From assembly GCA_943704415.1 (NCBI GenBank), contig CALSCO010000263.1, forward strand, positions 1 through 46,033: a stretch of 46,033 nucleotides of DNA. The letters are read 5' to 3'. Shown here piece by piece: positions 1 through 46,033 of this stretch (position 1 is its first letter; each line of letters begins with the position of its first letter). Below the pieces are notes generated by a model. It saw only the letters and a program-made list of their open reading frames with translations. It did no database searches and was not told the origin of the DNA. The DNA is from Parvularia atlantis (lineage: Eukaryota; Opisthokonta; Rotosphaerida). A program made the position numbers and the translations under genes.

Positions 1-93
1 AGGGACGTCAACGCTGCGCGCAACATCGCCTACCTGTGGAAGTGCTACATGGCCGGCCTTGAGCGACCCGCCGCCTTCCGCCGTGGCAAGTAA
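1..93 (+). CDS. Fanzor (TnpB-like RNA-guided nuclease), C-terminal end only
   Basis: Reading frame 1 is open from base 1 to a TAA at 91-93 and gives a 30-residue tail that begins RDVNAARNI and ends with ERPAAFRRGK. The D-x-N-A-A-x-N-I string is the last RuvC motif (RuvC-III) of the IS605 OrfB/TnpB and Fanzor nucleases, whose Asp binds catalytic metal. The following GxxRP...R tail is also usual for Fanzors. Fanzors are eukaryotic relatives of TnpB that cut DNA guided by an RNA from the element's own end. The rest of the gene lies outside the window, so I cannot say whether it is intact, which Fanzor class it is, or which transposon carries it. GC content and codon use look like the host genes. 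A bacterial TnpB is less likely because the neighbouring genes are all intron-bearing. Confidence 0.72.
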   Translation, partial: RDVNAARNIAYLWKCYMAGLERPAAFRRGK

Positions 94-401
94 GGTCTGT
101 CTGGCGCGCCGGCATGCCCGGCGATCGCGCGCTGACCATTCGTGCCGGCAGCCTTCCCTCACTCACTAGATCACCGGCAAGGAACACATTGCACACCGTG
201 TCCGACCCGGATCGGGCTCTGAACCAGGGCTTATACCCCGAAGCAATGGTGCGCTCCTTTTGAAACACGGACAGGTACTGACTCCTTTCCTGTGGGTGTT
301 GAATGAACGTGAATGAACTGAATGTTGTTTCTCATCCATTTTGCACTCAGGGGTATATAGAAAAAGACGTGTCCCGTACACAAACATGCATGCTCAGCAC
401 C
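94..401. other. Non-coding stretch downstream of the Fanzor gene
   Basis: This 308-nt stretch lies between the Fanzor stop and the tail-to-tail end of the first small heat-shock gene. It holds a strong dyad at about 107-123 (CGCCGG, 5-nt loop, CCGGCG), a short direct-repeat patch at about 298-325 (GAATGAAC twice, then TGAATG) and a TATATAG at about 352. In Fanzor elements the guide RNA normally comes from the region at and after the 3' end of the ORF, so the dyad could belong to it. I could not identify the transposon end itself. Confidence 0.4.
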
Positions 402-1921
402 TCACGTGCGGCGGTTCTCCGTGGCGGCGTACGGCGCCGCGCCCTGCTGGTTCGTCAGCGCGCCCTGGTGGCCAAAGCCGCCGAGACCCTGCTGGCCGAT
501 GATGCCCTGCTGGCCGAGTGCACCCTGCTGGCCGAGCGCGCCCTGCTGGCCGAGCGCGCCCTGGTTGTAGATGCCCTGCTGACCCGTCATGCCCTGCTGG
601 CCCATCATGACCTGCGTGCCGAGCGAGCCCTGGCCGAGCGTGCTCGACTGGCCGCCGAGGCCCTGCTGGAGACTCTGCTGGCCGATCACGCCCTGCTGGA
701 GACTCTGCTGGCCGATCACGCCCTGCTGGCCCTGCTGCACGACGAAGCCCTGCTGGCCCTGGCCCTGGCCGAGGACGATCGGCTGGCTCGGCAGCACGGC
801 CTGGTACGTCGTCACGGCCTGCATCGTCGTCCGCGGCTCGTACGTCGTCTTGGCCTCGTACGTGGTCTTGGGCTGGTAGATCGTCTTGGGCTGGTACGTC
901 AGCTGCTGCTGGTACGTCGTCACGGGCTGAACGGGCACGGTCACGGTGGCCATGAGCTGCGGCGGCGGCGCCTGCTTGAGCGGGAGGTAGATCGTGAGAA
1001 GGCCGTTGCAGTAGTCGGTCTTGATACCCTCGAGCATGACGTTCTCTACGCGCGCGCACGCTCTTGTCGGCCACGCGCTTCACGGGGTGTGCAGCACGCA
1101 CCAGGCAGCACAAACTCGCGTGAGAAGTGGCCGATGTAGCGCTCGTGGATCACGGCCCTGTGCGCGCGGCATGTCAGCCGCCGTGCCGAGGCGACACCGC
1201 GCACGCACTTCTCGTTGCGGTTGCGGTAGTCGGGCGCAAAGCCTGCGCAGCGCGGGGCGTCAGCAGCAAGCAGCATTTCATGCGGGCGGGCCGCGACGCA
1301 CCGTAGATGTGCAGGTTGTGCTCCTTGAGGTCGATGCGAATGCCGTCCTTAGGGACGCCGGCGAGCTCGATGAAGATCGTGTGGGCCTACGTGCCTGCTC
1401 AGCGGCCGTGCGAGCGAGCAAGCGCACACACGAGTGCGCACCTGCATACCCTCGACGACGTCGCACTTGGGCCGGAAGTAAATGTGGTCGGCCGGGTTGC
1501 GATCCTTGCCGTGCAGCTGCACCATCGGCGTCGACGACTTCTGGTACTCGAAGCCCTTGGAGTAGCCCGCGACGGAGGTGGTCGTCTGCGCGGGAAGCAT
1601 CGTGCCGGCCGTCGCCGCGGGCACGGCCGCGTACTGCGCCGGGCCGACTTGCGCAGGCACGTAGGTGACGGGGCTGGTGTTGTTGCGGTAGGCCGACGCC
1701 GCGCCGCCGCTCGTGATCATCGCGCCGCTCATCGCGCTCGTCGTCGCCACCGCGCCCGGATCGCGCGTCTTGCTGAGCTCGACCGACGACTCGGACGACG
1801 ACGGCGAAACGTCGCGCTGCTTGTACACGCCCTCCTTCTCGAGCGCGCGGGTGTGCGTGGACGTGCCCTCCATGCCCGGCTCGCGCTCCTTGTTGAACAT
1901 CTTGTCCCAGACGTGCGGCAT
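402..1921 (-). CDS. Small heat-shock protein (Hsp20/alpha-crystallin) with long Gln/Gly-rich tail
   Basis: ATP-independent chaperone of the Hsp20 family, expected in the cytosol. The gene starts at the ATG at 1921 (MPHVWDKMFNKERE) and is cut by about four short introns. The first exon is a Ser/Thr/Ala-rich leader ending in DHIYFRPKCDVVEGM. The alpha-crystallin core follows in pieces: FIELAGVPKDGIRIDLKEHN, a PDYRNRNEK piece, IHERYIGHFSREFVLP, and VMLEGIKTDYCNGLLTIYLP. The last piece is the usual final beta strands (GVL-T-I-x-x-P). After it comes an unusual tail of about 180 residues: first YQPKT/YEAKT/YEPRT repeats, then GQQG-type repeats with GVIGQQSLQQ twice in tandem. Typical Hsp20s end soon after the core, so the tail is an addition. 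Exon joins are by eye; the family is clear. Confidence 0.85.
659..723 (-). repeat. Tandem 30-bp coding repeat in the Hsp20 tail
   Basis: Two identical adjacent 30-bp units (ending GGCCGATCACG on the + strand) encode GVIGQQSLQQ twice in the Gln/Gly-rich tail. Perfect identity at all codon positions points to recent duplication or ongoing length change. Confidence 0.8.
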
Positions 1922-2475
1922 GGCTGCTGGTGCGGCGAGTTAAAGGAGGGTGAAGGCGAAGACGCTGACGCTGACTGGGCGCGCGGATGGGGTGTTAGCA
2001 TCGGCAGCGACAAACGCGAAAGGGGGGCAGCAGCGAGGCAGCCCCCGTGCACGTCCGCCGAGCGCGCAGAGAGCTGAGCGAGCGCGACGACGCGGGCTGC
2101 GAGCGCGCACGCACGCGCACAGACTGCCACTGGGGAAGACGGAAAGTGGCGGGGGCCCGACGCCGTCTGCGTTTTAGTACGGAGCCGTTGTAGCGCGTCG
2201 GAGTGTCCACGGTGATCGAGCCGAGTCGTCAGCGCGCCGTCATCCGCCTCGGTCGCGCACGCTGCGGGGCGCGACAGTCAGTCCCACCCGCACCCGTGCG
2301 CGCGTCATTGCGCGGTCGTGCTCCAGCGCCGGGCCCTGGAGCGCCGCGCGCGCTCCCACTGCTCGCGTTGATGCACCTTGCACATGTGAGCCGAAAGGGA
2401 AAAGATGGGCACACGGCGAGGGGGGCGGACGAGCCGCGCTAGACGGGAGGGCGGGCATGGAGGGTCACCTCACGC
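1922..2475. other. Intergenic region upstream of Hsp20 and downstream of RIB3
   Basis: About 550 nt between two minus-strand genes. It should contain the promoter of the Q/G-tailed Hsp20 and the 3' end of the riboflavin gene. I see no clear heat-shock element of the GAAnnTTC type, no TATA box in the right place, and no RNA gene. Open frames here are products of high GC. Confidence 0.4.
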
Positions 2476-4514
2476 TCACAGCTCGAGCAGGCTGTTCGCG
2501 CGCCGGTGGCGGATGATGTCGGCGATGGTGATCATCTTAAAGCCGTGGTGCCGAGAGAACGCGCGCAGGTAGTCGCGGCGCGCCATGGTGCCGTCGTCGA
2601 GTGCGATCTCACACAGCACGCCGCACGGGTACACCTTGGCCATCTTGCAAAGGTCTTCGCCGGCGCAACGGGGTCAGCCTCGTGCACCCCCCCCTTGTAT
2701 CACCCGGAGAGCGCGCACCGATGGTCGCCTCGGTGTGCCCCATGCGCGTGAGCGTTCCACCGTTCGCGTATCGCAGCGGGAACATGTGGCCCGGACGTGC
2801 AAAGTCCTGCGCGCGCGTCAGCACGCGTGCGCGCGCGAGTGGTGACGCGACCATGCACCTGCGGCTTGACGTTCGGGTCGGTCACGGCGCGCGCGGTGGC
2901 GGCACGGTCGGCGGCCGAGATACCCGTCGTCGTGCCTGGCCAGTCACGCTCAGTCGCACACCAGGCCGCACGCACGCGCGCACGCACCGTGCTTGTAGTC
3001 GATCGAGACCGTGAACGCCGTCTGGAACGTCTCATCGTTGGCGGTGACCATGAGCGGCAGCTGGAGCTCCTCGAGCCGACCCGGCAAAACCGACATGCAG
3101 ATCAGCCCGCTGCAGAAGCGGATCATGAACGCCATCTTCTCGGCCGTCATGAACTCAGCCGCGATGATTAGATCGCCCTCGTTCTCGCGGTCCTCATTGT
3201 CCACAACGACCACAAACTTGCCCGCGGCTGCGACTCCCGTCACACAACATGCCTGCAGCAGGCCGCGTGCGCGCACCGATGTCGGCGAGCGCGTCCTCGA
3301 CCGTGTCAAACTCGCAGCTGTCCGACCGCTCAGCCTCCTGCGGCACGTCTGCGGGCGCCTTGCTGGAGCTCTTGTGTGCGCTGCACGCCTGCTATCAGCG
3401 ACACATAGGAGAGTCCGGCGCATGAGCGCGCACGCACCCAGCCTCAGCACCGTGCGTGTGCGTCGCCGGGTTGACCGTGAACACGCGCTCGGCGAGCGCC
3501 TGCTTCGTGTACTCGAGCCGGCCGTTCACAAGGACACCGCACACGTCGCTGTCCTGCACGCGCATGAGCACGTCGCGCAGGTCTGGTGTGCGTGCGGGCC
3601 AGGTCAGCAACAGAGCAAGGAGCGCTGCGCAGACGCACCGTAGTCGTCGAGCGCGGCCCACGTGTCGTCGGCGTAGATCACGACCAGGTCGCCTGGCCTC
3701 GTCGCACTCGCGGCAGCGAGCGCGGCCTGTTCATCAAGCCGTCTGGAGTGTGCACACGCGGTCAGCCTCGGGGTGCGCACGAACGGGTGTGCACATACCC
3801 GGCCACCAGCAGCGCCCGCAGCTCGTCCCACACGCTCGGCGAGGCCTTGGCCGTGCTGCCGGTGCCAATCAGGCCTGCTGCTGTTGCTGCTGTGCCGTGC
3901 GCGTGATCAGCAACGCCCACGCAGCAGCAGCAGCGCGCACCGGCAGCCGCGCGATCGGCGCGCAAGCACACGACGTCGGCCGGGCGCTTGTTGACGGCGC
4001 GCACGACGACTGCAGGGACCACGCCCGCCACCTCGCCCTCCACCTCGGCCGCCGACAGCGCGGGCGCATCCACGTGCACCTCCGTCACGCCGGCGCGCAG
4101 GCTCGCGGCTAGCAGCGCGCGCAGTGCGACGGCCGACGCGCGGTGCTGCACGAGGCGGCGCCGTTCGTCAGCGGGCACGCACGGGACGCGCCGTGCGCCG
4201 CGCACCGCGTCGTGCTGGCCGTGGCCATTGACCACGCCCGCCGCGGCCGTCGGCGCCGACGCGCCGCCCGACGACGGCGGCACGTGCAGGTACGCGTTGC
4301 GCAGCGCCGGGAGGACGACGAGGCGCCCCTCGCCGCGCACCTCGAGCAGCGGCGCGCCCTCGTCACGACCGTCGCGGCCGTCAGCAGCAGCACGCCACAC
4401 GACGTGCCCGTCCGCGCCCACGACGACGGCGCCGCGCACGAGCCCCGCGCCCGCCGGGAAGAAGAAGACGTCGCGCAGCAGCAGCGCGGCGGCCATGTGG
4501 CGCTCGGCGGTCAT
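2476..4514 (-). CDS. RIB3: Probable fusion: degenerate amidohydrolase + 3,4-dihydroxy-2-butanone-4-phosphate synthase
   Basis: The C-terminal half is DHBP synthase, which turns ribulose 5-phosphate into the four-carbon unit of riboflavin. Exons give [12 protein letters not shown], then [18 protein letters not shown] (acid-rich active site), [30 protein letters not shown], and the end [15 protein letters not shown] with stop at 2476. No ATG precedes the DHBP part: its first exon has an in-frame stop just upstream, so it must be spliced to earlier exons. Those exons, in matching phase, run from the ATG at 4514 and look like an amidohydrolase: [28 protein letters not shown], a shortened middle, [34 protein letters not shown], and [11 protein letters not shown]. 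The usual metal ligands are missing (NAYLH for NAHxH, GTGS for GTDS), and the barrel is about half the normal length. Two separate genes remain possible. DHBP synthase identity is near certain; the fusion is inferred from splice phase. Confidence 0.75.
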
Positions 4515-4591
4515 GCAAAGGTCACGTGGGGTGACGTCACGCGTTTCATCCACCCTGGTTGCCGAGGACGCGCCCGCCGTGGAAGGGCCGC

Positions 4592-4599
4592 GAACGTTC
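4592..4599. promoter_or_regulatory. Heat-shock element in divergent promoter
   Basis: GAACGTTC is a perfect GAAnnTTC dyad. Another GAA lies 10 bp upstream (4582-4584), in correct 5-bp phasing with one missing unit between. It sits about 40 bp upstream of a TATA box, in the 244-bp gap between a small heat-shock gene and the divergently transcribed riboflavin gene. This is the place and form expected of a heat-shock factor site. Confidence 0.6.
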
Positions 4600-4640
4600 C
4601 CGCGGGTCACGGCGGCGTCAGCCGCGCGCGGCGGGCGCCG

Positions 4641-4648
4641 TATAAGAG
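4641..4648 (+). promoter_or_regulatory. TATA box of the plus-strand Hsp20 gene
   Basis: TATAAGAG in an otherwise GC-rich stretch, 118 nt upstream of the Hsp20 ATG and downstream of the heat-shock element. Inducible heat-shock promoters commonly keep a TATA box. Confidence 0.6.
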
Positions 4649-4758
4649 CGCGGCCCTGTGGCGTGCGGCCGGCCCGATTCCTCCTCGCGTCCGCGAAGCA
4701 CACACCGAGACGAACCGCAGCCACGCCGCCCATCCTCGAAGGCACCGGCACCGCTAGC

Positions 4759-5348
4759 ATGGCCCTCGCCCCGCGCCGCCTCGCGTCGCTCTTTGACGAC
4801 TTTTTCGGTGTGTCGCCGTGCGCGCGTCGTGCTCAGTTGGGGGGTGGCGTGCTGACACCCGGTGGCGTTCGACCGCGAGCACGCGCAGAGCCCCGCATGT
4901 TTTCGCTCATGCCGCGCGCCGACAACGACGTCGCGAGCGCGATGATGCAGTGGCGCCCCTCGTGCGACGTGCGCGAGACCGATAACGCGTACCTCATCCA
5001 CGCCGAGATCCCCGGCGCCCAGAAGGAGGACGTCAAGGTCGAGCTCGAGGGCCAGCGCCTCAAGATCTCGGGCTCGGTCAAGGAGGAGAAGAAGACCGAG
5101 AACGACCGCTACCACTCGCAGGAGCGCTCCTTCGGCAAGTTCATGCGCGTCTTCTCGCTGCCGCAGAACGCGCAGGTGGACCAGATCTCGGCCAAGCACG
5201 AGAACGGCGTGCTCGAGCTGACCATCCCGAAGCAGCCGATGGAGGTGCGTCTGACCGTGGTTTGCTTTGGCGGCTGACCCGCGTGCACGGCTCGCGTGCA
5301 TCGCCGCGCCCGCAGCAGACCAAGGCGCGCCAGATCAAGGTCCAGTGA
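4759..5348 (+). CDS. Small heat-shock protein (Hsp20), plant/bacterial class-I-like
   Basis: ATP-independent chaperone that holds unfolding proteins. It starts at the ATG at 4759 (MALAPRRLASLFDDFF). An intron of about 80 nt (near 4810-4889) joins DDFF to EPRMFSLMPRADNDV. The core is complete: CDVRETDNAYLIHAEIPGA, KEDVKVELEGQRLKISG, ERSFGKFMRVFSLP, and ENGVLELTIPK (the A-x-x-x-n-G-v-L signature). A second intron of about 73 nt at 5245 leads to the last exon, QTKARQIKVQ then stop. The I-K-V ending resembles the I-x-I/V motif that docks sHsp subunits into oligomers. It is compact, unlike the Q/G-tailed sHsp 2.8 kb away. A heat-shock element and TATA box lie upstream. Confidence 0.93.
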
Positions 5349-5881
5349 GACTGTGCGCATCCCATCCGCGGCGGCCCCCTCCCGACAAACTCCTGTCCTC
5401 GCTGCCCCTGCCGCCCCCCTCCGCCCCCGCTTTGCCTGGCGCCGCCGCCGCCCGCTGTGTCGCTCCGAAGTTAGTATATGTAGCCAGCACGTGTGTGCAT
5501 CCACTGTTATCGTTGCTTATAGGGACGGATCGTCACCGCGCGCCTCTCGCGCTGCCCGCCCCGCTGCCCTCTCGGCCACTGCGCGCGCACCGCGGGCCGA
5601 CACCGTGCGCGCCCCGTGTGTGACGCGCGCAGTCGTGCTGCCCGCAGTGCCGTCGTGGCCGATGCCGCCGCGCCGCGCGGTTCAGCCCTCGTTGTCGCGT
5701 CACTTTCCGCCCCCCCTGTGTCGTTCCCGTCTCGCGGCTCCCCCTTCGCCGTCGCGCTGCCGTGTCGCTGCCGTGTCGCTGCCGTCCGCGGTGTCCTCGT
5801 CGCTCACCTCCCTCGCGCAGGGCGCCCTTGCCGTCGGCGCATCCCGCCCCGTCCAGCCCGGTTCGATAAAGCGAGCACGCG
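5349..5881. other. Intergenic region between Hsp20 and the glycosyltransferase
   Basis: About 530 nt between two plus-strand genes. It is pyrimidine-rich (many C/T runs) with one AT-richer island near 5465-5522 (AGTTAGTATATG and TGTTATCGTTGCTTATAG) that probably marks the Hsp20 3' end. The remainder is likely the promoter of the next gene. I see no convincing tRNA, snoRNA or repeat; the GTTCGATAA near 5860 has no tRNA stem around it. Confidence 0.4.
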
Positions 5882-8800
5882 ATGCCGCGGCGGCGCTACA
5901 AGGTCGTCGTCATGATCGGCTCGGGCGGCGGCGGGCACATGGCGACAGGACGCGCGCTGCGCGACGCGTGCAACGTGCGTCGCGGCCGCGGCCATCCCGC
6001 ACGCCGCGCACCACGTGCTGACGTCGGCACGCGGCGCATCCCGCGCAGGCCGCCAAGCTCCCGTTCGACTTCCAGATGCTCGACGTGTCGGAGATCCTCG
6101 GGCTGTCGGTGACGCTGGGCGACGGCGTGTACAACTGGCTGATGTCGTCCGGGCGAGCGCGGTGGATCCCGACCTGGCACAACTTTGGCAAGGTCCTCTC
6201 GAGCATGAACGAGCGCTCGCTCACCGAGGCCTTCCGCGTGTACCTGGCCAAGCTCGAGTTCGACATGCTCATCTCGTGCATCCCCTTCGTCAACAACCAC
6301 ATTGCCGAGTCCATCTCCACGTGCGTCGCGCCGGGTGATCGCTCCCGTGCGCGCGGCCCCGCTCACGCACGCCATTGCGTAGCTTCAAGCCCGCGCGGCC
6401 CATGGTCACGCTCCTGTCCGACTTTGAGAACACGTCCGACCACCCGTGGATGCAGGTGCGCCGCCACTGGTCCGTGCCGCCCGCGTGCTCACGCCGCGCC
6501 GCTGCCAGGACCACCGCCAGATCCTCATCTGCGGCACGCAGAACGCGATCAGGCAAGCCGAGGTGCGTGCGCGCTCATGCCGCGTGTGCTGCGTGTGCCG
6601 CTGCTGCTGCTCACGCTCCGCGCACGCCGAGGCCCTCGGCCACCCGACCAACTGCATCTACGGCACGTCGGGCATGATCGTCCACCCGTCGTTCTACGAG
6701 GTCCCGTTCAAGGATAGGGTGCGCGTGATGCCGGAGCCGCGAGCGCGGTGCACTCAACCGGCGCGCTCGCAGAGTGAAGAGCGCATCAAGCTCGGCCTGC
6801 ACCCGGAGTGGCGCACCGTCTGCGTGCTCTTCGGTGGCTTCGCACCCGTGTTTCTCCCGCAGGTCGTCCAGATCCTGTTTGGCATCGATGTGCGTGCGCC
6901 GATGCGCTCGCCTGGCGGGGTGCTGACTGCGCCGCGTCGTGCGCAGGAGCCGCTTAACCTGATCCTCATGTGCGGCAAGAACAAGGACGCGATCCAGGAC
7001 TCGCTCAAGCCGTTCCTGCAGCCGGCCTACGTGCGCCCCAGCGGGCCAGCGAGTGACGCCGCTGCGGTGACGACGGCGAACGGCACACCGGCCGACCCTG
7101 CGCCCAACGGTGCTGCGCACGCCGACGGCAGCACCGCACCCACCGATCCGGGAACTACGGTGCGGTGTACTGCAGGTGTTGCGGATTGACGCTGACGCGG
7201 CGGCCAGACCAACGGCATGCACGACGACGCGGCTGCACCGACCGACGCGAACGGAAGCACGGCCTCGCTGTCACAGCCGACGGCGACCGACGCGATGACG
7301 TATCCGCACGCGCCGCACGCGCCCAACGGCAAGGAGCAGCACAACTACGTCGCGCTTATCGGCTTCACAGACCAGGTCGCCTACTACATGCGCCTGAGTG
7401 ACGTCCTCGTGGGCAAGCCGGGCCCCGGCGTCGTGTCGGAGGGTGCGCGCCGGTCTGTGTGCGCTCGCTGCTGCTCACGCCCGCCGCGGCGCAGCCCTCG
7501 TATCGGGCCTGCCCGTCATTGTCGAGCTCAACGAGGAGCACACGCCGCCGCAGGAGCAGGCCGTCGCGCGGTGGATCAACGAGCACAGCGTGGGCGTGGT
7601 CATCGAGAGGTCCGTCCGTGTGTGTGCTTGATGCTCCGTGCGTGCTGATGCGTACGCGCGCCTGCAGCTTCCAGGACCTGCCGTACGCGATCACGCAGGA
7701 GCGCATGGCAGCGTGCAAGATCAACGTAGACAAGATCAAGAACAATGCCGTGTTTGAGGTGCGCGCCGGCGCAGTGCGGTCGCAGCCGCGCTCAGTCGTC
7801 GCTGCAGGTGCCGCACATCCTCGCGGGCGTGATGAAGGACACCGAGCGCCGACACAAACGCATCCTCTCTGCGACCAGCCCGCAGGATATGCACATCATG
7901 ATCGCGCAGGGTGCGTCGACGCGCCGTTTGCCGCCGATCGCTAACGTCCCCGGCAGCGCCCGCGACGCAGCAGTCGGGCGGCAGCACCACGCCGACGGGC
8001 CACTCGCCGCTGTTGAGCGCGCCCGGCTCGCTGATTACGACGACGCTCAACGACCAGGCCGACGGGTGCGCGAGCGCAGCCCTTCCTCCGCTCAAATGTC
8101 TGACGCGCTGCGTTCGCGTGCAGCTCACGCGACCGCACCGAGTCGATCAACTCGGGCTCGTCGACCAACGCCGTAATAAACATGCGCGGTGTGCCGCCGC
8201 TGCGTGGCTGGGTGGGCGACTGGCTGACTGCGGCGCTGCGCGCCAGCGGACGACGGATCGTCGGACAACAACTCAGGCGTCGTGACGACCGAGCCGTCGA
8301 CGGTCACAACGGTCACGGTCGTGCAGCGCATCGACTCGCTCTCGGTCAACTCGCCCTCGTACTCGGGTGTGCCCGCCTGCTCGAGCATGTATGTGCCCAG
8401 CTAATGCCGCCTGCAGACGCCATCAACGACTTCCAGGAGCCGCTGCGGCTGGATGAGGAGCACGTGCCCGAGTTCCGCATGCTCATCAACGCGTCGGGGT
8501 GCCGTGCCGCCCGCATCGGCAGCGTGCGACGTGCTGATCGCGTGCTCTCAGCCGCTGGGGCCACGACGTGATCAAGTTTGGCGTGTCAAAGTTCCACGAC
8601 CCCGAGTCGTTTGAGATCACACTGTCGTCGGGCTACTACGTGACGTGGGTCAAGGTGCGCCGCTCTGGCTTGTGCACGCGCTTGGCCATGCGCTGATCGG
8701 CCCCGCGCCCCTCCATCGCAGGAGCTTGTGATCGTCAGCGGCTCGAAGGAGAAAGCGCGCCTCGTGACCAAGAACGAGGACCATGGCCCCAAGACGGTCG

Positions 8801-9036
8801 TGTTCCGGGTGCGTGGCTGCCCATGCGTGCGCGTACGAGTGACGGCGCTGAGCGGGGCCCTGCAGCGCGACGAATTCCCCGGCGGCACGCTGCGGCTCAA
8901 CTTTGCCAAGGCGGGCTTCCTCGGGGTGAAGACGCACTCGTACACGCGCTACCTCGACGTGCACTGGTGCTGCGGCCGAGTGATTCACTTCATCTGGACA
9001 CGGGAGAAGTTCTCGAGCAACCAGCGAGACGGGTAA
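5882..9036 (+). CDS. GT28-type glycosyltransferase (MGDG synthase/diacylglycerol glycosyltransferase-like) with extra C-terminal domain
   Basis: Probably transfers a sugar from a nucleotide donor to a lipid acceptor at a membrane; exact substrates unknown. The N-terminus MPRRRYKVVVMIGSGGGGHM matches the glycine-rich loop of MurG and MGDG synthases. Next come WIPTWHNFGKV, FDMLISCIPFVNNHIAES, MVTLLSDFENTSDHPWM and CVLFGGFAP. The donor-site block is KPGPGVVSEA then ALVSGLPVIVELNEEHTPPQ, like the MGDG synthase K-x-G-P-G-T-x-x-E motif. After a linker rich in Ser/Thr/Gly, an apparent TAA at 8402 overlaps an ATG. A 50-nt intron (GTGTGCC to CTGCAG, ending at 8414) removes both in phase and joins SPSYS to DAINDFQEP. 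The gene then runs to a TAA at 9034-9036 with about 190 more residues (HDPESFEITLSSGYYVTWVK, RLNFAKAGFLGVKTHSYTRY) that I do not recognise. Roughly ten introns. Confidence 0.75.
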
Positions 9037-9137
9037 CGCACGGCACCTCCTCGTTCGTCCCCCATCTCCCCGTCTCCTTCCCCGCGCGGTTGTGCCGATA
9101 GTGCGTCGTATGACAGAACAAGAAGAGGGGCGCCGAG

Positions 9138-10228
9138 TCACGGGAACGCGCCCGAACTGAAGATGGGGTGCGCGTCGACCAACGTGCGGCGCGCCCGCTC
9201 CTGCAGCAGGCTCGGGTGCGACGGCGCAAACAGCACGTCCGACGTCGGGCTGAGCGTGCGCGGCGACGGGGAGGCGGTGGCCGGGCAGCTGCCGTGCACC
9301 GGCGAGGTCGGCAGCCCGGGCGGGCTCGCGCGGCTGGCGTTGCTGCCGCTGCCGACTAGCGGGAAGGCGCGACTGCGAGTGCTCGACATGAGTGGGTGGG
9401 TGCGCATAGGCGCCACGCACATGTTGCCGAAGTCGACGAGCGAGGGCGTGGCGCCGCCCGCGGGCACGTCCCACGAAAACGGCTCGTGGGTGCCGGCGGC
9501 CACGGGCGGCCGCGCGAGGATCTGGACGGCGGCCGCAGGCGGCGGCGTGGACGAGGCGCTGCGCCGGCACCGTGCCTTGTTGCGGCCGGCGTGGGCGGGC
9601 GAGGCGAGCAGCTTGGACGCGCGCAGCAGCGTGGCGACTGCAGGGCGCGGGCAGATCAGCGCTCCTAGATCGGCGGCGAATGTCCGCCGCACCGCCGCCG
9701 CGATCGCTGCCGTCGAGCGCGGGCGGGCGGGCGGCCTTGGCGCCCTCGCGCCGCCGCCGATGCGGCCGCGCCCCGCTTGTCCCGTGCGCCGACCGCGCGC
9801 ACGGCAGCGCGTCCATCTTCCCGGCCCCGTCGTCGTCGTCGTCATCGTCGTCGTCGTCGCTGACTGTGAGAGGGGCGAAGCTGCCGCGGACGGGCGTGAG
9901 GCCACTCAAAGCCCAGCAACGGGGTGAGGAAAAGGCGGGCAGCGCACCCGAGCGGCAGCGTCGGCGTGAGCAGCCGCGGCGTTGCGTCGTCGTCGTCGTC
10001 GCTGCCCGGCCGCGGGGCGCGCGCGCGGGCGCGGGGCAGCAGCGGCGGCGCGTGGAGCGCAGCGCAGCCGATGAGCAGCTGGGCGGCCGTGAGGCGGCTG
10101 TTCTGGTTGTTGGTTGACGACGGCGCGGCCGAGGACGACGAGCCCGATGACGAGCTCGACGAGTGCGACGCCGTGGACGACGCCGAGAGTGACGAGGGCG
10201 AGCGCGGGTCGTAGTGCGTGAGCACCAT
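9138..10228 (-). CDS. Hypothetical low-complexity Ser/Asp-rich protein
   Basis: Starts at the ATG at 10228 (MVLTHYDPRSPSSLSAS) with a long serine run, then a short hydrophobic patch and an Asp cluster. A likely intron of about 65 nt around 9880-9950 leads to FAPLTVS followed by ten Asp residues. The frame then becomes basic (RRRREGAKAARP). A last segment with PFSWDVPAGGATPSLVDFG and many Ser/Pro ends in IFSSGAFP and a stop at 9138. I recognise no domain. The composition suggests a disordered regulatory or nuclear protein. Middle exon joins are uncertain. It is convergent with the glycosyltransferase gene, about 100 nt away. Confidence 0.5.
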
Positions 10229-10594
10229 TGGCCTATATCTCGCCGTCCTGACAACAAGTGGAAATTGTCCTGTTGTGCGCCGCGTTGTGCGCCGCGTTGC
10301 GCGCCGCGTAGGCAGGTGGGCTCAAAAGAAGGGGGGGGCGGGAAGCGGTGACGCACACGGCAACAGGAAAATTAGGGCAAATGTCGCCGCGGCAACGGCG
10401 ACCGGCGCGACCGTCGTCACCGGGTGAATCACCGGACGAAATCATTCGCGCGGCAACTATCACCGATGGAGCCCCCGCTCCCCAGATCAGACCGGGCGCC
10501 GTTGCCAGGCGCGATCGGGACGATCGGATCCGACATGTCTCGTGTTGGCCAGCGCTAGTGGTCAGTTGTGCGTCAAACGGCATCCAGCACCGCG
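10229..10594. other. Divergent intergenic region with 12-bp tandem repeat
   Basis: 366 nt between the starts of the minus-strand low-complexity gene and the acyl-CoA dehydrogenase gene, so it should hold both promoters. At 10272-10307 there are three tandem 12-bp units, GTTGTGCGCCGC twice and GTTGCGCGCCGC once. A GATATAG string lies just upstream of the minus-strand start. No RNA gene was seen. Confidence 0.5.
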
Positions 10595-12495
10595 ATGGCC
10601 GGCGTACTGACCACCGCGGACCTGTCGCCCAACGCGGCGCGCCTCTACGCGACGCTCAAGACGTTCTGCGAGGTGCCGCACGTCCTGCGCCTCCCGTGCA
10701 TGGCCGTGCTCACGATGTGCGTGCACAGACCGACTGCAAGGACGCCGAGGCCGTGTTCCTGCAGCAGCACGCGGCGCAGGCCGACCGCTGGCAGGTGCGG
10801 CGCGCGTCGTTCCCTCCGGGGGTGGTTGCCCGCGACTGACGGCGCGCCGGGGCCACGCAGACGCCGCGCGTGGTCGAGGACCTCAAGCGCAAGGCCAAGC
10901 AGCTCGGCCTGTGGAACCTGTTCCTGCCCAAGGGCTACAAGGAGAGCCCCGGTGCGCCGTCCGTCGAGCGTGTGAACGGCACTGACCTTCACCGCCAGGC
11001 CTCACAAACCTCGAGTACGCGCACATGGCCGAGGTCATGGGCAAGTACCCGCTCGCATCCGAGGCATGCAACTGCTCCGCGCCCGACACGGGCAACATGG
11101 AGGTGCGCCGTGCGCCTCGGACGCGACCGTCAGCAACAACGACGGCGCGCGCGCGCGTAGGTCATCGCCAAGTACGGCACAGACGAGCAGAAGGCCAGGT
11201 GGCTCGTGCCGCTCATGAGCGGCGAGATCCGCTCCGTGTTCTTCATGACCGAGCCCGCAGTGGCCTCGTCCGACGCGACCAACATCGAGTCGCGCATCTC
11301 CAAGGTGGTGCTTGCAGTTGATCGCGCAGCCTCTCACGTGCGTGTGCGCACGTGGCCAGGACGGCGACTACTACGTGATCAACGGCCGCAAGTGGTGGTC
11401 GTCGGGCGTGATGGACCACCGCTGCAAGATCGGTGCGCTCGCAGTCGCGCCCGCTCGCACGCTGCTCACCGCGCCCGCACAGGCATCTTCATGGGCAAGA
11501 CTGCGCCCGATAGCTCGGACGTGCACCGGCAGCAGTCAATGATCCTCGTGCCGCTCGGTGCGCCCGCGCTGGACCCCGCGCTTGCCAGGCGCTCATGATG
11601 GACGGGCAGACACCCCCGGCGTCAAGATCGTGCGCGCCCTCACCGTCTTCGGCTTTGACGACGCGCCGCACGGCCACGGCGAGGTCGAGTTTGTCAACGT
11701 GCGCGTGCACAAGTCCAACCTGCTGCTCGGCGAGGGCCGCGGCTTCGAGATTGCGCAGGGCCGCCTCGGTCCCGGTGCGCACGCACCGCGCAGCCTGACC
11801 GCAGCGGCTCACGCGTGCGTGCTCAGGCCGCATCCACCACTGCATGCGCTCGATCGGCGTGGGGGAGCGCGCCATCGAGGCCATGGTCGCGCGCGCCGTC
11901 TCGCGCAAGGGTGCGCCGCCGCCGGCACCGTGTCTCCTTCGACGCGTGACTGACCTGCGCGCGCTGCCAGCCTTCGGCCGCCTGCTGATCGAGCAGGGCA
12001 CGGTGCAGCGCGACCTTGCCGACTCGCGCATCGAGCTCGACGCCGCACGCCTGCTCGTGCTCCACGCTGCAGACATGATCGACCGCCAGGGCGCCAAGGC
12101 CGCGCGCGCCGAGATCAGCATGATCAAGGTGCCTCGTCTGTGCGTCGCGGCGCACGGCTGACACGCGTGCCGCGCCAGGTGCTCGTGCCCAACGTCGTGC
12201 TCAAGGTGCTCGACCGGGCGATCCAGGTGCACGGGGGCGCGGGCGTGTCGCAGGACTTTTTCCTGGCGCGGGCGTGGTCCGGGTGCGTTGCGTGCGCACA
12301 CGCGGTGCTGTGTACGTACCGCCCACTGACAAGTGCTGCGCGACGGGCAGCATGCGCACGCTGCGCCTTGCCGACGGCCCGGACGAGGTGCATGCGCGCC
12401 TCGTGGCGATGATGGAGGTGCGCAAGCAGCTCAAGAAGGCCGGCGTCGAGCTGCCGCGCGCCGACGACGCGCGCAAGACCTTCGCGCGCCTGTGA
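10595..12495 (+). CDS. Acyl-CoA dehydrogenase, ACAD10/11-like
   Basis: FAD enzyme that introduces the alpha-beta double bond in acyl-CoA. Start at ATG 10595 ([19 protein letters not shown]). About eleven short introns are visible. Exons in order give [125 protein letters not shown], and [17 protein letters not shown], then [11 protein letters not shown]. This order and wording match the dehydrogenase part of ACAD10/11 and fungal/bacterial relatives. The kinase-like N-terminal domain of animal ACAD10/11 is absent. The last three residues are ARL, a permitted form of the type-1 peroxisomal signal. The next gene begins 84 nt after the stop on the same strand. Confidence 0.92.
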
Positions 12496-12579
12496 AGGGT
12501 GGATGGATCGTTGTCAGGTCGCGTGGTGGCGCTGGTGAAGCGGAGCCACGTGCATTTTTGCTTTGTCGCCACCCACACG

Positions 12580-13142
12580 ATGCGCGGCGGACCGGGCGCA
12601 GGTGCGCGGCGCACGCGCGTCACCCGGTGCGCACCCACACCGCCCGCGGACCTCGTCCGCGCAGGTCGCGACGTGCTCGTGGGCGCGCCCTTCTGGGGCG
12701 AGATCACGGCGACGATCGACTGGTGTGCCGCGTGCGCGCGCCCGCGTGGCGGTTGCGCACTGACGCCGCGCGCCGTCGCCGCAGGTGCGAGCAGAACTAC
12801 GTGCGTCGCGGGCTGGGGCCGTGCGCACGCACGACGTGGCTGACGGGAGGGAGGGGAGGGGATCCCGCGCAGGTCTTCGAGTACGTCGCGGAGCTGTACA
12901 ACACGCTGACCAACGCGTCGATGGCGCTGCTGGCGCTGTACGGGCTGTACCAGATGCGCCAGGTGCCGCTGCTCGCCGTGTCGCGCGCGTCGTGGACGTC
13001 GTCGTGCTGACGGACGTGCGGCGCGAAAGATCCCCGGCGGCATCGAGAAGCGCTACCTGCTTAGCTGGCTCGGCGTGCTCCTCGTCGCCCTCGGCTCGAC
13101 CGCGTTCCACGGCACGCTGCGCTACGACATGCAGGCGCGTGC

Positions 13143-13177
<35 letters not shown>

Positions 13178-14065
13178 CCCTCGCCGCGATCCGCCTCGTT
13201 GGACTGACGTGCACACGTCGCAGCTGCTCGACGAGCTGCCGATGCTCTACTCGGCCGCGAGCGTCATCTACTGGTGCGTCTTGCGTGTGCGGCTCGCCAT
13301 CGCGCGCGCTCAGCGGTGCCTCCGCAGCCTGTACGAGGACGAGCCGAAGGACAAGCACAAGAGCTGGCTGCCGCTGTTCCTCACGGCGCTTTGCGGGGTG
13401 CGTGCGCGCTGCTCCGCCCGCTATCGGCCGATGCTGAGCAAGCGCGCAGGGCGTGACGTACGTCTACCTGTTCGTGTTCAAGAACCCGATGCTGCACGAG
13501 ATCGTGTACGGCATCATGGTCGTCGTGCTCACGAGCAAGTGCTTCCTGCTGGCGCGGCAGCACGGCAACGTGCGTCCTTGTGCTCGTGCCGCTCGCCGTG
13601 GCTGAACGGTGCGTGCCGCGAGCAGAAGGACCCGATCTTCCTGCGCATATTCTTCCTCTCGTCGGGCATGTTCGTCGTCGCCTGGATCCTCTGGAACATC
13701 GACAACCAGGTGCGCGGTCACATGGGCTTGGCGCTGGCGCGCACTGATGCGCGCCGCTAGTTCTGCACAGAGCTCCGCGAGCTGCGCGTTCAGGTCGGCC
13801 CGCTGTGGGCACCGCTGCTTGAGCTGCATGGGTGCGCGCGTGTGCACCTCAGCAGGCGTGGAACAAGCGTGCTAACACGTGCGGGCGTAGCTGGTGGCAC
13901 CTGGGCACGGGCTACTCGTCGTACATCCTCGTCCTGTTCTCGGTCATCATGCGCCAGCGCATCCTCGGCCGCGACGCCACGTTTGGCTTCAGCTTCGGCG
14001 GCATCATCCCCTACATCGTGCTGAACGACGGCAGCATCGGCCGCACCAGCCGCAAAGCGTACTGA
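12580..14065 (+). CDS. ACER: Alkaline ceramidase
   Basis: Membrane hydrolase of the ER/Golgi that splits ceramide into sphingosine and fatty acid. A first exon starting at 12580 (MRGGPGAG) is spliced in phase to RDVLVGAPFWGEITATIDWC. The next exons give EQNYV and VFEYVAELYNTLTNASMALL, the ceramidase N-terminus. Conserved blocks follow: GSTAFHGTLRYDMQ, LLDELPMLYSAASVIYW, KNPMLHEIVYGIMV, FVVAWILWNIDNQ, FCTELRE, and WWHLGTGYSSYILVLF. The Ser, Asp and His residues that bind the catalytic zinc in this superfamily are all present. About seven hydrophobic segments are visible. The gene ends at a TGA at 14063-14065 after a short tail. Intron 13135-13223 appears to use a GC donor. The gene is convergent with the sirtuin, only about 70 nt away. 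Confidence 0.93.
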
Positions 14066-14132
14066 GTGCGCACACACCCTCCTCGTGTACAGCTCCCGTC
14101 GCTCATTTGGGCATCCAAGTGAAAGAGTGCCA

Positions 14133-16035
14133 TCACTCGTCGACGTGCTCCTCCGGCCCATGCACGTCACCGTCGCTCTCCTCGCTCTCCTTCCCGTCCT
14201 CGTCCTCCTGTTCGCTCTCGTCGTCGTTGCCGAGCACCGCGCCCTCGAACAGGTACCGGTTCGGCGGCACAAAGGTGAACGGCTCTTCCTCAGCTTCGCT
14301 GCTCGCCGTCGCCTCTTTGCCCGACCAGGCTGTGTCTGCCGGCGGCGGCAGCACCCTCGCCTCGCACGGCTGCCGTGCGGGCTGCAGCGGCGATCCGATC
14401 AGCCGCTCGAGCTTGTCCTGCCACCCGAGACGCTAGTGCACGCACGCATGGACGCTCAGCAATTGCACCAGCAAAAGCGCGCAGACGCACGCGGCACAGC
14501 TCGCCGATGACCACGTCGCAGTCGCCGAGCAGCTCGACGTCAAACTGCATGTGCCGGATGGGCTCGCGGTTGATCAGCACCTGCGGCACGTCCGGCGAAA
14601 GGTAGCCTGGACCGCGGGCTGCCTGTGAGCGGCCGCGGCACATCGAGCGAGCACGCGCACCCATGATACCCGCGACGGGCTCGACCTTGAGCGACGAGCC
14701 GATGACAACGAGCAGGTCGACCTGGTCGCGGTCCTCCATCAGCAGGCGCTCAAAGTCGTCCGACTGCGCGCGTGTGAGCTGGGTGCGGACAGGCCGTGCA
14801 CGCACGCGCACTAGCTTCTGGCCGAAGAAGACGATGTCCGGCTTGAGCACGTACGGCGGCTTGCGCTCGGCGTCATCGTCCTCGTCATCCTCGCCGTCCT
14901 CGTCACCCGCTTTGCGCTTCCGCCGCACGTACGCCTCACGCACTTGCTGCTCGCGCGCCGTGCACAGCGGGCAGTACGGCACGCGCTGCGCCATCACGTC
15001 GGCGCGGATGGCCTCGCCGTCGACCTTGTGCTGGCAGCGCATGCACGTCGCGGTGCTGAACGAGCCTGCGTCGCGCTGTCAGGACAGCGGAAAGCGACGA
15101 GAGCGCACGTCACCGTGGCACTGGAACACGCGGGTCACACCGGCCACGTTCTCGAGCGTGTCGATGTTCTGCGTGTAGTTGCGCAGCAGCTGCCCGCGCT
15201 CCTCAAGCAGGCGGATGAAGTAGTGGCTGGGCGACGGGCGGAAGTTGCCCGGGAACAGCTCCTTGGCGAACGAGAAGAAGGGCTCGGGCTTGTCCCTGCG
15301 GTGCGTGCGTCAGCGCGACGAATGTGGTGATGGCGGCGCACAGAAAGTAGACGATGTCAAACATGTCCTCAGGCTGCTCCATGCGATACTCGTCACGCAG
15401 CCGCCGGTAGATGCCGTTGCGCGAGCGGAAGTCAGGAATGCCGCAGCTGTGGTGGCGCGCGCGCATCAGTGAGTCGTGCTCGTCGGCAGCGTCGGCAGCG
15501 ACGGCAGCGCACCTCACCGACACGCCCGCGCCCGTCAAGACCATGATGCGGCGGCTCCTGCGCGCGGTCAGCACCTAGGCGGCTGTGCACACGGCCAACG
15601 CACCGCCGCAGCAGGTCGAGCACGTCGTCGAGCGTGTTGACGTGTGCGAGCTTGGATCGGACGCGCAGGTACGACACGGCGACGCGGTGAAAGTGCACCA
15701 GCAGCCTCTGCGCACGGCGCCGTCAGCACGCAGACAGCAGCATCGGGCACTAGAGAACGCACGTCCGGCAGCGCGAGACCCGCCAGCTCCGCCTGCGGCA
15801 CGCCGAGCACGAGCGCGATCAGCCGGTCGACGGCCATCGGCGGCTCGCGCAGCAGCAGCTCGGCCATCCACCGCCGCCGCCCGACCTCGCTCAGCCGCAT
15901 CTGGTGCGCCGCAATCTCCTCGTCCGTGAGCAGCTCGCTCGCTCCGCCCCGCGCCGCCGTCGCGCCCAGCACCAGCGCGCGCAGCCGCGCCTCGGCCGTG
16001 TCCAGAACAACGGTGACAGAGCCAGCGGCCGTCAT
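14133..16035 (-). CDS. Sirtuin, SIRT1/Sir2-type NAD-dependent protein deacetylase
   Basis: Removes acetyl groups from lysines using NAD, expected in the nucleus. Start at ATG 16035 (MTAAGSVTVVLDTAEARL), with about eight introns. After an N-terminal helical region, NTLDDVLDLLRRC matches the segment just before the SIRT1 core. The core is complete: IMVLTGAGVSV, CGIPDFRSRNGIYRRL, PEDMFDIVYFL, FFSFAKELFPGNFRPS, and RNYTQNIDTLENVAGV. After the catalytic His (FQCHG), zinc ligands appear in two pairs (CMRC and CPLC). LKPDIVFFGQKL, VIGSSLKVEPVAGI and QVLINREPI follow. A highly acidic tail (ESEQEDEDGKESEESDGD) ends at 14133. SIRT1 and yeast Hst/Sir2 share this class-I pattern. Its start codon is 20 nt from that of the divergent GT92 gene. 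Confidence 0.93.
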
Positions 16036-16055
16036 CGTTTCGAGGCTCGAACAGG
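16036..16055. promoter_or_regulatory. 20-nt divergent interval with palindrome TTCGAG-g-CTCGAA
   Basis: Only 20 nt separate the ATG of the sirtuin (minus, 16035) from the ATG of the GT92 gene (plus, 16056). The middle is a perfect dyad, TTCGAGGCTCGAA (6-bp arms, 1-nt centre). The transcripts must either start inside each other's genes or have almost no leaders. Confidence 0.55.
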
Positions 16056-17811
16056 ATGCGCCGCATGGCCGTGGCCGTCGTCGCGATCGCCGCGCTCGTC
16101 GTGCTGCTGCGCGCGGCGACGGCGGCGCCCGTCGACGTGGACGACGGTGGCCGCGGGACGATTGCGAGACGGTGGCCGATCGCGTGCGTCACGGGCGTGC
16201 GCGCGCCGCGGCTGGCGGACGAGCCGCACGTGGCCGTGTACGAGAACGAGTGGGCGGCGCGGCCGTGGGACGAGTGCCACCACCGCCTCGTGCGCATGCC
16301 CGGTGGCGGGCTCGACAAGACAGACGCGCACGTCGACGTGGCGCACGAGTGGCTGCTGCTGCAGGGCGCCATCCGCTCCGAGTCGCCCTCGGCCCAGGCG
16401 CGCACGCTCGTCCCGTTCTGGTGCGTGTTTGACACGGGCGAGACGACCTCGTCCACGCCGCGCGAGGCGATCGACCACCGCGACCACAAGCACTCGTCCG
16501 TGCGCACCTGCCCCGTGCCGCGGCGCGCACAGCGCGTGCTCGACGACCTGCAGCCGGTGCACGTGCGCGTCGGTGCGCGACGAGCCGATCATGTGCGCTG
16601 CCTCGCCGTAGTCTCACGCGTGGCGCACGCGGCAGTCGCGCCCTTCTCGCGCATCCCCGAGGACGTACCGGGGGCACGGCTCAACGTGGGCGCCGAGCCC
16701 GAGGCTGGCTGGATACGCATCTGCCCGCACACGCACCGCTGTTCGCCCGAGCGCCGCGCCGAGCTGCGCCTGCCGCACAACCTGCCCGTGTTCTTCTTGC
16801 CGCGCGAGCCGCTACCCGCGCGCCTCTTTGGTGACGGCCGAGTGCCGGCGACGATGCGCCCGCGGCTGCGACGCCGCGAGCTGGCCGCGATGACGCCCGC
16901 CCAGCTGCAGGGCCTCGGGCGCCCGTACGTGTACAAGCTCGTCGGCTGCACAATGACCGAGTCGACCGCCGCCCTCACCGACTGGATCGAGTACCACCAC
17001 CTCGTCGGCTTCGACCGCCTCGTCGTGTATGACCACCACCGGGGCCAGCCGGGCAGCACGCCGCCACTGCTGGACGCGCTGCGGCCGCAGATCGAGCGCG
17101 GCTACGTCGAGCACGCACCTTGGCGCTACTTTGGCCCGAACGACGGTGAGCCGTTCGCGGCTGACGACTGGATTCTGCAGCAGGTGCGCAATCCCGCGCA
17201 GCACCGTGCGCTTTGTCGAACACCTGGCGCAGGTGCTTTCCAACAACCACTGCATTGTGCGCTACGCGGGGCTGGCCAAGTGGATTGGCATGTTTGACCG
17301 CGACGAGTACATGCACGCGCGTGGCAACTACAGCTCCGTGCCCGAGGTGCTGGACGACGTCGAGCACACGCAGCCGCCCCATTTCGTTGCGGCGCACGCC
17401 TACTCCTGGTGCGCGCACACAGCCATGCTGCGCGCACGCGGGCTCACTCCAGCGGCAGGTTCTTCCGCGAGAAGGAGGGGTCGCGCGCGCGGCTGTTCAA
17501 TGGTGCGCTGGCCGGCGCCGCGTTCGCTGAAGCTGACCGACGCCTCAGCCCGCAACACCCTCGCCGACACGCAGCCCTTCCGCGATGGGCGGCAGAAGAC
17601 GTTCCTCCTCGCCGACCGCGCGCTGTACCATGCCGTGCACCAGCTCACGCAGCCGCACGTCACATGCTCGGCATCGCTCGACGGCTTCACCGTCATGCGC
17701 ATGGCGCACATGAAGCCGGGCTGGAGCGACTCGACATGGAAGCCGGACCTGACCTTCACGTATTACGAGCCCGAGCTGCTGCGGCGCCTCGCACGGCTGA
17801 AAACGCAATGA
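16056..17811 (+). CDS. Glycosyltransferase family 92 (DUF23) protein
   Basis: Likely galactosyl/glycosyl transferase in the secretory pathway. Start at ATG 16056 (MRRMAVAVVAIAALVVLL), which supplies a signal peptide or anchor of about 20 hydrophobic residues. A spacer rich in Cys/His and charged residues follows. The GT92 catalytic region is YVYKLVGCTMTESTAALTDW, then IEYHHLVGFDRLVVYDH, and after one intron NNHCIVRYAGLAKWIGMFD-RDEYM. The D-x-D-E-y string is the metal/nucleotide-sugar site of the family. Then HFVAAHAYSWC, a shorter spliced region (17430-17590) with uncertain joins, and TCSASLDGFTVMRMAHMKPG. It ends LRRLARLKTQ with stop at 17809-17811. GT92 proteins add galactose to N-glycan or other acceptors in animals and plants; the acceptor here is unknown. 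Confidence 0.82.
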
Positions 17812-17858
17812 CGGCCGCCCCATTGTATTCATTGACTTGCGCAGCACAGAACAGCGGC

Positions 17859-20800
17859 TCACGGCAGCGCCTCGAGCAGCGCGTTGACATTCCTGCGCGC
17901 ACGCGCGTCTCAGACGAGCGCGCATGATGCATGTCATGACGCACCACACGTTCGACTGGGGCGCCGCAGCATCCGCGCCCTGGTAGCGCTGCACACACGA
18001 CGCGAGCACGGCGATGTCCGCCGACAGGCCCTCCTGCGCGCGGCCCAGGTCAGTGTGCAGCTGCAACGGGCGAGCCGGAAAAGCCGGCCACCTTGCGCGG
18101 CCGCTGCACCACTGTGTGCAGAACGCGCTCGAGGGAGCGGTGCTCGTCAGTAAGGAACGGCAGCGCCTGCGCGGTCTCGTGATCAGCGCGAACGACAGCA
18201 CAGGGCTGTACGTGTACCCGAAGCAGCGAGCGCCAGCGCGCGAGGTCGGCGTTCGGCGCGGCGACAACGTGGCGGATGAGCAGCTCGGTCTCGCGGTCCC
18301 ACTGGCCAGCGTTGAGAAGGCTCAGCAGAAACTCTGTGCGCAGCATGAGCGCATGGGATCGCTCAGACGCGGACGCACCGCTGATTGTCTGCTCGTAGCC
18401 GTCGCCGAAGACCGCCAGCAGCTCAGCGCATGCCGTGCGCAGCACGTGGTCGTCAGCCGCGTCGCTCGTGTCCTCGTGCGACCACGCCAGCAGCGCTGCC
18501 TTGCTTTTGGAGAAGCGTCCGGAGCGCGGTGCCGCACCAAGTAGCTCGGCGACGCCGGGCACGCTCGGACGTCGCAGCAGCGCAGCCAGGCCGTACAGCC
18601 ACAGGAAGCTGCGGCGCGCAGACCGTGAGCGTCAGCACCATCGCGCACATGCCAGCGACAGACGCACAGTTCTGCCGTCTCGCTCGGATCCACGAGTGCG
18701 CCGGGCAGCACGGCCCACGCGCGCAGCAAGAGCTCGACCGCGTGCAGACCGAGCCGCTCATGGTGCACAAAGAGCGCCTGGACGAGCAGCGGCTGCAGGC
18801 CGCCAAAGACTTCGCGCTGCAGCTGCGCCCACGGCTCCGCGGCCTTTGCGGGAAGCGTCTGGCCTGCACGACGCGCGGGGCCTTAGACGCGACGCCTCGC
18901 ACACGCACGGTTGGCGCACCGGCGTCGGCGAGGCGCCGCACATACGCCGCACAGTTGGCCAGCGCCTGCGCGTGGATGGTCGGGTGCGTCTCGACGGCTG
19001 TGTTGAGGTACGCCAGCGACGCGAGCAGCAGCGTCGGCTGTGCGACCACGTCCGTCGCACGGTCGGCAATCAGCAGCTGCGAGGCACACAGGTGAGCGCT
19101 CGGCAGGCGAGGCGCACAAGCACTCACCGCAAACGACTGCAGAATGCCGAGCGTCTTGACCTGCGACTCGCTCTGCAGCAGCGTCAGTGCGGCCTCGCGC
19201 AGGTGGTTCTGCAGCGCGTGTGAGTCGACAGTTCGAGAACGGCCGGCAACAGCACCTTGAGCGGGGCGACGTCGCGCGTCGTGACAGGCGAGAGGATCAG
19301 GCAGTGCGCGTGCAGCAGCGCCGCGCGGCTCGTCAGCTCAGAGGGCTGCAAAGTGGTCAACGAAAGCGCCACAGCACGGCTGCCTGCAGCACGCACAAGC
19401 GACGGCGACGCTGCCCAAAATAGCGTCTCGCGAGCCAGGCCGTCCAGCAGCCCGGCCCAGCCAAACGTCTCCTGCAGGCGCGGGAGTAGCTCGGCGACCG
19501 ATAGCGTCAGCTGGCTTTGGCCCGGTTTCTTGACATCGTCGTCGTCGGTCGACCTAGGCAGCTTGCGGTTAGACGGTCGACGTCGTCGTCGGCGACGCGC
19601 GCCACGCACCACAACAACCGGTGCGGCCAGGCGGGATCGAGCAGTGACGCCACAAAAGACGCGGTGCTGTGCGCTGCTGCAGTCGCGCCGTCGACGGCCG
19701 CGCCCGCGGTTGCGACGTGGATCGCGCCACGCACGAGCGACAGCAGGCAGAACGACGCGATGCTCGGCCTGTCCACCGGCAGGCAGACGTCAGCACGGCC
19801 CGCTGGTCATCACGACTGCATGTGCGCACACACCCGTATGGGTCCGGCAGGTGCAGCAGCACGTGCGAGACGACCGTCGGCAGGTGGCGCACAAGCGGTT
19901 TGATGTCGGTCACGCCCAGCTCGCCGACCAGCTGACGAAGCGCGATCAGCGAGTGGCGTGCAGCGACAGACAGCCATATAGCGCGCGCACGAGCATGCAG
20001 ATGGCCGAGCGGTGGCCGTAGTCGCATGCAGCGTGCAGCGCGGACGCAAACACGTCCGGCTCGGCCTGCGGCAGATGCGCGCATCATCAACTGCCGCAGT
20101 CGATGCTTGCCGTATGCACCGCAAACATCTTGCCGGCGACCTCGATCGCCGCGTCTGTCTCGTTCACTCGCACTCCGCCACCGCGCGACGTCTGTGACGA
20201 CGTGGACGGACCCGAGCCGATGGACGACGTCGACGCCGTGGACTGCGGGCACGTGCAGATCAGCGGCAGACGTCACACCGAGCGGGCTGAGTACGTACGG
20301 CCTTGCGCATGCGACCGACGCTTGGTGCGAGCGGCGCCCACGTCACAGCGACGTTTTGTCCGTACGTGGCGGCCTGACGCGCGGCCGTCAGTGGGCGAGC
20401 CAGCAGCATGCAATAATTGCGACGAGACGCACGCGCAGCTGGCTGAGTAGCGATGTGAGGGCCGTCTGCGGGTGCTGCGCGTACACCTCGGCCAGGAACG
20501 ACACGCTCAGCGGCAGCGGCGCCTTGTGCGCGAGCGCATTGAGCGCGGCCGTGGACGCGTGTGCTGCGCGCGCTGATTGTCAGTGTCACGTCTGGCGCAG
20601 CCGCGAGCAGTCACCGCCGCTCATGCCGCTCATTGTTGAGCGCTCGTCCGCGTGCAAGAACGTCCTTGCGCCGCATTCAGCAACCCGGCCGGGCAGCCAC
20701 CCCCCATGCACGCGTGCGCACTCGTTCAGCGTCGTCGACGACGTGCTCATGGCCACGACCCAGACAAACACTGACGACAGGATGCGCGCGTTGCGCGTGC

Positions 20801-23800
20801 CAACGCTGTCACTGCAATACGGCGTCAGCAGTGCGCACATACCAACAATAGCGCGTCGCACCTGTCGGGCTCGGTGGCGCTCGAGAGCAGGCTGCTGATC
20901 GCCGCGCACGACCGCTCCGAAAGCGTCGGATAGGCGTACGCAAAGGTCACCAAGTCGGTCTGCGCACGGTGTCACGCCATGCACCAACACAGCAGATATG
21001 CGCACCAGCACGCGCCGCTCAGGAGAGGCGTCGTCGCCGAGGTTGGCCGAGAGGTCAATGTGCGCGAGCATGGGCACAACGAGCTCATAGACAAAGCTGC
21101 GTGTGCCCATCATGAGCCGTGAACGGTAGCAGGCAGGCAGCGCACCGGCGGCGATCGGTCAGGTGCGCGGTCGGGCCGGGCCGCTCGAGCAGTGTCAGGC
21201 AGCGGAAGGCCTCCGTCACGAATGCGAGCGCGATCGGGCCCAGCGCGGGCGCCACGGCCTCGATCAGCTGCACCGCTGCGGCGACGAGCGCGGCCGGTCG
21301 CGTAGCCGCAAAGGCCTGGCGGAACGGCGCGAGCACGACGACTGGGTCTGTGGCAACAGCGATCAGCGGCAGCGGGGACAGGGCGCGTGCGCACCGAGCG
21401 CGCCGTCGGGCTTGACGCGGTTCGCCCACAGGGCAGACAAGAGGCGCTCGACGAGTGCGGCGGCGCGCTGGCGAACGCTTCCGTCGCCGTGCGTTAGGTG
21501 GTACAGGCCTGCACGACAGCAACGATCAGCCGCAGCCACCGCTGCCTCGCGCGGCGCACCGAGGAGCAGCAGCGGGCCGGCGTGGTCGAGCAGCTTGTTG
21601 ACGAGCTGCGCGGCTGCCGGCGAGGGTCCCGCGGCACCGCCTGATCGTTGCGCGTGTGAGACGGACAGCGATCGACCTAGCGTGGACACGCACTGGGCGA
21701 GATCTCGAGCTGGCTCATCTGCCACTCATTGTCCAGGCGCGCCAGCAGCCGGGCAAAGCCCTCGAGACGGTCAGTCGGGCCAAAGTCATCCTCGCCCTGT
21801 GCCCCGAGCGCGCGGCCGAGGTGCGCACTGCGCCCGGCACGGCGGCGCGACGGCACGGCGAGGTCGCACAGCGCATGGAAGCTCGCGACGGCCTCGACGG
21901 GCTCGGCGCTGGGCAGCGTGAGTACATGTTTTCGGCTGCATTCGCACCGCTACGCACGTGTAGATCGACGTGAGCAGCGGCTCAAAGACTGACGTGAAGG
22001 CGAACGCAGTCACGGGCGCGAGCACCTCGGCGCCGCGGCTCTCGATGCGCGTGAGCCACTGTAGGTCGGCCGGGCCGCAGCCAGCGAGGTCGAACGGCGA
22101 GCCGAGCAGGACGAGCATCTGCACAGGCGCCGCTGAGAGGGCACAAGGTCGAACACCGACGCGCACCTCGATCGCGCGCACGGTGCCGTCGCGCAGCAGC
22201 AGCAGCGGATCGTCCGCGGGCGGCTTGGTCTTGGTCGTCGTCACCTGTGCATTGCCGCCAGTCAGCCACGACCCAAGCCTTCAGCGTGCAGCGCGCCGAT
22301 CGGTCGAGCAGCGCAAGTTGCGCCCAGTCGTGCGTGGCGCGCAGCGTCGTGAAGATGCGACGACGCTCGGCATCCGGCCAGTTGGCCTGCCGCGGCCCGA
22401 GCCAGCGCGTGGCAAAGAGCGTGCTGCCGTGCGGCACGAGCGCGTGGCGCAGCAGCTGATCGTTGCCGAGCGTGTCGGCGAGGGCCGCGACCGCCTGGCT
22501 GTATGCGAGCGCGAGGCCGAGCGGAAAGGCGGCGACGGCGGCGGCGTTGACCGGGGTGGCCGCTGCGCCAGCAGCACCAGGGCCAGAGGAGGCAAAAGAG
22601 GTCGACGACAGGCCGAGGGCAGTCAGGTGCGACTCGATGTCGAGCACGATCTTGCTGACGTAGGGCAGCAGCGGCTTATCGGTGCCCGGCTGCTGCAGCT
22701 GGTTCGCAAAGTACGGGTTCATGCACACGAACCTACGCGCACAAGCACCGTCAGATCAGGCACTCGCGTGCACACCTGGCCACGCACGCAACAAAGGCCG
22801 CTGCGTTGTCCTTGTACTTGGACTTGCGCTTCATCGTCGCCTTGCCCTCGTCGGCCTCCAGCAGCCTGCGCGCGGCATCAGTCATGCGTAGGGCCGACAC
22901 GCAAAAAAAAAAAAAAAAGTAAACGCACCAGCTTGCGTACGAGCTCAGCAGCACGCCGAGCGCGTTCTCGCTCGCAAAGTACGCCGCGCTCGACATTGCG
23001 CGCCGCACCCACGCCGATTCGCCGATCATGTGCTGCGCCCGCGGCGCCTCAGTCCGCGAGCGACACCCGTGCACGCCGTGTCACACCGTCCAGTAGAACT
23101 CCTCAAAGGCCTCGAACAGCAGGCCGGTCTTGGCCGCGCGGCGGGTGCGCACGTCGATGCTCGTCACGGCGTCCTGAAAAGAGGCCGGGAGTGAGCCGCG
23201 GGCGCTCAACAAGCAGCGCACGAGCACAGACCGCAACGCCGCACATGGCCATCGTCAGCATCACGATCGCGGGGAACGCGTCTGTGAGTAAGAACAGGTG
23301 AGCTGCACGGCGTGCCAATGGGCCGGCGAGCGCACTGTCGCTGTCGATCGGCGCAAAGTACACCGGCGCGTCGCGTGCGGGCGCCGTCTCGACCGCAGCC
23401 GGCGGGATGAGCAACCGCAGCAGCTGCGTGCACCGGAACACGCTCTGCTTGCGTCCTGTACAGCCCGATCAGCACGCTTGCGGGCTCAGACGGTCTCAGC
23501 ACACCGTTGCGTGCAAACAGCCGCGCCGCCTCGGCCAGGTAGAACGCCGACAGCCCCGCGTACTCGCTGCAGACGACGGTCGCGAACGGCAGCTGCTCCA
23601 TGCCTGCGTACTGCAAGCTCTTCCTGCAACGACGAGCTAGCTGTCTCAGCTGCCCCGCTCACGCAGCAGGCGCGACTGCCGCACCAGCGGCAGCCACGGC
23701 AGGCGCTGAGCAGGAAGGCGGTGCGGGCGCGCGCGACGATCGTTGCTCTGGCACAGCGTGAGCTCGCCCGACCGTCCAGCACGCCAGCGCTGCGCACTCG

Positions 23801-26800
23801 TTGGCGACGACGACCGAGTACAGGTCCGTCTGCAGGCCACCCTCAACGCCCGACAGCGCCAGCTGGATTGGCCGGAACTCCTGCAGCACCTGCGCAACGG
23901 CCATCAGCGCGCAGGCAACGGGCAACACTCGCACGCACCCGCCACACGAGCCGTCGCACGAGCGGGTGCGCACGCGTGCCCAGCACAAGCGCGGCGCCGT
24001 CAATCTCGGCGGCGAGGTGGCCCAGGCCCGGGTCGGCCTGTGGCACGCCCTTGTTTGTGCGCAGCTGCCGCGCGTCGTAAGCAGCACATCCCGGAAAAGG
24101 GGGGCATTGCACGCACCTGGTCGCTCCAGATGCGCAGGAGTGTGAGCACCTGGCCCAGCACCGTCAGCGTGCTCGTGTCGCTCTGCGCGTCCTCGCCAAA
24201 CATGAGCAGCAAGAAGCTCGCGACGATGCGGCAGCGAAAGTCAGGCTGTTGCGCCGTCAGCAACCTTGTGCGCGTGCAGCACAGTCGTCACACCTGCTCC
24301 ACGAAGACGCGCTGGATCGAACGAGCGACCTCGGCCGCGAGGGCTTCCACGCCGTGCAGCGTGAGCGCGCCCGCGACGATGTTGAGCTCGGGCACGCGCA
24401 CGATTGGCAACGTCGCCAGCACCTCTTTGTAGAGCGACAGCACGGCGGTCTGCGCTTCCCGTCAGCGCTGCAGACAGCATGCAACGCTCGCTGCACACCT
24501 GGTCAGCCTGGATACCCACGGCGCGCTTCTTCTTCGTCGGCCGCGTGAGCTGCGTCGACGCGACGAGCGCGCCGATCGACGCTAGCGAGCCGTCGACGTC
24601 GCAGCCGGTCTGCAACGACGTGTAAGGCAATAAGATTGACGGGTACGCGCTCACCAGCCACTTGGAGACCGTCGTGCCCACGCTCGGTGCCGCGCGGTGA
24701 GTCTCGCCAGCAACGACCTCGCTCTGTGGCTCGGCCGGCGCCATCAGCGGCGCAACCTCGACCGATGACGAGCGCACGCTGCGTGTGCGGCATGGGCTCG
24801 GTGGTCACGTCAAGCGGGCAGGCACGAGCGCACTGCTGCATGGGTGCACTGCCGCTGGTCGCTGGCGTCGAGAAAACCGTCTCAGGCGCCTCGACGCTGG
24901 GCATCTTGGAGCTGCATGCAGCACGGCACGTCAGCAGTTGACTGCCGCGGCAGGCGCGGCTCACCTGCGCATGAGCCGGCCAAGACCGCCCGAGACCGAG
25001 CGGATAAAGCTGCGTCGCGGGCCGCGCTCGTCGGCCGGGGAGAGCGCGGCGGCCTCGCCGGCCTCGCTCGCGTGGAAGATCTGCGGCTCGCTGTCACACG
25101 CGATTAGCGGTGCGCGCACGAAAACAGAGGGTCGGCCGGCACCTCGCAAAGTCGTCCGGGTGGACGACGTGCGGCACCGAGACGTCCAGCACCTGCGTCG
25201 CAAAACCGAGCGTGGCCGTGCCGACCTGCATGTCGCACAGCTGGTGCAGGTACGAGATGCTCGGGCCAAACTTGGCGCCCGCCTGCGCGAGGAATAAGCC
25301 GAGCGGCTCCGCGACTGCGCACGCAGCGAGCCGTTAGAGCAAAAGGCAGCAGCAGCGGCGTGCGACGAGGCGCACCGTGCTCGGGCACGCCGTCTGCAAA
25401 GCCCGACAGCGGGTCCAGCAGGATGCGCAGCACGCGCACGCCGAGCAGGTACAGCTCGGGCGGCTTGCCGTCCTCGGAGTGCATGAGCAGGCCCGGCAGG
25501 ACCTTGTCGAGCACGAAGATCGGGCTGGCGGCGAGCATCTGCAGCACGATCGCCACACCCGTGCCAACGCAGTCCGTCGCGAGCGGCAGCGTGCGCTTGC
25601 TGAAGAGCGCGTCGTCGACCGCCTGCAGCCGGTCCTGCACCACCTTCCGTGCCACGAGCGTCATCATCGGCGCCAGCGGTGCAGCACAGGCACGGCAATG
25701 TGCACCTTGGCCTGCTCCTCCCCGGCCGGGCGCACGCCAAAAGCGAGAGGCCGTGCCAGCGCGTGCTTGCCGTACAGCTCATCCTGAGCGTGCGCGAGGC
25801 ACTGCCGCTGCTGGCCGCGGAGCAGGCGCAGCAGGGCGCGCAGCTGCGCGAGGGGCGACTTTTTCTTGTCCTGCCCCGGCGCATGCGCATGTGTGTGAGG
25901 ACAGTCGATGCGTTTCGGGGCGCGCGCACCTTGGCCGCCTTAAGCAGCTCCTTCGTCAGCAGGTCGCCCACGTTGGCCTCGAAGAACGACTGCGAGGCAC
26001 GTGCGATCGCCACAACCGCCAGATGCAGCGCGGCCGCACGCAGCTCATCCACGCCGAGCCACTTTTGCGCACGCTTGTACGTCTCGGCGATCTGTTTCGC
26101 GCGATGTGCAATGTCAGCGCAACGAGCACGGGGAAGCGCGCCCGCTACCTCGCGCGCGCCGTCCTCGCTCGCCGTGCCGTTGAGCTGGTCGACGATGCGC
26201 TCGATCCCGTGCACGCAGCTGAGGCGCACGTACGTCTTCTTCTGCTTGTCGACCGCGTCCGCGAGCGTGCGCAGCAGCTGCAGCGCGTCGTCGACCTCGC
26301 CCGGCTGACGCACAACAGGCTGGTCAGCAACGGACGATGCAGAGGCAGCGACGCACGCCAAAGACGAGAAACTGGAGCCCACGCACAGTCGCCTGCACCT
26401 CGTCCGCGCCTAGCTTTGCCCACGACACGAGCGCCTCGGCTGTGATGCGCGCGCGGCTGCCGCGCAGCGCTCGCGTGAGCCTGCGCACGACCAGAGCGGG
26501 CGGCGTGCGCACTGCTTGTGCGAAAGGGCGCCGAGCACGACGGCGACGCGGTGTGAGATCGCGAGCGAAAACTGCCCAAACGTCTCGCCGCTCAGCTTCC
26601 TGCACCGCCGATCAGTCTCGCAGACGCACAAGCGGAGCTCCTAGGCGCACCGCGGCAGCAGCGCACGCAGCGCTGCAAGACACGCGCGGATCAGTTGCTC
26701 CTGTGTCTCGGGGCGCAGCGCGGCCATCAGCGCGGTCGCATCGCGGGTGGCCGGCGCGGACACGAGCGCAGCGAGAGCGTCAGCGACGAGTGCGGCCCAC

Positions 26801-27572
26801 GAGAGCGCCTGCGTCTCCCGTCAGGAACGAAAAAGCCAGGGCGCGCAAGGCAGGCGAGGGACACACGCAGGCCTCGGCCACCTTGCTCTCGGGCGCGACG
26901 GTGCCGCCAGCGATGCGCAGCATCAGCGTGTCGACAAACGCGGTCGCATCGGGGCCGCTTCCCGGCAGCAGCTTGCGGGTGTCGTTAGCCGCGTGCAGCA
27001 ATGCAGCGCGGCCCACGCACCGTCACCAGGCTGCCCACGAGGCCGTCGATCACGCTCAATGGCGCGGCCTGCAGCAGCGCGACAAACGCGCCGTGCGCGT
27101 CGCTCTCGATGGCTAGCGCGAGCACGTGTTCGTCCTGCGCGACCGTGAGCAGCGGTCCGATGCGGATGCACAGGCGCGCGCGCGGCTACCTTGCGCGGCC
27201 CCGTCGCCCACGCTGTCAGGTGCGCTGCCGTGGCGTGCTGCCACTGCGCTGTCGCGGCTGCAAAGACGTCGGCATCGGGCTGCGGCGACGTCTGCGCGGC
27301 GCCCGTCATCAGCAGGCCATTTGCATCCGCGTGCCACACAGCACCTGGCGCAGCGCTGCGACGTCGCGCGCGAGCTGCTCGGCCAGCGCGGGCTGGTTCT
27401 CGCGCTGCGCGAGCGCGCGCCGCTGCTCCCTGTCGCGCACGGCGTCGCCGATCTGTGCACGTGTCGCGTGAGCGGGGCAGGGTGCGTGCTCCACGAGATG
27501 CGCACGCACCTTCTGCGCGTATTTGGCGTCCTGCGGCGCGTCGGCGCCCGTGCGGCGCGTCGCGGCGTGCAT
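17859..27572 (-). CDS. Very large helical-repeat (HEAT/ARM-like) protein, possibly Furry/Mor2 family
   Basis: A chain of some 25-30 exons on the minus strand with no convincing internal gene boundary. I start it at the ATG at 27572 (MHAATRRTGADAPQDAKYAQ) and end it at the TGA at 17859 after NVNALLEALP. Exons are almost all Leu/Ala-rich amphipathic helices. Examples: LSVIDGLVGSLVTV, FGQFSLAISHRVAVVLGALS, EALVSWAKLGADEVQATVRG, RLSCVHGIERIVDQLNG, ASPIFVLDKVLPGLLMHSE, YLLGVRVLRILLDPLSGF, and SVGTTVSKWLVSAYPSILL. The block with FFEANVGDLLTKELLKAAK and the following LDKVLPGLL...LLGVRVLRILL resembles the N-terminal region of Furry/PAG1/Mor2/Tao3 cell-morphogenesis scaffolds. That resemblance is from memory and weak. 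Another giant solenoid (exportin or nucleoporin type) is possible, as is more than one gene. Confidence 0.45.
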
Positions 27573-27614
27573 GAGACGCGCTCGCGACGTGCCGTTTCGA
27601 GTCTGTCACCAAAC
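27573..27614. promoter_or_regulatory. 42-nt divergent interval between the solenoid and enoyl-CoA hydratase genes
   Basis: The two start codons are separated by 42 nt. The interval contains CGTTTCGAG, also present in the 20-nt sirtuin/GT92 interval. No TATA box is present. Confidence 0.4.
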
Positions 27615-28738
27615 ATGACCGCCGCCATGACTCGCGCCGCATCGGCCGCGCTCGTTCATGTGCGTTGCACGCGCCGCAGTCGCACCTTCGCGCCGCTCAC
27701 TGCGCCGCCGCCCGCGCAGGTCGAGAAGAAGGGCTTCGTGACGACCGTGACGATCACGCGCCCCAAGGAGCGCAACGCTGTCGACGGCGCGACGGCCGAG
27801 GCGCTGCACGCCGCGTTCACCGCGTTCGACGCTGATCAGGAGGCGCGGCTCACGCATCGGCTTGTGCGGCGTTGTTGCTGAAGCAGAGCGCAGGCGCGCG
27901 TCGCCGTCCTCTGCGGCACCGGCGGCACGTTCTGCGCCGGGGCCGACCTCAAGGGCTTCTCGAACCCGATCAACGTCGAGATGGACCGGATGGGCCCGAT
28001 GGTTCGCGAGCGCTCGCGGTGCAGCCCCGGCCTGGCTGAGCGCGTTGCGCAGGGCATCTCGCGCCTGCGCCTCAGCAAGCCCGTGGTCGCGGCCGTCGCG
28101 GGCTATGCCGTCGCCGGCGGGCTCGAGCTCGCGCTCTGGTGCGACCTGCGCGTCGCGGAGGAGTCGGCCACCTTTGGCGTCTTCTGCCGGCGCTGGGGCG
28201 TGCCGGTGCGCGCTGCCGCCCCTGGCTGCGTGCGAGCGACTGACTGCGCACACAGCTGATCGACGGCGGCACCGTGCGCCTCGCGCGGCTCATCGGCCAG
28301 TCGCGCGCGATGGACATGGTGCTCACCGGTCGTCCGGTCGCGGCCTCAGAGGCGCTCTCGTTCGGTGCGGCTGCACTGGCGGCCGCGCGCATCACTGCTG
28401 ACTGCTCGTGCCGCAGGGCTTGCCAACCGCGTCGTGCCCAACGGCAAGGCGATGGAGGCGGCCGAGGCGCTCGCGCGCGAGATTGCCCAGTTCCCGCAGC
28501 TGTGCATGCGCAACGACCGCCAGTCGATGCTCGACAGCCACGGCCTGAACGAGCACGACGCGCTGGCAGTCGAGTTCAAGTACGGCCTGCAGACGCTTGC
28601 GAGCGGCGAGGTGTGCGCTTGCGCTTTCGCGAGGGTACAATGTCCCTGACGCCGGGTCCGCAGGCGCAGCAGGGCGCCGCGCGCTTCGCTGCTGGCGCTG
28701 GCCGCCACGGTGCGTTCGGCAAGGACTCGAAGCTCTGA
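27615..28738 (+). CDS. Enoyl-CoA hydratase/isomerase (crotonase family), SKL-ending
   Basis: Crotonase-fold enzyme, probably acting on enoyl-CoA in fatty-acid breakdown. Start at ATG 27615 (MTAAMTRAASAALVHVRCTR), a basic, Ala-rich leader that could be mitochondrial. Exons give TTVTITRPKERNAVDGATAE, VAVLCGTGGTFCAGADLKGF (oxyanion-hole AGADL), SRLRLSKPVVAAVAGYAVAG, and GGLELALWCDLRVAEESATF. They continue with GVFCRRWGVP joined to LIDGGTVRLARLIGQSRAMD, then LTGRPVAASEALSFG and LANRVVPNGKAMEAAEALA. The glutamate of GGLEL is kept. The second catalytic Glu of classical hydratases (in FGQPE) is replaced by the FGVFCRRWGVP form, which I know mainly from bacterial crotonases. The protein ends KDSKL, a canonical peroxisomal signal. 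Five or six short introns. Confidence 0.9.
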
Positions 28739-28792
28739 CGGCATCTCGCACCAGTGCAAATCGCTTTCGCTGTTCCACGCTTACAGGTCCCA

Positions 28793-29636
28793 TCAGTGCT
28801 CCACCGCAAACTGCGCCGAGGCCTCGGGGCCCGCGACGGTGCGGTAGACGTAGGCGCGCGCGCGTACCGTCGCGCTCGAGTGCAGCGTAAACGGCCCGCG
28901 CACGTCGTACTTGATGCTGTTCTTGTTGGGTTCGACGCCATTAAGCCTGCGCGCCGCGCGTGAGCCCCACGCAGCGGTGCACTTGCCAGAGCGCACGTGT
29001 AGTAGATGTGCGCACCCGGCGTGCGGCACGTGAGCGAGATCGCGACCTGCGTGTGGAACTGGCCGCCGCTGGGCTTGATCTCGACCGACTCGACCTGCGG
29101 CGCCGCTCAGCGACACATGCCATCAGCGTGCACATGCGCACCTTGATCTCGTCGAGATTGTCCGGCGGCTGCTCGATCACCGCGCCACGCCACGGGTACC
29201 GCCGCGGCGCCGTCGTCGACGCGCCCGCCGCGGCCAGCGCGGCAACATCGCCGCCGTCCGCCTCGGCCTCAGCCTCGCGGCGCCGGGACACGGTGCCCTG
29301 CTCGCACTCGCAAGTAAGCCATCGCACACGAACACGATCGCATCGGTACGGTGCGCGCGCCTTCTTCTTCTTGGGCTTGGACTCGTCGCCGGCCGCGGCC
29401 GCGGCCTTGCGCGTCCCGGCCTTGCGCAGTGTGCCGCTCTTGGGCGTGTCGGCCGCGCCGGGCGTGGCGGGTGTCATCGGCGTAACCGGCGTCATCTCGA
29501 CGTCGGCACCACGCGCGGCGCTCGCCGTGCTCGTCGACACGCTCAGCGCCGTCTGCAGGCGCCGCGCCGCACCGCGCGGTCGCGATGAGCCGCACAGCGC
29601 CGCGCCAGCGCGGGCGTGTCACGGTACCACGGACAT
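28793..29636 (-). CDS. Fn3-associated/chitobiase-C-terminal domain protein
   Basis: Start probably at ATG 29636 with a tiny first exon (MSV) spliced to TALSVSTSTASAARGADVEM. A GTG-led frame at 29540 has no upstream ATG, so the splice is preferred. A Thr/Pro-rich stretch (TPVTPMTPATPG) and a basic patch (KPKKKKARAPYRC, possible nuclear signal) come first. RRYPWRGAVIEQPPDNLDE and VESVEIKPSGGQFHTQVAIS follow. Then LTCRTPGAHIYYT is joined over an intron to LNGVEPNKNSIKYDVRGPFT, and ATVRARAYVYRTVAGPEASA precedes the stop at 28793. The series PSGG-F...V-x-I-S-L...TPGA-I-Y-T-x-N-G-x-x-P...VRA-A is the small beta-sandwich found next to hexosaminidase and Fn3 domains. Its function here is unknown. Confidence 0.7.
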
Positions 29637-29666
29637 GCTGCCGATTCGCGTGAAAAAAACAGCACG

Positions 29667-29994
29667 ATGTCCGAAGCGGCGCGCGAGCAGCTCGAGGCGG
29701 TTCGTGGCGTCGTCGGCTTCGCGCGCGCGCGCGATCGCTCACGGGTGCGCACAGGTCACGGTGTCGCTCACGCGGCTGTTCCAGACGCTGACGCAGCACG
29801 TGGCGACGGTGCGCGTGCGTGCGATCGCCGACGATTTGCTGACGGCGGCCGTTGCGACCAAGGTCAACGAGCTCGCGGTCGAGGCCGAGGTCCACGGCAA
29901 GTTCCTCGGCGCGTGGGACGAGTTCCTGCGGCGCGGCGCGCAGACGTTCGCGGGGCGTGACGGCGGCGGCGCAAATGACGCGATGCGGACGTGA
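29667..29994 (+). CDS. Small helical protein, unknown
   Basis: MSEAAREQLEA (ATG at 29667) can be spliced over a ~53-nt intron (29700 to about 29752) to VTVSLTRLFQTLTQHVATVR, giving about 95 residues of nearly continuous amphipathic helix (LLTAAVATKVNELAVEAEVH). It ends GGGANDAMRT with TGA at 29992-29994. An unspliced reading from ATG 29635 (MLPIRVKKTARC) is the alternative. It resembles small complex subunits (Mediator- or BLOC-like) in length and helix content only. Its 5' end is divergent from the Fn3-associated gene, with start codons about 30 nt apart. Confidence 0.5.
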
Positions 29995-30039
29995 TCGCAG
30001 CAGCTTTTGTACCGATAGGCCCACAGACGGACAAGACTA

Positions 30040-30350
30040 GGCCCGCCGCCGCCCCCAGCCGCGCGCCCACGTTTATCAGCGGCTTCTCGACGGCGAGGTA
30101 GACGACGAGCGCGCCGGCCAGCGACACGACGAGGAAGAACGGCGTACGGCAGGTACAGGAACACGTGCACGGCGACCACCCACGTCACGGCCAGCGCCCG
30201 CGACGCGTCCAGTGGCGCCGTCTGCGTGTGCCCGCGCGTCCGCACGAGCGACCGCGTATTCGCCACAAGATCCCACGCGCCCATTGGATTCACGTCACGA
30301 CCAATGAGCGCGCTCGCCACTTTTGCCCATTGATCTACAACCGCGCGCAT
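30040..30350 (-). pseudogene. Truncated NRF-6/acyltransferase-3-like fragment
   Basis: From ATG 30350 the frame reads MRAVVDQWAKVASALIGRDV, then AWDLVANTRSLVRTRG, LDASRALAVTWVVAVHVFLY. This is like the start of the acyltransferase-3 domain in NRF-6 proteins (an F/W-x-x-x-x-N-x-x-L-x-x-T stretch, then LDGLRALSMLWVILGH). A few codons later a different frame gives VVSLAGALVVYLAVEKPLIN, which resembles the last membrane helix and E-x-P-x-x end of the same domain. About eight central helices are missing, and the two ends are joined by a change of frame with no splice signals I can see. It looks like a deletion remnant. It lies about 240 nt upstream of the divergent SERBP1 gene. Confidence 0.5.
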
Positions 30351-30526
30351 GTAGCTGCTGCTATCTGCTTCGCCGCCTCGCGCGTTGCCGCGCTGCATCC
30401 GCCGCGCGCTGCATCTGCCGCCTGCGCGCCGCTCAGGGTGGGCGCGCGGATTGTCGGATGGATCGGGGTGCCGCCGCGTCGTGCGCGTCCTGTGCGCGTG
30501 CGGTCAACGTCTGCCTCGCCGCCCTT

Positions 30527-30540
30527 CACCGAATTCGGTG
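30527..30540. promoter_or_regulatory. Perfect 14-bp palindrome upstream of SERBP1
   Basis: CACCGAATTCGGTG reads the same on both strands and ends about 51 nt before the SERBP1 ATG. Its position and symmetry suggest a dimeric factor site in the core promoter. I do not know the factor. Confidence 0.45.
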
Positions 30541-30591
30541 TCTCAATTCCGCGCCCCCCGTCGCGCGCACGCGCAGCAGCGGCCTGCGAAG

Positions 30592-30754
30592 ATGGCGAAT
30601 CCGTTCGCTGTCCTCACGATCGAGGACGACGACGAGCCCGAGGCGCCTGTGGCAGCCCCGGCGCCCGCGGCGGCGGCCAAGGGCGGCGCGGCGGTCAAGA
30701 AGGACTCGCCCAAGCAGCCGGCGGCGGCGCAGCAGGGCTCGGGCCAGGGCCAAG

Positions 30755-30785
<31 letters not shown>

Positions 30786-32358
30786 CAGCAGCGGCCCGCG
30801 TGAGCCCCGTGGCGACCGCCAGCCGCGCGGCGACCGTCCGCCGCGTGCCGATCGGCCCCCGCGTGAGGGCGGCGGTGCGTGACGCGCGCTCTCTCCCCTC
30901 TCGGGTCACGTGCGGAGGGGGACGCAGGGTGCGGGGGCGCGGGGGCGCGGGGGCGTACACGCCTGATGAGACACATTCAACATTCTCGTACTAAGTTTCA
31001 GAGCGGGTTGTGGCGCATCTTTCCGCCCGTCCCGCAGTGCTCGAGACCTTGAATCACTCCACTCTGACCATCCGCCCGCCCCCCTCCGCCCTCTGCCCTG
31101 CACACCCCCCTCGCGCTGCTGCTGCTGCTGCTGCTGCTGCTGCATTGCCCGTCTCGGCGCATCGGCTCACTCGAGCGCACACCGCACCGCACCCGATCGC
31201 GATGCGCGCAAAAGATCGCCCACCGCGCACCGAGCCGCGCGAGCCCCGTGGCGACCGCCCGCCGCGTGGTGACCGTCCGCCGCGCTACGCGCGTGCGCAG
31301 GGCGAGCAGCCGGCCGGTGCGTTGCCGCGAGCGCACTGGCGCTGCGTCTGTGGCCTGACCGATCGCCGCAGCCGGTGGCGAGGGCGAGGGCGCTGCCGAG
31401 GTGCAGGACTACAACCCGAGCGAGGCGAGCTTCGACCGCCGCCCGTACGAGGGCTCGACCCGCGGCCGCTACGGCGGGCGCGGCCGTGGCGATGGCCGCA
31501 AGCGCGAGTTTGACCGCCGCGGCGCGCCGCACCACTCCGACGGCGCCAAGCACGAGACGCACGGCAAGGGCAACTGGGGCGCTGAGGGTGCTGCCGACGC
31601 GAGTGCGGAGCCCGCGGCGACCGAGGGTGCGTTTGGCGCTCGCTGCTGCCGCGGGCGTCTGACGCGAGGCGCACCTGGCGCAGACGGCGCTGCCGCCGCC
31701 ACCGGCACCGAGGAGGGCGCGCCGGCCGCCGACGCGACGCCCGCTGCGGCGCCCGCGGAGCGCCGCGAGGACCCTGATGACAACGTGCGCCGCCGTGACG
31801 CGGCCGCTTGCGCCGGCTGACGCGGTTGGGTGGCGCAGCTCAAGACGCTCGACGAGTGGAAGAAGCTCCAGAGCAAGCCCTCGATCGAGCTGCCCCCGGC
31901 GCGCAAGGCGAACGAGGGTGCCAACGAGGAGGAGTGGAAGGAGGCCGTCGTGCTCGACAAGACGGCCGAGGAGTTTTACTCCGGCAAGGTGCGCGGCACG
32001 CGATGCGCGCTGGTGCCAACTGCTGACACACGAGCCGCGCTCGCAGGGCGTCACCAAGGCGTCCAAGACCAAGGAGCCCAAGCCCGTCGTGCGTATCGAG
32101 GTGGAGATGAAGCGCTACCAGCCCGAGCGCTTCGACCGCGGCGGCGACCGCGGCGGCGACCGCGGCGGCGACCGCGGTGGCCGTGGTGGCGGCCGTGGCG
32201 GCGCGCCTCGCGGTGGCGGCCGGGGAGGCCGTGGCGGAGGCCGCGGCGGCTACTCGTCGGACCGCCCGCCGCGCGCGGACGCGCCCGCCAAGGGGCCCAA
32301 CGCGCCCGCCCTCAAGCTCGACGAGGCCAACTTCCCTGCGCTCGGCGCGGCGAAGTGA
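30592..32358 (+). CDS. SERBP1: SERBP1/Stm1 (HABP4/PAI-RBP1) family ribosome-binding protein
   Basis: RGG-rich, disordered protein of the family that occupies the mRNA channel of idle 80S ribosomes. Start at ATG 30592 (MANPFAVLTIEDDDEPEAPV), the typical N-F-F-x-L-x-x-D-D-E start. Exon 1 has a (CAG)9 Gln run and GDR/PPR repeats and ends at 30874. Intron 1 (30875 to about 31211) is much longer than any other here and carries a snoRNA. Later exons give YNPSEASFDRRPYEGSTRGR, GRKREFDRRGAPHHSDGAKH, and GKGNWGAEG, the HABP4/SERBP1 signature. LKTLDEWKKLQSKPSIELPP and KPVVRIEVEMKRYQPERFDR follow. A C-terminal RGG block leads to APALKLDEANFPALGAAK with TGA at 32356-32358, where NFPAL-G is also family-typical. 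Five or so introns. Confidence 0.88.
30757..30786 (+). repeat. (CAG)9-CGC tract in SERBP1 exon 1
   Basis: Nine CAG codons (poly-Gln) followed by CGC. It is the exact reverse complement of the tract at 31113-31142 in intron 1, giving a 30-bp inverted repeat. Confidence 0.9.
30964..31067 (+). ncRNA. Box C/D snoRNA in SERBP1 intron 1 (snR40/SNORD32-like)
   Basis: Box C is TGATGA at 30964-30969 and box D is CTGA at 31064-31067, 104 nt apart, inside the long first intron of SERBP1. Directly 5' of box D is AATCACTCCAC (31052-31062), complementary over 11 nt to the conserved 18S rRNA string GTGGAGTGATT, with G-U pairs extending it at both sides. By the D+5 rule, C31059 pairs with the second G of GGUGG. 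From memory of rRNA maps, that nucleotide is Gm1271 of yeast and Gm1328 of human, methylated under guidance of snR40 and SNORD32. G-rich sequence before box C and CCGCCC after box D could form an outer stem. I find no certain C'/D' pair or second guide. Location in an intron of a ribosome-linked gene is typical of host genes. Confidence 0.78.
31113..31142 (+). repeat. GCG-(CTG)9 tract in SERBP1 intron 1
   Basis: Nine CTG units preceded by GCG, the exact reverse complement of the exon-1 tract at 30757-30786. In the pre-mRNA the two could pair over 30 bp, enclosing the 5' splice site at 30875 and the snoRNA. Confidence 0.9.
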
Positions 32359-32655
32359 GGGTCCGAGTGCCGACCGCGCGCCCGCACGAGCGTTTTCAGC
32401 AGCATGCCTCTCCTCTCCCAGGGGTGTGTGCGGGCACGGTGCCCGTTCCAAAACTCGTTGTCTTTGCCATGTTCCATGGTCTTGAAAGGAAACAGGTGAA
32501 AGAAAACAGGTGGGACGATGCTGAGGGGGGGTCGGGGGTGAGGGCTGTGCGCGGGCCGAGTGCCGTGGTCGTGGGCAGCCGGCTGTTTGCGGTGTGCAAC
32601 CGAAGAGGATGCTCTAATGTTACTGCGGTGCGGGGTGATCGTGCTATTTTTTGCG
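32359..32655. other. Convergent 3' intergenic region
   Basis: About 300 nt between the stops of SERBP1 (plus) and the RasGAP gene (minus). It contains AT-richer patches (AAAGGAAACAGGTGAAAG near 32488, and TATTTTTT near 32645) that probably serve 3'-end formation on the two strands. No gene was seen. Confidence 0.4.
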
Positions 32656-35600
32656 TCACGCCACGCTGTGCTCGATGATGCGCGCCAAGCGCGGGTGCGA
32701 CAGGGTCCCGCCGTTGCTTGCCTTATTGGCCGCCGCCGCCTGCGCCGCCGCCAGCTTCTCGGCAAACTCGCGCGCGTACTGCCGCTCGTAGTCGAACTGG
32801 CGCTGCTCGAGCCGCGTGAGCACGGGGAACACAGCGCGCAGGTTGTCGTCCTGCGCGCGGCATGTCAGCATGAGCACGAACTGTAACCAGGCTGTGCCGC
32901 ACAGTGCTCTGGTCCGAGATCGTCTTGAGCTCTGCAAACTTCTCCACGCACAGGCGCTGCAGCGCTGACAGTTCGCGGCTCAGGTCCCGGTCGTCCAGCG
33001 CCGTGTTGATGTGGTGCTGCTCAAACGTGTCGTTTGGCGCGGGCATCTGCGGACGAGACGCGGCGGCGCTCAACGGCTCGCCGTGCCAACGCGGCGCGGC
33101 GCGGCGCGGCGACGGACCGAAAACTGCGCGATGAGTTGGCGCATGGCCTCTTGCCGCTCCTCCATGAACGGCAGCATCGCCGCCATGTACGGCTCCTTGT
33201 CGATCACGGGCACGAGGTTGGCCAGGCACTGGATCACCTTGGCGACGAGCGTGAGCGAGCGCGCCGGGCGGGTTGTCAGCGGCTCTGTCGCGCGGCAGGC
33301 GTGTAAGTCTGTGCGACAGCGAGGCTGCGGGCGGCGTGCCGTTCACGAGGCCGAACAGCGCCGGGTTGAGGATCGCGGGGCAGAAGAAGCGCAGGAAGAT
33401 AAACCCGCTGGCGCGCGGCGCTCAGTTTTCGGCGGTGCGGCAAGGCGGCCACCGCGCGCGCACCTCACGGCCGTGTACTGCTCGTCGCCCGTCTTGAACT
33501 TGCGGATGACCTCCTCGCGGATGTTGGCGAAGACGCGCTTGATCTCACTGCGTCGCACATGCTGCAATCAGCCGCACGTCGCGTGCGCACGCGGCCGGCG
33601 CACGGCGGGCAGTTGTCGACCGAGTACTGGATCGCCTTGAAGCACGAATCGCAGTACTGGTACAACCTCTTCTGGTTCTTCTTTGCGTCCTCGCCCTTCT
33701 CCAGCCGCGTCGGGTCGATCTGCCAGCCGGTGAGACGTCGCTTATGCGCGCGTGTCGACGGCGCACCTCGAGGCTGTCGCGCTCGACCGCGACCGAGCGC
33801 ACAAAGCTGGCCAGCGTCTCGTGCAGGTACTCGAGCCCGACCATCTTCATATACATGTCAATTACCTTTGTGCCGAGTGTGTTGCCGCGGAAGATGATGG
33901 CGGCGCGGTCTGCGAGAGGGTGCATCAGCAGACAGGCAGACAGCAGAGCAGCGTCGGGCGCACCCGTCTTGCGGATCTCAAGCGTCGTGAGCGTGCGCAC
34001 AAAGTTGGTCACGCGGTTGTTGAGCGCAAAGATGTTGACGAGTGTCCCTGTGAGCGACGGCGCAGTGAGCAGCGGCGGCGGCAGTGCACAGAAGCGCACG
34101 CACCGGCGGCCTCATCGAGTTGCGCGATAGCTACCTTCGCGATGGCCTCGGCGACGGTGAGCTCCGGGTCGATGATGATCTACCGGGGTGCACGCGGTGT
34201 CAGGGTGTCGTGTGCGCGCGCGTGCATGCTAAAAAAAAAACGCACGTCGAGCAGCTGGCGGTACTCGCTGAACGGCATAATCTTCTCAAGCTGCGTTCGC
34301 GCGGTGTCAGCTCAAGGTCACAGTGTCGATGTGTGCGCGCACCGTCAGCGTTAGCTTGAGCCGCAGCAGGCCAAAGCCCTCGTCCACGGCCGTCGAGACG
34401 TTTCCCTCGACCGTCGTGCTGCGCGACTTACCGATGGACCCGTCACCGTGGCTGCTGTTGAGCTTACGCTTGAGCATGCTCCTGCGCGCACACGTCAGGC
34501 TCCGATGCACAGCGGAGGTGCAGCGCGCGCACCGGTTCGGCTGCAGACGCTCGTGCGCGCGCACGACGAACCACTGGTCGATCGCGCGCCCGTGCCGGAA
34601 CATGTTGAGGTCGACCTCGACGACGCCTGCACACCGTACACGCGTCAGCGGGGGGGGCCAGCACGCACGCGCGCACGCGCGCCGCACCGAGCCTGCAGTC
34701 GGTGTCGCGCTTGTTCTTGCGGTCGCTGACGTTGTTGATGAGCAGCACGAGCGACGAGGTCTCGTGTGTGATCTCGGAGCTGTGGGGCGTGTGTGAGCGC
34801 TGCCTCAGTGGATGGGCCGGCGGACGCACTCGAAGAAGAACTCGTGCGCCCAGAACGGGTTGGTCGAGGCGTGCTTGGGCAGCGTCGTGGCGCGGTTGAT
34901 GCCGTCCACGAGGATCACGGCGTACGGCGACGGCTTGGTGCTCGCGTTCAGACCGATGTTGCTCCCTGCCCGCACAGCATCAGCACAGGGTACTGACGGG
35001 CAGCCGCAGCCGCGCGCACCCTCCATCACGTGCACGCGCAGCGTCGCGATGACCTTGAACGGCTCGTCGCGGCGCACGGCTGATGCACGCCTGGCGGTGC
35101 GTTGCGGCCAAATCAGTTGCGCATCGCTGCAGCGGCACTCAGCGGGACGCACGCAGCCCGCGACTCTTGCATCGCCGCGGCGTCCTTGCTGCCCTTGCGC
35201 GGGAGCGACATGGACGTGTGACGCCTGCGGATGGGTGCGATGAGCGCGGCGGGGAAGCTCGGCGTGGTGTCGACCTGCGACGGGCGGCGGGATCGTGTCG
35301 GCACCAAGGCACCGAGGGTGGGCCAGTAGGGCACGCACGTCGTCCTCGCCCGGGTGGATCGTCCGCAGCACCGTCACCCACCGGTTGCGCTCGGCCACGG
35401 TCGGCGCGAGCAGGCGCAGCTCCTCGCCGTTGATGAAGCGCATGCAAAACTCCTCGTTGGCGCAGTTTTCCTTGTTGATGATGATCGCGTGGGTGAGGTC
35501 GCGCACGGCCAGCGGTACCGCGCCCGCGCCCTTGTCGCGCTCGTTGTACTCCTCCAGGTAGAAGCCGCGCTTGGCGTAGAGGAACGCCTTCCACTTGGAA

Positions 35601-35874
35601 AAGCCCCCTTTGGCGGCACAGCAGCGTGAGACGCGTTCACGACGGACACGGAACGCGCACGCGACGCACCCACGTGGCGCTTCAGCACCGTCTCAAAGTC
35701 GGCCAGGTTGGGCGGCACGATGAGCGTCCGCGGCACGTTGGCGACGACCTGCATCCCGTCTGCGTCCAACGGCGCATCAGCCACGGCGCGCACGTCACAC
35801 GCGCATGCCAGCGGCGCCGCACCCGTCACGCCGGCACCGGCGGGCGGCGTGGTGCTCGACGAGCGCCGGTGCAT
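32656..35874 (-). CDS. PH-C2-RasGAP protein (Ras GTPase-activating)
   Basis: Switches off Ras-type GTPases at membranes. Start at ATG 35874 (MHRRSSSTTPPAGAGVTG). The PH domain is WKAFLYAKRGFYLEEYNERD through RWVTVLRTIHPGEDD. The C2 region is FKVIATLRVHVMEGA, YAVILVDGINRATTLPKHAS, and NPFWAHEFFFE. The RasGAP domain has FSEYRQLLDV, IFRGNTLGTKVIDMYMKMVG (the Arg of F-R-G-N is the catalytic arginine finger), YLHETLASFVRSV, and GFIFLRFFCPAILNPALFGL (the family signature). RSLTLVAKVIQCLANLVPVI follows. The C-terminus is a coiled coil, LTRLEQRQFDYERQYAREFA, and it ends RLARIIEHSVA with stop at 32656. Domain order matches RASA/SynGAP-type proteins. About fourteen introns; one carries a T10 run just after its donor. 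An upstream GTG-led extension exists, but ATG 35874 is the first in-frame ATG. Confidence 0.88.
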
Positions 35875-35984
35875 CGTCCGTCTGCGTCGTGGTTGGGGCG
35901 GGTGGTCCAGCACGTCAACAAAAGAACGACAAACGCGCGATCACCGTGCAACGCGCCGCGACCACTTGTGGGCCGAGCGCGCAC

Positions 35985-36027
<43 letters not shown>

Positions 36028-36433
36028 CGAGCAGCACGGTGGCGCGCAGCAGGCGGCACGCGCAGAGGCGCAGAGCTATCTTTGGCTCGCGGCCGCGTGA
36101 CGACGTGCGCCGCGCCTCCCGCGCGCCCCATGACCGCACAGAGAGCGTGCGGCGAAGGGGGGCCGGCCGCACGCGCGCGCACCACAGGCAGAGCACGGCA
36201 CGCAGCGCGAGGGCGGGGGCACGACGCGCGCGGTGAGAGGCGGGCGAGCGGCATCGTGATGGTGGTTCCAGCGAGCCCGCGAAACATGAGCTGCAGAGCG
36301 CGTGAGCGACCGATTGCGGAAACATGAGTGCAGACCGCGCAGTGTTTTTTTGCTCGTTCCGGTGCCGCGAGGCTTCGTTGAGTTCTTGCCACACGATTCA
36401 AGTGCTATGTAGAGTCACAAATGAGCGCGCAGG
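35875..36433. other. Intergenic region with (CAG)13
   Basis: About 560 nt between the RasGAP start and the MFS stop, both on the minus strand, so it holds the RasGAP promoter/leader and the MFS 3' end. The only structured element is the (CAG)13 run. Otherwise it is GC-rich with no convincing gene. Confidence 0.4.
35987..36025. repeat. (CAG)13 trinucleotide run
   Basis: Thirteen uninterrupted CAG units on the plus strand, CTG in the direction of RasGAP transcription, 113 nt upstream of the RasGAP ATG. It lies outside any gene I can support, so it would be a leader or promoter repeat. Confidence 0.9.
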
Positions 36434-39177
36434 TCACCGCCCGAACCGCAGCACCGGCTGGTCGTCCAAGTCGTCCGCGTCGAGCCGCCCGTCATCATCG
36501 TCGTCTGAGCCGAGCGCGCCTGCGGCCGTCAGCGCGACCACGTCCTCGTCGTGGCTGTCGCCCATCTTGCCGAGCTCGATCGCGCCCGCGTTGTCGCCGC
36601 GGCTGCACTCGCCCGGCGGCAGCGGTACCTTGACAAACTGGCGCTCGATCGAGTTCGGGTAGAAGAACGACAGCGCAAAGATCACCGCGCCGAGCACGGC
36701 GACAAAAAGCCTGCGAGCATGTGAGCGCGCGACGTACGCGCGCGGGCGACGCACCACACGATGAACGAGTGAAACGGGAACTGCGCCGAGCCCGTGAACG
36801 ACCACATGAGCCCGCCCATGGCCGGGCCGAACGCGCGGACGCCTGATTGTGCGCGCGCGACCGTGAGCCACGCTAGCGCCAGACCCGTGCACACGCACTC
36901 GAGGCCCACGTCTGGCCGATGCCGTTGGCGAGGCCCAGCTTCTCGCGCGGGACCGAGTTGTTGACGAAGACCATGACGGGCGTGAACGAGTTCTGCGGCG
37001 CGCGCATTAGGCCGAGCACTCACGTTGTCGTCGACCACCGCACCAGGCCGATAATGCCGCGCAGGCACACGTTGGCGATCAGCACGACCCAGAGCATTGT
37101 CCCACCCAGGCCGGTGTAGACGTAGTGCGTGATCGGGTAGATGATGCACATGGGCACGCTCAGCAGCACAGAGATTCGGAACAGGCGCTGTCGCGCGGCC
37201 GGCCGTCAGTCGCGGCACACGGCGAGATCGCACGCACCATCAGGCCAACGCGCTTCGAGATCGCCTTGAAGAAGGCGAGGTTGTATACGATCGACACGCC
37301 GCCGAGCACGCCCAGCGCGATGCCAATCTCGGACGAGGTGAAGCCGAGCCCCTGGTTGTCGACGCTCTCGCGGCTGTGCGCACGCGGCGTTAACCACTGC
37401 AGTCAGTAGACGCACGCGCGCGTTGCCGCACCAGTACAGCGGGAAGATCTCGTCGATCCAGATGTAGAACAGCGCGATAAGCCCATACATCATGGTACAG
37501 TACCAGACAAGGCGCATCGAATGCGGCACGTAGCTCTCCGGCGGCGGGTCGAGCCCGATCTGAGAGCTGCGCGTGCGTGTCCACCAGCTCGGCTGAGGTC
37601 GCCGACGGGCGCACAGACCCGCCCGCACCTCGAGCTCTTGATGAGGATGCCCGACGAGCCCAGCATCGGGAACGGCGCGCGCTGGCGCACGCTCGGCGTC
37701 GGCGGCGACGAGGGGCTGGTCGACGGCGTGCGGTCGTCGGCGTCTGCGACCACTCTGTGGGGTCAGCAACGGCGTGACGAGTCGCTTGCAGGGTGCACCG
37801 TTGAGCGTCGTCGTCGACACGTCGTTGATGAACGAGTCCTCGACCGCCCCGGCCTCGAGCGCCTCCTCCTCGTCCTCGGCCAGCCGCGCGTGCTCGCCCT
37901 CGCCGTGCGCCTCGTCGTTGCCGACCTGGCTGTACCGCTCGGCGGGACGCGCGGCGAGATGCGTGTGGCTCAGGAGCGACGCGAGTGACGCGAGCGAGCC
38001 CCTTGCGCGCTTGTGCCAGGCCTCGCGCGGCAGGGCGCCGTCCTCCTCCTGCGTTGCGCCGCGTCAGACCTTGCAGCAGCCCGGCGCACACGAACGGCGC
38101 TCACCGCAACGGGCACGTGCTTCGCTGCCATGTCCGCAATCACCTCGTCGGCCTCTTTCATGATAAACCAGATGACAACGAAGCCGCACACGCTTACCGC
38201 GCCCGCAAACAGGCACGGCAGCAGGTATGGGACTGCGAGCGGCGCGTCAGCACGGCCAAAACGGGGCCACGAGACGCACACTGTCCGAAGAGGCCGTCGC
38301 GCGGGAATGCGTCCGGATACTGCACGCCGTGCGAGCGATCAGCGCGGGCTGTGGGGATGGCCGGCCGCGTGCCTTGTCGGCGGGCTCTGACAGGAAGCCG
38401 CCAATCATCGGCGCGAGGATCGAGCCGATGGCCCATGCGCCGCTGAGCAGCGCCATCGCGTGCGCCGAGTTGCTCGAGTCGGTCACGCGCCCTGCCCGCC
38501 GCGCATGCGCTTTCGTCAGCCTCACGCGGCACACGTGCGCGCAAGCTGCGCTCGGACCGAGGTAGCTGCGAGCCGCGCGTTAGCTACCCACAGCGGCGAC
38601 GGTGCGCGATCATGCACCTCTTGACGACCGATAGATTGCCGTTGAAGACGCCTGTGATCGGCGGGCGCGTCAGCCGCACGGCGCGCGGCGTCGACGGCAC
38701 GCGGCGCACCGGTCGCTATCCGCAGGGCGACGGCCATGGGCACGCTCTGGCTGAAGCCAAACGCGAACATGCACGCGGCTGTGGCACCGACGCTGAAGAG
38801 CACGCACGGGCGCGCGCCCACGCGGTCGGCGAGGCGGCCCCAGACGAATGAGCTGCCGACCCTGCGCCGCCGCGCCGTGAGCGCGACCCATCCACCCCAC
38901 GCAGCACACGACGAGGCGCACTGGCCCAGCGCGAACGAGGCCGCGACCAGGCCCGAGTACAGCCCGACCATCTCCTCGGGGATGCCCTCGAAGTCGGCGA
39001 CCATGAACGCGACAAAGGGCAGCAGCACGGTCATGCTGCACGCACACGAGCACGTCAGCATCGACTGCGCAGCACGCAGGCAGCACGCAACTGGAACGCC
39101 TCCGACAGCTGCACAAACAGCACGACGACCATCGGCGCGCGGGGCAGCGGCGTCTCGACGACGACAGCGACCGACAT
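36434..39177 (-). CDS. Major facilitator superfamily transporter, ZIF1/DHA1-like
   Basis: Twelve-helix carrier, probably exporting small organic molecules or metal chelates. Start at ATG 39177 (MSVAVVVETPLPRAPMVVVL), spliced to TVLLPFVAFMVADFEG. The first half has IPEEMVGLYSGLVAASFALG, SSFVWGRLADRVGARPCVLF (the G-x-L-a-D-r-x-G-R signature between helices 2 and 3), FGFSQSVPMAVALRIATGA, FNGNLSVVKE, and SGAWAIGSILAPMIGGFLSE, then YLLPCLFAGAVSVCGFVVIW. A long acidic/Ser-rich central loop follows. The second half has MRLVWYCTMMYGLIALFYIW, FTSSEIGIALGVLGGVSIVY, VMVFVNNSVPREKLGLANGI, and FGPAMGGLMWSF. The C-terminus is acidic (GSDDDDDGRLDADDLDDQ) and ends PVLRFGR at 36434. FNGN and GP-x-x-GG blocks fit plant ZIF1 and fungal relatives. 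About ten introns. Confidence 0.85.
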
Positions 39178-39225
39178 CCGAGTCGGCGCCGCCGCCGCAC
39201 CTTATCGATTGTCGAGCTGTCACGC
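39178..39225. promoter_or_regulatory. 48-nt divergent interval between MFS and SHFL-like genes
   Basis: The two start codons are 48 nt apart. The interval contains ATCGAT and GTCGAG, again a TCGA-centred pattern, and no TATA box. The SHFL-like start depends on the first splice described there. Confidence 0.4.
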
Positions 39226-40992
39226 ATGTCGCCGCCACGTGGTGCGCCCGCCTTGCCAACTGCCGGAACGCGGCGTCTGAGCGGCGTCGCCAGCGCGTTT
39301 CGTGTCGGTACGGTGCACGCTCGCGCCCGCGCACGTCTCGACGTTCGTGGAAGGGACGGACCTGGCGCGCGCCGTGTGCAGTGAGTGCGGCGGGCGCCTG
39401 CTGCCGCCGATGCGCGATAGCGAGGTGCCGCCAGGGCGCGCGTTCTTCGCGTGCAGCGCGTGCGAGGCGCAGTGGCGCCGCGAGGAGTGGCGCGCGGGGG
39501 TGGCCAATCAGTGCGGCTGGGCCGAGTGCGCCACGCGCCCGCTCTGCACGCCGTACCTGGTGCGCGCGTGCGCCCTGTGCGATGCGCGTTGTTGATCTGT
39601 CCTGCGCAGGTGCTGCCAGCGAGATCGAGCTCGCCTGGGACACGATCTCGTTCACGGTCGCGAGCGATGTCGTCACCGATGCGCATCCGCCGTCACTCAT
39701 CAGCTGGATGAGCGCCGCGCCGGTCGCGCTGCCTCCCGCTGCTACCATGACCGCCGTGCCTGCCGTGCAGGCCACGCGGCCCGCTGTGCAAGCTGTGCCC
39801 ACAGTGCAGCCCGCCGCTGCTCAGCCGCCCAAGCCGGCCGCCCAGCTCATGCAGCCCGCCGTGCAAGCTGTGCCTGCCCCTGCTCAGCCGCCCAAGCCTT
39901 CCGCACTCGCCGCTACCGTGCCGCAGCCGCCCAAGCCGATCACGCCCCCAGCTCAGCCCGCGCCCCCGACGCAGCCCAAGCCAGCGCAGCCGCTCAAGCC
40001 AGCCGCACCAGCCGCACCGCAGCCAATGCCCTCAGCTCCACGAGCGCAGGTTAAGCCGTACAGCCTGCCGACGACCGCGGCCATCTCCGCGCTGGACAAA
40101 AAGCAGCGCATCGCCTGCGCCTTCCTCTGCGGGCACTGCAACCGCTACTGGATGCAGTACGTTATGCCGCACAAGCTCGTCTCGCGCTGCTTCAGGTGCC
40201 ATCAGTCGTACAAGAGTCTCAAGCCCTCGGAGGAGCCGAGCGGCGTGGGCTTCTTCATGTGCCAGTTGGTCAACGTGGACCTTCGGAAGTGCGACAGCAG
40301 CAGCACAGAGACGTGCCGCCGCCAATGGACCTCGGCGCCCGCCGCGCGCAACATCAGCCAGAAGTGCTACGGCCGCGCGGGTCTTTGCAAGGCACCGATT
40401 TTGCCGGCCGTTGTGCGTGCCGCACATCGCTTGTGTTGCTGTTCGCCCTCTGACGGACAGCACCCAGGTGATCCCGTACTTCCACCTGCAAGACAAGACC
40501 ATTCAGACGCGCGGCCGGAAGCCGACCAAGAACAAGCACGAGTGCGAGGAGTGCGAGGGCCTCGACCGCTGCCCGCTCGTGCACCGCAAGTGCGCCGTCT
40601 CGCAGCCGCACGACTCGACCGGGTCGACGATCTCGCTGGGCCCGAACGAGCTCAGCATGTTTCTCAACAACGACACTGCGGCCAAGTACGCCGAGCGTGC
40701 TAAACTTCACAAGTACCACGATGTCGACCTGCCGTTGCTGGACGACATGCGCATCCCGCGCGACTTTGCCGACGGCACCTTTGCAGAAGTTGACGCGACG
40801 ACGGACGACACGGATGACGACATCGACGACTCAGACTTTGACCGCCCGCAGTCGCCCGACGCGCGCCTGTCGGACGGCGACTCGGACGACGACCCGGACG
40901 ACGACGACGACGGCCCGCTGCAGCCGCTGCCGAGCCGCACCAACCCGGGCGCGCGGCTGCCGCTGCGCCGCTCAGGCCACTGGCAACGATAG
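39226..40992 (+). CDS. Shiftless (SHFL/C19orf66)-like zinc-ribbon protein with duplicated ribbon and Pro-rich linker
   Basis: The first exon is MSPPR from ATG 39226. A 52-nt intron joins it in phase to ARFVSVRCTL; that second exon alone has only a GTG. The N-terminal part has zinc-type pairs: CSECGGRLLPP, then FFACSACEAQWRREEWRAGV and NQCGWAECATRPLC. A long Pro/Ala/Gln linker (QPPKP repeats) follows. The next block, LCGHCNRYWMQYVMPHKLVS then RCFRCHQSYKSL, parallels the SHFL pattern C-x-x-C-x-x-x-W...KPVSRCRRC. GVGFFMCQLVN, CRRQWTSAPAARNISQKCYG, and after one intron VIPYFHLQDKT parallel its second ribbon. CEECEGLDRCPLVHRKCAVS and HDSTGSTISLG parallel the SHFL end (HPRS...H-S-S-G-S-T). It finishes with a strongly acidic tail. 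In vertebrates SHFL binds ribosomes and RNA and suppresses programmed frameshifting. The same role here is only inference. Confidence 0.6.
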
Positions 40993-41044
40993 AGAGCTGT
41001 TCTGTTTTTGTTCACAACCAGTGGTACATCGATTTGCTTGTCTT

Positions 41045-42666
41045 TCACGTCTCGGCCTGCCGCAGCAGCGCTTGCAGCTCGCCCTTGTTGCCGAGGATTT
41101 TGAGCATTTCGACGATGAAGGGGAAGTAGTTGTGCTTGCGGCGGATGTTGTCCAGCTGCGGCGCGGTGTCAGCGTGCGCGCCGGCGGTCGGGCAGACGCA
41201 CCTGCTGGCGCTTCTGTAGGTCGTCCTCGGCCGCTATCTGCTGCTGCAGCTGCGCGCGCGTCTGGCCGAGCCGCTCGAGTGCGACCACCGCGGTTTGCTG
41301 CGGCAGCGGCACGTGCAGGCTCATCTGCGCAAGCACAGGCCCTGCGCTCGCGTTCGCCGCCTCGGGCCCCTGGCGCCGCGATCACGTCAGGTCGGAGCGG
41401 TGCGCACACACGCAGGGGAGGCGCACCTGCTCGTCGAGCTGCTTCAGGAACGTCGTGAGCACGGTGATCGCATGCTCGATGCGCGCCAGCTCTGCACACG
41501 GGCGCTCAGGGGTGCGATCCCGCGCACGCCGCACACCGCGCACCCTCGCTGAGCGCTGCCCGCTGCTCCTTGACCACGGCCATGAGGTTGAAGCCGATCT
41601 CCTTCTTCGAATAACTGCGCGGGCGGGCGCGTCGGCGCGTGTCGCACAGAGCGCCGCCGCGCGCGCCTGCTGATGCGCTCGCGGATCGCCGGCCGCGCCA
41701 CCTCGAGCCAGTTCTGCAGCGTGCAGGGCCCTGGCGCGCGCCTGCTTGTCAGACAGGCCACAGGCGCGCCGAGTACGCGCCTATCTTGACAGGGCCCGCG
41801 CTCAGCCCGTCGAGCTCGTACAGCGTGCCGTTGACGGGCACGTACGACACGAAGTGGTACGTCTCGCTCTCGACCCTGGCGCCCACTGTGCTCTGGCGCG
41901 AGGGTAGGTCTATCGCGAACGAGTCGAGGCTCGGCCTGCCCCGCGCACACGGTTAGAGCGCGCACGCGCCCGGCGATCGCACACACCGGGCAAAGCTGTT
42001 GTGTGCGCGGTGCAGCTTCTCCACGTTGCCTATGCTGAGCCCTTTCATCTGCTCGCACGCGCACATCAGGCGCACGCGTGCAGGCGTCGAGCAGGAAACG
42101 CGCCTTGGGCGTGAAGTCGCGCGTGAACTGCCTGAAGTACGCGAGGTCGTCGCCGATGTCGATCTCGGGCCGGTTAAGCACGATGCTGAGCACGGCCTGC
42201 GTCGCGCACGCGTTGTTGATGACTGCGCGCGGCGCACGTTGAGCGAGCGGCATGAACGGGCGCGGCCGACGGCGGCCCACTCTGCTGCGCAAAGTACACG
42301 TCCGGGCTGTCGGCCGGGTCGGACGTGCGCTCGTGGTCGTCGCCGTCACGCCACTTGAACAGGAAGATGAGGCCGTACACTGGCCTGGGCCGATGCAGCC
42401 ACGCCGATCAGCACCCCGTCCGCGACGCGCAGCACACCACACCGCAGCGGATCGACGCGCGTCAGCAGCGGGCTGTCGAGGTCGTACAGCTCCTCGACCT
42501 CAACCGCGCGCACGCCAATCTCGCGCAGCAGCTGCGAGAAGACGGCTGCGGTGCGCAGCGATCGATTGAGCGCGCATGAGGGGGCGCGGGCCGCACGGCG
42601 CGCACGGCGCGCACCCGGGTCCGACTCGATCAGGCACCACAAGGACGCATCCTTGTGCAGCGCCAT
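41045..42666 (-). CDS. UCHL5: UCHL5/UCH37 ubiquitin C-terminal hydrolase
   Basis: Cysteine protease that trims ubiquitin chains on the 26S proteasome. Start at ATG 42666 ([18 protein letters not shown]), typical for the family. Exons give [46 protein letters not shown], and [20 protein letters not shown] (catalytic Cys in NNACATQA). [20 protein letters not shown], then [20 protein letters not shown] and DG follow, where the catalytic His and Asp are kept. The tail has [20 protein letters not shown] and ends [30 protein letters not shown], matching the UCHL5 C-terminal domain that binds Rpn13. Stop at 41045. About nine introns. The start codon lies inside the last, decayed unit of a 63-bp promoter repeat. 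Confidence 0.93.
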
Positions 42667-42834
42667 CGCAATTTCGAGAAACCATTCAGCACAAACTCGC
42701 CAGCATGCCTGGTGAGGCGTGTCTGGTGCATCAATATTGGGTGGCCAGTGCGGCCATGGACGCCGGCATGCTTGGCAAGCTGTTTCTGGCGCGACAATAT
42801 TGAGGAACCAGTGAGAGCATCGTCGCCAGCATAC
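42640..42834. repeat. 63-bp tandem repeat upstream of UCHL5
   Basis: Two clear units (42703-42765 and 42766-42828) plus a decayed third overlapping the UCHL5 start. Landmarks recur at exactly 63 bp. GCATGC occurs at 42703 and 42766 and GCATAC at 42829. CAATATTG occurs at 42732 and 42795, and the decayed CAATTTCG at 42669. Both landmarks are palindromes. The frames through the repeat have no ATG joined to UCHL5, so it is probably promoter or leader DNA. Confidence 0.75.
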
Positions 42835-42918
42835 TGTACTCGATATGTCGCGAGCGTCGCAACATGACAAAAAAAAAAAAGAAACAAAGACACATCCATT
42901 TCGGTCGCGCGGCCCGGC

Positions 42919-44458
42919 TCACGGCGCACCGGCCTCAATCTCCGCCGCCTTGGCCGAGAACGACGCCAGCGCGATCTCGACCGTTTCGTCCCCGGCCGGC
43001 GTCTTGGTCACGACGATGTCGTCGGCCGAGGCCGGGGTCGACGTCGACATGAGCACGCCGGTCGAGCGCGTGCGCCGCACACCCTCGGCCGCGCCCGTCT
43101 GCGTCGTCCGGTCCGAGCTGAGCACGTTGAGGCCAAACTGGCGTCGCAGCAGGCGCGGGACCAGCCGAGGCTTGAACAGCATTGTGATCGTGCCCGGCAG
43201 GCCCAGGACCATGTTCATCAGCAGCGCGATGTAGAGGTACCAGCTGCGCTCAGTCAGGCGGTCAGGCACAAGCGCGATCGCAAGGACAGTACGCGGCGCG
43301 CACCGTTGCCCGAGCGTGATGATGCAGAGGAAGATGCCCGTGACAAAGACGATGAGCGCGGCGATGATGAGCGCGACGAAGCGCAGGCGGTAGTAGATGT
43401 CGAGCAGGTGCGAAGCGTTGGACTTACTCGTGGCCAGGCTCAGGTCGACCTCGCTTATGTCGCGCGCCTCGATGCCGTGCACGACAAAGCGGATCGACGT
43501 GCGCACGAGCCGCGACGAGAGGTAGACGGCGTAGAACACGAGGAGCAGGTTGACGTCGATGCCCGCGAGGATGATCGAGTAGCCCACGGTCATGTAGCCG
43601 TTCTGCGCGACCGGGTCTTGCACGGTGATCGCGGGCAGGACGAAGAGCACGGCGATGACGGCGAGGGAGATGAGCGCGAGCAGGACCGCGTCCGCGTGCA
43701 TGATCATGCGCTGCACGCGGCTGCTCACGGCCATCCGGCCCATGTCCTCGATCAGGCGCGCGTTGGACGCGACGACGATGTCGGTCAGGCGGATCAGGTG
43801 CTCGACGAGCGCGATGATCACGGTCATGCTCAGCAGCGTCGGTACGCAGCCCTGAGACGGGCGGTGAGCACAAGGGCGATGTGGAGCGCCAACTTGACTG
43901 ATGGCGCACCACCAGGTACAGCAGCACGAGGTCGACCGGGTCCTGCACCGACGCGTACGGGTACGCGAGCACGTACGAGAAGCCCATGACCATGCTGGCG
44001 AACGCGAGCACGTACGGCACAAACACCGTGAGCTGGCGGCGCGCGGCTCAGCGCACGCAAGGAAAAAAAAAAAAACAATAGACGGCGCACGGGGCTCTTG
44101 TCGGCGCGCAGCAGGAAGCGCGTCACGAACGCCTCGAGCAGAAACACGACGGACAGCGCTAGCATCAGTGCGACGAGCCCCACGAGCGTGTTCTGCGGCC
44201 GTGCGGGACGAGACGGCGTCGGCCGCGCGCGGCGACGGAAAAAAGAAGACGAAACGTCAACAAAACGCACCTGGTGCAGGCTGCACGGCGCGACGTTGAG
44301 CGGGAGGAACCAGTTGTCGTCTATTGTGCAGCACGTGCGCGCGGCACGGATCAGCCTGCGCAGCCAGCGGTGGTGCCGCGCCGCGCCGCAAACGCACCGC
44401 GCAGGCCTGGCCCGCACGGCGTCGCGCCCCAAGGCGGCAAGCCGTCCGCCGCCATCAT
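42919..44458 (-). CDS. Seven-transmembrane protein A, unknown family (tandem paralogue)
   Basis: Start at the double ATG at 44458 (MMAADGLPPWGATPCGPGLR), which matches protein B (MMEDLPPWGATPC). A first intron removes 44386-ish sequence in the same phase as in B and gives DDNWFLPLNVAPCSLHQ. Seven hydrophobic helices follow: TLVGLVALMLALSVVFLLEA; VPYVLAFASMVMGFSYVLAY; TLLSMTVIIALVEHLIRLTD; VLLALISLAVIAVLFVLPAI; GYSIILAGIDVNLLLVFYAV; FVALIIAALIVFVTGIFLCI; and WYLYIALLMNMVLGLPGTIT. RTSIRFVVHGIEARDISEVD lies between helices 5 and 6. The long cytosolic-type tail has FKPRLVPRLLRRQFGLN and ends AAEIEAGAP at 42919. I recognise no family. The topology fits a receptor or ion-handling protein. One intron carries a T13 run near its donor. 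Confidence 0.75.
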
Positions 44459-44494
44459 CGGATGTCGTTGCGGGGAATGAGACAATGCGTTTTA

Positions 44495-45986
44495 TCACGG
44501 CACAGCCTCGCTCGAGTCGGCACCGTCGTCCGCGCCGGCCTCGCTCGAGACGGCCCCGCCAGCCGCGCCGGCTGCGCCCATCGACGTGAGCTCGCCCGTC
44601 TCGATCGGCGCCTTGGTGAGCGACGTTGGGCTCGACGCGACGCCGTCGCCCGCGACGCCGCCCGAGAGCGAGCCCTGCGCTGCGCTAGACGCGTGGATGC
44701 CGAGACGAACGCGCAGGAAGTGCGGCACGAGCCGCGGCTTGAACAGCAGGATAAGCGCCGCCGGCAGCCCGAGCAAAAGGTTGAGCAGCAGCGCGATGTA
44801 CAAGTACCAGCTGCGCGCGCGTGCATACACACGGCGACGATCAGACGCGCCCGCGCAGCAGGCCGCGCATGCGTACCGCTGCCCAAGGATGATGATCGCC
44901 ACAAAGATGCCCGTGACGCCCAGCACGAGCGCGCCCAGCAGGACGAGCAGGAAGCGCAGGCGAAAGTACATGTCCAGCAGGTTGGCGGCGTTGGGCTTGG
45001 TCGCGGCCAGCTTGAAGTCGAGCCGGCGGACGTGGCGTGCCTCGATGCCGTGCACGACGAAGCGAACCGAGGTGTACACGACCGTGTACGAGAGGTAGAT
45101 GGCGTACGTGACCGTGAGCACGTTCAGGTCGACGTCGATCAGGATGAGGATGTAGGCGATGGTGATGTACCGGTCCTCCTCCACCGGGTCAGCCAGCTTG
45201 ACCGAGGGCATGATGAACATGAACACGACGACGAGCACAAACATGACCGCGAGCATGACCAAGTTGAGCGTGGTGATACCGCGCTGGACGCGCGCGCCGC
45301 TGATCAGGCCCAGGTCCTCCGTCACCCGCCCGCTCCTGCTCAGCGCCACGTCTGACAGCTTGACGAGGTGTGCGACGGCGAAGGCGATGAGCAGCAGCAG
45401 CAGCAGCAGCGGGATGCACCCCTGGAGGGCGCACACGTGAGCGATGGCGCGCGCACGACCAGCACGAGCGGCGGCGCACCACAAGGTACAGCAGCACCAC
45501 GTCGACCGCACGCCGCACGCTCGCGCCGGGGAACGCGAGCATGTACGAGAAGCCGACGATGCACGTGCCGTAGATGAGCACACTCAGGAACCACACGGAG
45601 GTCTGCACGCCCGCTCAGTCATCCCGCCACAACAAGGGCGACGCACGGGGCTCTTGTCGGCGCGCAACACGAGCCGCGTCGCCAGCGACTCGACCAGGCA
45701 CACGGCCGACAGCGCCAGCAGCACGGCCAGCAGCACCGTCCGTGCCGTCTGCGCGCGGCCGGGGACTTCAGCGACGCGCCGCGCGCGTAACGGCCGCGGA
45801 GGGGGAACGCGCCTCGGGCAGGCTGCACGGCGCCACGTTGAGCGGCAGGAACCAGTCGTCGTCTGCGGCGCGCGGCACGAGCGTGGGGCGTCGGTGACGA
45901 CGACGGCAAGGGGGGCACGGGCGGCACGCACCGCGCAGGCCGGGCGCGCACGGCGTCGCGCCCCAAGGCGGCAGGTCTTCCATCAT
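44495..45986 (-). CDS. Seven-transmembrane protein B, unknown family (tandem paralogue)
   Basis: Start at the double ATG at 45986 (MMEDLPPWGATPCAPGLR). The first intron is in the same place and phase as in protein A and gives DDDWFLPLNVAPCSLPE. The same seven-helix plan follows: TVLLAVLLALSAVCLVESLA; VLIYGTCIVGFSYMLAF; PLLLLLLLIAFAVAHLVKLS; LVMLAVMFVLVVVFMFIMPS; ITIAYILILIDVDLNVLTVT; LLVLLGALVLGVTGIFVAII; and WYLYIALLLNLLLGLPAALI. RADKSP after helix 1, YTSVRFVVHGIEARHVRRLD and LFKPRLVPHFLRVRLG match protein A. The acidic/Ala tail ends GADDGADSSEAVP at 44495. Only 36 nt separate this stop from the ATG of protein A. Shared introns show that the pair arose by tandem duplication of an intron-bearing gene. 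Confidence 0.75.
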
Positions 45987-46033
45987 CGAACCGTAGAGAG
46001 TTTGCGCAGCCTAGGCCTACTTGGTTTTTAATA

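Follow-up and report, generated by a model that had tools for sequence, protein, structure and literature searches.

A predicted two-guide box C/D snoRNA in the first intron of a SERBP1/Stm1-family gene of Parvularia atlantis

The first intron of a SERBP1/Stm1/HABP4-family gene on contig CALSCO010000263.1 of Parvularia atlantis very probably encodes a box C/D snoRNA that would guide 2'-O-methylation of the 18S rRNA G targeted by snR40 in yeast. The best reading of the sequence is a two-guide snoRNA that would be equivalent to snR40/SNORD32 in its action on 18S rRNA and would carry a different guide for LSU rRNA. Boxes C and D, their spacing, two rRNA complementarities in register, a predicted host gene and a long intron are all found in the window (the whole stretch of 46,033 nt that was analysed, positions 1 to 46,033 of the contig). 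An intronic box C/D snoRNA had been proposed in a preliminary description of this DNA, and the boxes, their spacing, the guides and the long intron support that proposal.

The host gene and its first intron

The features of the host gene are as follows.

30592..32359, + strand: host gene of the SERBP1/Stm1/HABP4 family; six exons, 400 amino acids, predicted start codon and splice sites
30592-30874, 31215-31316, 31372-31626, 31684-31784, 31839-31988 and 32047-32359, + strand: host exons in the spliced model
30875..31214, + strand: intron 1, snoRNA-bearing; 340 nt, GTGCGT...AAAAG
31166..31170, + strand: likely branch point CTCAC of intron 1, with the branch A placed 45 nt before the intron end

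The reading frame is open all along the six-exon model (30592-32359). The spliced protein matches PF04774 (HABP4_PAI-RBP1) at 36.9 bits against a cut-off of 21.8, and its PDB matches, eight distinct sequences at E 0.01, are SERBP1/PAI-RBP1 and HABP4-domain chains, with a SERBP1/PAI-RBP1 chain at E 1.3e-9; these matches bear out the assignment of the host to the SERBP1/Stm1 family in the preliminary description. Two unspliced or wrongly joined pieces of the host gene gave no Pfam match. Exon 6 contains RG-rich repeats corresponding to the RGG tail of the SERBP1/Stm1/HABP4 family.

The snoRNA-bearing intron had been called the only long one, which is right for this gene, since intron 1 has 340 nt and introns 2 to 5 have 55, 57, 54 and 58 nt, making intron 1 about six times longer than its neighbours. 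An alternative in-frame acceptor is present at 31174-31175 (the modelled one is at 31213-31214), with which intron 1 would end at 31175; the snoRNA stays intronic with either acceptor. When 30874 is joined directly to 31215, the GDRPPR repeats of the protein run on in frame. Each of introns 2 to 5 (31317-32046) starts with GTGCG, ends with CAG and contains CTGAC. This pentamer is probably the branch-point motif of the gene, because it occurs in all four of these introns with its branch-like A 13-21 nt before the intron end. For intron 1, CTCAC at 31166 was taken as the likely branch point, because its A lies 45 nt from the intron end compared with 147 nt for CTGAC. The same gene also carries a CAG repeat (poly-Gln) at 30757-30792 in exon 1 and a GCT/CTG repeat at 31115-31143 in intron 1, which are of opposite sense and thus able to pair in the pre-mRNA.

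Boxes and fold of the predicted snoRNA

Box C/D snoRNAs are stable RNAs bound by fibrillarin, Nop56, Nop58 and Snu13. The elements assigned to the candidate are listed in order of position.

30915..30951, + strand: external stem, 5' arm; G-rich/C-rich, pairs with 31075-31112
30964..31067, + strand: predicted snoRNA core from box C to box D, 104 nt
30964..30969, + strand: box C, TGATGA (exact UGAUGA), preceded by C instead of A/G
30984..30997, + strand: D' guide, a 14 nt perfect complement of AACUUAGUACGAGA in LSU helix 95 (sarcin-ricin stem)
30994, + strand: A, fifth base upstream of D', opposite the U of AAC-U-UAGUACGAGA (AAC-U-UAG), the predicted second methylation site
30999..31002, + strand: putative box D', CAGA (three of the four bases of CUGA), assigned from its place beside the guide
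31003..31035, + strand: hairpin GCGGG...CCCGC between D' and the 3' guide
31052..31063, + strand: D guide, 11 Watson-Crick pairs and one G-U pair with 18S GGUGGAGUGAUU
31059, + strand: C, fifth base upstream of D, opposite the 18S G that is the putative counterpart of yeast G1271/human Gm1328/Arabidopsis G1275
31064..31067, + strand: box D, CTGA (exact CUGA), reading CTGAC with the next C
31075..31112, + strand: external stem, 3' arm; pairs with 30915-30951

TGATGA and CTGA stand 94 nt apart as previously described, and the first base of the RUGAUGA consensus is C where A/G is expected, a weakness that the earlier reading had already pointed out. The mature snoRNA is probably a few nucleotides longer than the 104-nt core at both ends. 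Box D overlaps a CTGAC identical to the branch-point-like motif of introns 2 to 5, an overlap that the preliminary description did not mention. The best six-base match to TGATGA as a candidate C' has only three of six bases; in the parts of two reports covered, C' and D' are described as often degenerate in working snoRNAs (PMC2780460, PMC8053127). The core is poor in GC for its surroundings (51.9% against 68.8% for the window), only 198 of 45,929 windows of 104 nt being as low.

Structure prediction gave a mixed picture. The hairpin at 31003-31035 (z -1.58, with 15 of 200 shuffles as good) is not significant by itself. There is no stem directly beside boxes C and D; according to literature covered in part, a stable terminal stem marks expressed snoRNAs, and an unstable one together with mutated boxes marks pseudogenes. 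One flank of the core has a repeat rich in G (GGGCGCGG, 30927-30955) and the other a C-rich stretch (31068-31112), and the two could form a very long stem. An external stem as good as the observed one was found at 12, 2 and 2 of 2000 random places in the window, and in 536, 132 and 248 of 1000 shuffles of the same flanks. We therefore rejected the external stem as a sign of selection, its rarity at random places being due to flanks that are G-rich and then C-rich. For 30940-31090 the free fold has some stability (z -2.26, five of 200 shuffles as good) and differs from the open C/D form, since it pairs four of the six bases of box C, all four of D' and all four of D, together with six of the 14 bases of the D' guide and six of the 12 of the D guide.

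Complementarity to 18S rRNA at the snR40/SNORD32 site

The guides were compared with 2,006 nt of eukaryotic rRNA from public contigs, which are pieces rather than full genes, are not from the source species itself and exclude the LSU segments with the second snR40/SNORD32 sites of yeast and human. An 18S piece (L001) was recognised by Rfam as SSU_rRNA_eukarya at 534.5 bits and two further pieces (L002 and L123) as LSU_rRNA_eukarya; of the two GTDB contigs bearing the LSU string, L123 proved to be eukaryotic rDNA, whereas L124 had no Rfam rRNA match and was dropped. The LSU target was first picked from the yeast 25S sequence and then tested on the fetched rRNA pieces.

The string AATCACTCCAC at 31052-31062 occurs as an exact copy nowhere else in the window, and in none of 100 shuffles. 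The preliminary description had placed it directly 5' of box D; its position is right, but T31063 lies between the string and the box. This T forms the G-U pair of the D guide with 18S rRNA, and two more G-U pairs lie further out. Under the D+5 rule for the choice of methylation target (PMC8053127, covered in part), the nucleotide selected would be the partner of C31059, the second G after U in GGUGGAGUGAUU (GGUG-G-AGUGAUU in L001). The earlier statement that the rule picks the G of snR40 and SNORD32 is thus right, because five bases back from box D is C31059, opposite that G, and the assignment to the snR40/SNORD32 site is supported by both the D guide and its D+5 register.

We infer that this G is the same nucleotide as yeast G1271, human Gm1328 and Arabidopsis G1275. 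In the portions of the literature covered, yeast snR40 methylates 18S G1271 with U1269 modified nearby (PMC3938493), and AtsnoR21, U32 (Gm1328) and snR40 are tabulated as one 18S site, numbered 1269 for yeast in that table, with the U33/snR55 site at the U two bases before the snR40/U32 G (PMC3511168). Arabidopsis 18S rRNA has the corresponding pair U1273 (U33, SnoR34) and G1275 (SnoR21), the latter printed as C1275 in the running text (PMC8053127, covered in part). The U-N-G spacing of these known sites fits U3884 and G3886 of L001. The assignment presupposes GUGGAGUGAUU in the species' own 18S rRNA.

A second complementarity to the sarcin-ricin helix of LSU rRNA

The preliminary description missed a second guide, with a match at least as long as that to 18S rRNA. 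The D' guide is exactly complementary to AACTTAGTACGAGA in the LSU rRNA pieces L002 and L123; position 30983 contributes a G-U pair, and a single base separates the match from CAGA. The target comprises the 5' strand of the sarcin-ricin helix together with a portion of its loop; we take this helix to be helix 95 (H95) from the sarcin-ricin loop sequence, and the Rfam LSU consensus has the same stem there. The energies of the two guide-target duplexes are -20.1 and -21.2 kcal/mol.

We regard the D' guide as probably genuine. Methylation of the LSU U by this guide seems somewhat less likely than the pairing, because none has been found at the base of the same helix in Tetrahymena and none in plants. 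In the parts of the sources covered, Tetrahymena TtnuCD32 pairs with the base of this helix over 15 of 16 nt with no methylation at the predicted U3036 (PMC6315972); no Nm is listed between C2960 and G3292 of Arabidopsis 25S rRNA (PMC8053127); the plant sarcin-ricin loop is seemingly not 2'-O-methylated according to a review (PMC11542601); and no methylation in the sarcin-ricin region is shown for plants (PMC8351944). In literature covered in part, the helix is also reported to be more modified in human than in plants and yeast, and SNORD91 is predicted for 28S G4618 in H95 (PMC12288042, covered in part). A guide for this LSU U was not reported in the literature searched, as far as the listings and texts covered extend, and the covered parts of PMC5033589, PMC3596301, PMC6171561, PMC4855143 and PMC8522698 contributed nothing decisive.

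Chance expectation for the two guides

TGATGA and CTGA occur 40-160 nt apart nine times on the two strands of the window. At a distance of no more than 20 nt from box D, the longest exact rRNA complement measures 6 nt in three of these pairs, 7 nt in four, 8 nt in one and 11 nt in the candidate. When the boxes were fixed and the 94-nt interior was shuffled with its dinucleotides kept, a match of 11 nt or more at box D arose in 17 of 20,000 shuffles and a run of at least 14 anywhere in 12 of 20,000, and in a second run the D match arose in 39, the D' match in 34 and both together in none of 60,000, chance figures that have to be raised about 2.6-fold because the rRNA pieces were fetched with target-bearing patterns and full rRNA, at about 5.2 kb, exceeds them in length by that factor. 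One of 200 shuffled windows contained an 11-nt guide at a box D. On its two strands together the window has 44 exact matches to rRNA that are at least 11 nt long; position, strand and register therefore carry the weight, since bare 11-nt matches are common in a GC-rich window. Apart from the D' guide, no exact rRNA match on the + strand reaches 14 nt, and the one other in the window, which is GC-rich, lies on the opposite strand (44657-44670).

Alternative explanations

A narrower form of the two-guide reading, whose odds overlap with it, is that the D guide is functional and the 14-nt sarcin-ricin match is a chance or non-methylating contact. The poor C' candidate and the CAGA in place of CUGA agree with this reading, as do the lack of a methyl group at U3036 in Tetrahymena (PMC6315972) and the seemingly unmethylated plant helix (PMC8053127, PMC11542601), within the parts of those sources covered. 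We give it an appreciable though minority share, since so long a match is rare in the interior shuffles described above and stops one base before the D'-like box, and since degenerate C' and D' boxes are frequent in working snoRNAs in the parts of the reports already cited. A recent, unexpressed pseudogene with its guides kept would account for the poor C', for the missing stem at the boxes and for a free fold that pairs those boxes, unstable terminal stems and mutated boxes being typical of snoRNA pseudogenes in the literature covered in part. It is nevertheless unlikely, given boxes C and D that are exact UGAUGA and CUGA, two intact guides and an unusual intron length that has been kept.

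The remaining readings dispense with an RNA gene of this kind. A plain long intron, in which CTGAC is the branch point rather than part of a box D and the rRNA complementarity is random, draws on the occurrence of CTGAC in introns 2 to 5 with A 13-21 nt from their ends, on the abundance of CTGA (119 and 211 copies on the two strands of the window) and on the 44 rRNA matches. The A within box D, however, would stand 147 nt upstream of the acceptor, or 108 nt with the alternative acceptor, a better candidate for the branch point is CTCAC at 31166, and two independent guides in register, never found together in 60,000 shuffles, would be left unexplained; we consider this reading very improbable. 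Least probable of all is a mini-exon (e.g., from 31002, after TTTCAG), for which TACTAAGTTTCAG resembles a branch point and acceptor and GTGCTCG at 31037 is a possible donor, but introns 2 to 5 have CTGAC rather than CTAAC, the direct joint already continues the GDRPPR repeats in frame and both guides are again unaccounted for.

Proposed biogenesis and action

For the two-guide snoRNA, we infer transcription, processing, protein binding and methylation. Splicing and debranching would free intron 1, the external stem would hold boxes C and D together, the core snoRNP proteins would bind the boxes and the ends would be trimmed to the mature snoRNA. The free fold would have to give way to these proteins and the target. 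Pairing of the D guide with 18S rRNA would then let fibrillarin 2'-O-methylate the G equivalent to yeast G1271. The D' guide would bind LSU helix 95 on its 5' strand and may there serve either as a methylation guide for the U of AAC-U-UAGUACGAGA or as a folding chaperone.

Relation to known snoRNAs

The yeast snR40 target in 25S rRNA is U898. Human SNORD32 is intronic in RPL13A, and its counterpart here would have a SERBP1-like host. We know of no helix-95 guide in Arabidopsis SnoR21. As far as the cited texts were covered, the candidate shares box C/D class and the 18S G1271 target with yeast snR40 (RF01201, clan CL00054; PMC3938493, PMC3511168), whose second target is a single 25S site outside helix 95 (PMC3938493), whereas the second guide here fits helix 95. 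It likewise shares the 18S site, Gm1328, with human U32/SNORD32 (RF00133, clan CL00054; PMC3511168), and U32a is listed for 28S Am1511 (PMC3511168) rather than for the helix-95 site of the LSU guide. Arabidopsis SnoR21 acts on the same 18S site, G1275 or Gm1272 depending on the numbering (PMC8053127, PMC3511168), and SnoR21.1 lies in a polycistronic cluster (PMC8053127), in contrast to the intronic location here. For the second guide, a parallel in the parts of the literature covered is TtnuCD32, a C/D snoRNA with a long complementarity at the base of the sarcin-ricin stem, which differs in being a proposed U14 homologue that pairs across box D itself and has a processing role (PMC6315972); human and equine SNORD91 is also assigned, by prediction, to helix 95, but to 28S G4618 and not to this U (PMC12288042). 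Guide halves split and recombine in fungal snoRNAs (PMC2780460, covered in part), so a new LSU partner would not be without parallel.

Descent from a known family, which the preliminary description had implied by the word orthologue, is not supported by the Rfam searches. At the gathering threshold there was no snoRNA match in the window, and permissive searches gave none either, with limits of E 10 for 30860-31220 and E 5 for the whole window. The covariance check with the SNORD32/snR40 models that had been suggested thus returned no match even at E 10 in 30860-31220, a result for RF01201 and RF00133 that comes with no known distant member as a gauge of the models' sensitivity. Two weak Rfam matches in the intron (E 4.7-5.1), a piece of an lncRNA and a CUG-repeat match to an sRNA family, were rejected, and the tRNA scan found none.

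In IMG/VR, the C...AATCACTCCAC pattern matched at least 120 stretches. Among the 134 C...guide places in the loci listed, four were followed by a D box, being the same stretch in four loci, and we take these as chance rather than as relatives. Both guides together occurred in no IMG/VR sequence, and 17 IMG/VR pattern matches for the host protein included none that encodes a relative. These searches therefore lend no comparative support to the snoRNA.

Other features of the window and of the public contigs

The Pfam scan covered 20 pieces of the window, two of which were the host-gene pieces. Matches above cut-off were found in five other frames, and domains among them such as UPF0515 and Glyco_transf_92 give no clear indication of a fungal source.

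38658-40700, + strand: UPF0515
41444-42496, - strand: Peptidase_C12
16957-17808, + strand: Glyco_transf_92
14290-15078, - strand: SIR2
3907-5277, + strand: HSP20

Two neighbouring membrane-protein-like frames at 42919-45583 on the - strand, alike by eye and perhaps a tandem pair, had no Pfam match at E 0.001.

Among the contigs that supplied rRNA, two filed as viral in IMG/VR, L001 (about 3793-4543) and L002 (about 1-130), join eukaryotic 18S or LSU pieces to viral-looking sequence and are probably assembly chimeras. The third, L123, is filed under a Bacteroidetes MAG and has eukaryotic rDNA at both ends (the LSU end and the 18S start), which is contamination.

Significance

The preliminary description had linked rRNA modification to ribosome hibernation through the host. 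This link amounts to host location, because genes of the translation machinery are frequent and ordinary hosts of snoRNAs; the proposed connection is thus not supported. As far as the cited texts were covered, fungal snoRNA hosts include RPL7 and NOG2 (PMC8476143), 45 of 55 Neurospora C/D snoRNAs are intronic (PMC2780460) and snoRNAs move between hosts (PMC3511168). A snoRNA in a SERBP1/Stm1 intron was not reported in the literature searched, within the listings and texts covered.

We suggest only tentatively that a guide for a conserved 18S mark is combined with an unreported H95 guide inside the gene of an idle-ribosome factor of the SERBP1/Stm1 family, with methylation or a folding contact where translation factors bind. 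If so, the snoRNA and the SERBP1/Stm1-family protein would rise and fall with the same transcript. The D half would be of a known kind, because its function would be that of snR40/SNORD32, and it would extend to another lineage and host a methylation conserved in plant, human and yeast (PMC3511168, covered in part); since snoRNAs are mobile, a new host gene for the 18S guide is no surprise. The less ordinary and more interesting part of the snoRNA is its sarcin-ricin guide. A helix that is seemingly unmethylated in plants would thereby gain a ribose mark or be contacted by a chaperone, and the guide gives a prediction at the level of a single nucleotide, the LSU U.
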